A DNA stretch of 64,000 nt, taken from contig JAHHHO010000005.1 of the NCBI GenBank assembly GCA_019359315.1, positions 62,001-126,000 on the forward strand. The letters are read 5' to 3'. Shown here piece after piece: positions 1 to 64,000 of this stretch. Positions within the stretch are counted from its first letter, which is position 1. Each line of letters opens with the position of its first letter. Position numbers and translations under genes: made by a program. The notes beneath the pieces were generated by a model that was not told where the DNA came from, searched no databases, and saw only the letters and a list, made by a program, of their open reading frames with translations. The DNA comes from Myxacorys californica WJT36-NPBG1. Lineage in GTDB: Bacteria; Cyanobacteriota; Cyanobacteriia; Leptolyngbyales; Leptolyngbyaceae.

Positions 1-979
1 GGAAATTCTGGTGCAGCATGAATTGCCAGAAGGGGAGATGCTGGCAGAATTTCTCAGTCAGGCCAAAGGGCGAAAGATTACGATCGTGCATCCTCAACGC
101 CAGAAGAAGGCAGAACTGCTCGAAATGGTGGAGCGCAACGCTGAATTTGAATTGGCTCGGACTCAGCGATTTGCCGATCGCAATGCTCAAGCCATGCTTG
201 ATTTAGCAGAAATTCTAGATCTGCCCGAACTGCCCCGTCGGATTGAAGGCTACGACATCTCTCACATTCAAGGCTCAGATGCCGTGGCATCTCAAGTTGT
301 TTTTGTCGATGGAATTGCGGCAAAGCAACATTACCGACACTACAAAATTAAGAATCCGAAAATCACGTCTGGGCATTCAGATGATTTTGCAAGTATGGCA
401 GAAGTGATTTCGCGTCGGTTTAAGAAGTATGCAACAGCAAAGGCACGAGGCGAGACTATCATTCCTGCCTCTCAACCTTCAACGCTGAAGGCGCAGTCAT
501 CCTTAGCCGACTTCCCAGATGTGGTCATGATTGATGGCGGAAAAGGTCAGCTTTCTGCGGTGGTTGCTGTTTTGCGGGAGATGAATTTGCTCGATGATGT
601 CAAAGTCGTGAGTTTGGCAAAGCAGCGCGAAGAGATCTTCCTGCCAGGTGAATCGCTGCCGTTGCCAACCGAGGCGGAACAGCCCGGAGTTCAACTACTC
701 CGGCGGCTGCGAGACGAGGCACACCGATTTGCTGTGAGCTTTCACCGTCAGCAGCGCACGACCCGAATGCGGCGATCGAGCCTGGATGAGATTCCGGGGT
801 TGGGGCATTATCGCCAGAAGCAACTTCTCGCCGAGTTTCGCTCGGTTGATTACATTCGAGAAGCTACCCCTGCTCGACTGGCAACAGTTCCAGGAATTGG
901 TCCGCAAGTGGCTCAACAGATTTATGACTACTTTCATCCGAGCCAAGCCTTTGCATCGGATGAAGGAGCAGATGAATGA
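1..979 (+). CDS. uvrC: UvrABC excinuclease subunit C, C-terminal half (5' truncated by window edge)
   Basis: UvrC makes the dual incisions of nucleotide excision repair on a UvrB-DNA complex. The frame is open from base 2, so the gene starts outside the window. About 325 residues remain of a family that is usually 600-660. What is left is the end of the UvrB-interacting region, the RNase H-like endonuclease domain ([13 protein letters not shown] and DEAHRFA carry the expected acidic and His residues) and a C-terminal double helix-hairpin-helix (LDEIPGLG and ATVPGIG). The N-terminal GIY-YIG nuclease is not visible. Nothing suggests damage. Confidence 0.97.
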
Positions 980-1128
980 TTGTAAAACCGGAACCTATTT
1001 CTTGAGGAGTAGATGATAACTTTGTAAAGTTAAATGTCGCAACTTTAAGTTAAATTGCGTTTCTCACAAAACCTTGGCGAGATTGATATTGTTGAATAAC
1101 TCGCTAAATGTTAGGAAAAGTTAACGTT

Positions 1129-1230
1129 ATGCAACCTACTCAAAAGCACCTTGGTCAATCATTCGGAATGGTCTTACTGTTTGCTGTGACTTGTGTTGGA
1201 CTCATTGCCATGATGTCTCGTTTTGCTTAA
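1129..1230 (+). CDS. small single-pass membrane protein (33 aa), function unknown
   Basis: This is a 33-residue ORF with one hydrophobic stretch (FGMVLLFAVTCVGLIAMM), a short polar N-terminus and a basic C-terminal end. The ATG at 1129 is preceded by an AGGAAAA ribosome-binding site about 9 bases upstream. An in-frame ATG at 1108 would give 40 residues but lacks such a site. A strong terminator follows at 1366. It resembles the small one-helix subunits and assembly factors of cyanobacterial thylakoid complexes in size and hydropathy only. I do not recognise it as a named one; it lacks the chlorophyll-binding motif of Hlip proteins. Confidence 0.5.
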   Translation: MQPTQKHLGQSFGMVLLFAVTCVGLIAMMSRFA

Positions 1231-1365
1231 TTTATTTCTTAAGCTCGCATCACCATCACGTTTTCATATTGCCTAAGCAGCAGATTCTCATTCAGATTCT
1301 TCATTTTGCTTAACATTTTTTCTGGTGTGATCGCCAATCCTTCTCATAATACAAACTATAAAAAC

Positions 1366-1405
1366 GGGCAGAAGCATCTTCAAGATGCTTCTGCCCTTCC
1401 TTTTT
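1366..1405. terminator. bidirectional intrinsic terminator
   Basis: A perfect 15-bp stem (1366-1380 pairing with 1382-1396) begins GGGCAGAAGC and is followed by TTCCTTTTT on the plus strand. On the minus strand the stem is followed by GTTTTTAT. It can therefore end both the small membrane-protein gene on the left and the convergent PHP gene on the right. Confidence 0.85.
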
Positions 1406-1417
1406 GAGCAGAAATCA

Positions 1418-2122
1418 TTAAAGCCGTTGCACCAAACTTAGACCGTGGGTATCTGTGCCGCAGGTGTTGAATAAGTTGTACTTCGCGCCTAGTTGCTGGA
1501 CATGCTGTGTCTCTCTAGGGCTGGGTCGCCAGGGTTTAGGATTGTTATACGAATAGAAGGCTTCTACTCCGTCGATACCAGAGTTAGTGGCGGCAGGAAT
1601 CAGATCATCTGGTGTCCGGCGGTACCGAGCCGGGTGCGCGAGGACGGCAAGCCCTCCCGCTTGATGAATTGCAGCAATGACATTGGATGCGATCGCGGCC
1701 TCTGCCAACGGAGCCTTTCCCTGCAAATAGGGCGCGATCGCCTCGTGCTCAGGATTAAAGGCAAACCCTAAAATGTGAACCTCAGTATCGAGCAATCTGG
1801 ACGTAATTTCAGTTCCTGTCCATAGATGCGGCACAGCCTTCTGAGTTGACTGTTGCCACGCTTCGAGCCAACGTTGCGCTGCATAAAATCCAGCAATTTG
1901 GTGATGATCGGTAATGGCAAACCCTTTCAAGGAAAGGTCGATCGTTTGTTGTGCTAACAACTCAGGCTGTAATTGACCATCCGAACAGTGAGTATGCATG
2001 TGAAAGTTGTAGGAGCGCGGGCAACTTTCGGCAGTCAACGATGCGAACACCTGCCGAAGAGATGCCGCATCCTGCGCTGCTGGCTTCTCAAACGTTGAAA
2101 CTGGAGCAAGATTAGCAGCCAT
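1418..2122 (-). CDS. PHP domain-containing metal-dependent phosphoesterase
   Basis: The product belongs to the polymerase and histidinol phosphatase (PHP) superfamily, hydrolases with a cluster of metal-binding His and Asp residues. Visible motifs are HMHTHCSDG, ITDHH, LAHPARYR and a C-terminal GTDTHG, in the expected order. Length is about 234 residues. I prefer the ATG at 2122 because GAGG lies 5 bases upstream; an in-frame ATG at 2137 adds five residues and has no clear site. The short N-terminal extension before the first motif is typical of cyanobacterial members. The substrate cannot be read from sequence; related enzymes act on 3',5'-nucleoside bisphosphates or short oligonucleotides. 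Confidence 0.85.
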   Translation of the reverse strand: MAANLAPVSTFEKPAAQDAASLRQVFASLTAESCPRSYNFHMHTHCSDGQLQPELLAQQTIDLSLKGFAITDHHQIAGFYAAQRWLEAWQQSTQKAVPHLWTGTEITSRLLDTEVHILGFAFNPEHEAIAPYLQGKAPLAEAAIASNVIAAIHQAGGLAVLAHPARYRRTPDDLIPAATNSGIDGVEAFYSYNNPKPWRPSPRETQHVQQLGAKYNLFNTCGTDTHGLSLVQRL

Positions 2123-2366
2123 AAGTGCCTCAACCATGAACTGGCTTAGTCGTTTACTATTCTTAATTTAGTCTATTTATTAAGACATCATCTTAACAGC
2201 GATCTCCGTTTCAACTTTCTTCATCAACCGCTTCGAATAGCGCTTCAATAGAGCCAACTTAATGAAAGTGGCACATCAATAACGTTTCTACCTATAAATT
2301 AGTGATACTTTGTATAGCTAATTCTTCTGTATTCCGTGTTTTCTCTGTAGATCTAGGCGTGCATCC

Positions 2367-2396
2367 TTGAAAATGTGATGACAAGTTCAGTAATAT
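2367..2396 (+). promoter_or_regulatory. candidate promoter of the histidine kinase gene
   Basis: TTGAAA (2367-2372), an 18-base spacer and TAATAT (2391-2396) resemble a sigma-70 promoter, 83 bases upstream of the kinase ATG at 2479. The rest of the 2138-2478 spacer shows no gene, hairpin with a U tract, or repeat that I can support. Confidence 0.35.
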
Positions 2397-2478
2397 CCGC
2401 GATGACGAGACATTTTAGCCCTAAATCATCGGCGGCATTGTGAAGTACTGATTTCGGTTGAGTTCCTGAGAACATTGA

Positions 2479-3333
2479 ATGAGTTCGGATGTTAATGATG
2501 ATGGGATTTCCCAACAGCTAGAAGCAATCTGCCAACGGCTAATTTTGTTTCGCACTTCGCTCCGTGAAGCTTTAGAGGATCGTACAGAGGCGCAATCTAT
2601 TTTGGGTGCGGAATTACAGCGAATTCTTGAAGAACTGCAAGCTGTACAAATGACAATTCAGCAACGCTCTTCTTTGACTGAACTGTTTGAGGTAGAACGG
2701 TTACAGACCTCGCTGCAACAAAAAGAAGTCTTGCTGCGAGAAATTCATCATCGCGTGAAGAACAATTTGCAAATTTTTTCGAGTCTATTGGATTTGCAAG
2801 TGATGCGGACAGACGATCCGAGTGTTCAGGAGTTGTTACGGAGCAATCAGAGCCGGGTTAATTCGATCGGGCTTGTGCATGAGCGCTTATCCCAAGCGAG
2901 TGATTTAACTGAGATTAGCCTAGGCGACTATGTACAGGGCTTAGTTGTTACGCTAGTCCGCGTCAATGCGATCGATCCAAATCAAATTGCGTTACGTATC
3001 CAAGCTGACCCTAACATTCAGGTGCTAGCCGATCGGGCAATTCCAATTGGGTTAATTCTTCACGAACTGATCTCAAATGCTCTCAAGCACGGCTTGCAAG
3101 GCAGGGGGGGCGAGATTTTCGTTGAGCTAAACCAAAATTTCGCAGGGCAAGCGACGCTGGGAGTGAGTGACAGTGCCAATCGGTTGTCCGCAGACTTTGA
3201 CCCCAACGCTACGGATTCATTAGGATTTCAGCTAATTAATTCGTTAGTGCAGCAACTTAGCGGCACACTACAGATTGAGCGAGGAACTCAAACGACGGTT
3301 CGAGTCAGGTTTAACATATTCAGCGATCGCTAA
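2479..3333 (+). CDS. histidine kinase of the HisKA_2 type without a recognisable sensor domain
   Basis: The product is a 284-residue probably cytoplasmic sensor kinase. Residues 1-80 are helical and rich in Leu, Gln and Glu, suggesting a coiled coil. The phosphoacceptor box [11 protein letters not shown] follows, with His91 the likely phosphorylated residue, then an HATPase domain with an N-box ([10 protein letters not shown]) and a G-box region ([11 protein letters not shown]). No transmembrane segment, PAS or GAF domain is seen, so input probably comes through the N-terminal helices or a partner. Its stop is 30 bases from the convergent response regulator gene. HisKA_2 kinases often signal to stand-alone receivers. 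The partner is unknown. Confidence 0.85.
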
Positions 3334-3362
3334 CGATAGAACTCGCTATCTCAAAGAACTGA

Positions 3363-4055
3363 CTATTTCGTGAGACCATGCTCTAGCGCAAAGCGAACTA
3401 GCTCTGTTCGGCTATTCGTGCCAGTTTTACTAAACAAACGACTGACATATTTTTCTACATTTCGGACGCTAGTCTCGAGGCGACGGGCAATTTCTTTGTT
3501 CATTAATCCGTCCACCACGAGTTCTAAAACGCTTTGCTCTCTGGGCGTAAAGTCCAACTTCATCGGTGGGGGAGTCGTTGCGATCGCGCCTCTTTGAGTC
3601 AAGATCGCCCGAATCTCAGCAATTTGACGCGACAAATCGGCTACGTCTGGATTCTCACCGTCACTACTTGCCGCTTTAATGGCTGCCCGTTGCTGAAGTA
3701 GACGAGTGACGATCGCGACCAATTCATCTGGGTCAAATGGTTTTGGCAAGTAGGCATCACAGCCTGCACCATAGCCCTGAATGCGATCGTTGGTCATGCC
3801 GCGTGCCGTCAGAAACACAACCGGCAAGGTTTGAAATCTGGGATCTTCCCGCAACTGCTTTAGAAACTCGTAACCATTGACCTGGGGCATCATCACATCT
3901 GTGATCACAAGATCAGGCAAGACTTGCTGCACCAGTTCCCAACCATCGCGGGCGTTGCTGGCAGTCTGCACTTCAAAGCCACTGTCTTCTAAGTAGGCTT
4001 GCACTGCCTCGCGAAGTCCTGGTTCATCATCTACCAATACGAGTTGCCCCAGCAT
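3363..4055 (-). CDS. rre1: LuxR/NarL-family response regulator, Rre1 (Ycf29)-like
   Basis: This is a 230-residue two-component regulator. The receiver has the acidic pair DD at residues 9-10, the phosphoacceptor Asp53 (DLVITDVMMP) and the conserved Lys in YLPKPFD. After a variable linker comes a LuxR-type helix-turn-helix (FTPREQSVLELV through RNVEKYVSRLFSKTGTNSR). The receiver start and the HTH end match what I recall of Rre1/Ycf29, a stress-responsive regulator conserved across cyanobacteria and some plastids and reported to work with Hik2 and Hik34. The ATG at 4055 has GAGG 7 bases upstream. The family call is firm; the Rre1 orthology is from memory. Confidence 0.8.
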   Translation of the reverse strand: MLGQLVLVDDEPGLREAVQAYLEDSGFEVQTASNARDGWELVQQVLPDLVITDVMMPQVNGYEFLKQLREDPRFQTLPVVFLTARGMTNDRIQGYGAGCDAYLPKPFDPDELVAIVTRLLQQRAAIKAASSDGENPDVADLSRQIAEIRAILTQRGAIATTPPPMKLDFTPREQSVLELVVDGLMNKEIARRLETSVRNVEKYVSRLFSKTGTNSRTELVRFALEHGLTK

Positions 4056-4122
4056 TGCTGATCCTCTGTTTTGTTTCTCTTAATTTAGCGAACTTTGGGC
4101 GCGAGGATGCATTTAGGCAGCT

Positions 4123-5064
4123 TTACAGCCATTCAATCTCTCGGGCTTGTTCGGGTAAAGTGGCTTGGCGTTGCCCGATCGCGCGGGCGTGAGCGCAAAT
4201 CAAGCCGAGTGGAGTTCCCACTAAATCTACTGTTGCTGCTGTACCCAAGATTCGCTTACTGGCTGAGAGCGGTAGTTCCTTCACGATCCAACGGGCAAGG
4301 CGGTAAGTGTACTCCTGTAGATTCGGTTCACGCATCAGATCGACGCCGTGCAACTCGTGGAGATATCGATTAGAACGACCGTAGCGCCGCCATTGGCTCC
4401 TGAGTTCCGCTAGAGTAGCACGGTGGCGATGACGGACAATCGCTGATTCTGCAAATCGAAACTGCCAAGACGTTTGTTTCAGAATTCGCCAACACAAATC
4501 GGCGTCGCCGCCTGTGGTTAAGTAGGGACGAAACAACCCGACTTGTTTGAAAGCATCTAACCGGACGGCAAGATTTGCGGTTTGGCCGTAGGCGCAAAAG
4601 GGATGCGCGATCGTATGCTTTTGGGACAGCGTTTCCTGACGCTCGGCATGTTGCTCCAACAAGGTCTGCCCTAGCAGTGCTTGAATTTCTCCTGCGACTA
4701 ACCCCACCGCCGGATCAATAAACGGCTGAACTAAATGGGTGAGCCAGTTTGATTCTGGGCGACAATCGGCGTCTGTGAAGGCAAGAATTCTACTCGTTGC
4801 CGTTCGGATACCCTGATTTCTAGCCGCGTAAGAGCTTTGAATATGAGGTTCGCTGAGTAGACGAATTGTGATGGCTTCAGCTTGCGCAGCGGATCGGAGC
4901 AGATCAGAGGTGCGATCGCGGCTGCCGTTATCGACCAGCAGGTATTCCACACGATCGCGCGGATAAGCTTGCGATCGGAGACAGGCGAGTAGATCAGGCA
5001 AATCTGCTTCACCGTTATAAATTGGCACAATCACAGAGACATTTGGCAGAAACAGAGAATCCAT
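4123..5064 (-). CDS. family 2 glycosyltransferase
   Basis: The product is a 313-residue GT-A fold glycosyltransferase that would transfer a sugar from a nucleotide-sugar donor. The N-terminus VSVIVPIYNGEADLP and VDNGSRDRT bind the nucleotide, and FTDADCRP holds the metal-binding DxD-like motif. TGGDADLCWRI is the acceptor-side ED-type motif. No strong membrane helix is evident, so it is probably soluble or peripheral. It sits alone, divergent from the SLOG gene, so acceptor and polymer cannot be inferred; cell-surface polysaccharide or glycolipid synthesis is the usual role. Confidence 0.85.
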   Translation of the reverse strand: MDSLFLPNVSVIVPIYNGEADLPDLLACLRSQAYPRDRVEYLLVDNGSRDRTSDLLRSAAQAEAITIRLLSEPHIQSSYAARNQGIRTATSRILAFTDADCRPESNWLTHLVQPFIDPAVGLVAGEIQALLGQTLLEQHAERQETLSQKHTIAHPFCAYGQTANLAVRLDAFKQVGLFRPYLTTGGDADLCWRILKQTSWQFRFAESAIVRHRHRATLAELRSQWRRYGRSNRYLHELHGVDLMREPNLQEYTYRLARWIVKELPLSASKRILGTAATVDLVGTPLGLICAHARAIGQRQATLPEQAREIEWL

Positions 5065-5148
5065 CGGTTCGTATTAGTAGGGCTTGATTACAAAAACGAT
5101 CCAGAATATCGTTCTTCTGTAAAGTACCCCCATCTAAATTTAGAATCG

Positions 5149-5640
5149 ATGCCCAACATTATCATTGGCGTTATGGGAGCCGGCGAACAAGCAACGCCAA
5201 CCGATGTTCAGAATGCTTATGCTCTGGGTCAAGAACTCGCTAAAGCCGGATGGGTTGTGCTAAGCGGAGGACGAGATGTAGGGGTCATGGATGCGGTGAG
5301 CCGAGGGGCAAAGCAAGGTGGAGGACTGACGATCGGAATTCTTCCAAATCAAACGACTGCCATGTCGGAAGCGATTGATATTCCGATCATCACTGACATG
5401 GGCAACGCTCGAAATAATATCAATGTTCTCTCAAGTCGCGTTGCGATCGCCTGTGGTATGGGAGCCGGAACCGCATCAGAAATTGCCTTGGCGCTCAAGG
5501 CAGATAAGCCCGTCGTTTTGCTTACAGACGATCCGGTAAGCCAAGCTTTTTTTCAGCAATTGGGAGGAGAAAAGGTGTTTGTTGTGCCGACGGTCAAGGA
5601 GGCCATCAGCACTGTCACGCATCTCCTGAAAAACGATTGA
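5149..5640 (+). CDS. SLOG-fold TIGR00725 family protein
   Basis: The product is a 163-residue Rossmann-like SLOG/LOG-related protein. It has IGVMGAGE at the N-terminus, WVVLSGGRDVGVMDAVSRGA, and the nucleotide-binding GMGAGTASEIALAL. This third motif corresponds to the PGGxGTxxE motif of LOG cytokinin-activating enzymes, but Pro-Gly-Gly is replaced by Gly-Met-Gly-Ala. The TIGR00725 family has no established reaction; SLOG domains generally bind or process nucleotide-derived ligands. It is a monocistronic-looking gene 84 bases from the divergent glycosyltransferase. Confidence 0.8.
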   Translation: MPNIIIGVMGAGEQATPTDVQNAYALGQELAKAGWVVLSGGRDVGVMDAVSRGAKQGGGLTIGILPNQTTAMSEAIDIPIITDMGNARNNINVLSSRVAIACGMGAGTASEIALALKADKPVVLLTDDPVSQAFFQQLGGEKVFVVPTVKEAISTVTHLLKND

Positions 5641-5704
5641 GATGTTGATTGGACTGCTAATTTTTCTCGCTTTTTAGCACAATGCTTTAAAACTAAGAAG
5701 TAGC

Positions 5705-6010
5705 TTGACGCATTTTGAGGTGCAAAGAACTGTGGTAGAGAATCGCGATCCGTCAGAGATGGGCAAAGCCGATCGCAGCAAAGAAGAATTTCTATATCCG
5801 ACTGCGCGCTATCGAGGAGAGTTCACCCCAGAGCATCTTGCCTTTAATGCCAACCTGCAAGAATTTGCTCAGAGGGTCTCGTTGCTGTGCGGGCTAGAAA
5901 CATCTGGGAAAATTCCACCAGAGCAGGCTTACGATGATATTAAACGCCTTTGGAAGCAACTCAAGGAATCAAAGGAAAACCTGCTCCGACAAACAGACGG
6001 CGCAGAATAG
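5705..6010 (+). CDS. DUF7219 family protein
   Basis: This is a small acidic cyanobacterial protein of unknown function. The conserved part runs from FLYPTARYRGEFTPEHLAFNANLQEFA to the Lys-rich C-terminal helix (DDIKRLWKQLKESKENLL). Some orthologues have been misannotated as isopropylmalate or homocitrate synthases, but no such domain is present. The start is uncertain. TTG at 5705 gives 101 residues; in-frame GTG at 5720 or 5732 or ATG at 5759 would remove poorly conserved N-terminal residues, and the ATG at 5759 gives 83 residues close to the usual length. Confidence 0.7.
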   Translation: MTHFEVQRTVVENRDPSEMGKADRSKEEFLYPTARYRGEFTPEHLAFNANLQEFAQRVSLLCGLETSGKIPPEQAYDDIKRLWKQLKESKENLLRQTDGAE

Positions 6011-6035
6011 TAGGCGATCACCCTTGGGCGCTGTT

Positions 6036-6076
6036 CACGCGATAAAAGCTTTGATTTGCCCCAGATTCATCGCGTG
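6036..6076. repeat. inverted repeat between convergent genes
   Basis: CACGCGAT at 6036-6043 is matched by ATCGCGTG at 6069-6076, separated by 25 bases. It lies between the convergent DUF7219 and DUF4335 genes. There is no U tract, so a terminator role is only a guess. Confidence 0.3.
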
Positions 6077-6086
6077 ACGGACATCC

Positions 6087-7568
6087 TTAGTTCTCCTTTT
6101 GATTACCGTACCAGGGATTAATTTGCAAGACACCGCTTGGCTTAAAAACCACCTTAAATGAGGCAACTGGCTCTTGCAACTGAGCATTTGGCTCAGATGG
6201 TTTGCCAAGCTGGACTAGCGGTGTGTCTTTGATGTACTCACTGGCAATTTGACCATCCGGCTCATAATCAACAATAGAACCATCTGCTTTCACACGCACT
6301 CGATACACCAAATCTTGGTCGAAGGGGGGCGTCCCTTTCCAGTTTTGGTCGATCGTGTCGTACAGCTTCGGTTGCAAATTCTCTAGCTGTGTCTTATCTG
6401 TAATTTCTCCGGGCGTGGTTGAAACAGTGGGATTTAGGAGGTTGGGAGAAGGGCTAGATGACGCAGGACTTGACGCGGCGGCTGAACTACCCGTAGGCGT
6501 AATTTCTAATTTGCCTTGGGGCGTGAAAACAACCTTGTACTGCGCGATCGCTTCTTGCACCGGAGCATTACCATTTGCTGGAATATAAAGCAAATTCAGC
6601 AAGGGCGTTTGCCCAACATTGTTTAGCGCGGCCTGATTTTCAGCTTTGTAACCTACAATATCGCCATTCCTTGCTACACCAAGGCGATATTCTAAGTTTT
6701 CGGTGAATTTAGGCGTTGTCTTCCACTGACCGTTGATTTGGTCATAGAGCCGTTTACCGAGAGCATCTAACTCTTGCGGAGCGGTAATAGCTGCCGAAGA
6801 ATTCAACGTCTGCTCTAGCTGCGTCAAATCGGGAGATGGACTAGTGGATGCTAACGCCTCAGGAGAAGCACCGGCAGATTGGGAAGCAGCCGGACTGGCA
6901 GATGGACTGACTACAGGACTAATCGATGGGCTGGGCGTGTTTGAAACTGCGCCCGGACAGTCGGAGGCTCCAGGCGTTAGACATTCTGGAGTTTTTACCT
7001 TGAAGGTTGGCAAGCTCATGAGTGCTAACGCGGTTAGCGCCAATCCAGACAATCCCACCGTTGCCGGGACAACTTGCTTTGCGATCGGCTCTCTACTCTT
7101 CGCATAGCGCTTCGGTACGGGCGCTAAATTGAGTGACCAGAAGGGCAACGTTTGAGTATCTGCCACAAATTGATCGATCGCTTCAACCAAATCAAAAAGC
7201 TGTACCGTGGTTAGATCCACCACCTGATGAGCAGTTATTGCATTATTCTCATCTGGATCAACGCTAAGACGATGATGGTTGCGATCGAGCCGTTCTAGCT
7301 TGACGAAAGAGGGGCGATCGCTGTAGGTATGGCGCGGTAGATGAATGCCGCTCAAAAACTCTTGGGCATACAAGCTCACCGCCGTCACGAGGCTTTCAAA
7401 AAATTCTCGACCGCCTAAGAGCGGCTTTTCTTGTCCCAAGTGGCATTCTGCATTGATCAGCAGCGACATCACCGGCCGCATTTCAGCATCAGCCGCCCCG
7501 TTTTGATCAGACAATCCTTCTAAAACGAGCGTGCAATTTGGCAAACTGTACTGGCGTTGAATGGTCAT
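6087..7568 (-). CDS. DUF4335 domain-containing membrane protein with a duplicated C-terminal module
   Basis: The product is a 493-residue cyanobacterial protein of unknown function. Residues 1 to about 150 form the DUF4335 domain (MTIQRQYSLPNCTLVLEG onwards). One hydrophobic segment at about 170-190 (VGLSGLALTALALMSLP) probably spans the membrane. Two similar modules follow, each starting LYD.I...WK.TP.F and ending near YKVVF or FKVVF, joined by Pro/Ser/Ala-rich linkers. The topology would place the N-terminal domain in the cytoplasm and the modules outside. Its ATG overlaps the end of the DUF3038 gene by 4 bases, implying translational coupling. Confidence 0.85.
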   Translation of the reverse strand: MTIQRQYSLPNCTLVLEGLSDQNGAADAEMRPVMSLLINAECHLGQEKPLLGGREFFESLVTAVSLYAQEFLSGIHLPRHTYSDRPSFVKLERLDRNHHRLSVDPDENNAITAHQVVDLTTVQLFDLVEAIDQFVADTQTLPFWSLNLAPVPKRYAKSREPIAKQVVPATVGLSGLALTALALMSLPTFKVKTPECLTPGASDCPGAVSNTPSPSISPVVSPSASPAASQSAGASPEALASTSPSPDLTQLEQTLNSSAAITAPQELDALGKRLYDQINGQWKTTPKFTENLEYRLGVARNGDIVGYKAENQAALNNVGQTPLLNLLYIPANGNAPVQEAIAQYKVVFTPQGKLEITPTGSSAAASSPASSSPSPNLLNPTVSTTPGEITDKTQLENLQPKLYDTIDQNWKGTPPFDQDLVYRVRVKADGSIVDYEPDGQIASEYIKDTPLVQLGKPSEPNAQLQEPVASFKVVFKPSGVLQINPWYGNQKEN

Positions 7569-8200
7569 GACACTTCCCCATCGAACAAGCTAATCCACAA
7601 GCGCTGCATTCCAGAAGTTCCGGTGCAGAAAAGCAACTGGCTCAGCAGGTCTAATGCCAACTCGTTTAGTTTCTCATCAGAACTGTAGGCCATCACTCCC
7701 GCACGGCGCGGATTCATGCGGCTGCGGAAATGGGCGCGGAATCGCTCTAAGTACTCGGACAACCGGAAGTGATGATCGGGCGATAAATTCTTTTCGCTCA
7801 GTTGCTGATATGCCAGCAATAGTTGACGAATCAACACCGTTAACCGCCGCGCCAGGTAACAGGTGACAACAACCAGGGCTTTGGCTTCAAGCAAGGTGAG
7901 AGGACGGCGTTGAGCATAGCGCCGGAAGGGATTTGTACTCCGCATTCGCCAGAGCGTGACGCGATTTTTGAGAATGCCGCGCAGATCTAAATCGTTGGCG
8001 ATCGCTAAAACTGCTTCTGAACCGCCTAAGTCGAGGGCTTCAATCGCTAGCAACAATAGATCAATCTGCAACCGCGTTCGAGGAGGACATACACCCTCCG
8101 CGACGGGAGGATCAGGCAAATTATCCAGAATAATAGGCGTGGGAGGGGTTGACGGGGCAGATGGACTATTCAACTGCATTACGCTCACGGAGACACTCAT
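7565..8200 (-). CDS. DUF3038 domain-containing protein
   Basis: The product is a 211-residue soluble-looking protein of a cyanobacterial family without known function. The N-terminal 35 residues are Pro/Ser-rich. The rest is helical, with RLQIDLLLLAIEALDLGGSEAVL near the start of the domain and a basic central region. The pair DUF3038-DUF4335 occurs together in cyanobacterial genomes as I recall, and here the two genes overlap by 4 bases, so the products probably act together. The ATG at 8200 is the first good start; a TTGGA lies just upstream. Confidence 0.85.
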   Translation of the reverse strand: MSVSVSVMQLNSPSAPSTPPTPIILDNLPDPPVAEGVCPPRTRLQIDLLLLAIEALDLGGSEAVLAIANDLDLRGILKNRVTLWRMRSTNPFRRYAQRRPLTLLEAKALVVVTCYLARRLTVLIRQLLLAYQQLSEKNLSPDHHFRLSEYLERFRAHFRSRMNPRRAGVMAYSSDEKLNELALDLLSQLLFCTGTSGMQRLWISLFDGEVS

Positions 8201-8640
8201 TCCAATTGCGGCTTACTAATCAACGAGACAGGATACACCTGAATACAACAAGAACCTTAAAAGTTCCTGGTTCTAAGGCGGGCAACTTGATTCTAATGTT
8301 GAGCCGATTCACTCGACATCCACGAGAATTCTACCCAAATCGGGATCGCGATCGATAGATTCTCATCAAATGTCAAGCTAGATGTTTCGCAATCAATCAA
8401 CTTTTTATTCTAATCGGCTAACTACTGCTTCTGTGATAAGTTTGCTCATTCATTCTGCCAAATCAGCCCAAGATCGGTGGATAAATTGAGCGCGCCTGAC
8501 AAGAGAAATGGGAGAATGGGAAGAACTTACATCAATCTCTAAACCTCCTGATTTCAAGCTCGGGCTGCGAAATCATGGCTTCAGAAAATGGGCGTAAGGA
8601 ATTCTTTTTCGCGTTGATCACATTGCTAGGAAACAGAGAC
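8201..8640. other. spacer between DUF3038 and cyanoP genes
   Basis: Divergent spacer of about 440 bases. I see no RNA gene, no strong hairpin and no convincing ORF. A long in-frame extension of the downstream gene reaches back to 8575 but reads as non-conserved sequence before its lipoprotein signal. Confidence 0.4.
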
Positions 8641-9189
8641 ATGCTCAAACGAATGGTTGCTATCCTGCTGGTTGTTGTTGCCTTGAGTTTGCAGGGTTGT
8701 GTTGCGGGGGGCGTGACCGGAATGAAAAGCTTTTCTGACAGCATTGATGGTTATCGGTTTTTGTATCCTAATGGTTGGCTGCCGATTAAAGTCAGTAACG
8801 GCCCAGATGTGGTGTTTCATGACATTATTGAGCAAACCGATAATGTCAGTGTGGTGATCAATCCGGTGCAGAGCAAGAAGACGCTGGCCGATTTGGGAAC
8901 GCCGAGTGAAGTAGGCTATCAGTTGGGCAAGAGCGCGATCGCCCCTGAAAATTCTGGGCGAACCGCTGAATTGGTGTCGGCTGAGGCCCGGGACGTCGCG
9001 GATCGGCAGTACTATACGCTGGAATATTTGGTGACGTTGCCGGATCATAGTCAGCGGCACAATTTGGCCAGCGCGATTGTGTTTCGGAATAAGCTGTATA
9101 CCTTTAATGCTTCGACACCCGAGGAGCGGTGGGGCAAGATGAAGGATGCGCTGGAATTGGCGGTGCGATCGTTCTCGGTTGATTCTTGA
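8641..9189 (+). CDS. psbP: PsbP-like lipoprotein (CyanoP)
   Basis: CyanoP is a lumenal lipoprotein linked to photosystem II, thought to act early in assembly. The ATG at 8641 starts a lipoprotein signal: basic n-region (MLKRM), hydrophobic core and lipobox LSLQGC with the lipidated Cys at about residue 20. AGGA lies 8-10 bases upstream; an in-frame ATG at 8575 would bury this signal. The mature part shows the PsbP fold features DSIDGYRFLYPNGWLPI, a central NVSVVINPV strand and the C-terminal FNASTPEERW helix. The 182-residue length fits the family. It is monocistronic. Confidence 0.9.
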   Translation: MLKRMVAILLVVVALSLQGCVAGGVTGMKSFSDSIDGYRFLYPNGWLPIKVSNGPDVVFHDIIEQTDNVSVVINPVQSKKTLADLGTPSEVGYQLGKSAIAPENSGRTAELVSAEARDVADRQYYTLEYLVTLPDHSQRHNLASAIVFRNKLYTFNASTPEERWGKMKDALELAVRSFSVDS

Positions 9190-9236
9190 TGGAATTGGGA
9201 TGACTTTGGGTTAATCGGTTGGTTTGGGGGTTTTGG

Positions 9237-9264
9237 GTAGGGACGCGATACATCGCGTCCCTAC
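9237..9264. repeat. palindromic REP-like element
   Basis: A perfect 13-bp inverted repeat, GTAGGGACGCGAT (9237-9249) against ATCGCGTCCCTAC (9252-9264), has a 2-base loop and lies 28 bases upstream of the maf ATG. No U tract follows. Very similar GTAGGGACGCGAT palindromes are common dispersed elements in filamentous cyanobacteria, from memory. In mRNA it would form a stable hairpin in the maf leader if transcription starts upstream. Confidence 0.75.
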
Positions 9265-9291
9265 GGGGCGGTGTATTTGTTGGTTTTTATC

Positions 9292-9945
9292 ATGATTCCT
9301 TTTGTCCTAGCATCTGCATCACCTGCCCGTAAACGATTGCTGCATACGGCGGGAATTGAACCATTGGTCTATCCCAGCGATTTTGATGAATCGCTGGTTA
9401 AGGTCACAAATCCATTAGGTTTAGTCGAAATTTTAGCGCAGGGAAAGGCAGAGGCAACGATGAGAGCGCTTTTTTCTCGCCAGGCGGAACTTCCATCAGG
9501 GTTCTTTTCCCGCAATCCAGGTTTAATTCTCGGTTGCGATTCGATCTTGGCGATTCAGGGTGAAATTCATGGCAAGCCTAGAGATGCTCAAGAGGCGATC
9601 GCGCGCTGGAAACTCATGCGCGGACAGATGGGCGAACTCTATACAGGTCATGCGCTCCTACGACCCTTCACGACCGAACAAGGCTCCTTGCTGCCCTATG
9701 CGCCGCTGGTGCGAACCCAAGTCACCCGGGTTTACTTTGCAGAAGTGAGCGATCGTCAAATTGAAGCGTATGTGGCGACCGGAGAACCACTTAACTGTGC
9801 TGGGTGCTTTGCTTTAGAGGGTCGGGGTGGCTTATTTGTCGAAAAGCTGGAAGGCTGTCATACCAATGTGATTGGTTTGAGCTTGCCGCTTTTACGCCAA
9901 ATGCTGAGCGAAGCAGGCGTTGATGTCATCGACTATTGGCGCTAA
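9292..9945 (+). CDS. maf: Maf family nucleotide pyrophosphatase
   Basis: Maf proteins hydrolyse nucleoside triphosphates, often modified ones such as m5UTP or dTTP, to the monophosphate and pyrophosphate. The N-terminal signature [12 protein letters not shown] is at residues 5-16, followed by DFDES, LGCDSIL and the C-terminal [18 protein letters not shown]. The ATG at 9292 puts the signature at the expected distance; a GTG at 9271 would add seven residues. Length is 217 residues. It follows a REP-like palindrome and is followed at once by short tandem repeats. Confidence 0.9.
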
Positions 9946-9990
9946 GGACATTTAGATTCAGGACATTTAGATTCAGAACATTTAGATCCA
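9946..9990 (+). repeat. three tandem 15-bp repeats after maf
   Basis: GGACATTTAGATTCA occurs twice without a gap (9946-9960, 9961-9975), then a third copy with two substitutions (9976-9990). It begins directly after the maf stop. A shorter repeat GTCAGAGCA/GTCAGAGTA follows at 9991. It looks like replication slippage in the 3' untranslated region. Confidence 0.85.
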
Positions 9991-10075
9991 GTCAGAGCAG
10001 TCAGAGTATCGATGACTAAAACCGTGAAGATTTGCCCGCACTCCCAAATCGCTTCTTAAACTAGAGGTAACTCTG

Positions 10076-11143
10076 GTGTTCTTGCTGCGACGACTCCCCC
10101 AGTCTCCAACTTTTCTAACCGACGTGCCGAATTGGAACAAACTTATTTTGGACGAAACACATGTTGGACGAGTGGAGCGATCGAACCTGTTGTGCGATCG
10201 CTACGAAATTCGTAAACGACTCGGTCGGGGCGGATTTGGCGTTACCTTTCTAGCGCGAGATACTCAGCTTCCCGGAACGCCACTTTGCGTGATTAAGCAA
10301 CTGTGTCCTAAAGTGCGCGATCAAGGGCTATTAGAAAAGGCGCGTCAACGATTTGAACAAGAAGCCACCGTCTTAGGGCGGTTAGGTACTCATTCTCAAA
10401 TTCCGCATTTGCTGAATTATTTTGAGATTGAAGGCAAATTTTACTTGGTTCAAGAGTATGTCCACGGTTTGACGCTCAGTAAAAGCGTGCGTCGTACTGG
10501 AGCCTGGTCAGAAGAGAAGGTCAAATGCTTCTTAACCAGCTTCCTACCCGTTTTGCAGTACGTTCACAAAAATCAAGTGATTCACCGGGACATCAAGCCC
10601 TCAAATATTTTGTATTGCCCAGAGGATGGGCGCTTGGTGTTGATTGATTTTGGAGCGGTGAAAGAAAAGGTGATGACGGTCGATCCGGCGACCTGTCGAA
10701 CGTTTTCGACTCAGTTTATTGGAACCGTGGGATTTGCACCTCCAGAACAGCTTTCTCTGCGCTCTGTGTTTGCGACCGACCTCTATGCGTTAGGCATGAC
10801 CTGCCTCTTTCTGCTGACGAGTAAGCCACCTCTAGAGTTTGAATACGAACCGCGCACTGGAGAAATTTTGTGGCATCAAAATGTGCTGGTGAGCGATTAT
10901 TTTGGACAAGTCTTAGACCGAATGTTGAAGGTGTCGCTAAAAGAACGATATCAATCTGCCGAAGAAGTATTGAGGGCGTTGGAATTGGAGTCACACTTAG
11001 AGACGCTGCTGCCTTGTATGAACAATCAGCCCCTCGCTCCCCTTCCAGAGCCGCCCCAACCCGAAGAATTTATTTCCCCGATCGTTCGGACAGCAAACGC
11101 GATTCGCGAATGGCAAGCCCGCCTCAACACCAAACGCCCTTAA
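10076..11143 (+). CDS. serine/threonine protein kinase
   Basis: The product is a 355-residue Hanks-type kinase. It has the Gly loop LGRGGFGVTF at about 49-58, the ATP-binding Lys74 (CVIKQL), catalytic HRDIKPSN near residue 170, DFGAVK and APPEQ of the activation segment. The C-terminal tail of about 60 residues is Pro-rich (PLAPLPEPPQPEE) and has no recognisable sensor domain or membrane helix, so the kinase is likely cytoplasmic. GTG at 10076 has AGAGGT 6 bases upstream. An in-frame GTG at 10172 would start nearer the kinase domain. Substrate unknown. Confidence 0.9.
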   Translation: MFLLRRLPQSPTFLTDVPNWNKLILDETHVGRVERSNLLCDRYEIRKRLGRGGFGVTFLARDTQLPGTPLCVIKQLCPKVRDQGLLEKARQRFEQEATVLGRLGTHSQIPHLLNYFEIEGKFYLVQEYVHGLTLSKSVRRTGAWSEEKVKCFLTSFLPVLQYVHKNQVIHRDIKPSNILYCPEDGRLVLIDFGAVKEKVMTVDPATCRTFSTQFIGTVGFAPPEQLSLRSVFATDLYALGMTCLFLLTSKPPLEFEYEPRTGEILWHQNVLVSDYFGQVLDRMLKVSLKERYQSAEEVLRALELESHLETLLPCMNNQPLAPLPEPPQPEEFISPIVRTANAIREWQARLNTKRP

Positions 11144-11180
11144 GACGGAGACGGGCAACGCCCAATGACAGAACCCTAGA

Positions 11181-14100
11181 TCAGCCCGTGTTTCTCATTC
11201 CAGCAGCAATACCATTGATCGTCAGGAGTGCGCCCCGGAGCAGTTCGCCTTTGCTGTAGCGCGATCGCACCACACCAGATGCGGCTAATGTCTTGTGCTG
11301 CCGCAGCCGCTTTAATAGCGACACCTGCAAAAACCCAAGCGGAACGATCGTTCCGTTGCGTAACTGCACCGATCGCTGCAACTCGGGATCGCCGTCTAGC
11401 AACCGCTTGTGCCCGGTAATGGTCAGCACCAGTTCGCGAGTGAGATAAAACTCGTTACAAATCTGCTCGAACACAGGCGCAAACCGCTCTCGATCCTCTG
11501 GAAGCGTCAGTTCTTGAACGTAATAACTCGCAATTTGAAGATCGACTTTAGAGAGCGTCATCTCAACTCGTGAGATCGCCATTCTAAAGAACGCCCACTT
11601 GTAATAGAAATAGCGCATCAGAGCAAGATGTTTATCAGGGTTTTCGTCGAGAAACATCTTTAGTGCCGTCCCGACTCCATACCAGGAGGGCAACAAAAAT
11701 CGGCTCTGCGTCCAGCTAAATACCCAAGGAATGGCTCGCAGGCTGCCAAGATCTTTTTTGCCGCCGCGCCGAGCAGGGCGAGAGCTAATTTGCAGTTGGC
11801 TAATTTCTTCAATCGGGGTGACTTGATGGAAGAAATCAATAAAATCGGGCTGTTCGTAAATCAGAGCACGGTAGTGAGCGCGCGATCGCTCTGCCAATTC
11901 TTCCATCACTTCATGCCACGGCTGGATATCGTCAAATCCGGTTCGCAGCAAACTTCCCTGAATCACCGCTGTGGTGACGGTTTCCAAGTTATAGAGTGCC
12001 AACTCCTGCAATGAATACTTCGACGCCAACACCTCTCCCTGTTCGGTAATTTTGATGCGACCGTTTACACTCCGTCCAGGTTGCGCCAAAATCGCTTCGT
12101 AAGCCGGACCACCGCCCCGTCCCACCGAGCCGCCGCGCCCGTGGAAGATTCTCAGCGCCACCCCATAGCGATCGGCGATCGTTTGTAGGGCTTGCTGGGC
12201 CTTGTGAATTTCCCAATTGCTGCTGAGAAAGCCAGAATCTTTGTTGCTGTCAGAGTAGCCCAGCATCACCTCTTGCAGCGAAAACTGGGGGAGATCCTCT
12301 GGGTGGTTTTTCCGCTGTTCGTACTGCTCAAATCCACCCGACAACATGGCTCGATAAAACGGTAGCTCAAACACGCCTGTCATGACTCCCGGCGCTTTCT
12401 GCAAGTCCTCTACGGTTTCAAAGAGCGGCACCACTCGCAGCGTGCCAATTCCAGTCACAGGATCGTACAGCCCGGCTTCTTTGGCGAACAGCAATACTTC
12501 CAGCAAGTCACTCAAGTCATGGCTCATGCTGATGATGTAAGTGTGGCAGATGTCAAGACCAAACTCCTGCTGCAACTTGCGCACCATACGGAAGGTTGCG
12601 ATCGCTTCCTGAGTCCGCTCTGAAAACGGCATCCCGGCCGGGATCAACGGTCTGCGAGTTTGCAGTTCGGTGATCAGCCAGTCGCACCGTTCTGCTTCGG
12701 TCATCTCGTTGTATGACTTCGGCAGCACTTGCAGGTACTCCACAATCTCGTTCATCGTCTCCGCGTGGCGCGGGCTTTCTTGGCGGATGTCGAGATGAGA
12801 CAGATTGAACCCAAAAATTTCGACTTGAGCGATCAGATGCTCCAAATCGCGGCAGCTTAAGCCCGTTTCAGCTAAATTGCGCTGAATCAGGTGAAGTTCG
12901 GCCAGAAAGTCGGTTCCAGACCGATAATACGTCGATTCGTCGTATTCCGGGACATCCTGCTGGAGGCAGTCCCCGCCAGAGAGAATCTGGTTGCGATCGT
13001 GAGTGTTCTGCAACCGCTGGCTAATATAGGCCAGCTTTAAGCGATAGGGTTCCTGGCGGTAGCGAATTGCCAATTGATCGTACACAGCGGGCATTCGCTG
13101 CTGGTCTTGCTCTAGCGACTCCAATAGATCAGGCAGAACGTCGCTCCAGTGCAGCGATAAGCTGAGCAAATCACTCAGGCGCTTCACCGATTCGAGATAT
13201 TTCTCTAGAATCGTCTGACGCTGATAGCAGGCCGTTTGCCAGGTGACCTGAGACGTGACCGATGGATTGCCATCGCGATCGCTGCCTACCCAAGAGCCAA
13301 ATTGACAGAAGTTTCGTCGGGGCATCTGCATGGCTGGAAAGGAGGCATGAACCGTCTGCTCTAGCCGTTTGGAAAGATGCGGGATCGCATCAAACAGAAC
13401 TTCGCGGAAGTAGTGCAAGGCGTTATCGACTTCATCTAAAACCGTCGGCTTAAATTGATGCAGTTCATCAGTGCGCCACCACAGGCGAATCTCTTCCGTT
13501 AACTGCTCTCGCAGGGCATCCGCGTCCCACGATGCCGCTAGGCCCATTGCTTTGAGGCTATCTTCTACCCGGTCAAGTTCTCGTAAGATTTTGACAATCC
13601 GGCGCTGCTTATCGCGAATTGTGGGGCGCACAATCTCGGTCGGATGGGCGGTAAAGACGAGCCACACATCCAACTGATTGATCAGCCGTTGGATCTGCTG
13701 AGGCGGAACGTTGAGTTGCCGCAATCGCGGAAATAACCAGCGAAAGGTTCCGATTTCACGGCGAGAGGCATCTTCATGCAGACTGCGCTCTAGAAAATCG
13801 GCTTCGGGTCGATTGGTTAGTTCTTCATCCTGGCGGCCGCTGCTCTTGGGTTTCTGCGACGGAACGCCCTCACTAGCAACTCGATACTGAATTTGCTGGT
13901 CTCGCTGCTCGTAGTGTTGCTCAACAATGTTGATTAATTGAAAATAAAGCGCAAAGGCGCGGGCAGCCCGAATCGCCTCATTGAGATCGAGCTTTTCGAC
14001 GACCTGCAACACTTCTGATCCGGTGAATGTGTTCGCTTGTCCTTCGGGGGAACACATATGTCTTAGTTGATTGAGCAAATCAACGAGTTCTTGACCGCAC

Positions 14101-14297
14101 TCCTGTTGCAAAACAGCTTCCCAGAGATCCTCAACTGTTTTAACCCGAAGCCGCAAAAATAAATCAGACGTCATTAAATTATCAGACGTTATTAAATTAT
14201 CAGAGGCCACCGATGCAACGTCTTCGGGTTGAGGTGAGGTAAAGCTGATATCTGTGACGAGACCAGAATCATCTTGTGAGGGGAGGAGTGAACTCAT
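11181..14297 (-). CDS. ppc: phosphoenolpyruvate carboxylase
   Basis: PEP carboxylase forms oxaloacetate from PEP and bicarbonate, the main anaplerotic step in cyanobacteria. Diagnostic motifs are [13 protein letters not shown] (catalytic His), [31 protein letters not shown] and the invariant C-terminal RNTG. The ATG at 14297 gives 1038 residues, matching cyanobacterial enzymes of about 1010-1035. A GTG at 14405 would add 36 residues and has no ribosome-binding site. Near the N-terminus, an 18-base in-frame tandem duplication (about 14163-14206) yields SDNLIT followed by SDNLMT, in a region that is variable in the family. It lies 132 bases downstream of a small membrane-protein gene on the same strand. 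Confidence 0.97.
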
Positions 14298-14429
14298 AAA
14301 AGATAGTCCAGCAGGAGTCTTAGATGGGTAAAGCGAGAAGGGAAGAGAAAATGAGCTAACGCGCGAAGATGCAGTTAGAATTTCTGAATTATCGGATAAC
14401 TGCACTCAAAACTCAAAGTTCAGAAAAAG

Positions 14430-14669
14430 CTAACTTTGATCGGTCGGCGTATCCGAATCCTCAGAGAAATCTAGCGTGGGTAGGCGATCGCCGCGAAAAA
14501 CCTCCTCGCTCATCGCGCCGACCTCTGCGATCGCTCGCGCTAGGGCTTGTGCGCTCACGAGTCCAACTAATACGGGAACGGTTGCCACACTTAGAGCAAT
14601 TTCTGAAGGAATAAATCCAAATAAAAGCGAGTCACGAGATTGAGCGGAGGACGAATCAGTAGACTGCAT
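14430..14669 (-). CDS. small conserved membrane protein upstream of ppc
   Basis: This 79-residue protein has a polar Ser-rich N-terminus, one hydrophobic segment (EIALSVATVPVLVGLVSAQALA, split by Pro) and a soluble C-terminus (AEVGAMSEEVFRGDRLPTLDF). The ATG at 14669 has AGGA about 9 bases upstream. Composition and layout look like a real cyanobacterial small protein and I recall similar sequences, but I cannot name a function. It is transcribed toward ppc and may share its transcript. Confidence 0.65.
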   Translation of the reverse strand: MQSTDSSSAQSRDSLLFGFIPSEIALSVATVPVLVGLVSAQALARAIAEVGAMSEEVFRGDRLPTLDFSEDSDTPTDQS

Positions 14670-15100
14670 CGATAGTAATCCTGAATGGGCTGCTAATTAG
14701 TGATTAAAGTAGCGGTTAGCCAACCTTATTAAAGAAAATTGGGAGCCAAATCGTAAGTTTCAAGGTCTTAAAGTGGCTAATTTTAGCGTTGTTCTTGTAC
14801 ACTTCTGTCTGACGGCGATGTCTGGTAGCAAAAAACACCCCAAATTTCGGAATCACCTTTTCAATATGAAATTATAATTCTGCATAACACTTAAAAATGC
14901 ATACCACTGAAAAGGCCGCAGGAGTGAAAAACTACTTCACCAATGCGACGGCTTGTGCTTACCATAGCAAAGAAAAGATTGCGAAAAACATAAAGTCAGC
15001 GTAAAAGCATCGACGTAAAACCTAAGGTGTATCGATAGGCACCGATATCGCGCAGAGCGCAATCCCGAAGAAACCGCAGCCGTCAGTCGAATAGAGCAAC
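14670..15100. other. spacer upstream of the DUF1574 gene, with one partial dispersed repeat
   Basis: This 431-base divergent spacer holds no supported gene. At about 15053-15085 the sequence GCGCAGAGCGCAATCCC matches the core of the dispersed repeat seen at 43941, 43981 and 49043. No convincing NtcA site or terminator was found. Confidence 0.4.
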
Positions 15101-18100
15101 TTGATGTTAAATCCCCCTGAGTCTAAGCTATCTGTGTCCGACCCGATTCGCCGTCAGCCGTCGTTGATGCAGTGGCTCCACCGAGTCGCTGGAGTGCCTA
15201 ACGTTCTAATTCAAGTTCGCATACGCGGCAACAACTTGTACATCCTTTACGAAGCGAAAGAATGTCCTAGCCAGTCCACGGTCTTGGCTCAGATGGTGCA
15301 AGCCTTAGCAGAGACTAAGCTACAGCTCTTACTTCCAGCCGATCAGCCAACGGTGTATCAAGTTGTTCTCTACGGACGCGCTCAGGGTGAATCGCGCCCT
15401 CAGTGGGCAGAGGTGATTTATCTCGACCAGATTGAGCGGTATCTAGAAAAACTCCAAGAGGCTCAAGCCCAACGCCGCCCGATCGCGCTCGACTCGTCGA
15501 TGATCGTGTCGAATTTTAGTTTAGCGAAACAGGGTCACTCTGCTGCGATCGCGCGGTATCTCAGCGAAGCCTTTAGTAACTTAGGCGTCGCCGTTCGCGC
15601 CAATGTCAAGTCTGTCGTTCTGCCCGAAGACGCCAAGCTGCCCGAAATCGTGAATCTGTCTTCGGTTTTCACCAGTTCTCAATCGCTCACTCCCAAAGCA
15701 TTGCTGAACCGCTTGTGGGTGCTGTGCGAGTCCGCCTATAGCCCTGATCCATCGCTGATGGCAGAGCCAATCGCCCAAAAGCTGCGAGATCTCGAACTGC
15801 ATGGATTCCGCGATGCCATCGTCTTTAGCCAAGTCCGGGGAGAAGCAGAACCCGATTGGACGCTGAGAGTCGATCTGACACCGCCCAACGAGATGCTGAA
15901 AGAATGGGCGCGATGGGGCGATGTTGAAGCGCTGGCTCGTTTGTTTAATCGAGTTTTCTTTGAGCAGAGCATTCAGGTTTCTGTGGACTTGATGGACATT
16001 ACTCTGCATATTTCTTGCCAGGGGAAATCTGTACCCGACAAGCCGCGCGTTTTGGCGACCCTGCTGCCACTTTTAGAGACGATCGCGCCTCAAGGCATTC
16101 ACTGCGCCACAGTCTACGGCATCGGCAACGAAACTGGAGACCACGCTGATGAAGATCCTACCTCGCTTGCGCCAGCTTGGGTTGAGTGGATCAATTTACC
16201 TGCTGCTGAGCATCCAGCGCTCGCCGATTCGACTTCGGCGTTGGCGAAACAGGGCGATCTCAGCGCGATCGCCTTCCAACTGACACGTCTGCTCAATCCA
16301 GATCTAGATGTACAGTTAGCAACTGGCGGCATTCGGCTTCAGCTTCGTCAACGGGATGAGTTGATGCACATCATGACCGATGCGCCGACCTGCCCACCTC
16401 AGAACACGGTCACGACTACGGTTGTTGACTTGCTGAAATCTTTAGAATTGCCAGAACTGCAAGGGGCGCGAATTCATGGACGCCGTGCAGGGCAATCACG
16501 CCCCTTGTGGAGTTACGGGGTTGATTTTGTCTGGAACGACTCTTCTATCGCACTCCGCGCCAATCGTCTTGTTCCTGAAGCGACGCCCGAATTTGCCGCA
16601 TCGGATGCCTATGTCGGCGATTTGCTCAGCAAAGATCCGGAAACGTTGACTGTCCGACCCGATCTGAGTGGAGATAATCCGGTCTTTCGTCATCGAGTCG
16701 TTGATGCCTTGCAACGATTGCTGGTGCGATCGCAACTCTTCATGCTAGAGACGCCGACCGCGTTAGCGGCATATGAAAAGCCAAAATCCATTCTTAGTCA
16801 TGAACGCAAAGTTGCGATCGTCTGGGGAACCTTGGGACTACTGCTGACCTTGCAATCCGATTGGGTGCTAGGGCAACTCGTAAAATCCCAAGCTCAAGCG
16901 CCCCCGGAACCCTCTCCAACGCTCCCGGCTGCCTCACCGACGAGTACGTCGCAGCCGTTAAATCTACCACAAGTCTCTTTGCAAAAGTCCTCTGGGTTTA
17001 GCGGCGAGCAGGGCGCAAGTTCCTCTGGCTTTACCCAGGATGGACAAACAGAATTAGCCACTCCGACCGAGTCACCCACCCCAACAGAGAGCACTCCCAG
17101 AGCGCTGCTAGCGTCCCCTCTAAGGCCCAAAGCGGCTGTTGATCCCGCGCGATCGCCCTATCCTACGTTCAACGCCAATCAACTCAACGAAAAACTCGTT
17201 TTGTATCGTCAGTATGTGTCCCAGTTCGGTGCGCCCGATATTTTGATTGTGGGCAGTTCTAGAGCGATGAGAGGCATTGATCCCGTCATTCTTCAGCAGA
17301 CGTTGGCAACGCAAGGGTATCCGAATTTAAAGATCTTTAACTTTGGCGTGAACGGGGCAACCGCGCAGGTGATTGATTTAATTGTGCGGCGGATCTTGCC
17401 CTCTGAGAAAATGCCGAAACTCATCTTAGTGGGTGATGGTTCACGGGCCTTTAACGGCGGCAAAGCCGATGCGACGTTCAATGCGATCGCGTCTTCGCCA
17501 GGTTTCAAAAAGCTTCCCGATGCTTCAACGGCTTCGGTTACGGTGGCAACGACGCCCACTGAAGCCTTTACCAAACCTCTAGAAACAATTTCTCAGACTA
17601 ATTCCGTTGTGGCTGATAGCTATCAAGCGGTGAACAATCAGCTCAACGGGGTGTTGAGCAACCTTTCAACCCTTTATGTGCACCGAGAGAAACTGGTTAC
17701 ATTCTTACAGAATGGGTTGAAAGGTCGCTTGAGCCAGTCCTCGGCAGACAGTGAAGAGACGATCGTCTCAGACGGACAAGGGCTAATTGACATCAACGGA
17801 TTCCTACCACTCTCGGTTCGGTTTAACCCAGCGACTTACTATCAAAAGTATTCGCGGGTTCCAGGTAACAGCGACGCAGATTACGCTAATTTCTCGTTAG
17901 AAGGGCAGCAGTTTGAGGCACTAAAGTCGTTGGTTGCCTTTACGCGATCGCGAAAAATCCCCCTCGTCTTTGTCAATTTGCCCCTCACCGAAGCGCATCT
18001 CGATCCGTTCCGTCGAGAGCGCGAACAGCATTTTCAGCAAAAAATGCTGCAAGTGTCAGGGGAATTAGGCTTCACCTACCGCGACCTGTTGGACAACTGG

Positions 18101-18211
18101 AAAACTGAGAATGATCTCTTCTCCGATCCCAGCCATCTCAATCGCTACGGGGCTTATGTTGTATCTCAACATCTTGCTAAAGACCCGCTGATCCCGTGGG
18201 TCAAGCGATAG
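15101..18211 (+). CDS. DUF1574 large membrane-anchored SGNH hydrolase-like protein
   Basis: The product is 1036 residues with a bipartite plan. Residues 1 to about 560 contain several related modules (each with an RIRGNNLYILYE or IRLQLRQRDEL strand and a GRAQGESRPQW or GRRAGQSRPLW end). A single transmembrane segment is at about 570-590 (VAIVWGTLGLLLTLQSDWVLG). A Pro/Ser/Thr-rich linker to about 690 leads to an SGNH-like domain: GSSRAMRGIDP near 717, FNFGVNGAT near 746 and DPSHLNRYGA near 1008, carrying the expected Ser, Gly/Asn and Asp-His. The hydrolase half is probably periplasmic. DUF1574 proteins have been linked to polysaccharide acylation by resemblance to AlgX/DltD; this is inference. 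Confidence 0.8.
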   Translation: MMLNPPESKLSVSDPIRRQPSLMQWLHRVAGVPNVLIQVRIRGNNLYILYEAKECPSQSTVLAQMVQALAETKLQLLLPADQPTVYQVVLYGRAQGESRPQWAEVIYLDQIERYLEKLQEAQAQRRPIALDSSMIVSNFSLAKQGHSAAIARYLSEAFSNLGVAVRANVKSVVLPEDAKLPEIVNLSSVFTSSQSLTPKALLNRLWVLCESAYSPDPSLMAEPIAQKLRDLELHGFRDAIVFSQVRGEAEPDWTLRVDLTPPNEMLKEWARWGDVEALARLFNRVFFEQSIQVSVDLMDITLHISCQGKSVPDKPRVLATLLPLLETIAPQGIHCATVYGIGNETGDHADEDPTSLAPAWVEWINLPAAEHPALADSTSALAKQGDLSAIAFQLTRLLNPDLDVQLATGGIRLQLRQRDELMHIMTDAPTCPPQNTVTTTVVDLLKSLELPELQGARIHGRRAGQSRPLWSYGVDFVWNDSSIALRANRLVPEATPEFAASDAYVGDLLSKDPETLTVRPDLSGDNPVFRHRVVDALQRLLVRSQLFMLETPTALAAYEKPKSILSHERKVAIVWGTLGLLLTLQSDWVLGQLVKSQAQAPPEPSPTLPAASPTSTSQPLNLPQVSLQKSSGFSGEQGASSSGFTQDGQTELATPTESPTPTESTPRALLASPLRPKAAVDPARSPYPTFNANQLNEKLVLYRQYVSQFGAPDILIVGSSRAMRGIDPVILQQTLATQGYPNLKIFNFGVNGATAQVIDLIVRRILPSEKMPKLILVGDGSRAFNGGKADATFNAIASSPGFKKLPDASTASVTVATTPTEAFTKPLETISQTNSVVADSYQAVNNQLNGVLSNLSTLYVHREKLVTFLQNGLKGRLSQSSADSEETIVSDGQGLIDINGFLPLSVRFNPATYYQKYSRVPGNSDADYANFSLEGQQFEALKSLVAFTRSRKIPLVFVNLPLTEAHLDPFRREREQHFQQKMLQVSGELGFTYRDLLDNWKTENDLFSDPSHLNRYGAYVVSQHLAKDPLIPWVKR

Positions 18212-18237
18212 AAGAGAATTATTCTCGCCTTACCGAC

Positions 18238-19032
18238 CTACCAAAGCTGAGAAAGCCCCAGCGTCCACTCCTGAGCCATCTTCACACCCGAAGGTGATGT
18301 GAGATTGTAGTGCAAGGGCGTGATGGTGATGTAGTTTTCCCGAATTGCTTCAACATCAGTCGGTGCAGTATCGGTTACATCAGGATCTTCAACATCTTCA
18401 AGCAACTCGCCCGCCAACCAGTAATAGATTTTGCCTCTTGGATCAACCCGTTTCTCAAATACATCAACATAGCGGCGGACGCCTTGCCGGGTAACGATCG
18501 TCCCTCGAATTTGATCCCGCTCGACTGGAGGCACATTGACATTGAGCAACGTTAACGTCAACGGATGTTTTGCAAGCTGTTGCACTAACGCGCAAGCAAA
18601 ATCGGCGGCAGGCTGGAAGTCACGAGAGGAAAAGCTCGTTAGACTGAGCGCCACGCTAGGAAATCCCTCGATTAGCCCTTCCATCGCGGCGGATACGGTT
18701 CCTGAGTACAGCACGTCTGTTCCTAAATTGGCTCCGTGGTTGATTCCAGATAATACGAGTTCGGGCGGTTCATCCAACAGGGCCCAAATTGCCAACTTCA
18801 CGCAGTCTGACGGCGTGCCCGAACATGCCCAAACCTGAACCGAGGGATGAAAGAGTGATTCGATTTTTTCGGCTCGAATCGGCTGATGCAACGTCAGTCC
18901 ATGCCCGGTAGCAGACCGTTCGCGATCGGGGCAGACTACCGTTACCTGATGTCCCGCTTCTGCTAGGGTATTTGCTAAAGTCCGAATCCCTAGCGCATAA
19001 ACACCGTCATCGTTGCTGATCAGGAGTCTCAT
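18238..19032 (-). CDS. surE: 5'/3'-nucleotidase SurE
   Basis: SurE removes phosphate from nucleoside 5'- and 3'-monophosphates using a divalent metal. The start [10 protein letters not shown] holds the conserved Asp pair; [10 protein letters not shown] and [11 protein letters not shown] are further signature motifs. Choosing ATG 19032 gives 264 residues and the canonical N-terminus, with GGA 5 bases upstream; ATG 19041 adds three residues. It is divergent from pheS with a spacer of about 40 bases, so both promoters must overlap or lie in the neighbour. Confidence 0.95.
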
Positions 19033-19073
19033 TGAATCCATTACACTGATATAGACAAACGCACTTTCTTAGT

Positions 19074-20075
19074 ATGACTGCTCAGACGATCGAACTCGAA
19101 GCGCAATTAGACGCAATCCGGCAAGAAGCTCAAGCCGCGATCGCGACCGCGACCTCTCTTGACCAACTCGAACAACTGCGCGTGAAGTATATGGGCAAGA
19201 AGGGTCCCATTCCGCAAGTGCTAGGCGGTATGGGAAAGCTCGATCCGGCTGAGCGTCCCCGGATTGGGGCACGAGCCAACGAGGTGAAAGAAGCGATTCA
19301 AGCCGACCTCGATCGCAAGAAAACCGACCTGCAAACGGCAGCGATTCAGGCGCAGCTTGAGGCAGAAACCCTTGATGTGACGATGCCAGGAGTGTATCGA
19401 TCGCAGGGCAGAATCCATCCGCTCAACGGCACGATCGATCAAGTGCTTGATATTTTCGTGGGCTTGGGCTATACCGTAGCCGAAGGTCCCGAAATGGAGA
19501 CCGATTACTATAACTTCGAAGCGCTGAATTTCTTGCCCGACCATCCCGCACGGGATATGCAAGACACGCTCTATTTGCCGGATGGAAACCTGCTGAGAAC
19601 TCATACTTCGACCGTGCAGATTCGCTACATGGAGACGAACGATCCTCCAATTCGAGTTGCGGTTCCGGGTCGTGTCTATCGTCGCGATACCGTCGATGCC
19701 ACTCACTCTGCCGTATTTAACCAGATTGAAATTTTAGCGATCGATGAAGGCATCACTTTCACCGATCTAAAAGGCACAATCAAAGTGTTCTTGCAAGAAC
19801 TATTTGGCGATGTCGAAATTCGCTTCCGTCCTAGCTTTTTCCCGTTTACAGAACCTTCGGCTGAAGTGGATGTGCGATGGAAGGGGCGATGGCTGGAGAT
19901 TTTGGGATGCGGAATGGTTGATCCCAATGTATTGAAAGCCGTCGGTTATGATCCTGAAATCTACACCGGATTTGCCGCTGGGTTTGGAGTTGAACGGCTA
20001 GCAATGGTACTGCATCAAATTGACGACATTCGTAGGCTCTACAACAGCGATTTGAGGTTTCTGAAGCAATTCTAG
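19074..20075 (+). CDS. pheS: phenylalanine--tRNA ligase subunit alpha
   Basis: This is the catalytic alpha subunit of the alpha2-beta2 PheRS that charges tRNA-Phe. Residues 1-90 form the N-terminal coiled coil that contacts tRNA. The class II core includes [41 protein letters not shown] and motif 3 [14 protein letters not shown]. Length of 333 residues is normal. pheT is not adjacent, as is usual in cyanobacteria. The stop is followed by a short AGATGT/ACATCT hairpin without U tract. Confidence 0.97.
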
Positions 20076-20121
20076 ATGTAAAAACATCTCTGTCGTAAAT
20101 TTCGATGTTGTAGATGGAAGT

Positions 20122-21033
20122 CTACTCAATGGCTGATTCCCAAGCAGGACTCCGTAAAAACGTTAGCAGTTCTCGGTTTACGGTTTGCGGAGCTTCTTGC
20201 TGAATCCAGTGTCCACAATGAGGAATCAGCTTTACTCTAAACGGAGCCGCAATCAGTTGATCTAGCCCTTCTGTCAGCTTGTGACTCAGGAGAGAATCTT
20301 CATCTCCCCACAAGACGAGAGTTGGTACAGCGATTGGGTCGGGCGATCGCCATAGATTGCGAATCCAGTTGAGCGGCAGAAATAGCTGACGGTAGTAGCT
20401 CAGCGCGGCAGCGATCGCACCCGGCTTGCTCAATGCCCTCTGGTAAATCTGAGCATTCTCTTCCGAAAACGCGCCTTTACGAACGGCGTGTTCTTGAAAC
20501 ATATTGCGAATAAACGTCCGCAAGTTGAGTTGAATCAGCCACTCTGGGACTCCAGGTACCTGAAAGGCTAAAATGTGCCAATTCCGGCGCAGTTGGTCTA
20601 AGTTGCTCAGCATTTCTTGGGCAAACCGTTGCGGATGCGGGGCGCTCAGGAGCGCCAACCGATTAAGATGCTGAGGAAACTTTTGAGCCAGATTCCACGC
20701 GATCGCGCCGCCCCAATCGTGCCCTACAACATGAGCGCGGCTGTAGCCCAAATTCTCTATTAGGCTTCGAATATCTGCGGTTAGCGTATCGAGATCGTAG
20801 CCATGCGTTGGCTTTTCAGAGTCGTTGTAGCCGCGTAAGTCAGGAACAACAACCTTGTAGTGGCGAGCTAACGCTGGAATCTGATAGCGCCAAGAATACC
20901 AAAACTCAGGAAACCCATGCAGCAAAAGAACAAGTTCGCCATCACCCTGAGTGACATAGTGTAGACGAATTCGGTTTGCTTCAATGAAATGATGCTGCCA
21001 CTGAGATTCAGAATGAAATTCAGAAACGGTCAT
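20122..21033 (-). CDS. alpha/beta hydrolase, epoxide hydrolase-like
   Basis: The product is a 303-residue soluble hydrolase. HGFPEFWYSWR supplies the oxyanion-hole HGxP typical of epoxide hydrolases, DLRGYNDSEKP follows, and GHDWGGA carries the nucleophilic Asp. This Asp nucleophile separates it from esterases, which use Ser. The acid (LWGDEDSLL region) and the base His (PHCGHWIQQEAP) are in place. Haloalkane or fluoroacetate dehalogenases share the same plan, so the substrate class is not fixed. It is convergent with pheS. Confidence 0.87.
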   Translation of the reverse strand: MTVSEFHSESQWQHHFIEANRIRLHYVTQGDGELVLLLHGFPEFWYSWRYQIPALARHYKVVVPDLRGYNDSEKPTHGYDLDTLTADIRSLIENLGYSRAHVVGHDWGGAIAWNLAQKFPQHLNRLALLSAPHPQRFAQEMLSNLDQLRRNWHILAFQVPGVPEWLIQLNLRTFIRNMFQEHAVRKGAFSEENAQIYQRALSKPGAIAAALSYYRQLFLPLNWIRNLWRSPDPIAVPTLVLWGDEDSLLSHKLTEGLDQLIAAPFRVKLIPHCGHWIQQEAPQTVNRELLTFLRSPAWESAIE

Positions 21034-21238
21034 AGCAAAAGGCTAACAGCCCCTAATGTACTTAACTGTCGTACACCCTTGCAAAGGATTAGGCTGCATA
21101 AATCAAAACTCCGCTTTTCAGCTTATCACCGAACTACTACGTTCTAACCGACCCTTACTGGGATGCCAAAGCTGAGGAGCACTGTTTACCTAACGCATCA
21201 TGTACAGTCAGAGAGCTAGCAGCCTGTGAAGGGTCGAA

Positions 21239-21589
21239 CTAGCGCAGACTTTCAGCCGGAAGGGCTGGACGGTAGTCTGAAGGTTTAATTTGAAATTTGA
21301 CCAAATTCGCGAGTTCTTGAAGTTGGCTAATGGCTTCCGCCCCTTCCAATTTCATTAACTCACGGTCATCTCGCATTTCTGTCCACGTGATTCCATAATC
21401 AGAAACCAGAAAGCGGATTAGATGGTTGTTGTCCAAGCTCACCATAAAAGATGCGCTATTCATTTGACCACCGCAGGTATAGCACGATGCAAGATACCCT
21501 CGGTTTTCCAGTACAGTCGCCAATGCTTGGAGATTCATTACCAAGTCTTGAACGAATTGTCGGTGTTGTTCAGCAAGTCTTAAGAACAC
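21239..21589 (-). CDS. conserved hypothetical protein (116 aa)
   Basis: The product is a small soluble protein with no domain I can name. It contains a CYTCGGQ pair of cysteines in CxxC arrangement, then MVSLDNNHLIRFLVSDYGITWTEM, a mixed helix-strand pattern. The GTG at 21589 has a GGAGG 10 bases upstream, which supports this start over the internal ATG at 21538. It stands alone between the hydrolase gene and a spacer. Single Cys pairs can bind metal or form a disulphide, but nothing else supports this. Confidence 0.6.
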   Translation of the reverse strand: MFLRLAEQHRQFVQDLVMNLQALATVLENRGYLASCYTCGGQMNSASFMVSLDNNHLIRFLVSDYGITWTEMRDDRELMKLEGAEAISQLQELANLVKFQIKPSDYRPALPAESLR

Positions 21590-21956
21590 GGGGATTCATC
21601 CTCCAATCACCACACTAAATTCTAAACCTTATCTTAAGATTTTAACGGCAGTTTTTTGATATCAGCAGATACACCTTCGAGAAGGCAGATTTCGACAGAT
21701 AGGTTAGAAAAAATACCTTAACTTCCCCACCATGCTAACGAACAAAGGAAGGAATCAAAGTAGCGATCGCAACAAGTCAACGAAACCTCTTAAAACTTGA
21801 CGGTTCTTACCGTTTTGTGATGTATCTTCTCGGGGAGAAACGGCTGGAACGTTGAAATGAGTGATATCTAACTAACCCTATACATAGCACGATAGCCACT
21901 GATTCTGGAGAAGTCTCTCATCATATTGGCGGATTTGACAGGAAAACTACGGGATC
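21590..21956. other. spacer without recognised content
   Basis: About 370 bases between the GTG-started hypothetical gene and the DUF2839 terminator. It contains one HIP1 octamer and a 22-codon ORF at about 21731 that has no ribosome-binding site support. No RNA gene recognised. Confidence 0.4.
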
Positions 21957-21987
21957 GCGAAAAAAAGAGCGCTATATAGGCGCTCTT
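21957..21987 (-). terminator. intrinsic terminator of the DUF2839 gene
   Basis: An 8-bp stem (AAGAGCGC 21965-21972 with GCGCTCTT 21980-21987) has a 7-base loop. Read on the minus strand it is followed by a run of T from the A tract at 21960-21966. It is 35 bases past the stop of the minus-strand gene ending at 22022. Confidence 0.8.
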
Positions 21988-22021
21988 ACATATATAGATA
22001 ATAAGTAGAGCTAATTGAACT

Positions 22022-22234
22022 CTAGTTAACCGTCCACCAACCTACAGTTGGACCAATAAATCGAATCGTTAGCCAAGCCGCAACCAGAAGAATAATGCCC
22101 GTCCAAGCTCCGGTTGTAGTGATTTTAGTGAATCGGTCGGCTTGAGTTTTCGTAAACGGTAGCCAAGGTGCGATATTTGGCTCTTTGCCATATTTTTCGC
22201 CCAGCGTTTCTTTGCGACGTTTTGCTTCTCCCAC
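22022..22234 (-). CDS. DUF2839 domain-containing small membrane protein
   Basis: This 70-residue cyanobacterial protein starts MGEAKRRKETLGEKYG, the family hallmark, then has PWLPFTKTQADRF and one C-terminal transmembrane helix (TGIILLVAAWLTIRFIG) ending in GWW. It is presumably anchored with the basic N-terminus in the cytoplasm. Function is unknown. The start codon is GTG at 22234 with GGAG 9 bases upstream. A clear terminator follows. Confidence 0.9.
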   Translation of the reverse strand: MGEAKRRKETLGEKYGKEPNIAPWLPFTKTQADRFTKITTTGAWTGIILLVAAWLTIRFIGPTVGWWTVN

Positions 22235-22309
22235 GGTGTAATTCTCCGTTGTGCTATCTGCGATCGTAGGGTTCTTTAATTGATCATAGCGCCTTCAGTA
22301 GAGTGACTG

Positions 22310-23857
22310 TTAATCTTCCCAGGGATGAGTGGAAGCAGGTGTGAAAAGGCTGGGGTCTAAGTAACTCGTTCGAGCAAGGGGGCTAAGAGCCGCCAGAACT
22401 TGGGTTCCATAAGTGCGGTGAATGACGCGAGTATCCAGTAAGGCAACGATGCCTTGGCAGTCGCGAACCGGGGCAACAGCGCGTTGTAACTCGCTCAGAG
22501 CGTCAGGCAGAAGGTAGAGGCGGAACCAATCTTGGCGCAGTTGTTTGTAGTGGGCAACTCGTCCCGCGACAAGGGGATGTTCTAGCGATGGAATCGGCAG
22601 AGTTGCGATCGCGAGAACATGAGGCGCAGGTAAAACACTCTGATGCGCCCGCCAAAACTCCCAGCCCGCAATTAAAATGCCGTTGTCATCTAAACAAGTG
22701 CGCTCGACTTGGACTCTAGAACCAAATTCTGACGCCAAGATTGAGCCAACTTGAGCCTTGAGCGGGGTATCACCGATCAAAATCACCGATAGCCCTTGAA
22801 CGGACGTGCTTGCTGTGAGCAGCGATCGCAGTTCCCGTAAGATCGCCTCTTGAAACTGGGGTGTGTTTGGCATCGGAATGCCTTCAGGCTGATAGAGCTG
22901 AATCACATCGTCCTGTCGGTCGAGGGCAAATTTTAGACAGGTGAGGTCGTCGGTTAAGCCAATGCGATCGCGATAAATGGTCGCTTCAGGCTCTAAATCT
23001 AAAGCTCCGCCAATTAAAACAGTCGACTGCTGAGACCAAATTGGTTTTAGGGCTGACGCAATTTCAACCGGGGCGCAATGCAGCACAAACTGCCCTGATT
23101 GACGTGCAATCGTCGTCCAAACCAGTTCGTCTTTAAGCTCTAGCCGCTCAAAAAAGGTTTTCCAGCTTTGAGGGAGAGGGTTTGGGTCACTGGGAGTAGG
23201 GTGTAGAGTGCGTTGGAGGGTTTGAAGAACTTCCCGTTCTGACTGCTCAATGAGATAGCACTCGTAAGGATTGGCGGGATGTTGAAAAATGGTTCGCGTG
23301 AGTTGAATTCTAACGTCTCGGATAGTTTCTTGATGGCTAGGACAAGCTAGCATCAGCGCTTCCCAATCGGCGGCATGAAGATGAGTTGTGAGGCGCTCCC
23401 GCGTCCAAGCTTCGAAATCATCAACGCCATCGATAATCGTCGGGATGCCAGCCGGAAATCTGCCTTGATGGTGGATACGATCGCTGAGCCATGCTTCTGG
23501 CGTCGTCAGAACAATGCCTCGATAGTCAGGAGCAATCCAGCGATCGCTCGTCTGAATCGGCTTTGGGTGGCTAATCCATTGCCGTAGACGAGGAATTTCT
23601 ACTAGTAAAATTCGCTGCTGCACCTGTTCCGAGGCAACCACAATCACAGGTTCTTGCCACATCAAGATCGGAACTAGGTAGCTCAGCCGGTAGCGCCCGT
23701 GATAGCCAGATGGCGCGCCTGTTTGAATTAATGCACTCCGACCCAAACGCAGCGCACGTGCCACTAGACGAGCCATCGTTAAATGGTGCGCCCAATAGGG
23801 TTCGCCTTGCTCCCTCAAAAAAGCACGGAGTTGCTGATGGACTTCTACCTCAATCAC
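22310..23857 (-). CDS. DinG/XPD-like helicase homologue with degenerate ATPase motifs
   Basis: This protein of about 515 residues has the overall plan of a superfamily 2 DinG/XPD-type helicase. At the Walker A position (RSALIQTGAPSGYHGRYRL) the invariant GKT/S is absent. At the Walker B/DEAH position it reads TIIDGVDDFE, so the DEAH box is lost. The C-terminal region (HYKQLRQDWFRLYLLPDALSELQRAVAPVRD then CQGIVALLDTR) resembles motifs V-VI of the helicase C-terminal domain. ATP hydrolysis therefore looks unlikely. GTG 23857 (VIEVEVHQQLRAFLREQG) is preferred over GTG 23899, which adds 14 unlikely residues. It may act as a structural or DNA-binding partner; function unknown. Confidence 0.7.
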   Translation of the reverse strand: MIEVEVHQQLRAFLREQGEPYWAHHLTMARLVARALRLGRSALIQTGAPSGYHGRYRLSYLVPILMWQEPVIVVASEQVQQRILLVEIPRLRQWISHPKPIQTSDRWIAPDYRGIVLTTPEAWLSDRIHHQGRFPAGIPTIIDGVDDFEAWTRERLTTHLHAADWEALMLACPSHQETIRDVRIQLTRTIFQHPANPYECYLIEQSEREVLQTLQRTLHPTPSDPNPLPQSWKTFFERLELKDELVWTTIARQSGQFVLHCAPVEIASALKPIWSQQSTVLIGGALDLEPEATIYRDRIGLTDDLTCLKFALDRQDDVIQLYQPEGIPMPNTPQFQEAILRELRSLLTASTSVQGLSVILIGDTPLKAQVGSILASEFGSRVQVERTCLDDNGILIAGWEFWRAHQSVLPAPHVLAIATLPIPSLEHPLVAGRVAHYKQLRQDWFRLYLLPDALSELQRAVAPVRDCQGIVALLDTRVIHRTYGTQVLAALSPLARTSYLDPSLFTPASTHPWED

Positions 23858-23902
23858 AGGGCTGCACTCACTGCGTACTAAGAAACCATTCTGACACACC
23901 TA

Positions 23903-23951
23903 AAAAAAGGAAAAAGGTAAAAGCAAGCAAGAAAACTTGCGTCTTTTACCT
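23903..23951 (-). terminator. intrinsic terminator of the lipoprotein gene
   Basis: AGGTAAAAG (23915-23923) pairs with CTTTTACCT (23943-23951), with an inner GCAAG-AAAA-CTTGC hairpin. On the minus strand the stem is followed by T-rich sequence (TTTTCCTTTTTTT). It ends the gene that stops at 23995. Confidence 0.8.
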
Positions 23952-23994
23952 TTCATTCCCATTAGAGTGAGCCAAATTTAGAGCGATCGCGATA

Positions 23995-24861
23995 CTAGCG
24001 TCTTCTACCTACGCGCGCGCGTCCACTACCAAAGGAGCTGGGACGGTTGATCCGAGACGGCGTAGAGCCGTTAGAACGGCGCAGTGTACTAGAGCCATAT
24101 CCTGATCCAGATGGACGTCCATAGGTTGTCGATGGGCGACGCACACTTGGATTGCGATAACCAGGCGAACTAATGCGACCCGTCGAGCGGAACACTTGAC
24201 GATTTCGTTCAACCGCAGGTGGAGCGTTGTAGCGCTGTTGGTAACGATTCACCGCTTGACCGTAGCTGCTGCCATATCCACCAAACCCACTGAGGGGAAC
24301 TCCAGGCTGATAGACAGGTGGCATATAGTATTGCGGACGGAAAAGCAGACTACCGATCGCTTGTCCTGCTAGCGCACCAGCAAACGGAGACCAAAAACTC
24401 GGTTCTTGGCGCACAACCACTGTTTCACTTTGCCCCGTCTGAGGATTGGTCTGCTGCTGAGTCACATTATGGACATACTCAATCTTGAAGTCTTCAGGAA
24501 TGTGCAGCGACGGCTGATTGTTCTCGACTTTCAAGTAGGCTTTCTGCCCCGCTTTGACTTCCTCATCCGTGAGACGTGCCATTTGCAGGTTCTCAGTTCT
24601 TAAGGTTGAAGGAGCGCCAGCAGGCGTATTCAGTAGAGTGATGTCATATTGCCCCGTCCCATCGTCAAATCTAGCTTGCTGAACAGGGTACTGTCCATTG
24701 GGCAACTGGGTTTGAGCGCGGCTGGTCGCTGCCGGGTTTGCTGTATTAGATGGGCGGGAATCCCCCAAAGAAGGCCCTCCACATCCAACGGTTGTTAGAC
24801 ATAGCGCTGCGGACATCGAGAGAGCTAAAAATTTTCGTAACATGGATCGAACGATCTTCAT
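23995..24861 (-). CDS. lipoprotein with Gly/Ser/Arg/Tyr-rich C-terminus
   Basis: The 288-residue product has a lipoprotein signal (hydrophobic FLALSMSAALCLTTVGC; lipidated Cys near residue 27). A folded-looking region of about 100-150 residues (GQYDITLLNTPAGAP, KAYLKVENNQPSLHIPEDFKIEYVHN) precedes a short hydrophobic stretch (FAGALAGQAIGSLLF). The last 100 residues are low complexity, rich in Gly, Ser, Arg, Tyr and Pro, and strongly basic. It probably sits on a periplasmic membrane face. An in-frame ATG at 24843 is an alternative start. Function unknown. Confidence 0.75.
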   Translation of the reverse strand: MKIVRSMLRKFLALSMSAALCLTTVGCGGPSLGDSRPSNTANPAATSRAQTQLPNGQYPVQQARFDDGTGQYDITLLNTPAGAPSTLRTENLQMARLTDEEVKAGQKAYLKVENNQPSLHIPEDFKIEYVHNVTQQQTNPQTGQSETVVVRQEPSFWSPFAGALAGQAIGSLLFRPQYYMPPVYQPGVPLSGFGGYGSSYGQAVNRYQQRYNAPPAVERNRQVFRSTGRISSPGYRNPSVRRPSTTYGRPSGSGYGSSTLRRSNGSTPSRINRPSSFGSGRARVGRRR

Positions 24862-24942
24862 AAGAACGGTATGGGCTAAGAACTCAGGCGTACATTCAGT
24901 ATCCTAGCGAGCAAGATAAAACTCTTTCTACTGAATCTGAAG

Positions 24943-25545
24943 CTAAAGCGGAATCAATTCTGGAAAGAACTCTAACAGTTGGTCAGAATCAAGCTCATCA
25001 CCCAATCGAGAGGGAGAGAAGTGGACTTGAATGGCCCGCAAGCGATCGCTGTAGTGAAGATTGATGATTTCCTTCAGTCCTGCTTCGAGTGCTCTGAGGC
25101 TGGCTAAATCGGTTTCTAACGCTGGCACTTCGCCCTCTGCCGCGATCGTAATCATGACGATTAAGTTCTGAGTGATGGGTAGAGATAACGAGGCATCGAC
25201 ATCGTCTCCATCGTCTAGCTCGACGCCACTCATATAGCGCTGAGCAGAATCGGTGAACAATTCGTTCACATAATCTCCAGCTTCCCCTTCATTCCAAATA
25301 ACGTCTCCTTCATTGGCAGCCGAGCGCCAGTAGGTTTGGTACTGCAACAGTCCCTGACAAATTTCGACTAGCCCTTCTCCTAAAACAGACAAGTCGCCGT
25401 CTGACTCGACCGCTTGACTTGCCGCCTCGTTCAGAATGCCAAGAAAGGGAGCAACCTCTTTTCCAGCTAAATGTATAAAGATCCGACAGACCGCAAAGCG
25501 AGTTTTGCCACTAAATTGATTGAAGCGATCGCGCCACGAAGCCAT
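24943..25545 (-). CDS. DUF1517 domain-containing protein
   Basis: This 200-residue protein belongs to DUF1517, conserved in cyanobacteria and plastids. MASWRDRFNQFSGKTRFAVCRIFIHLAGKEVAPFLG opens the domain. NLIVMITIAAEGEVPALETDLASLRALEAGL and the C-terminal LHYSDRLRAIQVHFSPSRLGDEL follow. No signal peptide or membrane helix is evident here, unlike longer DUF1517 proteins with an N-terminal anchor. Function is unknown. Confidence 0.85.
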   Translation of the reverse strand: MASWRDRFNQFSGKTRFAVCRIFIHLAGKEVAPFLGILNEAASQAVESDGDLSVLGEGLVEICQGLLQYQTYWRSAANEGDVIWNEGEAGDYVNELFTDSAQRYMSGVELDDGDDVDASLSLPITQNLIVMITIAAEGEVPALETDLASLRALEAGLKEIINLHYSDRLRAIQVHFSPSRLGDELDSDQLLEFFPELIPL

Positions 25546-25789
25546 GAATTTAAACCCGTGTTGCTAAATACTTTCTCACTCTATCGAGATTGAACTTAAA
25601 AGTGGTCTGTCGTAAGGTCAGATTTCCCTACTTGAATTTTATTAATTTGCCGTCTACTAATTTGCCATCTCTTTATTTGATGCCGTGAGTCTGATCTATG
25701 ATCTCAACACTCCTCGTCTCGATCGTGCAGCAAATACCACGCTGTCTAAAATTCGCCACGTTCGATCAAAATCTAGGTAACTTGACTCC

Positions 25790-27646
25790 ATGAATTTTGC
25801 TCAGGCTAAACGGTTTTTTCTAGGTAAAACATTACCTACTAGCGCTCATGCAGAAGAACGGTTGACGAAAGCGGAAGCACTAGCAGTCCTCTCATCCGAT
25901 GCGCTGTCCTCTGTCGCGTATGCCACTCAAGAAACATTGCTGGTGTTGGTTGCCGCTGGGACCAGTGCATCCATTTTGGGACAGTCATTGCCGATTGCGA
26001 TCGCCATCATTGTCCTCCTCGCGATCGTCATTCTCTCGTACCGCCAGACCATTCGCGCTTATCCTCAAGGCGGCGGTTCCTATATCGTTGCCCGCAGCAA
26101 TCTCGGTCTGTTGCCGGGTCTGATTGCTGGCGCATCGCTGATGATTGACTATATTCTCACGGTTGCGGTGAGCGTATCTGCTGGGATTGATAACTTGGTG
26201 TCTGCGATTCCCGTGCTGCGTCCACTCACGGTTGAACTCTGTCTCGTCTGTGTCTTTTTGCTGATGATTGCCAATTTGCGCGGGGTCAAGGAGTCAGGAC
26301 GCTTATTTATGATCCCAACCTATGCCTTCGTTGCCAGTATCTTTCTCTTAATTGGTATGGGGCTGTTTCATCAGGTGACTGGAACGATTGACCCCGTTCC
26401 ACCTCCCGTAGAAGAGCTAGGTCACGTCAGCGAACAACTGAGCTTATTTCTCATTCTTAGAGCGTTTGCCGCGGGATGTACTGCTCTGACTGGAGTTGAA
26501 GCCATTTCAGATGGAGTATTAGCCTTTAAAGCGCCAGAGTGGAAGAACGCCAGCCAAACCTTGATAGCAATGGGCGTTATCCTGGGCTGCATGTTTCTAG
26601 GCATTAGCTATCTCGCCCATGCCTACGAGTTGGTTCCTAGAGAAACGGAAACGGTTTTATCGCTGCTCAGTCGCCAAATTTTTGGGGGATCGAGTCTGCT
26701 GTACTACTTCCTGGTGCTGTTCGCGACGCCGATGATTTTGCTACTAGCGGCCAATACAGCCTACGCTGACTTTCCGCGACTGTGTTACTTTTTGGCACGG
26801 GACGGATTTCTACCGAGGCAACTGGCTCTACTGGGCGATCGCTTAGTCTACTCGAACGGTATCTTGCTCTTGAGCATTTGCGCGGCAGTCTTGATGGTGA
26901 TTTTCAAGGGCAGCACTACCGCCATTATTCCTCTATACGCAGTGGGCGTGTTTACCTCGTTTACGCTGTCCCAAGCGGGAATGGTCCGCCGCTGGTTTAG
27001 AGAGCGAGGCCAAGGCTGGCAAGCGAGCGCTCTGCTGAATGGGCTGGGTGCAGTTGCCACAACAGTTGTTCTGGGCGTAGTCATCGCGACGAAGTTTGCG
27101 CTAGGCGCTTGGGTTGTCGTGATTGCGATTCCCCTAGCCGTTTGGTTATTTATAAGCATTCGCCGGCACTATCAGTACGTTGCCGATCGCTTAAGCATTC
27201 AAGGAATTGCACCCCGGAGCCACATGCCGCGTGCGAAGGGTGTAACGGTGACGCATCCTGCGATCGTCATTGTTGGACAACTCCACCGAGGCACTATTGA
27301 AGCATTAGACTACGCGCGCAGTATTGCTGACGAAATTGTTGCCGTTCATGTCGATGTTGGCACCACAAATCGAGAAAAACTGCAACAGCGTTGGCAGGAC
27401 TTAGAATCTGACATTGACCTAGTGATTCTAGATTCATCCTATCGGTCTGTGATTGCACCAATTCTAGACTTTGTAAGCCAGTACGAGGCACAGCACCCGG
27501 ATGTGCTATCGACTATCATTATTCCGGCATTTGTGCCTCGCCGCTGGTGGGAAAGTTTACTGCACAACCAAACAACGCTGTTTCTCAAAAATGCATTGAG
27601 AACTAAAAAAAGTCGGGTCGTGACCACCGTGAGGTACTACCTATAA
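25790..27646 (+). CDS. APC family amino acid permease with C-terminal universal-stress-like domain
   Basis: This inner-membrane transporter of 618 residues starts with a cytosolic segment and the motif LTKAEALAVLSSDALSSVAYATQE. About 12 hydrophobic segments follow to residue 460, including YPQGGGSYIVARSNLG and GVEAISDGVLAF. The last 150 residues (AIVIVGQLHRGTIEALDYARSIADEIVAVHVDV and ILDSSYRSVIAPILDFV) resemble a universal stress protein fold and likely regulate the permease. Substrate unknown: members include amino acid and potassium-linked carriers. A terminator shared with the convergent gene follows. Confidence 0.88.
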   Translation: MNFAQAKRFFLGKTLPTSAHAEERLTKAEALAVLSSDALSSVAYATQETLLVLVAAGTSASILGQSLPIAIAIIVLLAIVILSYRQTIRAYPQGGGSYIVARSNLGLLPGLIAGASLMIDYILTVAVSVSAGIDNLVSAIPVLRPLTVELCLVCVFLLMIANLRGVKESGRLFMIPTYAFVASIFLLIGMGLFHQVTGTIDPVPPPVEELGHVSEQLSLFLILRAFAAGCTALTGVEAISDGVLAFKAPEWKNASQTLIAMGVILGCMFLGISYLAHAYELVPRETETVLSLLSRQIFGGSSLLYYFLVLFATPMILLLAANTAYADFPRLCYFLARDGFLPRQLALLGDRLVYSNGILLLSICAAVLMVIFKGSTTAIIPLYAVGVFTSFTLSQAGMVRRWFRERGQGWQASALLNGLGAVATTVVLGVVIATKFALGAWVVVIAIPLAVWLFISIRRHYQYVADRLSIQGIAPRSHMPRAKGVTVTHPAIVIVGQLHRGTIEALDYARSIADEIVAVHVDVGTTNREKLQQRWQDLESDIDLVILDSSYRSVIAPILDFVSQYEAQHPDVLSTIIIPAFVPRRWWESLLHNQTTLFLKNALRTKKSRVVTTVRYYL

Positions 27647-27656
27647 ATCGTGAAGT

Positions 27657-27692
27657 ACTACCTACAAACCTATAACTACCTACAAACCTATA
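27657..27692 (+). repeat. 18-bp tandem repeat (two copies) after the permease gene
   Basis: ACTACCTACAAACCTATA occurs twice without a gap (27657-27674 and 27675-27692), and a related partial copy overlaps the permease stop codon. It resembles slippage or local duplication in the 3' untranslated region. Confidence 0.8.
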
Positions 27693-27730
27693 AGTAGAGA
27701 GGCGGAATCCACAACGTCCCCCAAGTGCAA

Positions 27731-27763
27731 AAATCTTCGAGTTCTTGAAGAACTCGAAGATTT
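27731..27763. terminator. convergent bidirectional hairpin
   Basis: A perfect 16-bp stem (AAATCTTCGAGTTCTT at 27731-27746 and its complement at 27748-27763) sits between the convergent permease and membrane-protein genes. It is A-rich on the left and A-rich on the right (minus-strand T run from the left flank is short), so termination is likely but the U tracts are modest. Confidence 0.65.
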
Positions 27764-27797
27764 AAAAATTACGCAGTTTTAGGTTGCGTACTTAACT

Positions 27798-28595
27798 TTA
27801 CGGCATAGATGAAATTGGAACATTCCGAAAAATGTTTGTGCCGGGGATGCGAACATCAACTCGTTCTAAATCTTCGGGAACGCGAAACGCCAGCGTCGCC
27901 TCGGTCGATTCGCCAGGGCGCAAGCGCTCTAGCGAAATTGGCTCATCCCCCGCCGTTTGAAAGTTTACGACTGGAAAGGATCGGTTGGTTCGGGTGTTGA
28001 GTGCGATCGCATCGCCTAGAAGAATGTTGTCTCCTCCCTCAGCCGAAGATGGTGATCCTGTAGAACGACTCGCTCGCTCAAATCGGACTCGTAAATTTAC
28101 AAGATTCGCGGGTGCCGCCGTCCGCTCAGCAGAAAGAATCTCGACTTGCCCATTTCCTTCCAAGGTAGCCTGAACAAACTTACCAGGTTCAATGGTTTGA
28201 GCTTGAGATGGCACGCTTTGACGCACTCGTTCTACAAAAGAACCGCTCTGAGTAGAGTTGCTCGGAGCTGATCCTCCCCCAGTTCCAGCAAACGAATTGG
28301 AAACGGCGCTGCTTGTGGGGGAACGAACGCCCTCAACTTGACGCCGCATATTCGCCATCTGAAGCAGAGCAAAGCCGCTCAAGAAGAAGGCAAAGACCGA
28401 TAAGACCAAGGCTAAACCTGATGCAATATCATTCAGCGTGCCACCCGAAGATCGAGGGGCAGGTGGTACCTGTTTGACTCGGTTAGCACTTAATGGATCA
28501 GAATTAGGCTCCTCAAGGGTGGTGGGATTGGCTATCCGAAGCTCCGGAGAGGTTCGCTTTGCGAAGTCCGTTGCATCGTGTCGTTCTTCTGCCAT
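27798..28595 (-). CDS. single-pass membrane protein, function unknown
   Basis: The product has about 265 residues. The N-terminal 50 are polar and Pro-rich. One transmembrane segment follows (IASGLALVLSVFAFFLSGFALLQM). A low-complexity Ser/Gly region leads to a beta-rich C-terminal domain (FVQATLEGNGQVEILSAERTAAPANLVNLRVRF ... EATLAFRVPEDLERVDVRIP) with the look of an immunoglobulin-like or DUF4352-type domain. ATG 28595 is preferred because AAGGTGA lies 7 bases upstream; GTG 28604 overlaps that site. It is convergent with the APC permease. Confidence 0.65.
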   Translation of the reverse strand: MAEERHDATDFAKRTSPELRIANPTTLEEPNSDPLSANRVKQVPPAPRSSGGTLNDIASGLALVLSVFAFFLSGFALLQMANMRRQVEGVRSPTSSAVSNSFAGTGGGSAPSNSTQSGSFVERVRQSVPSQAQTIEPGKFVQATLEGNGQVEILSAERTAAPANLVNLRVRFERASRSTGSPSSAEGGDNILLGDAIALNTRTNRSFPVVNFQTAGDEPISLERLRPGESTEATLAFRVPEDLERVDVRIPGTNIFRNVPISSMP

Positions 28596-28811
28596 GGGGA
28601 TCACCTTGGAGAGACTACTATGCCTTCGATCGTATTCAATGAGTTCCGGATTCTAGTCCTCTCTTAAGAGGGATTTAAGATGTGAACTACGATTCTGCGC
28701 CGTATATCCATAAGAATATATATTTTCACTCATTCAGAATAAAAGCCAATACAATCGTTTCAATCTTGCCTCGTCATTCTAGCGATCGCCAACCTCTTCA
28801 AGATTCCTTCC

Positions 28812-30308
28812 ATGACCACCCACTTCTCTGATCCAATTGACTCTGCTTCATTCCAGAAAGCTACATGGCTCAAGTTTCTCTTGCTCAGCAGTTGGATCAG
28901 TAGTTGCCTATTTGTATTGCTTCCTAACCGCGCTTGGTCTGCTGCACCCGCGCTGTGTTCCAGTCAGCTTCCTGCCGCGATCGAGGCAATTGCGAACCGA
29001 CCCATGTTTCGGCGATCGCGCTTAGGCGTTTTGGTACAGACGTTAGGAAAGCGAGAAACCCTCTATGCCCGCGATGCAGAGCAGTATTTTGTTCCCGCTT
29101 CTAACGCAAAACTGCTGACGACCGCTGCTGTTCTGAGTAAATTTGGGTCTCAATATCGGATTCGCACTTCCGTTTATGGCGCTCAAACGGCCAACGGGTG
29201 GCAAATTCGATTAGTCGGACAAGGCGATCCCAGTTTGACGGATGCTCAGTTGGTTAGCCTCGCTCAGCAGCTAACGCAGAAAGGCATCCGACGCATCGCG
29301 CAACTTCAGGTCGAAGATATCGATACCGAGCCGCTCAATGACGATTGGGCAGTGGGAGATGTGCGGGAAAGTTATGGTGCACCAGTCAGCCGATTGATTT
29401 TAAATCGCAACTTACTCGCGCTGACGCTTTCTCCTCAAGCCCTTGGACAACCGCTACGCCTCCAGTGGGAAGACTCAGCGCAAGCCGACCAATGGACAAT
29501 TGAAAATACGTCCGTGACAGGGAATGCTCAAGCGTCAGAGTATGTGGTTGTAGAGCGAGATCTCACGCAACCGATTCTGAGAGTGTCTGGGCAACTCCGA
29601 GTCGGGGCGGCTCCATACTCTGATGTCGTCGCAATTGATGATCCCGCCGCCCATTTCTTGAAACACTTCCAGCAGGCTCTTTCTAAGGAAGGTATTGTGG
29701 TGGATCGCGCTCAAGTCAGCCGACTGCCTAATAGGTTCGGCACAGAGATTGCGAGTGTTGATTCGCCTACGATCGCTGAGCTGATCAAATTTACCAATCA
29801 AAATAGCGATAATCTTTACGCCGAGGCGTTACTCAAACTCTTGAGTCAGGGGACGCCTGCTAAACTCAGCCCGTCTATTTTGGCTCAAGGACTACTGACC
29901 CTAACGGATGTCTTAAGTCGCTTAGGAATTAATAGCGAACGGTTTTCTATAGTCGATGGAGCAGGCTTAGCTCGTCAGGATTTGGTCACTCCTTCTGCCC
30001 TTGTCGAAACGCTGCAAACGATGAGTCAACAGCCCGAAGGCTCGCTCTATCGAGCTTCACTGCCGATCGCAGGTCTGAATGGTTCGCTCCGAAATCGATT
30101 TCAGAACACCCCGGCTCAAGGAATCCTGCAAGCGAAAACGGGAACGCTCACCGGAGTGAGTGCCATGTCAGGCTATGTTAGCCCCATTCAGCACCCGCCG
30201 CTTGTGTTCAGCTTCATTCTTAATCAGTCGAAAGACTCAACCTCATTACAACGAGACGCTCTAGATGAGATTGCCCTGCTCTTAGCCCAACTGCGATCGT
30301 GTCCTTAG
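28812..30308 (+). CDS. dacB: D-alanyl-D-alanine carboxypeptidase/endopeptidase (PBP4, peptidase S13)
   Basis: This class C penicillin-binding protein trims or cleaves peptidoglycan cross-links in the periplasm. A signal peptide (FLLLSSWISSCLFVLLPNRAWSA) ends near residue 45. The three active-site boxes are SNAKLL (SxxK), NSDNLYAEALL (SxN) and AKTGTLTG (KTG), in order. Length is 498 residues as expected. It is upstream of infC on the same strand, but 238 bases apart, so co-transcription is not evident. Confidence 0.93.
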   Translation: MTTHFSDPIDSASFQKATWLKFLLLSSWISSCLFVLLPNRAWSAAPALCSSQLPAAIEAIANRPMFRRSRLGVLVQTLGKRETLYARDAEQYFVPASNAKLLTTAAVLSKFGSQYRIRTSVYGAQTANGWQIRLVGQGDPSLTDAQLVSLAQQLTQKGIRRIAQLQVEDIDTEPLNDDWAVGDVRESYGAPVSRLILNRNLLALTLSPQALGQPLRLQWEDSAQADQWTIENTSVTGNAQASEYVVVERDLTQPILRVSGQLRVGAAPYSDVVAIDDPAAHFLKHFQQALSKEGIVVDRAQVSRLPNRFGTEIASVDSPTIAELIKFTNQNSDNLYAEALLKLLSQGTPAKLSPSILAQGLLTLTDVLSRLGINSERFSIVDGAGLARQDLVTPSALVETLQTMSQQPEGSLYRASLPIAGLNGSLRNRFQNTPAQGILQAKTGTLTGVSAMSGYVSPIQHPPLVFSFILNQSKDSTSLQRDALDEIALLLAQLRSCP

Positions 30309-30546
30309 AAACGCACTTAATATCCCACTACATAGAATTTACGTTAAGAACTGAACCTAAATTTGCCTTGACTGAGTAGAATGACGTTATACAGTCTTTG
30401 CGACTTGTTGACAACTGTTTTTATCTAAAACTGTTTGTAATTGATTGCGACTCCATCCATCTAATTAACGTTGGAGGTTAGGCTTTAGCGATTGATTCTC
30501 TAGGCAGCATTCTCGCTGTCTACCCCTTATCCAACCTTACCTACAG

Positions 30547-31086
30547 GTGCCTGTGAACGAAAGAGAAAGAAGACCCAATCGAGATATTCCCATCATTAAC
30601 GATCGCATTCGGTTTCCCAAACTTCGGGTAATTGATGCTGACGGTGCCCAGCTAGGGATCATGACTTCGAGAGAAGCGCAGCAGCTAGCTGACGAAAAAG
30701 AACTAGATCTCGTGCTAGTGAGCGACAAAGCGGATCCACCCGTCTGCAAAATTATCGACTACGGGAAGCACAAATTCGAGCAAGAGAAAAAGGCGAAAGA
30801 AGCCCGCAAGAAGCAACACACCGTTGATGTCAAAGAAGTCAAGATGCGCTACAAGATCGAAGAACACGATTACCATGTGCGAATCACTCAGGCGCAACGC
30901 TTCCTGAAGTCAGGCGATAAAGTAAAAGCTACGATTATGTTCCGTGGACGAGAAATCCAGCACAGCGACCTAGCAGAAACATTGCTGAAGCGCATGGCTC
31001 AAGATTTGCAGGAAATTGCAGAGGTGCAGCAAGCCCCGAAGAAAGAGGGTCGGAACATGATGATGTTGCTTGCGCCTAAGAAGTAA
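30547..31086 (+). CDS. infC: translation initiation factor IF-3
   Basis: IF-3 binds the 30S subunit and checks start-codon and initiator-tRNA selection. The N-domain reads [26 protein letters not shown], and the linker and C-domain run through [19 protein letters not shown] to [10 protein letters not shown]. Length is 179 residues. The start is GTG at 30547 (MPVNERER), matching cyanobacterial orthologues that begin MPV; GTG at 30553 is an alternative. No Shine-Dalgarno sequence is seen just upstream. infC genes often use poor start codons as part of autoregulation, but that is known from E. coli and only inferred here. Confidence 0.95.
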
Positions 31087-31125
31087 GCGGTTTACTGATT
31101 CACCTTATTGGTGAACTGATACTTA

Positions 31126-31162
31126 ACAGAGGATGGCCAAATAATGCCATCCTCTGTTTTTT
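31126..31162 (+). terminator. intrinsic terminator of infC
   Basis: A 12-bp stem ACAGAGGATGGC (31126-31137) pairs with 31146-31157, has an 8-base loop and is followed by a run of six T. It lies 40 bases after the infC stop. Confidence 0.92.
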
Positions 31163-31468
31163 CATGGCATACCGATTTCTAACGCGACCCTGTATAGGGG
31201 CACGGCAGTACCTACAGGAACAATGCTTTTTAGAACAGGGATCAGCGAAACACGGGTAAGTTTCCACAGTGCAAACTCAATCCTCATCAAAAGAATCTGG
31301 ATCAAAAAATGTAATTCGATTTGGGAATGCTAAAGGGAACTCATCTTTATCCACAGTCTGAGTACGATTCACCAGATCACGCTGCACACATCTTTTATCT
31401 TCAGTGATTAGCCCTCTGGTGGATTGGCCCAGTCTGATTTACGCATTCAACCCGGGACAGCACGCTTC
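31163..31468. other. spacer between infC terminator and the MFS-HEAT gene
   Basis: About 300 bases with no supported gene. A single DnaA-box-like TTATCCACA is at 31347-31355 but is isolated, so it does not indicate an origin. No repeat or RNA recognised. Confidence 0.4.
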
Positions 31469-34400
31469 ATGGTATTGACAAATCAATTCCGCAAGAAAGA
31501 GGGGTTCGGAGACAAGCTCCTACGCTGGATTAACCTCCGTGAAGGGGAAGGCAAGCGAACGGCGTCAATGTTTGCGTTTTACACCACAACCTCGTGGGGT
31601 TTAATTTGGCTTGAGGCGTGTGCCCTCGATCTTTTTCTGTCTCAATATGGCGCAGCGACACTGCCGCTCATTTATATTCTGAGTTCTGGCATCCGAATCG
31701 GATTAGGGCTACTTTACTCGTGGATGCAGCGATTTCTGCCTCTACGTTGGGTGATCATCCTCATTGCGATCGTTATTGCTCTGCCGCTTCCTGCCTTTTG
31801 GATTGGGTTGGGATATCCCGCAGGAGTTGAAGTTGCAGGATTTGTCGTTCTCAAAACTACAATTTTGTTGATGCAACTTTGGCTAGAAGCCAGCCATGCT
31901 TTAAATGATCTCAATGCATCAATTACCGCCAATCAACTATTTAACGTCCGAGAAGTTAAACGCACCTACCCCCTCATCAGTAGCGGAATTCTATTTGCAG
32001 ATGTGGTTGGCGGGTTCTCGCTGCCGCTTCTGTTAGCTGTTTTACCCCGCGATCGCGGCTTACCAACCGTCATTATGGTCTCATTCGCCATGATGATGGT
32101 CGGTGCAATCGTTTTGGTTTACCTGAGCCAATCTTACCGACAGTCGTTTCCAGACGCGCGGCGGCGACACGATGACGCTGTTAGTGAATCGTCAACTCGT
32201 CGGATGCGGGGAGAGATGCGGCACTATGCTATGCTGCTACTCGTTTTCTTTGCCTTGGCGCAGGTGCTGCTCTTGCTGGTTGAGTTCCAATTTTTGAGTC
32301 AACTTGGAGAACAATCAGGGGCGACAGGCAATCGTTTTCTTCATGGAGAAGTGGCTGGCTTTTTGGGGTTATTTAATGGATCACTTGGCATTTGTGAGCT
32401 GGCGATGCAGTGGCTCTTTGCCAGCCGCCTGATCGGTCGGATCGGGGTCTTTGCCGCGGTGATGCTACTGCCTGGACTGACGATTTTGTTTAGCAGTGCC
32501 TCTTTCACGGGGTTAGTGCCCATCTTTTTCATCGTGGTCGGTCTGCGATTTCTCTATGAGCTACTGCACTACACCATTTTTGCTGGCACAGGTCCATTTC
32601 TGTTTCATGCCATTCCAGACCAGTATCGCGATCGCATTCAATCTCAAGTCCGGGGGATTGCAGAACCCGTTGCAACTGCTATCACCGGGTTCGTGTTGTT
32701 AGGAATTGGCAGTTTTGGATTGCAGCAGGCAGGTGCCACTGGGCAAAATCTGGTGTTTGGCATGATGATTTTGCTTGCGGGGGGATGGCTTGTCGCGATC
32801 GCAATCCTGCGGTCAAAATACGTTGGGTTGCTGGTTCTCAGCGCTGGGCGAGGGCAGTTAAGCGGCTCCGAAGTCGATTTGCGGGCACTAAAACAAGCGG
32901 TGATCGAAACGCTAGAAAAACCGGGGGCAGAGGCAGACAAGCGATCGTGTGTCGAGTTGCTCAACCAAATTGATCCCAAAACCATCGGCGATGTTCTCGC
33001 CCCGCTTTTGAGCAAGCTATCGCCTCTCCTACAACACAAAAGCTTAGAGGTGATGCTCAGCTATCCAAACGCCGTTCACTTGCCTACCGTTCGGAATCTA
33101 TTGGCAGAAAATCCGGCTCCCGAAGTGACTGCGATCGCGTTGCGCTATCTCATGCTGACCGATGAATCTCCCAACATCAAACAGCTTGAACCTTCGTTGC
33201 ATCCAGATATTCATCCTGTCGTGCGCGGAACTGCCGCATCGCTCATTCTGCGTTGCGGCAATCCTAAGCAAAAAGCGCAAGCAACCAACACCTTACGGCT
33301 GATGTTGACTAGTCAGAATAAGCAAGAACGAATCATGGGCTGTCGGGCATTGGGAGAAGCAGTCTATCTGCAAGCCTTGCGGGTCTATGTGCCAAATTTG
33401 TTAGAAGATCGATCCATCCAAGTGCGACGGGCAGTGCTTGAAGCGATCGGAGCAACGCGCTCAGAAGAGTATTATCCCTACTTACTGAAAGGAATTCATC
33501 TTAAATCGACTCGTGAAGCGGCAATTAAAGCCTTAGTCAAGCTAGAAAACGACGCCTTACCCATGCTGGTGCGATTGGCAGAGAATGTTCATCAGTCTGA
33601 CCTTGTGCGGAGTGAGGCTTGGGGTGCGATCGGAGAAATTGGCACAACCGAAGCAATTAACATTCTGATTGCTCACCTCACTACATCTTGGGGAAATAGC
33701 CGTCGCAGCTTACTCAAAATTCTGCTCAAAATTCCTCAAGAGCGGGGTATTGAACGGGTGTTAGATCAGCTTGGACGAAGAGGAATTGAAGCGCTGATCG
33801 ATCAAGAAATGATGTTTATTGGGCAAGTGTACGGCGCGTTGGCCGATTTAATTCCTGAACGGTTGCGCGGGCAAGAAGCCGACATGCTTAGGAATGCGCT
33901 TCAAGATTCACCCACTGATGGAATTGAGCGGTTGTTTTTGCTGATGAAATTTCTCTATCCTATCAGTGCCATTCAGGTCGCTTCTTTCAATTTGCAGTCT
34001 GGGTCGCGAATTCACATGGCACAAGGGCTAGAAATTCTAGATAACACGTTGGATATTGTCAATAAACCTGCTGTTCTGGTGCTGCTCGATCGCAACCTAC
34101 TAATTGACAAGCTGCAAAGTTTATCTCAGTTAGTGTCCTACGTGCCGATGCGTCCCCACGATCGCGTGAAACATTTGCTGAATCTGCGCCACTTTGTTTC
34201 AGATTGGACGTTGGCATGTTGTTTTCATCTGGCTCAACGGGAACGTTGGACTTTGACGAGTGATCAAATTTTGTCAAGTCTCGATCATCCGACTGGATTT
34301 GTGCGCGAAGCCGTGCTGAGCTACTTACGTCTTGCGTCTCCACAAGCGCTCGCTCGTATTTTGCCGAATTTACAGAGCGATCCGAACCCAATTGTTGCCA

Positions 34401-34510
34401 GTGAAGTGAAGAGATTGATGAAGGAGTTAGGAAGCGAGGCCCAAAGGGGCGCTCTCCACTCTCATGCCCATGAAAATTTGTCGAACCCTGCCGAGCCACA
34501 ACCCCTGTAG
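31469..34510 (+). CDS. MFS/ADP-ATP-translocase-like membrane protein fused to HEAT repeats
   Basis: The product has about 1013 residues. The first 430 are about 12 hydrophobic segments in an MFS-like or Npt1/Npt2 nucleotide-transporter-like arrangement (LRWINLREGEGKRTASMFAFYTTTSWGLIWLE; SGIRIGLGLLYSWMQR). From about 465 to 985, helical repeats of about 35-40 residues resemble HEAT repeats (EDRSIQVRRAVLEAIGATR; SLDHPTGFVREAVLSYLR). A TTG at 31424 would add 15 residues, but its only purine-rich box touches the codon. A cNMP-binding protein gene follows 70 bases downstream. Transported substrate unknown. Confidence 0.75.
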   Translation: MVLTNQFRKKEGFGDKLLRWINLREGEGKRTASMFAFYTTTSWGLIWLEACALDLFLSQYGAATLPLIYILSSGIRIGLGLLYSWMQRFLPLRWVIILIAIVIALPLPAFWIGLGYPAGVEVAGFVVLKTTILLMQLWLEASHALNDLNASITANQLFNVREVKRTYPLISSGILFADVVGGFSLPLLLAVLPRDRGLPTVIMVSFAMMMVGAIVLVYLSQSYRQSFPDARRRHDDAVSESSTRRMRGEMRHYAMLLLVFFALAQVLLLLVEFQFLSQLGEQSGATGNRFLHGEVAGFLGLFNGSLGICELAMQWLFASRLIGRIGVFAAVMLLPGLTILFSSASFTGLVPIFFIVVGLRFLYELLHYTIFAGTGPFLFHAIPDQYRDRIQSQVRGIAEPVATAITGFVLLGIGSFGLQQAGATGQNLVFGMMILLAGGWLVAIAILRSKYVGLLVLSAGRGQLSGSEVDLRALKQAVIETLEKPGAEADKRSCVELLNQIDPKTIGDVLAPLLSKLSPLLQHKSLEVMLSYPNAVHLPTVRNLLAENPAPEVTAIALRYLMLTDESPNIKQLEPSLHPDIHPVVRGTAASLILRCGNPKQKAQATNTLRLMLTSQNKQERIMGCRALGEAVYLQALRVYVPNLLEDRSIQVRRAVLEAIGATRSEEYYPYLLKGIHLKSTREAAIKALVKLENDALPMLVRLAENVHQSDLVRSEAWGAIGEIGTTEAINILIAHLTTSWGNSRRSLLKILLKIPQERGIERVLDQLGRRGIEALIDQEMMFIGQVYGALADLIPERLRGQEADMLRNALQDSPTDGIERLFLLMKFLYPISAIQVASFNLQSGSRIHMAQGLEILDNTLDIVNKPAVLVLLDRNLLIDKLQSLSQLVSYVPMRPHDRVKHLLNLRHFVSDWTLACCFHLAQRERWTLTSDQILSSLDHPTGFVREAVLSYLRLASPQALARILPNLQSDPNPIVASEVKRLMKELGSEAQRGALHSHAHENLSNPAEPQPL

Positions 34511-34579
34511 CATTTGACACAAGACTTCGTAAAATTTGGATACGTGAGATTTGAATAATAGTGCCTACCCCGCCCGACC

Positions 34580-35098
34580 ATGCTAAACAGTTTTGACCGC
34601 CTGCTCCTAATCCGACAAGTCCCGATTTTCCAAGAGCTTCGGGATGATTTTCTGGTGCGGTTGGCATCGATTATGGAAGAACAGTCATTTGGGGCACGGA
34701 AGCCAATTTTTACTCAGGGAGATGAGGGGCGATCGCTGTATGTGATTGTGTCAGGCCGCGTCCGCGTGCATATTGGCAAACAGGAACTTGCCCAAATGGA
34801 CAAAGGCGGATTTTTTGGCGAAATGTCTCTGTTTGATGCCGAAAAGCGATCAGCATCGGTTACCACTCTTTCGGTTTGTGACTGTTTGGTTTTAACGCAG
34901 CAGCAACTCTACGAAGCGATCGACGAAACGCCGGGAATCGCGCTCAACATTATTCGGATTCTCTCGCGGCGCATTCGAGAACTAAATGTGAGAATCAAAG
35001 ACCAAGACGCTGAGCTGATGTCCTTTAAAGGGCCGCCAGAACTGGAAATAGAACCATCGCGATCGCTTCGGGTTGTGCCCAATGTTCGGCCTAATTAA
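34580..35098 (+). CDS. cyclic nucleotide-binding domain protein
   Basis: This 172-residue protein is mostly one cNMP-binding domain (FQELRDDFLVRLASIMEEQSFGARKPIFTQGDEG ... VIVSGRVRVHIG). The phosphate-binding cassette region reads GFFGEMSLFDAEKRSASVTTL; FGE and RSA are the key residues that contact ribose and phosphate. A long C-terminal helix follows and there is no HTH, so this is not a Crp-type regulator. It lies 70 bases after the MFS-HEAT gene and is probably its regulatory partner. Fusions of such modules exist in related nucleotide-transporter-like proteins, from memory. Confidence 0.88.
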   Translation: MLNSFDRLLLIRQVPIFQELRDDFLVRLASIMEEQSFGARKPIFTQGDEGRSLYVIVSGRVRVHIGKQELAQMDKGGFFGEMSLFDAEKRSASVTTLSVCDCLVLTQQQLYEAIDETPGIALNIIRILSRRIRELNVRIKDQDAELMSFKGPPELEIEPSRSLRVVPNVRPN

Positions 35099-35215
35099 TA
35101 GGTAGGCATTGGCAGTGGATGTGGAAGTAGATTTATATAGATGAAGGGTCAACAGATTTGTTTATCCACTACAGCCGTTACTCCATCCACTGCTAACGAG
35201 AGACCTCTGCAAATC

Positions 35216-36031
35216 CTACGATCGGGGGTTATCTACGCCCTCTGCCTTAGAACTACTGCTGAGCGATTCCTTCGCAATCTGCAAAACTTCTGATTTCACC
35301 TGCTCGTAGTGACTCGCCGCGCACCAAGGACGAAGGTACAACGTTGTTGTCGTTGCCGAAATCGTATCGACATGACATGTCGTTTTTGGCTCTTGCAAAA
35401 TTAGGGGATGATCTTGCAGCAAGGAAAGCAGTTGGGTAATGGTAGAGTCGATGACGCGATCGCCAATATCAACCGTCAAATCGACGCGCCGAGTGCCCAT
35501 CACTGTATTGTTTTTCAGCGTGCCGCTAAAGAGATTGCTGTTGGGAACCGTAATTCGCACGTGATCGGCGGTGAGAATAGTGGTCGAAAATAAGCCGATG
35601 TTATCGACCAATCCTGCCACGCCTGCTCCTTCGATCGCATCTCCCACTTCAAAGGGGCGAAAACTAACCAGCAAGATTCCCGCCGCAAAGTGAGACAGAC
35701 TATTTTGCAGAGCCAGCCCGATCGCGAGACCCGCTGCACCCACCACGGCGACCACAGTTGTCGTTTGAATTCCAACGGTATTGAGGGCAGCGACAACGCC
35801 AATCATCCACACCAAAATTCCTGACATCTGTGCCAAGAATTTCTGTAAGGTGGGTTCTGCGTATTTGAGCAGACGAAAGGTAAGGTGTCTCGCTGTTATT
35901 GCTCCCCACCGCGTCAGGAGCAGGATTGCGATCGCTTTAAAGCACTGAAATGCCAAGTTTGACAACTGATTCTCAAACACGGGTTGAGGAAAATTCAGCG
36001 AAAACCCTAAAATTCCTTCAGTCTCAGCCAT
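35216..36031 (-). CDS. MscS-family mechanosensitive ion channel
   Basis: This inner-membrane channel of 271 residues opens under membrane tension. Three hydrophobic helices precede the beta domain. The pore helix region is VVGAAGLAIGLALQNSLSHFAAGILLVSFRPFEVGD, with the Gly/Ala pattern typical of MscS TM3. VPNSNLFSGTLKN follows in the beta domain. The ATG at 36031 has AAGGAGG close upstream; longer in-frame starts at 36058 and 36085 lack this. The gene lies 94 bases after alr on the same strand and may be co-transcribed. Confidence 0.9.
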   Translation of the reverse strand: MAETEGILGFSLNFPQPVFENQLSNLAFQCFKAIAILLLTRWGAITARHLTFRLLKYAEPTLQKFLAQMSGILVWMIGVVAALNTVGIQTTTVVAVVGAAGLAIGLALQNSLSHFAAGILLVSFRPFEVGDAIEGAGVAGLVDNIGLFSTTILTADHVRITVPNSNLFSGTLKNNTVMGTRRVDLTVDIGDRVIDSTITQLLSLLQDHPLILQEPKTTCHVDTISATTTTLYLRPWCAASHYEQVKSEVLQIAKESLSSSSKAEGVDNPRS

Positions 36032-36124
36032 AGGCGTATCCTCCTTAACTCTGCTCATTGGGGTTCTACATTGGCAGTCTGCCAACTTCCATAAACCCTT
36101 CTAAGGAGGATCAGTTTAAACGGT

Positions 36125-37351
36125 TTAGGCTCTAGATTGACGATGAACTTCAGAAATGGGAGGTTTAGCTCGGTAAGGCTTGCCAACCGAAACACGGGGC
36201 AATCGATGCTTAAAACTACACAAAATTTCCCAAGAAATGGTGCCCAGCAACTTGGCCCAATCGTCCGCCAAGATTTGCTCATTGCCGTCTTGTCCGATCA
36301 GCGTGACGACTTCCCCTTCTTGCAGTGCTGGAATCTTGCTCACATCTAGCATGATCTGATCCATCGTGATGGCTCCAATTTGAGGAACCCGCTGTCCCCG
36401 AACGAGAACCGTCATTTTATTCGATAGATTGCGAGGAACGCCGTCTGCATAGCCAATTCCAACGACGGCAATTTGAGTCTCGCGATCGCAAATAAATTTG
36501 TACCCATAACTCACTCCAGTTCCTGGTTGCAGCGTTTTTACCTGAGTCACCCGCGCTTTGACTTGCAGCACAGGTTTGAGATTGACGCGATCGTTCAGGT
36601 GGTCGGCTGGATAGAGTCCATAAATAATCAGTCCTGTCCGTACAAGATCGTAGTGAAGGCTAGAGTCAGTCAGTGTCGCTGCCGAATTGGCTAAATGAAA
36701 ATGCGGCAGTGGATGGGCAGGGGCCGTGCTATTGGGATTAAACCCACAGGCATGGAGAGCAGACTCATAGTGCTGTTGCTGCTGACGCAAAACCGTTGGA
36801 TCAGGATCGTCGGCAGTGGCTAAGTGAGAATAAACGCTAGCGATCGCTAAGTTTGGTAATCGCTGCACCAACTGCACAAACTCTGTTGCCTGCTGCCAGG
36901 ATGTGCCCAAACGGGACATGCCCGTGTCCAATTTGATATGAACAGGTAAGGAAGCGCGACTGCCCACGGCTTCCGAAAAGACAAGCGCTTGTTTAGGCGT
37001 GCAGAGCGTTGGCTGGAGTTGCCACTGCGCGATCGCGCGAATTTGCTCCGCCGTATGAGTCGCTCCCAGCACCAAAATCGGCGCTTCGATTCCTGCCTCT
37101 CGTAGCTCGATTCCCTCTGGAATAGTGGCGACACCTAGCCACGTTGCGCCTGCTTGCAGAACCGTCTGGGCAACGGTAATGGCTCCGTGTCCATATGCAT
37201 CAGCTTTCACAACCGCCATTAAGGCAGTTTGCGGCGACAACAAGCTTAGAATCTGCTGCACATTATAGGAGAGGGCCGCTAAATCAACCTCTACCCACGC
37301 CCGTTCTCGCTGCATCAGAGCAACACTCGGACTTTGCTCCCAACTCAACAT
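36125..37351 (-). CDS. alr: alanine racemase
   Basis: This PLP enzyme interconverts L- and D-alanine for peptidoglycan. Lys49 in AVVKADAYGHG forms the internal aldimine. Further motifs are HIKLDTGMSRLG, YSHLATAD, and SYGYKF in the C-terminal domain with MDQIMLDVS. Length is 408 residues, slightly longer than usual because of an N-terminal lead before WVEVDLAALSYN. ATG 37351 has AAGGAG 8 bases upstream, so a GTG just before it is less likely. The N-domain is a TIM barrel by family. Divergent from the HNH endonuclease gene. Confidence 0.95.
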   Translation of the reverse strand: MLSWEQSPSVALMQRERAWVEVDLAALSYNVQQILSLLSPQTALMAVVKADAYGHGAITVAQTVLQAGATWLGVATIPEGIELREAGIEAPILVLGATHTAEQIRAIAQWQLQPTLCTPKQALVFSEAVGSRASLPVHIKLDTGMSRLGTSWQQATEFVQLVQRLPNLAIASVYSHLATADDPDPTVLRQQQQHYESALHACGFNPNSTAPAHPLPHFHLANSAATLTDSSLHYDLVRTGLIIYGLYPADHLNDRVNLKPVLQVKARVTQVKTLQPGTGVSYGYKFICDRETQIAVVGIGYADGVPRNLSNKMTVLVRGQRVPQIGAITMDQIMLDVSKIPALQEGEVVTLIGQDGNEQILADDWAKLLGTISWEILCSFKHRLPRVSVGKPYRAKPPISEVHRQSRA

Positions 37352-37354
37352 CAC

Positions 37355-37691
37355 ACCTACTCCTTCTCACACCCAATATCTGCGATTGGCAAAGCCAAAC
37401 TCCAAAGGATCGCACCCTAGCACCTAAAACTCTTCATTCGGACTTCTTAAACTTTTGTAAGAATAGTGTTTGAACTTGAAGTCTGGTGAACCTGAATTGC
37501 TCTTTACTTTATATTGTTTTACTCAAAAACAATATGGTTGCTCAATAAAGGCGCTGTCTCGATCGAGAAGTCGTGTGTCAGAAAAATTCTGGTTCAGCAT
37601 TTGCTCAGTGCTGTCGTTGCGCCCCAACTCTGCATTTCGAGGAATGTGTTAGCATCAGTACTAGTCAGATTGTCTTAAACAAATTCCTGGA
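37355..37691. other. alr/HNH divergent spacer with a partial repeat
   Basis: The 337-base spacer has no supported gene. At about 37393-37411 the string GCCAAACTCCAAAGGATCG matches 17 of 19 bases with part of the dispersed repeat at 49019 and 50538, so it may be a fragment of that family. Confidence 0.35.
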
Positions 37692-38204
37692 ATGGGCAAG
37701 GTTCTGGTGCTTAACGCTTCCTTTGAACCGCTTAACATCACAAGCTGGCGGCGAGCCGTGGTGTTGCTAATCAAAGGAAAGGCAGAGCAAGTCGAACACA
37801 ACGGCAAGTACATTTATTCGGGATTTCCCTTACCCACGGTTATCCGATTGCGTCACTACGTTCGTGTGCCGTACAAAGAAATCTCTCTAACGCGCAAAAA
37901 CATCCTGCATCGCGACGAGCAGATGTGCCAATACTGTAGCTATCGAGGAGACGATCTAACCCTCGATCATGTGATCCCGCGATCGCGGGGCGGAGAAGAT
38001 TCTTGGGAAAACATGGTAACGGCTTGCGTTCGTTGCAATGTTAAAAAAGGCAACCGGACGCCCAAAGAAGCCAATATGCCATTGCTGACGACGCCTCATC
38101 GTCCTCACAGCAGCCTCTATTTTGAGGTGACGAAACATGTCAAAAATGGAGTAAATCAAGAATGGCGTAAATATGTAATCGGAGATTTGGAGATCGAAGG
38201 ATAG
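37692..38204 (+). CDS. HNH endonuclease
   Basis: The 170-residue protein carries a single HNH nuclease domain. MCQYCSYRGDDLTLDHVIPRSRGGEDSWENMVTACVRCN supplies two CxxC zinc pairs and the HNH histidine-asparagine core (DHVIP, SWEN, CVRCN). The N-terminal half (GKVLVLNASFEPLNITSWRRAVVLL) is a conserved lead in cyanobacterial members. It is probably a chromosomal housekeeping nuclease rather than a mobile-intron enzyme, since no intron or phage gene is nearby. Specific target unknown. Confidence 0.88.
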   Translation: MGKVLVLNASFEPLNITSWRRAVVLLIKGKAEQVEHNGKYIYSGFPLPTVIRLRHYVRVPYKEISLTRKNILHRDEQMCQYCSYRGDDLTLDHVIPRSRGGEDSWENMVTACVRCNVKKGNRTPKEANMPLLTTPHRPHSSLYFEVTKHVKNGVNQEWRKYVIGDLEIEG

Positions 38205-38427
38205 TCTCTCGGCCTAGAGCAGCTTCTATCGATTAGATTTTAATTTCTCCATCTCAAGACATTTTCTCTCCATCTCAAGACATAAAGCCTTCATAAAGCT
38301 AACGCTTTTGAAGCTTTTTTGCGAAGATCAGGAAGTACCAACTGAAGCAAGGTTTCCAGATTTAGAGGAACCCCGCAGCAATGCCGCTAATTATAGGTAC
38401 TGTCTTGGTTCTCTCGTCTGTCTCTAT

Positions 38428-39717
38428 ATGCAATTTGATCCGAGTCCACACTCCCCTAGCTCAACTACCTCAATGGAACCAGAACTTATCCTGACTGGTT
38501 CAAACTCTCGCTCCACTGAGTACGTACCCTCTGATGCTGTCGGTAAGCTAAATGGTTCTGGCTACGAACAGCGAGGACGGTTCCCGTATGATTCAGCGCG
38601 ATCGTCAGAGCAAGAACAAAAAGTCGAAGTGTTTCGGAAACTGTTAGAAAAGCATCGCGGTGAGCGTCAGCTAGTCATTCTACAGGATTTTCCTGATCCG
38701 GATGCCTTGTCTTCAGCTTGGGCCTATAAGCTGATTGCTCAGAAATACGATGTCAATTGCGAAATTGTCTATGCTGGAATGCTGAGCCACCAAGAAAATA
38801 TTGCGCTGGTGAAGTTGACTGGCATTCCGTTACAGCGCTGGACGCCTCAGATTGCTAAAACGAAAGATCTTTCAAACTACAAAGGCTGCGTCTTCATCGA
38901 CAATCAGGGCACGACGAGCCAGCTTTTCTCGGTCGTTCAGCAGGCGCATGTGCCGATTACGGTGGTGATTGATCATCACAGTATGCAGGATGATCTGAAT
39001 GCTGAGTTTATCGATATTCGGACAAACACTCGTGCTACAGCAACGATCCTGACGCAGTATCTGCAATCTGGGATGCTGAGGCTAGATAGCAATATTAGCG
39101 AGCATGTGAAATGCGCGACAGCGCTGATGCACGGGCTGCGATCGGATACGAATCGGCTGATGCAGGCTCAAGAAGAAGATTTTCTAGCCGCCGCCTATCT
39201 CAGCCGCTTCTATGATGGGCAGTTGCTCAACACGGTGCTGCAATCGTCCCGATCGCGGCAGGTGATGGATGTCATTGAGCGATCGCTGAAAAATCGCATT
39301 GTGCAAAACAACTTCTCGATCGCGGGCGTTGGCTATTTGCGCTACGACGACCGAGACGCGATTCCGCAAGCCGCAGATTTTCTAGTGACTGAAGACAACG
39401 TGCACACTGCTGTTGTATATGGCATTGTTCACGATGACGACGATGAATTAGAACTCGTGGTTGGCTCGTTGCGAACGAATAAAATTACGCTCGACCCCGA
39501 TGAGTTTATCAAAGAGGCATTTGGGCAAGACTCTCAGGGACGCTTCTTTGGCGGCGGGCGATCGCAGGCAGGCGGATTTGAAATTCCGATGGGATTTCTC
39601 TCTGGCTTCTCCGAAAGTAGCGAGTACGCCAAAATGAAGTGGTCTGTCTTTGATACCCAAATTAAGCAAAAACTTTTGCGTTTGGTGAATCCAGAACAAA
39701 ATTATCCGCAGCAATAG
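38428..39717 (+). CDS. DHH-family phosphoesterase (NrnA-like)
   Basis: The product is about 429 residues. After a poorly conserved N-terminus it has DFPDPDALSSAWAY (motif I/II), a FIDNQGTTS segment and VIDHHSMQDD (the DHH motif). The C-terminal DHHA1-like end reads GRFFGGGRSQAGGFEIPMGFLSG. Related enzymes degrade short oligoribonucleotides, pAp or cyclic dinucleotides with manganese. The start is unsettled. ATG 38428 and ATG 38473 both precede variable sequence; a TTG at 38308 would add 40 residues of low support. The gene stands alone. Confidence 0.85.
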   Translation: MQFDPSPHSPSSTTSMEPELILTGSNSRSTEYVPSDAVGKLNGSGYEQRGRFPYDSARSSEQEQKVEVFRKLLEKHRGERQLVILQDFPDPDALSSAWAYKLIAQKYDVNCEIVYAGMLSHQENIALVKLTGIPLQRWTPQIAKTKDLSNYKGCVFIDNQGTTSQLFSVVQQAHVPITVVIDHHSMQDDLNAEFIDIRTNTRATATILTQYLQSGMLRLDSNISEHVKCATALMHGLRSDTNRLMQAQEEDFLAAAYLSRFYDGQLLNTVLQSSRSRQVMDVIERSLKNRIVQNNFSIAGVGYLRYDDRDAIPQAADFLVTEDNVHTAVVYGIVHDDDDELELVVGSLRTNKITLDPDEFIKEAFGQDSQGRFFGGGRSQAGGFEIPMGFLSGFSESSEYAKMKWSVFDTQIKQKLLRLVNPEQNYPQQ

Positions 39718-39860
39718 CGCGTTGAGTAGGGATCAAAAGACAAGGTTCAACTGGGGAACTGAGAGGAGGTTCTCGTGTTGAAGATTTGAGCATTGAGGGT
39801 GGTTGAAGTTCGTAAGATAGGCGCTATAGTCGGAGTCAATCACCCAATGCTCTCTTGATC

Positions 39861-40361
39861 ATGGATCTCTATCTCATTCGCCACGGCTTAGCTGGGCAAC
39901 ACGGCGACTATGCTAACGATGCAGAGCGTCCCCTCACGGATGAAGGCAAGCGCAAGACTCGGCAGGTGGCGAAGCAGTTGCACCAGTTGGGGTTGAAGTT
40001 TGACTTGATTTTGACTAGCCCTCTGATGCGAGCTAAACAGACGGCTGAGATTCTTCAAGCCGAGGGACTGAGCAAGCACCTAGAGATCGCAGATTGTTTA
40101 GCGCCTGGAGGCGAGCTTCAGCAGTGGTTAGACTGGTTGGCAACGTGGAGAGCGCCTAACAAAGTTCTAGCGTTAGTGGGGCACGAGCCAAATTTGAGTA
40201 ATTGGGCAGAAATTTTGGTGTGGGGCAATGCTCATGGAAGCTTAGTGCTTAAAAAAGCAGGCGCGATCGCGGTTACGATTCCAGATTCGGGAACCCCGAT
40301 CGCGACGAGCCGGCTTTTTTGGTTAACACCGCCTCGCTTCTTAGGCAGTCATAAGCTGTAA
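39861..40361 (+). CDS. sixA: phosphohistidine phosphatase SixA
   Basis: This 166-residue histidine phosphatase removes phosphate from phosphohistidine, for example on histidine phosphotransfer domains. The catalytic LIRHG is at residues 5-9, LTSPLMRAKQTAEIL is conserved, and the second His is in LVGHEPNLSNW. ATG 39861 gives the canonical MDLYLIRHG start; an in-frame TTG two codons earlier is less likely. It lies upstream of the tandem MarR gene on the same strand, with a nearly 200-base spacer. Confidence 0.93.
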   Translation: MDLYLIRHGLAGQHGDYANDAERPLTDEGKRKTRQVAKQLHQLGLKFDLILTSPLMRAKQTAEILQAEGLSKHLEIADCLAPGGELQQWLDWLATWRAPNKVLALVGHEPNLSNWAEILVWGNAHGSLVLKKAGAIAVTIPDSGTPIATSRLFWLTPPRFLGSHKL

Positions 40362-40382
40362 GCATTAATAAAACATTAATAT

Positions 40383-40429
40383 GCAGAATTTAGTGGCTCA
40401 GTTTAATAGAATTCCGTGCTAAATTCTGC
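40383..40429. repeat. 11-bp inverted repeat upstream of the tandem MarR gene
   Basis: GCAGAATTTAG (40383-40393) and CTAAATTCTGC (40419-40429) form perfect arms separated by 25 bases. A second, weaker pair, CAGGCTC (40462-40468) and GAGCCTG (40503-40509), lies between it and the ATG at 40558. Either could be operators for the MarR product; the first could instead be a hairpin after sixA. Confidence 0.5.
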
Positions 40430-40557
40430 TAAACCCTAATATCCTATTGCTGTAAGCAAGTCAGGCTCCTGTTTGTCTCACCACTATCCGCCCTGTCACA
40501 TTGAGCCTGCGTTGATCCAAGATATTCTATAAAGTAAGTGCCCTCGATAATGTCGTA

Positions 40558-41493
40558 ATGGTTCCTTCCCACACTGAACTTCAGGTTTCTAAAGATTCGC
40601 TTCGTGTGCTTGCACCGCATGGGATTGGCTATCGGCTGAAATTGCTTTCCCAACTGCTGGGTCGGCGATTTCAAGAGAAGCTTGATCCCTTTGGGCTGAC
40701 GCCGTTTCATTGGGTGGTATTGTGCTGCTTGTGGCAAGAAGATGGGCTAGCAACGTCAAGCATTGGCGATCGGTTGCAGCAGGTGGGTGGAACCTTGACT
40801 GGAGTGCTCGATCGCATGGCAGAACGCGATCTGATTCGGCGAGAGCGCGATGCTCAAGACCGTCGAGTGTGGCGAATTTGGCTCACCAGTGCGGGACGGC
40901 GATTAGAAGACTTGTTGCCACCCCTTGGTGTTGAGATTCGAGAGACGGCGTTAAAAGGACTCTCTTACGCTGAGCGAGAACAGTTCTCCAACATCATCGA
41001 TCGCATTATTGTCAACCTTCAACCCAATCCATCTGATCCGCCTACTACATCCTCGCCGCTTGGCTGGCAGTCGATTCTTGCGCCTTATAACATGGGCTAC
41101 CGCATTAAACTGCTGGCTCAGTTGGGGATGAGAAAGTTTCAAGAACTGCTCGATCCCTTCGGGCTGACGCCGTTTCATTGGGTAGTGTTGTGCTGTTTGT
41201 GGCAAGAAGACGGGCTGGCAACCTCAAGCATTGGAGAAAAACTACAGCAGGTGGGCGGAACCTTGACCGGAGTGCTCGATCGCATGGCAGAACGCGATCT
41301 AATTCGGCGGGAACGCGATGCCGAAGATCGTCGAATCTGGCGAATTTGGCTCACCGATGAAGGCAGAGCGCTGATAGATGACTTGCCGCTGCTCGCACTG
41401 AGCATTCAAAACTGTATGGTGCAAGAAATTTCGGCAGAAGACCAAGCGAAGTTATCGGGTTGGGTAAATCAGGCGATCGCAAACCTAAGTTGA
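40558..41493 (+). CDS. tandem-duplicated MarR transcriptional regulator (two MarR domains in one chain)
   Basis: The 311-residue product consists of two complete MarR winged-helix domains. The halves are offset by 468 bases (156 codons). The core from LDPFGLTPFHWVV to WRIWLT is 69 residues long and differs at only four positions; the flanking dimerisation helices differ more. Each half has the winged-helix region GGTLTGVLDRMAERDL and the wing RRERDA.DRR. Both keep a CysCys pair (VLCCLW). Normal MarR proteins are about 150 residues and dimerise, so this may fold as a single-chain pseudo-dimer. Linker QPNPSDPPTTSSPLG joins them. Its 3' end overlaps eda by 9 bases, tail to tail. Confidence 0.93.
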   Translation: MVPSHTELQVSKDSLRVLAPHGIGYRLKLLSQLLGRRFQEKLDPFGLTPFHWVVLCCLWQEDGLATSSIGDRLQQVGGTLTGVLDRMAERDLIRRERDAQDRRVWRIWLTSAGRRLEDLLPPLGVEIRETALKGLSYAEREQFSNIIDRIIVNLQPNPSDPPTTSSPLGWQSILAPYNMGYRIKLLAQLGMRKFQELLDPFGLTPFHWVVLCCLWQEDGLATSSIGEKLQQVGGTLTGVLDRMAERDLIRRERDAEDRRIWRIWLTDEGRALIDDLPLLALSIQNCMVQEISAEDQAKLSGWVNQAIANLS

Positions 41494-42180
41494 GGCGACA
41501 GCAGAGGCAGTTGTCGAAGTTTCTTCTAGCGTTTGAATCAGAGTGCGGGCTTGATGTTGAATGAGTGACCAATCGCAAATTGCAGTTCCTCTAGAGTTGC
41601 GCTGATTGCTCATGGCTCCTTTCGGAAATAATCCGCTTGACAGTCCAACCGCGATCGCGCCTGCTTCGATCAAAGCTTTGGCATTGGTCGGCGTCACTCC
41701 TCCGGTTGGAATGAGCGGAACATCTCCAAGCGGTTGTTGCAGGACCCGAATATAGTCTGCACCGCCCACGGCTTGTACGGGAAAAACCTTAACGCTACTT
41801 GCTCCTGCTTGCCAAGCCGTAATGATTTCAGTCGGCGTCAGCGCACCTGGAATCATTGGAATTTCTTTAGCAACAGCAAGCCCAATCAAGTCGAGATTGG
41901 TATGGGGAGAAAAGGCAAATTCTGCACCCGCCGCGATCGCGTCTTTTAGCTGAGCCGTGGTTAGAATTGTGCCTGTTCCGATCGTACAAGTGGGTAGCTC
42001 AATTCGCAGTTGAGAAATTAGATCTGCCGCGCGATCGCTATCCCAAGTAATTTCAATTAGTTTCATTCCCCCTGCTGCAACTGCTGTTGCCATCTGTTGC
42101 CCCAAACAAAATTGGGGAGCGCGAATCACTGCGATCGCACGATGTTGTTGAGCTAATTTCAACCAAGTTTGGGAGTCCAT
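41485..42180 (-). CDS. eda: KDPG/KHG aldolase
   Basis: This aldolase cleaves 2-keto-3-deoxy-6-phosphogluconate to pyruvate and glyceraldehyde 3-phosphate in the Entner-Doudoroff pathway, which is present in cyanobacteria. The TIM barrel shows the catalytic Glu43 in LIEITW, PGALTPTEI, and Schiff-base Lys131 in ASSVKVFPV. PTGGVTPTNA binds phosphate. ATG 42180 gives 231 residues; a TTG five codons upstream is less likely. Tail-to-tail overlap with the MarR gene could let transcription interfere between them. Confidence 0.92.
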   Translation of the reverse strand: MDSQTWLKLAQQHRAIAVIRAPQFCLGQQMATAVAAGGMKLIEITWDSDRAADLISQLRIELPTCTIGTGTILTTAQLKDAIAAGAEFAFSPHTNLDLIGLAVAKEIPMIPGALTPTEIITAWQAGASSVKVFPVQAVGGADYIRVLQQPLGDVPLIPTGGVTPTNAKALIEAGAIAVGLSSGLFPKGAMSNQRNSRGTAICDWSLIQHQARTLIQTLEETSTTASAVAST

Positions 42181-42382
42181 TTGGTTAACGTTCAATTAAG
42201 AGAAACTGAGTTGAACTTAATATCTCTTTACTCAAAACCTTTGCTTTTTTGCTAAAAGAACAAAACACAATTACAACTCATTCATAAGAAGTAGAGACAG
42301 GTTAGGTCGTTAGAAAGAGGGAGCCTTCTAATTGAATTTATACACTTAGGCTGTAGTGACGAAACTTTAGGAGATAACACAT

Positions 42383-43423
42383 ATGGCTTTACATAAGATT
42401 AAAGACTTTGATCCTGATTATCGTAATCATTTTGATGGTGACGATGTAAAAGATCTAGATTTATATGCTGGTGATGAAAAAATTGGTTCCGTAAACGATG
42501 TCTTAGTAGATGAAAACGGCCAATTCCGCTATTTAATTATCAATACTGGTGCATGGATATTTGGTAAAAAAGTAATGCTGCCGATCGGCCGTGCGAGAAT
42601 TGATTATAGCGCTCGTCGCGTTTATGCCGATGGCTTGACTAGGCAGCAAGTAGAGGCTCTACCAGAATTCACGGATGATTTGAAGATCGATTACGATCAC
42701 GAAGAGCAGGTTCGCGGCGTGTATCGCTCTTCTGGTACGACCGGCACGACTGGCATGACCGGAATGACTGGTATGACTGGAGCAGCTGGCACGACCGAAG
42801 CTTCTTTGGATGCTTCCGCTCCTCTAAATTCCCCGACTCCGGTTGAAGGAATGCCCTATACCGGTTCCTCGATGGGTGCTACGACAGGTGCTTTCGCCGC
42901 AGATACTAACTCAGGTGCTTTCGCCGCAGATACTAACCTTGGTCGTGACTATGATCGCGATACCTATAACTACGACGAACACGATAGAGACTTATTCGAC
43001 TTAGGTCGTCAGGACGACCGCATTCGGTTGTATCAAGAGCGCTTGATTGCTAGCAAGACTCGTCAGAAGACCGGCGAAGTTACTGTAGGCAAGCATGTTG
43101 AAACTGAGACGGCTCGCGTTGATGTGCCCGTTGAGAAAGAGCGTGTTGTGATTGAGCGGGTTAACGCGACCGATACAACTGCTGTTACTCCAGGTGAAGC
43201 TACGTTCACCGGAGGCGAAGTCGCTCGCGTAGAAGTCTACGAAGAGACGCCTGATATCCATAAGGAAGCGTTCGTTCGGGAAGAAGTGCGCGTGAAGAAG
43301 GTTGTGGATCAAGACACTGTGACTGCCGAAGACGAAGTCCGTCGCGAAGAACTGGACATCGATACTCAAGGTCGTCCGATCATCGACAACGATCGTACCA
43401 ACGTCGATCGCGCTAGTCGGTAG
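42383..43423 (+). CDS. PRC-barrel and DUF2382 domain protein
   Basis: The 346-residue protein has an N-terminal PRC-barrel (MALHKIKDFDPDYRNHF to about residue 110), a repetitive linker and a C-terminal DUF2382 (YsnF/AvaK) domain starting IRLYQERLIASKTRQKTGEV. The linker has short Thr-Gly-Met/Thr repeats and a 27-base direct duplication encoding GAFAADTN twice. Such proteins are abundant soluble stress or akinete-associated proteins; the biochemical role is unknown. AGGAG lies 9 bases before the ATG. A second DUF2382 gene follows after a terminator. Confidence 0.88.
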   Translation: MALHKIKDFDPDYRNHFDGDDVKDLDLYAGDEKIGSVNDVLVDENGQFRYLIINTGAWIFGKKVMLPIGRARIDYSARRVYADGLTRQQVEALPEFTDDLKIDYDHEEQVRGVYRSSGTTGTTGMTGMTGMTGAAGTTEASLDASAPLNSPTPVEGMPYTGSSMGATTGAFAADTNSGAFAADTNLGRDYDRDTYNYDEHDRDLFDLGRQDDRIRLYQERLIASKTRQKTGEVTVGKHVETETARVDVPVEKERVVIERVNATDTTAVTPGEATFTGGEVARVEVYEETPDIHKEAFVREEVRVKKVVDQDTVTAEDEVRREELDIDTQGRPIIDNDRTNVDRASR

Positions 43424-43475
43424 AACTGAAAGCTTTGCTTTTAGGCTGCACTTAATTAGTAATTAGGTAAAAGTG

Positions 43476-43508
43476 GGCAGAGCTATTTCAAGTAGCTCTG
43501 CCTCTTTT
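43476..43508 (+). terminator. intrinsic terminator after the PRC-barrel gene
   Basis: GGCAGAGCTA (43476-43485) pairs with TAGCTCTGCC (43493-43502), with a 7-base loop and TCTTTT following. It shows that the next DUF2382 gene has its own promoter or depends on read-through. Confidence 0.85.
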
Positions 43509-43538
43509 GAAAGAGAAGAAGTGATTTACTACAGGAAA

Positions 43539-44531
43539 ATGGCTGGCAAAATGTATACGGAATCGTCACAATATTCCGATAGCAATCCGCTTGAAGATCG
43601 GCTGGATAATCTTAGACAAAAGTTAATTGGATTTGAAGTAGTTAATCAACAAAATGAACTTGTTGGAATTGTTGAGAATCTGATTATTGATGCAACGCAA
43701 CATCTAAATTTTGTTTTGACCCGTTCTCTGTCTGATCCTCTACAAAAAAGCTTTTTATTAGAAAGTAGATTGGTCGATCGTGTAAATCCAAAATCTCGCG
43801 CACTATTAGTTAGTTTAAGTCCTGCTGGTCTTGCAAATTTGCCTGTATATCCTATGCAATCCGACGCCTCAAAAAGGGATCTAATCCAGTCAGACAATCG
43901 CCTTAGTTCTCGTCATTCGCCAGCAGACCCGCAAGCGATTAGCGCAGAGCGCAACTCCGCAGGAACCGCTTCTCCCATGACGCAGAGCGCAACGGGCGCA
44001 ATTCCGCAGGAACTGCTTCCTCCTAAGGTGATTGAACAAGATGTGGTTGAACAAGGTGTGGTTGAACAGCAAGATGTCCTTAGACAGAACGTTGTTCAGG
44101 AAGAAACCATTCGCCTGTTAGAAGAACGGCTTAAGGTTAATTACCAGAAACAGAAGGTTGGCGAAGTCATTGTCCGTAAGGAAATCGAGACTCGCATGAT
44201 TCAAGTTCCGGTGCGTCGCGAGAAATTGATTGTTGAGCAGGTTGGCGATTCCCCTCGGAGGCTCGCGGAGATTGACTTAGGACAGGGCGAGATTGAGGGC
44301 TTAGAACTCCTTGGCTCAGAAGCGACTTCAGAACGTACCATTGCTTCTGGTTCTACGGCGCAGGGTTCTATCGTGAAAGGCGAAGTTTCGTCTCCTCGAA
44401 CTGCGGCTTGGTTGTTGGATGCGATCGCGCGTCAATCTAATCACGGTTGCAAGCGGATTCGTATTGAAATTGAGCTAGACAATCCGAGTCATCAGGAAAC
44501 TTATCAAAGCTGGTTAGATCGTTGTCGCTAA
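43539..44531 (+). CDS. PRC-barrel-like and DUF2382 protein, divergent paralogue
   Basis: The product is about 330 residues. The N-terminal part (LIGFEVVNQQNELVGIVENLIIDA) is a PRC-barrel-like domain. A variable linker follows, then a DUF2382 domain (IRLLEERLKVNYQKQKVGEVIVRKEIETRMIQVPVRREKLIVEQV). The C-terminal region (AWLLDAIARQSNHGCKRIRIEIELDN) is extra. It resembles the upstream gene in domain order but not closely in sequence. ATG 43539 is my choice; GTG 43521 and ATG 43551 are alternatives, and a GTG at 43473 lies in the upstream terminator. The linker contains two copies of the dispersed-repeat core (43941, 43981). Confidence 0.8.
   Translation: MAGKMYTESSQYSDSNPLEDRLDNLRQKLIGFEVVNQQNELVGIVENLIIDATQHLNFVLTRSLSDPLQKSFLLESRLVDRVNPKSRALLVSLSPAGLANLPVYPMQSDASKRDLIQSDNRLSSRHSPADPQAISAERNSAGTASPMTQSATGAIPQELLPPKVIEQDVVEQGVVEQQDVLRQNVVQEETIRLLEERLKVNYQKQKVGEVIVRKEIETRMIQVPVRREKLIVEQVGDSPRRLAEIDLGQGEIEGLELLGSEATSERTIASGSTAQGSIVKGEVSSPRTAAWLLDAIARQSNHGCKRIRIEIELDNPSHQETYQSWLDRCR
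43941..44020 (+). repeat. two copies of a dispersed repeat core inside the DUF2382 linker
   Basis: CGCAGAGCGCAAC occurs at 43943-43955 and again at 43981-43993, each followed within 15 bases by TTCCGCAGGAAC or CTCCGCAGGAAC. Both are in frame (AERNSAG and TQSATGA). The same core appears at 15053 and in the 49019 element. Confidence 0.6.
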
Positions 44532-44582
44532 CTTCTCTAGCGATCGCAGCGATATGACCGTGATGAGTTTGTGTCAACAGTG

Positions 44583-44669
44583 ATGACTGAGATTCAGATT
44601 TCGGTGGAAGATGATGGCGCGATCGTAGAGAAAACGCAAACGGATAGCGATCGAGTCCAAAAGAAATGA
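44583..44669 (+). CDS. possible 28-aa ORF before the 21-bp repeat block
   Basis: MTEIQISVEDDGAIVEKTQ is followed by a charged tail. The stop TGA overlaps the ATG of the repeat-encoded frame (ATGA at 44666-44669), a coupling arrangement. There is no convincing ribosome-binding site before either start, and no family is recognised. It could equally be a remnant of the end of the upstream gene. Confidence 0.25.
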   Translation: MTEIQISVEDDGAIVEKTQTDSDRVQKK

Positions 44670-44686
44670 TCCGCGAATGTTACAAC

Positions 44687-44875
44687 GTTCGTAACCAAAG
44701 TCGTAATGTTCGCAACGAAAGTCGTAACGTTCGTTACGAAGGTCGTAACATTCGTGACCAAGGTCGTAATGTTCGTGACCAAAGTCGTAACATTCGTGAC
44801 CAAGGTCGTAATTTTTGTAACGAACGCTACGATAATCGTGACCAAACCTATCGCAATCGTGACCAAACCTGCAAA
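44687..44875 (+). repeat. 21-bp minisatellite, nine units
   Basis: Nine consecutive 21-base units start at 44687, 44708, 44729, 44750, 44771, 44792, 44813, 44834 and 44855. The first six are close (pattern NTTCGTNACCAANGTCGTAA), the last three diverged. The period is seven codons, so one plus frame reads a heptad such as NVRNQSR/NIRDQGR and another reads TFVTKVV. The minus strand is also open in this block. It lies between the second DUF2382 gene and ribF. Confidence 0.9.
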
Positions 44876-44999
44876 CCTTATCAACCTGCTCAAGCGACCT
44901 GCAAAATCTTCCTCGCAAAATATACCTTTAAAGTCTTTGTCTCGTTTCTTTCCGTATCTTTCTAGATTTTCCGAATCGAGATGTGTCAAAATGTGAAGT

Positions 45000-45950
45000 G
45001 TGTGGATCACTTCTTCCCCCTCTACAGCCCTAACACCAACTGCTGTTGCCCTAGGAAACTTCGATGGCATTCATCTAGGGCATCGTCAGGTCATTTCGCC
45101 TGTTCTTGGCACTGGCACTGGCAACCGCCCCACCGTCGTCACCTTTTCTCCCCATCCCACTGAATTCTTTACCGGGAAACCGCGATCACTGCTGACACCC
45201 CTCGACGAAAAAGCCGCTTGCCTCGAAGCAATGGGAGCTGAGCAACTCGTGATGTTGCCCTTTACCCAAGAACTGGCAGCCCTGACCCCGCAGCAGTTTG
45301 TCGAAGAGATCTTAGTGCAACACATGCAGGCGCAGCACGTCAGCGTCGGCGTAGACTTTCGGTTTGGCTGCAAGCGACTCGGCACAGCAGAAGATCTGAG
45401 CGCGATCGCGGCCACCTTCGGCGTCAGCACCACGATCGTTCCTCTCCTCACCTTTCACGGCAAGCGCATCAGTAGCTCCTCCATTCGGGGAGCGCTTCTC
45501 AGTGGAGACGTGAAAACCGCGAATCGAATGTTAGGTCGCTCCTACCGTTTAGTCGGGGAAGTGGTCAAGGGACAACAGCTTGGACGCACCATCGGCTTTC
45601 CAACCGCAAACCTACAACTGCCAGCCAACAAGCTAGTTCCTCGACAAGGCGTGTACGGCGTCAGAGTTTCTGAGCCAGGAAAAGAGCCATTGCCAGGAAA
45701 AGAGCTATTGGGCGTGATGAATATTGGCAACCGTCCGACCGTAAACGGTTTGGCACAGACCATTGAAGTTCATCTACTCGATTGGACAGGAGACTTATAC
45801 GGGCACACGCTCACCGTTGAGCTAGAAGAATTCATTCGCCCTGAGCAGAAGTTTGCTTCCCTCGAAGAGTTACAAGCTCAAATTAGCGCAGATTGCGAGA
45901 TTGCAAGAACGACGTTAGCCGTTTCCTCGTACCGCGCCAATCAGATTTAG
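45000..45950 (+). CDS. ribF: bifunctional riboflavin kinase/FAD synthetase
   Basis: RibF phosphorylates riboflavin to FMN and adenylylates FMN to FAD. The N-terminal nucleotidyltransferase has VALGNFDGIHLGHRQVI, GVDFRFGCKR and a SSSSIRGALLSGDV segment near its end. The C-terminal kinase shows GRTIGFPTANLQLP and MNIGNRPTV, then EVHLLDW. The start is GTG 45000 with no good Shine-Dalgarno site; the domain begins about 15 residues later. Length is 316 residues. A downstream MoxR gene starts 96 bases later. Confidence 0.94.
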   Translation: MWITSSPSTALTPTAVALGNFDGIHLGHRQVISPVLGTGTGNRPTVVTFSPHPTEFFTGKPRSLLTPLDEKAACLEAMGAEQLVMLPFTQELAALTPQQFVEEILVQHMQAQHVSVGVDFRFGCKRLGTAEDLSAIAATFGVSTTIVPLLTFHGKRISSSSIRGALLSGDVKTANRMLGRSYRLVGEVVKGQQLGRTIGFPTANLQLPANKLVPRQGVYGVRVSEPGKEPLPGKELLGVMNIGNRPTVNGLAQTIEVHLLDWTGDLYGHTLTVELEEFIRPEQKFASLEELQAQISADCEIARTTLAVSSYRANQI

Positions 45951-46045
45951 CGAAACCTTCGCGTTCGATCAACACGCTTGAGCGCGCCAAGGGCGGGAAC
46001 CCTGAGTATGATCAACAGGATTCTTCAACCCCTAGGATTTTCGCT

Positions 46046-46954
46046 ATGAGAGACCGGATTGAGCAACTCGTTCAGAATTTGAACCGTGCTATCGTTGGAA
46101 AACACGAGGCGATCCGCTTGGTTCTGGTTGCCCTGCTCTCTGGGGGACACGCCTTGCTAGAAGACGTTCCCGGCGTTGGCAAGACCCTATTGGCAAAATC
46201 GTTAGCCAAATCCATTGACGGCAAGTTTCAACGGTTGCAATGCACACCAGACTTGCTGCCGAGCGACGTGACCGGAACCAACATTTGGAATCCCAGCACT
46301 GGAAGCTTTGAGTTTCTGGCTGGCCCGGTGTTCGCCAACATCTTGCTAACCGACGAAATTAATCGGGCTACTCCCCGAACGCAAGCTGCCTTGCTCGAAG
46401 TCATGGAAGAACACCAAGTAACGATCGATGGTCATTCCCGTAAAGTACCGGAACCCTTCTTTGTCATTGCCACTCAGAACCCTGTGGAATACCAGGGAAC
46501 CTTCCCGCTCCCCGAAGCTCAAATGGATCGCTTTGCTTTGTCATTATCGCTCGGCTATCCCACGGAAGCTGAGGAACTGCAAATGTTACAGCGACTCTCC
46601 ACCGGGTTTGCCCCCGAAGCTCTGCAGCCTTGCATCAGTTTGGAGGAGGTGCAACAGCTTCAGAAGTTGTGTACTCAAGTCACGGTCGAACTCTCGTTGC
46701 AGCAGTATATTTTGAACCTGGTTCGAGCCACCCGACAGGATGAAGAAGTCACGCTGGGTGCAAGTCCGCGAGGAACGCTGGCGCTACAGAAAGCCGTTCA
46801 AGCGTTGGCATTTTTAGAAGGCAGAGATTACGCAATTCCAGACGATGTAAAAGAACTTGCGCCGCACGTGTTGTCTCACCGCATCATTTCGGCAGGCGGA
46901 CGGCGCTCTAGCGCGATCGTTGATCGACTGCTGCGCTCGATCGCAATTCCATAA
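46046..46954 (+). CDS. MoxR family AAA+ ATPase
   Basis: This AAA+ chaperone-like ATPase of 302 residues has Walker A LEDVPGVGKTLLAKSLA, Walker B LLTDEINRATPRTQAAL, sensor 1 IATQNPVEYQGTFPLPEAQMDRF and a C-terminal lid with SPRGTLALQKA. MoxR proteins often help mature metal-containing enzymes or work with VWA-domain partners; none is next to it. ATG 46046 has AGGA 8 bases upstream; a longer in-frame frame back to 45893 overlaps ribF and reads as non-conserved. Confidence 0.92.
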   Translation: MRDRIEQLVQNLNRAIVGKHEAIRLVLVALLSGGHALLEDVPGVGKTLLAKSLAKSIDGKFQRLQCTPDLLPSDVTGTNIWNPSTGSFEFLAGPVFANILLTDEINRATPRTQAALLEVMEEHQVTIDGHSRKVPEPFFVIATQNPVEYQGTFPLPEAQMDRFALSLSLGYPTEAEELQMLQRLSTGFAPEALQPCISLEEVQQLQKLCTQVTVELSLQQYILNLVRATRQDEEVTLGASPRGTLALQKAVQALAFLEGRDYAIPDDVKELAPHVLSHRIISAGGRRSSAIVDRLLRSIAIP

Positions 46955-47008
46955 GATAGTAAGGTGAGAGGTTCAACTATCGTCCGCCTTTATCGATGGA
47001 AAACTGCT

Positions 47009-47596
47009 ATGCTTTCGTCCTCACTAGTTGTACGAATTCCGTCCTCCATTCTCGCGATGACAGATGACCAGTTTTTTGAGTTCTGTCGGTTTAACCGTGA
47101 CCTGCAAATTGAGCGCGATCGCTATGGAGAAATTTCAATTATGTCCCCCGCAGGTTCAGAAACTGGAAATCGAGAAGCCAGAATTATTCATCAGTTAGTG
47201 AACTGGTCAGACGAAGACGGTACTGGACTGGCATTTAGCTCTAGCGCGGGCTTCAAGCTCTCGACCGGGGCAGATCGTTCTCCTGATGCGTCTTGGATTA
47301 CAATCGAGCGCTGGAACACACTCACGCCTGAGCAGCAGCAAAAGTTCGCTCCGATTTGTCCTGATTTTGTCGTTGAGCTGCGATCGCTCTCTGACAACCT
47401 CAAACCCTTGCAAGAGAAGATGGAGGAGTACGCGCAAGAACCGGGATTTCGGTTGGGTTTGTTGATTGACCGCAAGCATCGAAGAGTCTACATTTACCGA
47501 GCGGGACAAGCAACCGAATGTTTAGAGAATCCTGAAACCGTAAGCGCTGATCCCGTGTTGCCAAACTTCGTTCTAAAGTTGAGTAAGGTTTGGTAG
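47009..47596 (+). CDS. Uma2 family endonuclease-like protein (DUF820)
   Basis: The product is about 195 residues with the restriction-endonuclease-like fold of DUF820. ELQIERDRYGEISIMSPAGSETGNRE-type sequence opens the domain (here DLQIERDRYGEI), SPDASWI holds the catalytic Asp, and FVVELRSLSDNLKPLQEKMEEY the Glu-x-(Lys-like) motif: it reads ELRS rather than ExK. ATG 47009 is chosen; ATG 47057 is possible. This family is massively expanded in cyanobacteria and its function is unproven. Confidence 0.85.
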   Translation: MLSSSLVVRIPSSILAMTDDQFFEFCRFNRDLQIERDRYGEISIMSPAGSETGNREARIIHQLVNWSDEDGTGLAFSSSAGFKLSTGADRSPDASWITIERWNTLTPEQQQKFAPICPDFVVELRSLSDNLKPLQEKMEEYAQEPGFRLGLLIDRKHRRVYIYRAGQATECLENPETVSADPVLPNFVLKLSKVW

Positions 47597-47724
47597 AAGT
47601 TCTGCATTCCTGAAGATTTTTTAGATTACGGACGGATTTCACCCAGCGATCAGCGGGACAAGCTCTGAAAGATGGCTCGTAATGCGCCAGAATTTAACTA
47701 GGGAAACACGCAGGACGCGATCGA

Positions 47725-48699
47725 ATGGATATCAAACGTGGATTTGTCAGTGCAGTCGGCAATACGCCACTCATCCGCCTCAATAGTTTTAGTGATGAAA
47801 CTGGGTGTGAAATTTTGGGCAAAGCAGAATTTCTCAACCCAGGCGGATCGGTTAAAGATCGAGCTGCCCTCTACATCATTGAAGATGCCGAAGCAAAAGG
47901 CTTACTCAAACCGGGAGGAACGGTAGTCGAAGGAACCGCAGGCAACACAGGAATTGGACTTGCCCACATCTGTAACGCCAAGGGCTACAAGTGCCTGATC
48001 ATCATTCCTGATACTCAATCTCAAGAGAAAATTGACCTGTTGCGAACTTTAGGTGCAGAAGTTCGCACGGTTCCAGCAGTTCCTTACAAAGACCCGAACA
48101 ACTACGTCAAACTGTCGGGCCGAATTGCGGCAGAAATGGACAACGCAGTTTGGGCAAATCAGTTCGAGAATCTTGCCAACCGTGAGGCACACTACAAAAC
48201 GACCGCTCCAGAAATGTGGGCGCAGACTGACGGCAACATCGACGCCTGGGTGACTGCAACCGGGACAGGCGGAACCTATGCAGGCGTGTCGATGTTTCTC
48301 AAAGAAAAGAATCCGAACATCCGATGCGTGCTTGCTGACCCAATGGGAAGTGGGCTGTATAGCTACGTGAAAACCGGCGAGATTAAGCTTGAAGGCAGTT
48401 CGATCACCGAAGGCATTGGCAATAGCCGCATCACCGGAAATATGGAAGGTGCACCGGTCGATGATGCGATTCAGATTGACGATCGCGAAGCGATTCGGGT
48501 GATCTACCAACTGATGGAGAAAGACGGCTTATTTATGGGCGGCTCGGTAGGAATTAACGTCGCGGCAGCCGTTGTCTTGGCAAAACAAATGGGAGCCGGA
48601 CATACGATCGTCACCGCTCTCTGTGATGGCGGCAGTCGCTATCAGTCCAAACTATTTAACCGAGATTGGTTAGCATCGAAGGGATTGTTACCGAATTGA
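47725..48699 (+). CDS. cysK: cysteine synthase A (O-acetylserine sulfhydrylase)
   Basis: This PLP enzyme makes cysteine from O-acetylserine and sulfide. VGNTPLIRLN is at residues 11-20, and the PLP Lys44 is in NPGGSVKDRA. EGTAGNTGIGLA binds substrate carboxylate and TGTGGTYAGVS the PLP phosphate. Length of 324 residues is normal. A thioredoxin-like 2Fe-2S ferredoxin gene starts 10 bases after the stop, suggesting co-transcription. Confidence 0.93.
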   Translation: MDIKRGFVSAVGNTPLIRLNSFSDETGCEILGKAEFLNPGGSVKDRAALYIIEDAEAKGLLKPGGTVVEGTAGNTGIGLAHICNAKGYKCLIIIPDTQSQEKIDLLRTLGAEVRTVPAVPYKDPNNYVKLSGRIAAEMDNAVWANQFENLANREAHYKTTAPEMWAQTDGNIDAWVTATGTGGTYAGVSMFLKEKNPNIRCVLADPMGSGLYSYVKTGEIKLEGSSITEGIGNSRITGNMEGAPVDDAIQIDDREAIRVIYQLMEKDGLFMGGSVGINVAAAVVLAKQMGAGHTIVTALCDGGSRYQSKLFNRDWLASKGLLPN

Positions 48700-48708
48700 A
48701 GCTGACTC

Positions 48709-48999
48709 ATGAGGATCGGACTAGAGCCACAATGCGTGCGAGTTTGCCAGAATAAGTCGTGTCGCAAACTGGGAGCCGCTAAGGTACTCGCTGCGTTTCA
48801 AGCCCATCCCATAATAGGGGTCGAAATTGAGAGTAGTCGCTGTCTTGGGCAATGCGGGAACGGCCCGATGGTACTCGTCTTGCCCGAGCAGGTTTGGTAT
48901 TGTCGGGTGTCGCCTGAAGAGGTAGACGCGATTAAAACTCGTCACTTAATTAATGGACGCCCGATTCAATCGATGCTGTATCGCAAATTTCACGGTTAG
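48709..48999 (+). CDS. thioredoxin-like [2Fe-2S] ferredoxin
   Basis: The 96-residue protein has Cys13 and Cys18 (VCQNKSC, Cx4C) and Cys45 and Cys49 (CLGQC, Cx3C), the cluster ligands of the NuoE-type thioredoxin-like ferredoxin fold. An extra Cys9 precedes them. It lies 10 bases after cysK. The likely role is electron transfer, but its partner is unknown. The stop overlaps a GTG that opens a repeat-derived frame, which I do not treat as a gene. Confidence 0.88.
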   Translation: MRIGLEPQCVRVCQNKSCRKLGAAKVLAAFQAHPIIGVEIESSRCLGQCGNGPMVLVLPEQVWYCRVSPEEVDAIKTRHLINGRPIQSMLYRKFHG

Positions 49000-49018
49000 T
49001 GCAAGCCCTTACGCGATT

Positions 49019-49095
49019 GGCGCTGCCAAGCTTCAAAGAATCAGCGCAAAGCGCAACTTTGAAGAAAATGGCTTTACCAAGCTCCGCAGGGGTTC
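49019..49095 (+). repeat. dispersed repeat, copy 1 (plus orientation)
   Basis: The 41 bases 49019-49059 match 35 of 41 with the reverse complement of 50538-50578. The core GCGCAAAGCGCAAC is shared with sites at 15053, 43941 and 43981. Similarity weakens but continues to about 49095 (ACCAAGCT, CCGCAGG). In one frame it reads ALPSFKESAQSAT. Confidence 0.7.
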
Positions 49096-49309
49096 GAGAA
49101 GTCCGTTGGATTGCCCGATCAGAAACTCAGCCTGGTGAAGCCTTAGCGATCGATACCGCTTCTTCCCATACAAAGAGTTGCGCTTCGGTGGAACCCGTTT
49201 TAGCATAGGGCTAGTTTTTTAGAAGAGAGTTACACAGCTTTTCCAAAGCTAGGTAAAGAGGTGTCTCCTGTCTTTTTCTGACAACGAACTCAGCGTTGAG
49301 GCAAGTAGA

Positions 49310-50518
49310 ATGAATCGACCCCAGCGACGATCCCTGCGGCTCTACGTCGGAGAAAGTGAGACCAGCTACCCTGAAGGGGAATTGCGAACTAGCCGTCATG
49401 CGACTTGGCTAGAACTCTTCTTTGATCTTGTGTTTGTCGTGGCGATCGCAGAACTGGCGCATTTTCTCCACGACCATCTCGATTGGACGGGCATCGTTAG
49501 TTTCGCTGTCCTGTTTGTTCCAATCTGGTGGCTGTGGATTGACTTTAGTTATTACGCGGATCAGTTTGACGTTGAGCGAGGATTTTATCGCCTGATTATG
49601 CTGGGTGTCATGTTTGGGATGATTGTGCTGGGATTAACCATTCCAGAAGCGCTACAAAACGGATCAGCCCAGTTCGCGTCCGTCTATGCAGCGTTGCGCT
49701 TTGTGATCGTCGGGTTATATTTTCAGGCGTGGCGACTGGTTCCCGAATCGCGAGAACTCACGAAGCGCTACACGCTCAGTTTTGCGATCGCGCTTGTTTT
49801 ATGGCTTGTCTCGATCGTGCTGCCGCCTCCGGTTCGATTCGTTCTTTGGGGCATTGCCCTGCTGATTGAGATTAGCAATGGTCCGATTACCTACGTCACG
49901 ATTCGATCAGTGCCGGTTCAGGTGTCGCACATGGACGAACGGTTTGGGCTATTTGTGATCATTGTTTTAGGAGAAGCGATTCTGGCTGTGGCAACCGGAG
50001 TTTCTGACATTAAATGGCAATGGCAAGAAACCTTGACCGCAATCAGTGGGTTCATTGCCGCCGTGAGCTTATGGTGGCTGTATTTTGAATGTGCAGAAGA
50101 TTCGGTGATTAACCAGGCACTGCGAAGCAATCAGAAACGAGCGTTGTTGAAATCATTTGTTTATGGCTACAGTCATGTGTTGGTGTTTGCCGGGATTGTT
50201 GCGTCTGGAGTTGGAATTCAGGCCGCGATCGAAGGCGTAGACGTAGGACAGTTAAGCCTTGCAACCTGCACCGTTCTGTGTGGAGGAATCAGCTTGTATC
50301 TGATTGGACTCACTGCGGTTCAGTGGGCAGCACCGCGATCGTTACCGAATCGAATTCTGGGCGGACGGATGTTGGCCGCGATCGCCTGTGTCGCCTTGAT
50401 TGGACTAGGCGGATTTCTCGCTCCGGTTGCGTTGATGGGACTTTTAGTGCTGATTCTGATTGGACTAATCCAGTTTCAATCGCACAGTTCAACGGCGTTG
50501 AAAGAATTGCAATCCTAA
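49310..50518 (+). CDS. ltrA: low temperature requirement protein A (LtrA)
   Basis: This multi-pass membrane protein of 402 residues belongs to the LtrA family, first linked to growth at low temperature in Listeria. The hallmark WLELFFDLVFVVAIAELAHFLHDH is at the N-terminus, followed by about 10-12 hydrophobic segments, including VPIWWLWIDFSYYADQF and FGLFVIIVLGEAIL. Its function is not established in cyanobacteria. The gene is flanked by inverted copies of a dispersed repeat (49019 and 50538), and the spacer upstream contains no other gene. Confidence 0.88.
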   Translation: MNRPQRRSLRLYVGESETSYPEGELRTSRHATWLELFFDLVFVVAIAELAHFLHDHLDWTGIVSFAVLFVPIWWLWIDFSYYADQFDVERGFYRLIMLGVMFGMIVLGLTIPEALQNGSAQFASVYAALRFVIVGLYFQAWRLVPESRELTKRYTLSFAIALVLWLVSIVLPPPVRFVLWGIALLIEISNGPITYVTIRSVPVQVSHMDERFGLFVIIVLGEAILAVATGVSDIKWQWQETLTAISGFIAAVSLWWLYFECAEDSVINQALRSNQKRALLKSFVYGYSHVLVFAGIVASGVGIQAAIEGVDVGQLSLATCTVLCGGISLYLIGLTAVQWAAPRSLPNRILGGRMLAAIACVALIGLGGFLAPVALMGLLVLILIGLIQFQSHSSTALKELQS

Positions 50519-50520
50519 GC

Positions 50521-50578
50521 TTGCTGAGGTTCCTATGAAGTTGAGCCTTGCACCGATTCTTTGGAGCTTGGCAGAGCC
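50521..50578 (-). repeat. dispersed repeat, copy 2 (minus orientation)
   Basis: On the minus strand, 50578-50538 aligns to the copy at 49019-49059 at 35 of 41 positions. It runs into the last 14 codons and stop of ygfZ and ends beside the ltrA stop. In the ygfZ frame it encodes ALPSSKESVQGST, close to ALPSFKESAQSAT in copy 1. Confidence 0.7.
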
Positions 50579-51540
50579 GATCGCGAAAGGTAGGGCAAAT
50601 CGACCACTTCACCTTGACTCTCGCCCGCTTTCACCTCCAAGCCTGCGCCGCCTGCTTTCGTGCGGATGTAAGCGAGAGCGATCGCTCCAGATTGGGTTTC
50701 AGCCACGCTGGTTAGCGTTCCGACTTTCGTGTCCTCAACGGTTACAGTTGTGCCGACTTCAGCAAGTTGATCGAGTCGGACTCCCCACAGTTGTTGCTTG
50801 ACCCCGTTGTACGTATCGAGTCTGGCGATCGTTTCTTGCCCGATGTAGCAGCCTTTGTTGAATGAAATGGTGTGCCACAGTCCCGCTTCTAAAGGATTGT
50901 AATCATCGGTCAACTCGTGTCCCGGCATAGGGCGACCTTGTTCGACGCGGAGATAGTTCCAAGCGCGATCGCTGAGTGCGATCGCACCCGCTTCGACTAA
51001 AACGGATTGGATATTGGAGGGCGCAATCAAGGTGTAGCCTTCTGTGGCTAAGCCGCTTCCAACCGCCACTCTCACTTCCTGCCCGGCAATCGTGAACATG
51101 CGATGCGTTCCGTAAGGTTGCCCGACAATCTCTGCAGCTCCCAGTTTCTGGAGCAGGGCGTGACTTTGTGGGCCGAGCAAGCTGAAGGCAAATGTTTGGT
51201 CTGTTCTATCCGTTAGCTTCACTTTATCGGCGAAGAAAATGTAGCGATCGAGAAACGACATAATCTTCTCAGCCATTCCAGGTGACACCATCAGCAAGAC
51301 GGATTCATCAAGAATATAAGCCGTTGCTAGATCGATTGTTCGTGCTGTGGACGTGAGAAACACCGTATCGCAGCCTTCTCCCGGTTTACGGAGTTTGAGG
51401 TCGTTAGTGCTTTGGTTGTGAAGGAAGCTCAGCCGATCCGCATCGGATACTTCAATGCGTCCCCAAGTGCTGCGATCGTAGACGGCAACGCCAGAGGTTA
51501 CGGCTTCAAGTTCTGCGTTAAGGGTTTGATCTTGAGTCAT
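50533..51540 (-). CDS. ygfZ: folate-binding protein YgfZ (GcvT-like)
   Basis: YgfZ is a tetrahydrofolate-binding protein related to GcvT that helps maintain iron-sulfur enzymes. The 335-residue product has the signature KGCYIGQETIARLDT, with the essential Cys, and an N-terminal AVYDRSTWGRIEVSDADRLSFLHN. The last 14 residues (starting about ALPSSKES) come from the dispersed repeat at 50538 and are unlikely to be native to the family. The gene is convergent with ltrA, 14 bases apart. Confidence 0.92.
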   Translation of the reverse strand: MTQDQTLNAELEAVTSGVAVYDRSTWGRIEVSDADRLSFLHNQSTNDLKLRKPGEGCDTVFLTSTARTIDLATAYILDESVLLMVSPGMAEKIMSFLDRYIFFADKVKLTDRTDQTFAFSLLGPQSHALLQKLGAAEIVGQPYGTHRMFTIAGQEVRVAVGSGLATEGYTLIAPSNIQSVLVEAGAIALSDRAWNYLRVEQGRPMPGHELTDDYNPLEAGLWHTISFNKGCYIGQETIARLDTYNGVKQQLWGVRLDQLAEVGTTVTVEDTKVGTLTSVAETQSGAIALAYIRTKAGGAGLEVKAGESQGEVVDLPYLSRSALPSSKESVQGSTS

Positions 51541-51658
51541 GACTGTGAGTTTAGCGTTTTATCGATTGTCCTACATATCCTCAGCATAGCCATGCGACTG
51601 CCCTTGTCGTGCGACGAGTGCGCTTCAGTAAAATAATAGAGAGGCTAACGGAGGCTGT

Positions 51659-52207
51659 ATGCTTTTAACCGCTAAAGACTTAGAGATGGTGCAGGCGCAA
51701 TACCCCGACTATCGATTGGAGTTGGTGAACGGAGAAATCGTGATTATGAGCCCATCGGGGTATGAATCGGATGAGGTTGCGTTTGAGTTTGGTCGTCAGT
51801 TAGCAAATTGGACGAAACCTCGCAAGTTGGGGCGTGTGACAGGTTCTAGTGCAGGATTTGTGCTGCCGAATGCAGATACTCGTGCCCCAGATGTGTCGTT
51901 CGTCGAGGCAAGGCGGTTACGGCGGAGTCCACGCAGTTTTGCCGAGCTTGCTCCTGATCTGATGGTAGAGGTCAAGTCGCCCACGGATAGCCTAACGAAG
52001 CTGAGAGAGAAGATTGAGAAGTTTTTGGAGATGGGAACAAGGGTTGGAATTTTGATTAACCCGGAGCAGCGTTGGGTTGAAGTTCGCCGCTCTCAGCAGG
52101 AGCCGATTGTGCTAAAGGATGGTGAGGTGCTGACAATTCCAGAACTTCTGCCTGGATGGGAGGTGAAGATTGAAGAGTTGTGGTCGCCGGAGTTTGATGA
52201 GGAGTAA
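51659..52207 (+). CDS. Uma2 family endonuclease-like protein (DUF820)
   Basis: The 182-residue product is a second DUF820 member, more typical than the one at 47009. It has YRLELVNGEIVIMSPSGYESDE, APDVSFVEARRL with the active-site Asp, and LMVEVKSPTDSLTKLREKI, which holds the ExK motif intact. GGAGG is 4-5 bases before ATG 51659. Function unproven. The convergent neighbour ends 15 bases away. Confidence 0.9.
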   Translation: MLLTAKDLEMVQAQYPDYRLELVNGEIVIMSPSGYESDEVAFEFGRQLANWTKPRKLGRVTGSSAGFVLPNADTRAPDVSFVEARRLRRSPRSFAELAPDLMVEVKSPTDSLTKLREKIEKFLEMGTRVGILINPEQRWVEVRRSQQEPIVLKDGEVLTIPELLPGWEVKIEELWSPEFDEE

Positions 52208-52222
52208 GGCGCGATTTGTTCA

Positions 52223-52717
52223 TCAGGTCGGCAAATTATCAAAAATCTCTGACACGAGCCGCTTTGTCTTGTCATCTAATTCATTCCAGTCAACTTCGCC
52301 CGTTTCATCAATTAAACTCGTATCGACCTCAACCGGGCGATCGTCGGTTAAAGGTTGATTATCGGTTTGAAAGCAAATTCTGTAGCACAGCTCCCACAGA
52401 TCAACCGTCACCTGCCGATCGTTGTGCTCTAACTGCAATTCGTAGCCTGGATAAGGATTCGGAAGATGCGACAAAGACTGCTCAATTTGCATCGCTTGAT
52501 CCGGTGAAGCCGTTTTAAGCTGCTCTTGCAGCTCCGCCACCGTTGCCTTTACATCCTCAGGAATTCCATCTGCCCACACCAAGGCATCGCGATACGTCCC
52601 TTTCCACGTCGTTTCGTCTAACTGCTTGCGAAGATTATCAATCAGGCGGATAAACGCAGGCTGCATCAACACTTCTGCCTGTTGCCACGTTTCTATATCT
52701 GCAAATCTAGGCTTCAT
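52223..52717 (-). CDS. conserved cyanobacterial hypothetical protein
   Basis: This soluble acidic 164-residue protein has [32 protein letters not shown] at the N-terminus, a helical middle, and [28 protein letters not shown]. No catalytic motif or signal peptide is visible. I recall similar unnamed proteins in cyanobacteria but no function. It is divergent from fmt, 75 bases away. Confidence 0.65.
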
Positions 52718-52791
52718 CTCAAAAAGGTGAAAACGTAATGAGGTATTGGCTTCATACTAAAGGGTATTGCCTTACGCCAAAGTCCCTCTGC

Positions 52792-53808
52792 ATGAAGATT
52801 GTTTTCTTTGGAACGCCGCAGTTTGCCGTTCCCACACTCCAAGCCTTGCTGTCAGATTCTAGGTTTGATGTCGTTGCGATCGTCACTCAGCCCGACAAGC
52901 GACGAGGACGCGGGAGCGAATTGTCGCCGTCTCCAGTTAAAGCAATTGCAACATCGCATCAGCTTCCAGTGTGGCAGCCCCATCGCATCAAAAAAGACGA
53001 AGACACTCTAGAAAAACTTCGAGCGACCGAGGCGGATGCGTTTGTCGTGGTCGCGTATGGACAGATTCTCTCGCAGCAAATTCTCGACATGCCGCGTTTG
53101 GGCTGTCTCAACGTTCACGGCTCGATTTTGCCAAAATATCGAGGAGCCGCGCCGATTCAGTGGTGCCTTTACCACGGTGAAGCGGAGACGGGCATTACTA
53201 CGATGTTGATGGATGCGGGAATGGATACGGGTGCAATGTTATTAAAGGCAACGGTTGCGATCGCGCCCCTCGACACCGCCCCTGATCTCGCCGCCAAACT
53301 ATCTACGGTTGGAGCAGAGTTGCTGATTGAAACCCTACTGAAGCTGGAAAACCAAACGATTCAATCAATTCCCCAAAATAATGCAGAGGCAACCTACGCG
53401 CCGTTGATCAAAAAAGCCGATTATGAATTGGATTGGTCGAAGAGTGCGATCGCGCTGCACAATCAAATCCGGGGGTTCTTCCCCAACTGCACCACGACCT
53501 TTCGCGGCAGTGCGCTTAAAGTCATGGCAACCATTCCCCTCGAACCCACGTTGCTAACTCAGCTTCCGTCAGAGTTTGCCACACTTCAGCAAGAAACCTC
53601 TAGTCTGACTTCAATAGACCCACCCGGAACGATAGCTCCACCCGGAACGATTGTGGCGATTCTTAAAAATCGTGGAGCTGTCGTGCAAACGGGAGACGGA
53701 CTATTGTTGCTAAGGGCCGTTCAGCAAGCCGGTAAACGTGCTCAGTCTGGGTGGGATTTTGCTAACGGCGTGCGGTTAGAAGTGGGCGAACAGATTACTC
53801 GTGATTGA
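52792..53808 (+). CDS. fmt: methionyl-tRNA formyltransferase
   Basis: Fmt formylates Met-tRNA-fMet using 10-formyltetrahydrofolate. [16 protein letters not shown] opens the Rossmann domain, [19 protein letters not shown] carries the catalytic Asn-His, and [14 protein letters not shown] follows. The C-terminal OB-like domain is present. ATG 52792 gives 338 residues; an upstream in-frame ATG at 52738 adds 18 unlikely residues. An 18-base in-frame duplication near 53631-53660 gives [12 protein letters not shown], just before the C-terminal domain's first strand. Confidence 0.95.
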
Positions 53809-53855
53809 ACGTTGCCCCTGGGTGAACCCGTGAAGGCGTAATTCAACCGAATTGC

Positions 53856-54209
53856 CTACGCAGGATCGTAATAGCGGCATCCTTCACACGGACCTTCTGG
53901 ATTCACTGCACATCGCACAATCTCCGATCGCGCACTATACGCGCAGGTTGCATCGCCCAACACCCAACGCCCTGCAACCAAACTCCGTTCTACCGGATGT
54001 TGCGTTTTCTGAACATAAATAGCAATCTTGTGCAATCGATAGCGTCCAGACCTCAACTGATAGCGATGCCGACGTTCTAAAACCGTATACGTCTGACCCT
54101 CTAAATCAAAGTAAGTGCCCGGTTGCGGAGACCAATCGAGATGTACGTTTCCAAGGGACTGCTTTGGATGAGTCAGAATAACCTCTGTTGGCAGAGTAGT
54201 TTGCTCCAT
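53856..54209 (-). CDS. DUF6464 family protein
   Basis: The 117-residue cyanobacterial protein has PGTYFDLEGQTYTVLERRHRYQL and a basic RSGRYRLHKIAIYVQ strand. It ends with Cys-rich WVLGDATCAYSARSEIVRCAVNPEGPCEGCRYYDP. Four cysteines (one, one and a CxxC) could bind metal, which is inference. Function is unknown. It is convergent with fmt. Confidence 0.85.
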   Translation of the reverse strand: MEQTTLPTEVILTHPKQSLGNVHLDWSPQPGTYFDLEGQTYTVLERRHRYQLRSGRYRLHKIAIYVQKTQHPVERSLVAGRWVLGDATCAYSARSEIVRCAVNPEGPCEGCRYYDPA

Positions 54210-54336
54210 GAGAAATCGTGGTTGAAAAAGTGTGTTGTCAACAGCTCAGAATCTTCTCGATGGTAGCGCGATTACTTCACAATACAAAATTCGCAACTCG
54301 TAATGAGGAATGCCAATGACTTTACTGACCCAGACT

Positions 54337-55116
54337 TTACTTGCCTAAATACGCTTCTAGAACTTGAGAATTTGTTTGGATTTCCGTTGGTGTCCCTTCT
54401 GCAAGATTTTTACCTTCTGCTAACACCCACACGCGATCGCAGATCGACATAATCACGTCCATATTGTGTTCAATCACGAGAAAGGTGAGACCCTGGCGAT
54501 TCCAATAGGTAATGTATTCACAAATTTGCTTGATTAACGTCGGGTTCACGCCCGCCGCAGGTTCATCAAGCAGAATTAATTTTGGGCGCGTCATCAGCGC
54601 CCGTGAGATCTCTAACAGTTTGCGCTGTCCGCCCGATAATGCGCCCGCATAGTCGTTTGCTTTCGCCGCGAGTCCAACCGATTCGAGAATTTCTAAAGCG
54701 CGATCGCGGGCGTCCCGTTCTTCTTGGGCAATGCGTCCCGGCAAAAACCACGTACTCCAAAATTTCTCCCCAGTTTGCTGCTGCGCGGCCAACAACATGT
54801 TATCCATCACCGAGAGCCGCGATAAAACCCGCGCCACCTGAAACGTGCGAGTCATGCCTCGTTGAGCAATTTGGTAGGGTCGCAATCGCTCAATTGGCTC
54901 TCCATCAAACAACACGCGCCCCTGATCCGGTTCGATGAAATTTGACAATAGATTAAACAAGGTTGTCTTTCCGGCTCCATTTGGACCAATTAATCCAGTA
55001 ATGCTGCCTTGGGCCACCTCAATCGATGCATCATTTACCGCTTTTACGCCACCAAAACTTTTCATCAATCCTGTTGCAGACAGAACTGGCATGGGCGATT
55101 TGGAAAGGTCAGTCAT
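54337..55116 (-). CDS. LivG-type ABC transporter ATP-binding protein
   Basis: This 259-residue ATPase belongs to a hydrophobic or branched-chain amino acid importer. Walker A GPNGAGKTTL, signature LSGGQRKLLEI and Walker B LILLDEPAAGVNP are intact. The C-terminal region keeps the LivG-like insert and end (VWVLAEGKNLAEGTP). The permease gene lies just upstream on the same strand, 55 bases away. Binding protein, second permease and LivF-type ATPase are not in the window. In cyanobacteria the NatA/NatC transporter has this split genomic layout. ATG 55116 is preferred over TTG 55131. Confidence 0.92.
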   Translation of the reverse strand: MTDLSKSPMPVLSATGLMKSFGGVKAVNDASIEVAQGSITGLIGPNGAGKTTLFNLLSNFIEPDQGRVLFDGEPIERLRPYQIAQRGMTRTFQVARVLSRLSVMDNMLLAAQQQTGEKFWSTWFLPGRIAQEERDARDRALEILESVGLAAKANDYAGALSGGQRKLLEISRALMTRPKLILLDEPAAGVNPTLIKQICEYITYWNRQGLTFLVIEHNMDVIMSICDRVWVLAEGKNLAEGTPTEIQTNSQVLEAYLGK

Positions 55117-55171
55117 CGTGCTTTGCTTCAATCCAATTACGTCTTCAATTTAATTACTGACCAAGGGTCAA

Positions 55172-56302
55172 TTACTTACCGAGGGTCAGTTCGTCTTTAT
55201 TGCCTAACACGCCTTGAGGACGCCAGATCATCAGCACCATTAGAATTAGGCCGATCACCATAATTCGCAGTGCGCCCACCTGATCAGCTGCGATCGGGAG
55301 CCGTTCTAAGTCTCGTGTTAAGGCCGTATATGCCCAATAAATTCCCGCACCCAACAGCGTTCCGGCATTGTTTCCAGCACCGCCCAGAATCATGATAATC
55401 CAAGCTTGAAACGTCACTAGGGGTTCAAAATTGGTCGGGTACACGGTACTCAACTGCCACGCAAAAAACGCACCCGCAATCCCCGCAATAAAGCCACCCA
55501 GCATCAGCGATTGCAGTTTGTAGGCAAACACATTTTTACCCAAGGCTTTCGCGACTTCTTCGTCTTCCCGAATGGCTTTTAGCACCCGTCCCCACGGCGA
55601 TTTGACCAATCGTTCTAGCGCCCAGAAGACGATCGCGACCGTGATCAACGACACGAACAGCAAACCATTTGCGGCTGGGCTACTGCGGAAATTGTAAAGC
55701 GCGATCGCACTGACGAGCCAAAGCCGAACTCCCAGCAACACCAACAGCCCGGAGCCAATCGCCACGATCCGCTTCTGCCAATTCTTTGCCCCTCGGATTT
55801 GGTGAAAAAACCGCCTGCCTAATTTCCACAACGCCAGCCCAAAAATAGCGGTGATCACAGCAACCATGCCGATCCGAGTCGCAACGGTCGGACGAAAATT
55901 CTCCAAGGGCAGCGGAAAACTTTGCACCCCAAACGCACCTTTAGTGAGCCATCCTTCGTTCAACGCAATTAATCGCACGAGTTCCGACACCCCAATCGTA
56001 ACGATCGCAAGATAATCCTCCCTCAATCGCAGCGTCGAAAACCCCATCAGCAACCCCAGCAATGCCGCTAACATCGCTCCAATCGGAACTGCGACTAGCA
56101 ATGGCACACCCGCCAAACTGAGCAAAGTCGTGCTATAGGCCCCCACAGTCATGAATGCGACATGACCAAAATTAATCAGTCCGGTGTAGCCCCATTGGAG
56201 ATTGAGTCCCAGGCTGAAGAGTCCATACAGGGCAACCGACGTGATTAGAAAGACGAGATAGCCAATGATGCCCGTGTCAAACGAGAACAGATAGTTGAAC
56301 AC
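55172..56302 (-). CDS. branched-chain/hydrophobic amino acid ABC permease (LivM-type)
   Basis: The 376-residue membrane protein is the LivM-type permease. GLNLQWGYTGLINFGHVAFMTVGAYS, LRLREDYLAIVTIGVSELVRL and the coupling region PWGRVLKAIREDEEVAKALGKNVFAYKLQS are diagnostic. About ten hydrophobic segments are visible. It is longer than usual because of a central extra segment (LGRRFFHQIRGAKNWQKR). It is the first gene of the pair with the LivG ATPase and resembles NatC. Confidence 0.92.
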   Translation of the reverse strand: MFNYLFSFDTGIIGYLVFLITSVALYGLFSLGLNLQWGYTGLINFGHVAFMTVGAYSTTLLSLAGVPLLVAVPIGAMLAALLGLLMGFSTLRLREDYLAIVTIGVSELVRLIALNEGWLTKGAFGVQSFPLPLENFRPTVATRIGMVAVITAIFGLALWKLGRRFFHQIRGAKNWQKRIVAIGSGLLVLLGVRLWLVSAIALYNFRSSPAANGLLFVSLITVAIVFWALERLVKSPWGRVLKAIREDEEVAKALGKNVFAYKLQSLMLGGFIAGIAGAFFAWQLSTVYPTNFEPLVTFQAWIIMILGGAGNNAGTLLGAGIYWAYTALTRDLERLPIAADQVGALRIMVIGLILMVLMIWRPQGVLGNKDELTLGK

Positions 56303-56432
56303 AGATATAGCAATGAACGATTCTGAAATCCTATCGTAATGAGGAACACGAACCGTAGAAATTGCTACGAAAGCTTACGAAGGCAGCTACGTTTAGCGCA
56401 ATTTCCATTGGAGCAATGGGCACTCTGAAACC

Positions 56433-56699
56433 ATGCCTCGCCTGCGTTCGTTGCGCACACCCACTCTCTCTTCTGCCCTTATGAACTTCTTTCGTAGTCG
56501 CGCTCACAATCTTATTGAGCATCTCTCTGATGACGAATTAGAAACTCTGTGGGGAGTCCTCGAACCGCTCTACTGCGATCTCTACATGCTAAGAGCAATT
56601 CAAACCGCTAAACGGGCTCACAATCCCGGCGATACACTCACCCGCGAAGAAGCAATTCGGCTCCTGCCCCTCCTCCAGAGCGCACCCCGCACCCTATGA
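56433..56699 (+). CDS. putative antitoxin
   Basis: The 88-residue protein (or 72 residues from ATG 56481) has AHNLIEHLSDDELETLWGVLEPL and a Lys/Arg region, the layout of small type II antitoxins that carry a DNA-binding or short helical N-terminus and a C-terminal neutralising tail. Its stop overlaps the next gene's ATG (ATGA at 56696-56699). No antitoxin family is recognised for certain, so the call rests mainly on the partner. Confidence 0.55.
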   Translation: MPRLRSLRTPTLSSALMNFFRSRAHNLIEHLSDDELETLWGVLEPLYCDLYMLRAIQTAKRAHNPGDTLTREEAIRLLPLLQSAPRTL

Positions 56700-56998
56700 A
56701 CATCACTAAACCTTTGACAATGGGAGGCACGATTCTCCCGTCCCGGCTTGAAGTCCGCTACGATCGCGCCTTTCTCCTGGATCTAAAAGGCTTAGAAACG
56801 GCAGCTTTTCAGCGCATTCAGCAGTTTGTATTTAACGAGTTTTTCCAGACTGGCCAACTGCAAGAATTAGCAGAATTTCAACCACTTGGCACCAGCGAGA
56901 TTTTTTATCGATTTACAATCGACACCTATTTGATTAGTGTTGAGATAACGGGACAGATCATCAAATTTTTACGAATTCTGCCCAAGCCGACTGTCTAG
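56696..56998 (+). CDS. RelE/ParE-like toxin
   Basis: The 100-residue protein shows a RelE/ParE-like pattern: VRYDRAFLLDLKGLETAAFQRIQQF for the first strand and helix pair, and EIFYRFTIDTYLISVEITGQIIKFLRILPK for the last strands, with the Arg-Tyr/Phe positions typical of the fold. It overlaps the preceding gene by 4 bases, as toxin-antitoxin pairs do. RelE members cleave mRNA in the ribosome, ParE members poison gyrase; the type cannot be told. Confidence 0.6.
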   Translation: MNITKPLTMGGTILPSRLEVRYDRAFLLDLKGLETAAFQRIQQFVFNEFFQTGQLQELAEFQPLGTSEIFYRFTIDTYLISVEITGQIIKFLRILPKPTV

Positions 56999-57136
56999 AA
57001 ATGGCGTCCTTGGGTAGCGCGATATGACGAATTTCTTAAATTTCCCCCTCTAGTCCCTAGTTCGGTGTCTGTTGCCCTTATAAACTGAACGTTGCGCTTA
57101 TAAACTGAACAGAGAAATGACGCAAGGGGCTTTGAT

Positions 57137-58729
57137 ATGAATGCTGTGGCACTTTGGCAACGCTACCAAGACTGGCTTTACTACCATGACGGCTTGGAGG
57201 TGTATCTCGATGTCAGCCGGATGCGATTTGACGATCGCTTTGTTGAGCAGATGCAACCTAAGTTTGAGAAAGCCTTTCAAGACATGGCAGCCCTAGAGGG
57301 AGGCGCGATCGCAAATCCTGACGAACATCGCATGGTTGGCCATTACTGGCTGCGCGATCCTGACCTTGCACCCAACGAAGACCTCAAACAAGACATTATT
57401 CAGACGATTCAAGACATTGAAAGTTTTACGCGCAAAATTCATCTCGGTGAAATTCGTCCTCCCCAAGCCGAGAAATTTACCGATATTCTATCGATTGGCA
57501 TCGGCGGATCAGCGTTAGGACCGCAATTTGTGTCCCAAGCGCTTGCCGCATCGCCACCCATGGCGATTCACTTTTTTGACAACACCGATCCAGCAGGCTT
57601 CGATCGGGTTCTATCCGGGCTGGGCGATCGTCTGCGAAGCACACTCGTTCTCGTCATTTCCAAGTCCGGCGGCACGCCTGAACCCCGCAATGGCATGTTA
57701 GAAGCTCAACGCGCTTATCAGCAGCAGGGCTTGGACTTTGGCAGACACGCGGTGGCCGTGACTGGATACGGTAGCGAACTTGACAAACTCGCCAAATCTC
57801 AAGGCTGGCTGACGACGTTTCCAATGCACGATTGGGTTGGTGGACGAACATCAGAACTTTCGGCGGTCGGTCTACTTCCAGCCGCTCTGCAAGGCACTGA
57901 TATTCAAGCGATGCTTTCTGGTGCCAAAGAAATGGATGTCGCCACTCGTGTGCCCAAAATTAAGGAGAATCCTGCTGCCCTGCTGGCGCTCTCTTGGTAT
58001 TTCGCAGGCAATGGCAAAGGCGAGAAAGACATGGTGGTCTTGCCTTACAAGGATAGCCTGCTTCTCTTTAGTCGATATCTTCAGCAATTGGTAATGGAGT
58101 CGCTCGGTAAAGAGAAAGATCTAGACGGAAACGTTGTTCATCAGGGCATTGCTGTCTATGGCAACAAAGGTACAACAGACCAACATGCCTACGTGCAGCA
58201 ACTCCGAGAAGGCGTCCCAAACTTCTTTCTCACCTTTATCGAAGTCTTGCATGATCGTCAAGGCACGTCTGTTGCTTCCGCCATTGAAGTCGAGCCAGGT
58301 GTGACTTCGGGAGACTACCTATCGGGTTTACTCCAAGGCACGCGCAAAGCCATTTATGACAACGATCGCGATTCGATTACCGTGACGATCCCGGAAGTGA
58401 CTCCCCGTCACGTTGGCGCACTGATAGCGCTGTACGAACGCGCTGTAGGGCTTTACGGCTTTTTAGTCAACGTCAATGCCTATCACCAACCCGGTGTCGA
58501 AGCGGGTAAGAAAGCGGCGGCAGTCATTTTAGAGTTGCAACGCAACGTGATTCAGGCGTTGAAACAAGAAAGCCGCCCCATTACGATAGACGCCCTAGCC
58601 ACCAAAGCAGGTGCGCCCGATGAAGCAGAAGCAGTTTACAAAATCATCCGGCACTTAGCGGCAAACGATCGCGGCGTCAAGCTTCACGGCAGTGCTGGAC
58701 AGCCAGGACGTTTAACCGTAAGTCTATGA
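57137..58729 (+). CDS. pgi: glucose-6-phosphate isomerase
   Basis: This enzyme interconverts glucose 6-phosphate and fructose 6-phosphate. Conserved motifs are [30 protein letters not shown] and [27 protein letters not shown]. The 530-residue length matches cyanobacterial Pgi. AAGGGG is about 9 bases before the ATG. It stands alone and links glycogen, oxidative pentose phosphate and Entner-Doudoroff routes. Confidence 0.96.
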
Positions 58730-58855
58730 GTTTGATCTATTAAATCCATGACTGATGAAGGTTTCATCAAAAGTTCGTGAAGTTTGCCCCTTCTAGAACA
58801 GTGACTTGCTATTCTTTTCATGAGATGGAACGCTACTGTTCTAGAGGTTTTTTGG

Positions 58856-59656
58856 ATGCGTAACTCACTTCGATCAAGCGTTTTCTTAGCTTCCTTGTTG
58901 GCGTCAACCGCTTTAGCGGCGAGTGACACCATTGCGGCTGATCCAGTTCCATCTTCCATTAGGCTAACTCCGCTGCAAACAACGCTGGGTTCACCGTCGC
59001 AACTCAATCCCTCGCCGCTAGGACCGCTCCAACTTCCATCAGGAACCCCTTCAAATTCGCTAGGGGCGACGCAAGATCCATTAAGGACGCAGCGATCGCC
59101 AGACTTTGTTCAACCAAATTCCAACCCTCAAATTCGCCAGAAAGAAGCGGATGGAATTCCGCAGGTTCGTCAACGGCAGATAGACGAGACTCCCCAAGTC
59201 CGCCAAAAAGACCAAGATCCCTTTCAACTTCCGCCCCGCCGTCGTCAACCTCAACCCAAAATTCGGCGTTATGAACCCACTCCAACTGGCGCGGTAGGGG
59301 GGATTAGAGGTCAAGTAACGGTTAAACCCATCTGCTCGGTTGTATCTGTGACAGATTGCGTTGCCCGTCCTTACGTGGGTACGCTGAATGTCGTTAGCTT
59401 GGATCGCACCCAGCGTGTACGCATTAGAACAGATAATCAGGGAGAGTTTCAACTTCAGCTATTGGAAGGGATCTACATTATTGAGCCTGAAACTGGGTCT
59501 TTTCCTGCCTTGAGCCAACGGACAGTGAGAATTGTGTCTGGTGCGATTCGGGAGGAGGAGTTTGCGTTTGACAGCTACGTTCGAGACGCTGAACAACCCG
59601 GCTCCTCTTCCCAAACTGTTCGACAGGCTGAACAACGCCAATCATCCTCTTTCTAA
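58856..59656 (+). CDS. exported protein with carboxypeptidase-regulatory-like C-terminal domain
   Basis: The 266-residue protein has a Sec signal peptide (MRNSLRSSVFLASLLASTALA). A 100-residue Pro/Gln/Ser-rich region has repeated IPQVRQRQ and TPQVRQK motifs. A beta domain follows (GIRGQVTVKPICSVVSVTDCVARPYVGTLNVV, TDNQGEFQLQLLEGIYIIEPETG) typical of carboxypeptidase-regulatory-like domains; its two Cys may form a disulphide. AGAGG lies upstream of ATG 58856; 58820 is less likely. Function unknown. Its end overlaps the LprI-like gene by 15 bases. Confidence 0.7.
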   Translation: MRNSLRSSVFLASLLASTALAASDTIAADPVPSSIRLTPLQTTLGSPSQLNPSPLGPLQLPSGTPSNSLGATQDPLRTQRSPDFVQPNSNPQIRQKEADGIPQVRQRQIDETPQVRQKDQDPFQLPPRRRQPQPKIRRYEPTPTGAVGGIRGQVTVKPICSVVSVTDCVARPYVGTLNVVSLDRTQRVRIRTDNQGEFQLQLLEGIYIIEPETGSFPALSQRTVRIVSGAIREEEFAFDSYVRDAEQPGSSSQTVRQAEQRQSSSF

Positions 59657-60043
59657 AAAGCTTTCTAGTTCTTCGGTACGTTGCCGAGTGAGCCGTTCAA
59701 TACAACTTTGCTCTATCATCGGTGCGATCGAACCCCCTGCAAATCTCTGCTGGGCAAATTTGCAGTTTTCATCTCGAAATTTAATCCAAGCGAGTTGAGC
59801 CTCAACCAACAGATTTCCTAGTGCGGTGCGATCGTAGGTTGACTGAACTCGTCGATACACCTGATTGAGAGCGCGATCAGCGGCTTGCGCTGCATTGGCG
59901 GCACAGAGGTTCATGTCTTCCTGAGTTTGCGGATCTCTACAATTGGGTTGCCTTGCCATAAGTTCGGCATTCACGGGTTTAGTCAGGATGACAACGCTAC
60001 AGCAGGTTATCCACCCTATGAGTTGAAACAAAGGTTTTCTCAT
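59642..60043 (-). CDS. DUF1311 (LprI-like) exported protein
   Basis: The 133-residue protein has an N-terminal signal (IGWITCCSVVILTKPVNA) and a DUF1311 domain with CRDPQTQEDMNLCAANAAQAADRALNQVY, plus WIKFRDENCKFAQQ. The four Cys typical of the fold are present. LprI members include periplasmic lysozyme inhibitors in other bacteria; whether this one inhibits lysozyme is not shown. It is convergent with, and overlaps, the gene before it. Confidence 0.85.
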   Translation of the reverse strand: MRKPLFQLIGWITCCSVVILTKPVNAELMARQPNCRDPQTQEDMNLCAANAAQAADRALNQVYRRVQSTYDRTALGNLLVEAQLAWIKFRDENCKFAQQRFAGGSIAPMIEQSCIERLTRQRTEELESFLERG

Positions 60044-60198
60044 TGAAACAGGGTCTTGGTTGTATTGTTTAGAGTGTCTCAGGAGATTGTCTCAGATTTC
60101 ACACGATCCTTGGCAATGGGTTAGGTAAATTGCCGTAGAACCTAACTTGTTTAGCAAGTAAGACTATGTCATTGAACGATCAAAGTCATTGAAAGACC

Positions 60199-60227
60199 AA
60201 AAAAATGGGTGAGCATTGCTCACCCAT
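60199..60227 (-). terminator. intrinsic terminator of the peroxiredoxin gene
   Basis: ATGGGTGAGC (60205-60214) pairs with GCTCACCCAT (60218-60227) around a 3-base loop. On the minus strand the stem is followed by a run of T from the A tract at 60199-60205. It is 39 bases past the stop of the minus-strand gene. Confidence 0.9.
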
Positions 60228-60265
60228 CCTAAAATCACAGTAAAAAAACGCTGAAGCGATATCCT

Positions 60266-60901
60266 CTAACGGTTCGGTTGAGGGGTCATCCGCAAATAGG
60301 GTTTCACTTCTGTCACCCCTTTCGGGAATTTCTCCCGCGCGGCATCGGTCGGAATCGATGGCACAACTACCACATCGCCGCCATCCGTCCAGTTTGCTGG
60401 AGTGGCCACGCTATAGTTGTCCGTCAGTTGCAACGAATCAATCACCCGCAAAATTTCTTCAAAGTTGCGCCCAGTACTAGCAGGATAGGTGAAGGTGAGC
60501 CGAAGCTTTTTGTTGTTGTCGATAATAAACACCGATCGCACCGTCAGCGTATTATTAGCGTTGGGATGGATCATGTCATAGAGGTCAGAAACCTTGCGAT
60601 CGGGATCAGCCAAAATCGGGTAGTTCACACTACAGCTTTGGGTTTCGTTGATATCTCCAATCCAGCCTTGGTGAGACTCAGCTGTATCGACGCTCAGTGC
60701 GATCGTCTTGACGTTGCGCTTATCGAATTCGGGCTTGAGCTTTGCTACTTGGCCTAGTTCGGTCGTGCAAACTGGGGTGAAGTCAGCCGGGTGGGAGAAA
60801 AGTACAACCCAGCTATCACCAGCCCAGTCGTAAAAATCGATGGTTCCTTCAGAGGAGTCTTGTGTAAAGTTGGGAACGGTGTCGCCAAGTCGGAGAGCCA
60901 T
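60266..60901 (-). CDS. 1-Cys peroxiredoxin (Prx6-type)
   Basis: This thiol peroxidase of 211 residues reduces hydrogen peroxide and organic hydroperoxides. The peroxidatic Cys45 is in HPADFTPVCTTELG. The C-terminal region (DSLQLTDNYSVATPANWTDGGDVVV) is the Prx6-type extension. A second Cys (in QSCSVNYPI) is not at the usual resolving position of 2-Cys enzymes. AAGGAAAA lies 14 bases upstream of the ATG. Confidence 0.94.
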   Translation of the reverse strand: MALRLGDTVPNFTQDSSEGTIDFYDWAGDSWVVLFSHPADFTPVCTTELGQVAKLKPEFDKRNVKTIALSVDTAESHQGWIGDINETQSCSVNYPILADPDRKVSDLYDMIHPNANNTLTVRSVFIIDNNKKLRLTFTYPASTGRNFEEILRVIDSLQLTDNYSVATPANWTDGGDVVVVPSIPTDAAREKFPKGVTEVKPYLRMTPQPNR

Positions 60902-61359
60902 AATGTTCTTGTTTTCCTTTGCGATCGCAGATAGTGACTAACTGATCATGCCATAAAACTCCGGTTTTCCGGTCGGAGTTTAGATCTATTCACGATTTTA
61001 GCGAATTAATGGGACAAATCTCAAGGATCTAATACAGCCTCAAATTAAGAATCTGGCCTTCTCCCTGAAGCAAAGACTCTCATTTGCTTTTGATGAGAGC
61101 AATTAGTTATAGAGAATTTACTTAGGTCAGGTTTTTGTCATGCTCCGTTCAAATACTCAAACATGTTCGGTAAGGGCAGTCAAACTCTTTTAGAAAGTTT
61201 TAGCAATTGGTTGAAATTGCTGAGTCTAAGTGATCGGGTTTTAGAGTTTAATCACATTGGCTTACGTTAAATTCCTTAACCAGCTCTAATTTTTTATTAA
61301 AGTCCCATTTGCCCTGGGCAAGATACTATCTGATTGAGACCCTCACAGAATTGAGATTC
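60902..61359. other. divergent spacer between peroxiredoxin and parvulin isomerase genes
   Basis: About 450 bases without supported genes. A hairpin AAACTCCG (60956-60963) with CGGAGTTT (60974-60981) has no U tract and may sit in the peroxiredoxin leader. CTCTCAT/ATGAGAG at about 61077 is another short stem. No RNA family recognised. Confidence 0.4.
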
Positions 61360-62124
61360 ATGGACGCTAAAGCTTTTCTAACAGTCGATGAGGAAGCCCT
61401 CTCTCTGAAACAGTGCCTCCGCTATTTACAGACATCAGGTAAGCTGCAAGGCTTCCTGGGCGATATTTTACGTCAGTATGTTTTGGAGCAAGAACTCAAC
61501 ACCCGCGAAGACTTAGCCATTAATCCTGCTGTCATTGAGCAAGCCGTTATTGATTTTCGCCTCCAGCAACAGCTTACCGATCCGAAAGTGTTTCAGGACT
61601 GGCTTAATCGTAATGGTTTAGACTACTCTACGTTTCATAATCAAATTTCATCTAACTTCAAAACAGAAAAGCTTAAGCAAGTTGCGACTGAACCGAAGCT
61701 GCAAGAGTATTTTATTGAACGCAAGGTTTTTCTCGATCGCGTGGTGCTGTCTCGCATCATGGTAGAAAATCAGGAGCTCGCCGAAGAACTCAAAATTCAG
61801 GTGAAAGAGGGAGCCAGCTTTGAAGAGTTGGCACGAGAGCATTCGGTAGCGGACGATCGCATTGCCAATGGCATGATGGGACCCGTCAGCCGAGGAACCA
61901 TGCCCGATATTGTTCGAGCCGCGATCGATTCTGCGAATGAAGGTGATCTGGTTGGGCCGCTTGAGATCGACAATCGCTGGGCGCTGTTCCGGGTCGAGCA
62001 AGTGTTACCTGCATCACTCGATAATCCTCAATTGAGCCAGATGCTGCGAAATGAGTTGTTTGATCGGTGGATGGGTGAGAAAATCCAGAAAATGAGCGTC
62101 AAACTGCAAGTTGGTGAAGAATAA
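61360..62124 (+). CDS. parvulin-type peptidyl-prolyl isomerase
   Basis: The 254-residue protein has an N-terminal helical chaperone-like region (NPAVIEQAVIDFRLQQQLTD, related to SurA N-domains) and a C-terminal rotamase domain (DRVVLSRIMVENQELAEELK, FEELAREHSVADDRIANGMMGPVSRGTMP). There is no signal peptide, so it is probably cytoplasmic. The exporter gene starts 43 bases after it. In several cyanobacteria a PpiC-like gene precedes a HlyB-like exporter, from memory, so a role in preparing its substrate is plausible. ATG 61360 is chosen over upstream TTG/ATG extensions that read as non-conserved. Confidence 0.85.
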   Translation: MDAKAFLTVDEEALSLKQCLRYLQTSGKLQGFLGDILRQYVLEQELNTREDLAINPAVIEQAVIDFRLQQQLTDPKVFQDWLNRNGLDYSTFHNQISSNFKTEKLKQVATEPKLQEYFIERKVFLDRVVLSRIMVENQELAEELKIQVKEGASFEELAREHSVADDRIANGMMGPVSRGTMPDIVRAAIDSANEGDLVGPLEIDNRWALFRVEQVLPASLDNPQLSQMLRNELFDRWMGEKIQKMSVKLQVGEE

Positions 62125-62167
62125 TCGCGACCGTTTTGATCTGCTGTCCCCCAGTTCTGAGTGTTAG

Positions 62168-64000
62168 ATGCTTACAAACGACATTACCGCCAATCTTCCG
62201 TGGGAAGCGCCGCCCCTGTGCTTCCTTAGCCCTGATCAGCAAGTTCAATTTAAGACAAAAGCAGTCATCCAACGGTATCGGTTAGGACAATTGCTGTGGT
62301 CAGAGGAAACGCCGGGTGTCCAATTAGTGGTACTGAGTGGAAAAGTTCGGCTGGTTTCGGAAGAAGAGAAGACCATTTTGCTCAAGCCTGGGGAATGGGT
62401 TGGCGAATTGCTCGATCTGCCGGGATGGAAGGCACGGGCGGCAAGTAATGATGTCGTTGTCGTGCAGTGGCGGGCAGAGACGTGGGCATCGTTGTCTTCC
62501 GCCGATATTGAGCGGTTCTGGGCAATTCAGCGCGATCGCTACCAGCCCCAAACCGATGTTTCTCCCCAACCTGTCACAAGCTTTCCGTTTGTCTCGGGCA
62601 TGAATTCGGGAGCGGCGTGTCTGACGATGGTGGCTAACCATCTGCAAAATCCGGCTCAACTGGAGTGGGTGCAACGGCAGTTGAGAGGACAACGCCCCAC
62701 AAATTTAGTTGATGCGGCTGAGAAATTGGGGCTACAGTTACGGCGCATTGAGTCTACCTGGCAGAACTTACGGCTGCTGAATTTTCCGGCACTGATGCAA
62801 TGGGGAACGCCAAATAGTGAGCCACACTGGGTCGTGGCTTATGGTGTCAGAGGCGATCGCTTAATCATTGCTGACCCGATGAATCCCACCATGACGTGTG
62901 AGGCGATTCATCGCTCGGCGGTGCAGCAATCTTGGAACGGGACACTCTGGCAAGTCGAAGCGATTCAGAAGCAGGAGCGGTTTAACCTCAGTTGGTTTTT
63001 GCCTGCGGTGTGGAAATATCGCGGGCTATTGATCGAGGTACTGGTTGCCTCAATCACATTGCAGATTGTGGGTTTGGCGACGCCGTTGATTACTCAAGTC
63101 GTCATCGATCGCGTCATGGTGCAAGGTAGCGTTTCAACGCTAGATGTCATGGCGTTCGCGCTACTGGGCGTTGCGATTTTTGAGGCGGTTCTCGGTATTC
63201 TTCGCCTCTTTATTTTCACGCACACTGCCCGCCGCTTGGATCTGAGTCTTTCGGCACAATTATTTCGTCATTTGATGCGGTTGCCTCTGGCATATTTTGA
63301 ATCTCGTCGGGTGGGAGATACCGTGGCGCGGGTTCAGGAGTTGGAAAACATTCGTCAGTTTTTGACGGGAACGGCACTGACGGTTGTACTGGATTCAATT
63401 TTCTCAGTCGTGTATTTGGCGTTGATGTTTTTCTACAGCATTCCGCTGACGGCTGTGGCACTGGCAGTGTTGCCCTTGTATGCGGCCTTGACGCTGACTA
63501 CGACTCCAATTTTGCGGAACTGGCTGAACGAGACGTTTAACCGCAGTGCCGATAGTCAGTCATTCCTTGTCGAGACGGTGACAGGAATTCATTCGGTCAA
63601 AGCGCACGCGGCGGAAAAACCCTCGCGCGATCGCTGGGAAGGATTATTTGCTCGCTACATTCGCACCAGCTTTAAAGCCTCTACAACGTCGAATATCAGC
63701 AACAACTTAGCTGACTTCCTCACGAATTTTTCCTACCTGCTGATTTTGTGGGTCGGGGCGCATCAGGTGATTGGGCAGAACCTGACCATTGGTCAACTCG
63801 TTGCGTTTCAGATGTTGTCGGGACGGGTGACAGGTCCGTTGCTGAGATTGGTTCAGCTTTGGCAGAACTTGCAGCAGGTGTTGCTATCGGTTGATCGGAT
63901 TGGAGACATTCTCAACGTTCCTCCCGAAGCTGAGCCGGGATCAGGGCTAGTCTTGCCGCCGCTTAAGGGGCAAGTGACGTTCGATCAAGTGTTCTTCCGG
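62168..64000 (+). CDS. type I secretion ABC exporter with cNMP-binding-like and C39-like N-terminal domains (3' truncated)
   Basis: The frame is open from ATG 62168 to the window end (611 codons). Residues about 15-120 are cNMP-binding-like (LVVLSGKVRLVSEEE, LKPGEWVGELLDLPGWKARAAS). Residues about 140-250 are a C39-like peptidase domain with Ser147 where the catalytic Cys should be (NSGAACL against the usual DCGxACL); His220 and Asp236 are kept. From about 290 the six-helix ABC exporter domain runs to the end (LVASITLQIVGLATPLITQVVIDRV). The nucleotide-binding domain starts just at the edge (VTFDQVFFR). Without the Cys the domain probably binds rather than cuts substrate, as in HlyB. Confidence 0.9.
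   Translation, partial: MLTNDITANLPWEAPPLCFLSPDQQVQFKTKAVIQRYRLGQLLWSEETPGVQLVVLSGKVRLVSEEEKTILLKPGEWVGELLDLPGWKARAASNDVVVVQWRAETWASLSSADIERFWAIQRDRYQPQTDVSPQPVTSFPFVSGMNSGAACLTMVANHLQNPAQLEWVQRQLRGQRPTNLVDAAEKLGLQLRRIESTWQNLRLLNFPALMQWGTPNSEPHWVVAYGVRGDRLIIADPMNPTMTCEAIHRSAVQQSWNGTLWQVEAIQKQERFNLSWFLPAVWKYRGLLIEVLVASITLQIVGLATPLITQVVIDRVMVQGSVSTLDVMAFALLGVAIFEAVLGILRLFIFTHTARRLDLSLSAQLFRHLMRLPLAYFESRRVGDTVARVQELENIRQFLTGTALTVVLDSIFSVVYLALMFFYSIPLTAVALAVLPLYAALTLTTTPILRNWLNETFNRSADSQSFLVETVTGIHSVKAHAAEKPSRDRWEGLFARYIRTSFKASTTSNISNNLADFLTNFSYLLILWVGAHQVIGQNLTIGQLVAFQMLSGRVTGPLLRLVQLWQNLQQVLLSVDRIGDILNVPPEAEPGSGLVLPPLKGQVTFDQVFFR

Follow-up and report, generated by a model that had tools for sequence, protein, structure and literature searches.

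Regulators of the MarR family usually consist of single-domain chains of about 150 residues that form homodimers, a form not required for membership of the family, and in homodimeric regulators identical subunits read symmetric operators. OhrR, HpaR, SlyA, MepR and other MarR repressors are homodimers of single-domain chains. The protein analysed here, encoded in a 64,000-nucleotide stretch of the cyanobacterium Myxacorys californica WJT36-NPBG1 (contig JAHHHO010000005.1, positions 62,001 to 126,000, hereafter the window), shares their domain fold and family but carries two domains per chain. Among cyanobacterial regulators, ChlR of Synechocystis is a MarR-type homodimer with [4Fe-4S] on C18/C25 and binds TTMCC-N3/4-GGWAA (PMC13421787). 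It resembles the present family in being cyanobacterial and MarR-type and in having a palindromic site (PMC13421787), but that site differs from the AATAnTAnGnnnnCTAAGTAA of the family described below.

The closest described relative in architecture is SarS (SarH1) of S. aureus, a member of the SarA family, which has been described as non-dimeric and larger, being built of two homologous halves whose folds resemble SarR and MarR (PMC10715151). Like the cyanobacterial protein, SarS (PDB 1p4x) joins two homologous winged-helix domains in a single chain, and with this precedent a single-chain, two-domain MarR protein is already a known kind. SarS is a Firmicutes protein of the SarA/MarR branch, whereas the cyanobacterial fusion lies inside a group of single-domain MarR orthologues and at the locus that these occupy; it is therefore independent of SarS, to which it is 15% identical, and the two do not descend from a common two-domain protein. 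A literature search for cyanobacterial tandem MarR fusions or for intragenic conversion in regulators returned nothing relevant, which is weak evidence given that few subscription journals were covered. What appears to be new is intragenic conversion limited to the core of an old fusion whose interfaces have diverged, with unfused orthologues at the same locus. The explanation that we consider probable as a whole is a single in-place fusion that would have produced a single-chain pseudo-dimer, with conversion of the core keeping its two DNA readers alike.

A two-domain MarR protein in one reading frame

The initial annotation described two full MarR copies in one frame of 311 residues, offset by 468 bases, and our analysis bears this out. 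The frame has no internal stop, the Pfam MarR profile (PF01047) matches two stretches of the protein above its curated cut-off (E 2e-27, 95.1 bits versus a cut-off of 24.6), and the GYR motifs of the two halves are spaced by 156 residues (468 bp). Helices flanking the winged helix on its N- and C-terminal sides, another hallmark of the family, are predicted in the AlphaFold model. The protein falls into none of the NCBIfam equivalogs (OhrR, HpaR, SlyA, MarR and others): the best score was 111.6 bits against the 200 of OhrR, and the remaining scores were all below their own cut-offs. The features of the locus are listed in Table 1.

Table 1. Features of the fused gene and its surroundings (positions in the window)
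Feature	Position	Strand	Evidence or remark
Histidine phosphatase, SixA type	39855..40361	+	Syntenic neighbour in fused and single-domain genomes
Best remnant of the family promoter site, ATAAAGTAAGTGCCCTCGATAA	40529..40550	+	Not significant; 19/300 shuffles as good
Fused tandem-MarR gene	40558..41493	+	311 aa, ATG to TGA; 12 orthologues with the same architecture
D1 N-terminal flank (helix alpha1, residues 16-46)	40603..40695	+	AlphaFold helix 23-45; flank tree
D1 winged-helix core (residues 47-110), converted tract	40696..40887	+	Half-versus-half comparison, core tree, AU test
D1 C-terminal flank (dimerisation helices, residues 111-154)	40888..41019	+	Near single-domain relatives; flank tree, AlphaFold
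Linker, 17 residues	41020..41070	+	Low model confidence; matches the single-domain N-terminal tail by position
D2 N-terminal flank (residues 172-202)	41071..41163	+	Alignment, flank tree, AlphaFold
D2 winged-helix core (residues 203-266), converted tract	41164..41355	+	Half-versus-half comparison, core tree, AU test
D2 C-terminal flank (residues 267-310), most diverged	41356..41487	+	Alignment, flank tree, AlphaFold
KDPG/KHG aldolase	41485..42195	-	Convergent; 9 bp overlap with the fusion gene

The two halves align without gaps over 139 residues. Within the winged-helix core, which we defined as the 64 codons LTPFHW..WRIWLT, 60 of 64 residues are identical and 4 differ, in agreement with the 65 of 69 first counted given a slightly different boundary, and the outer-helix flanks are indeed the more diverged part (42 of 75 residues different). 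These flanks include helix alpha1 of D1, which from knowledge of the MarR family we take to be a dimerisation helix. The Cys-Cys pair noted at the outset is present in both halves (C56/C57 and C212/C213), but it does not set this gene apart: all aligned single-domain relatives carry it without variation, so that it is ancestral and no part of the oddity of the fusion. Directly after the motif DRM, at residue 88 (40819-40821) and at its D2 equivalent, residue 244 (41287-41289), nearly all single-domain relatives have Glu (DRMEERG) and every fused protein has Ala, Ser or Cys in both halves, a co-ordinated change just behind the recognition helix.

Fused and single-domain orthologues share one locus

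In an order-level search the two-domain form was found in 13 of 42 genomes, belonging to four genera of the window's family (g1, g4, g6 and g8), so that in 13 species the usual single-domain chain is replaced by one with two domains. The fusion is intact in 12 species besides that of the window, all of the same family, with named records from Myxacorys almedinensis (same genus, 86% identical to the window's protein), Phormidesmis priestleyi, Phormidium tanganyikae and Leptolyngbya sp. Prado105, and some of the fused genes come from near-complete assemblies of 4-5 contigs (G006, G029 and G033). A class-level search of 390 genomes detected the regulator in 100 at E <= 1e-40 and found no additional fusions; long open frames in two genomes of other families (G281 and G186) were rejected as further cases, each containing one domain.

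Single-domain orthologues do exist, and within the family they occupy the same locus. They adjoin sixA (for example in G011, G014 and G028), occur also in Nostoc, Calothrix and Kamptonema, and are about 155 aa long and approximately 60-75% identical to one half of the fused protein; they have one domain where the fused form has two, and like it they keep the Cys-Cys pair. The gene order HNH - DHH - sixA - marR is common to fused and single-domain genomes of the family, and in several of its genera the single-domain forms follow the DHH and sixA genes. Of the fused loci that were checked, only those of Myxacorys and G008 have the aldolase gene beside the fusion.

The fusion is old and has a single origin

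In a tree built from the flanks, all D1 sequences are separated from all D2 sequences with 100/100 support over 13 species. The duplication thus predates at least four genera and, judged by this phylogeny, is old and not recent; the same tree shows phylogenetically that the fusion arose once. The sixA tree, in which the fused genomes fall on one side of a branch (92/94), agrees with one origin followed by vertical descent. The linker is about as long as the N-terminal tail of the single-domain protein, which suggests an in-place tandem duplication followed by read-through.

The initial annotation had raised a recent duplication as one of two ways to account for the likeness of the halves. Recent duplications that occurred independently in each species, or else an error of assembly, would indeed give core DNA as similar between halves as it is, but recent copies should be alike along their full length and the observed likeness is in the core only. 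The flank separation common to 13 species refutes this alternative, and the architecture turns up again in many independent assemblies, the near-complete G029, G006 and G033 among them; its presence in the assemblies of 12 other species excludes an artefact. We regard the chance that either holds as negligible.

Gene conversion is confined to the winged-helix core

Gene conversion, the other possibility first raised, accounts for the core. Mean synonymous difference in the core is 0.377 within a gene versus 0.573 between species (permutation p 5e-5), while in the flanks, which serve as an internal control for codon usage and show no effect, the two values are 0.599 and 0.598 (p 0.5). The core tree groups both halves by species or genus and mixes D1 and D2 as if at random, with 9 label changes against a shuffled mean of 9.0, and a tree in which the D1 cores are forced together is rejected (delta lnL 120, AU p 0.0007). 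The process is uneven among species: the two cores of Myxacorys almedinensis are identical in all 64 residues and differ at 1 of 59 synonymous codons, and those of G033 differ at 34 of 56 synonymous codons, indicating little recent conversion. These codon and tree comparisons show that the 64-codon core has been repeatedly homogenised by intragenic gene conversion that is confined to the core.

One could instead invoke selection alone, purifying or convergent, acting on the residues that read DNA with no conversion at all, since the core protein is strongly conserved between species too. Selection of this kind does not predict homogenisation at synonymous codons, restricted to the core, with the flanks as control; nor does it fit the single synonymous difference among 59 in Myxacorys almedinensis, when the genes neighbouring the fusion have drifted to approximately 0.40 synonymous difference between that species and the window's. 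The synonymous codons and the AU test, which rejects independent descent of the D1 and D2 cores, together lead us to reject selection alone, and we find it very improbable.

Predicted structure of the fused chain

We predicted the structure of the window's full chain from 22 sequences with AlphaFold (pLDDT 83, pTM 0.78). The model contains two complete MarR domains, with helices around each winged helix, joined by a linker of low confidence at about residues 165-168. The full-chain prediction thus yielded a defined two-domain fold, in support of the proposal for this locus, but only in part, because a second model, built for a different fused orthologue from an alignment of only 8 sequences, reached a pTM of 0.52 and speaks neither for nor against the predicted intramolecular arrangement, which therefore depends on one model. 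In a fold search the best E-value was that of S. aureus SarS (1p4x; 275 columns, TM 0.45, rmsd 9.4, 15% identity), which was also the sole match spanning most of the chain among the 50 matches listed. From the first model and the SarS precedent, a single-chain pseudo-dimer is plausible, and the most likely arrangement is a chain predicted to fold as an intramolecular MarR dimer that would place both readers on one operator; the looseness of the SarS superposition (TM 0.45, rmsd 9.4) counts against it.

That looseness, together with the uncertain second model, leaves some room for chains that dimerise between molecules (D1-D1, D2-D2 or crosswise) into a protein with four heads that would bridge two operators through a DNA loop, with conversion keeping four readers alike. 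Each half retains a complete set of dimer helices, as such pairing would need. The first AlphaFold model, however, is a confident whole-chain fold without a partner, and a pattern search found no second site near the gene; the 100/100 divergence of the D1 and D2 flanks, as if they faced each other, also speaks for pairing within the chain, although homotypic pairing allows it as well. We judge bridging unlikely, the intramolecular dimer remaining the preferred arrangement.

The ancestral promoter site and its fate

A AATAnTAnGnnnnCTAAGTAA-like site is present near the start codon in 70 of 70 single-domain upstream regions of a training set drawn mostly from Nostocales (L041-L113). Applied to 15 held-out single-domain promoters, the matrix derived from it found strong sites in 12, with 0 of 300 shuffles as good, and it correlates with its own reverse complement at 0.61 in one register, which makes the site an imperfect palindrome. 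Since the site lies near the start codon, the ancestral single-domain gene was likely self-regulating, presumably by repression of its own promoter.

The conserved site was not found in most fused genomes. Two fused Phormidesmis genes keep it as TATTAAGTGTTCTAAGTA (16 bits, 0/300 shuffles) and G008 has a weak match, but the matrix search did not find it upstream of the window's gene, in Myxacorys or in g6. These promoter comparisons indicate that the operator was changed, moved or lost in part of the fused lineage. That the ancestral site is unrecognisable in the window's genome and in g6 counts against an explanation built on a symmetric operator. A regulon search with the site across 11 genomes gave matches no commoner than those of a reversed control pattern, own promoter aside, and none in the window's genome.

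The absence of the ancestral site from the window's genome and g6 would also suit a division of roles, in which one half reads DNA and the other senses a ligand or partner, the protein being a functional heterodimer on an asymmetric operator. The D2 outer helices evolve faster than those of D1 (amino-acid difference between species 0.385 versus 0.292), and MarR proteins have their ligand pocket between reader and outer helices. Neither core, however, has lost any reader residue and both undergo active homogenisation, an argument for DNA reading by both, and we think a split of functions quite improbable.

The sequence between sixA and the fusion gene contains an inverted repeat at 40383-40429, with perfectly matching 11-nt arms (GCAGAATTTAG / CTAAATTCTGC) separated by 25 nt. 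We rejected it as an operator: it has no counterpart among the upstream inverted repeats of Myxacorys or G008.

A proposed path from homodimer to single chain

A model that joins these observations starts from a single-domain MarR gene adjoining sixA, probably self-regulating, which would have undergone a single in-place duplication and read-through fusion before the split of four genera in one cyanobacterial family. The two sets of outer helices would then pack together within one chain as a single-chain pseudo-dimer, so that both winged helices face a single operator of approximate symmetry. In such a pseudo-dimer the outer helices of D1 and D2 may owe their divergence to the asymmetric pair that they now form. 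Conversion repeatedly makes the two cores alike, and the simplest reason would be a need for both to recognise the same half-site. A further proposal, whose chances we see as evenly balanced, is that the DNA-reading module is precisely where conversion operates or where selection retains it; recombination would then maintain operator symmetry and leave the interface free to become asymmetric, and the fused lineage would also have changed the operator itself.

After a fusion each half is free to drift, and here conversion keeps the readers alike across four genera while the interface diverges. As the locus provides single-domain and fused orthologues that match each other, the transition from homodimer to single chain becomes directly testable, as does the question whether conversion stops the decay of operator symmetry.

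Other features near the fusion

Adjoining the fusion is a second tandem duplication, a pair of adjacent genes (42383-43423 and 43473-44531) that each encode a PRC-barrel and a DUF2382; both are present in Myxacorys. Further downstream, an imperfect 21-bp/63-bp tandem repeat array lies between two genes at 44684-44846; it has no Pfam match and is open in several frames (e.g. ORF 44594-45070, minus strand).
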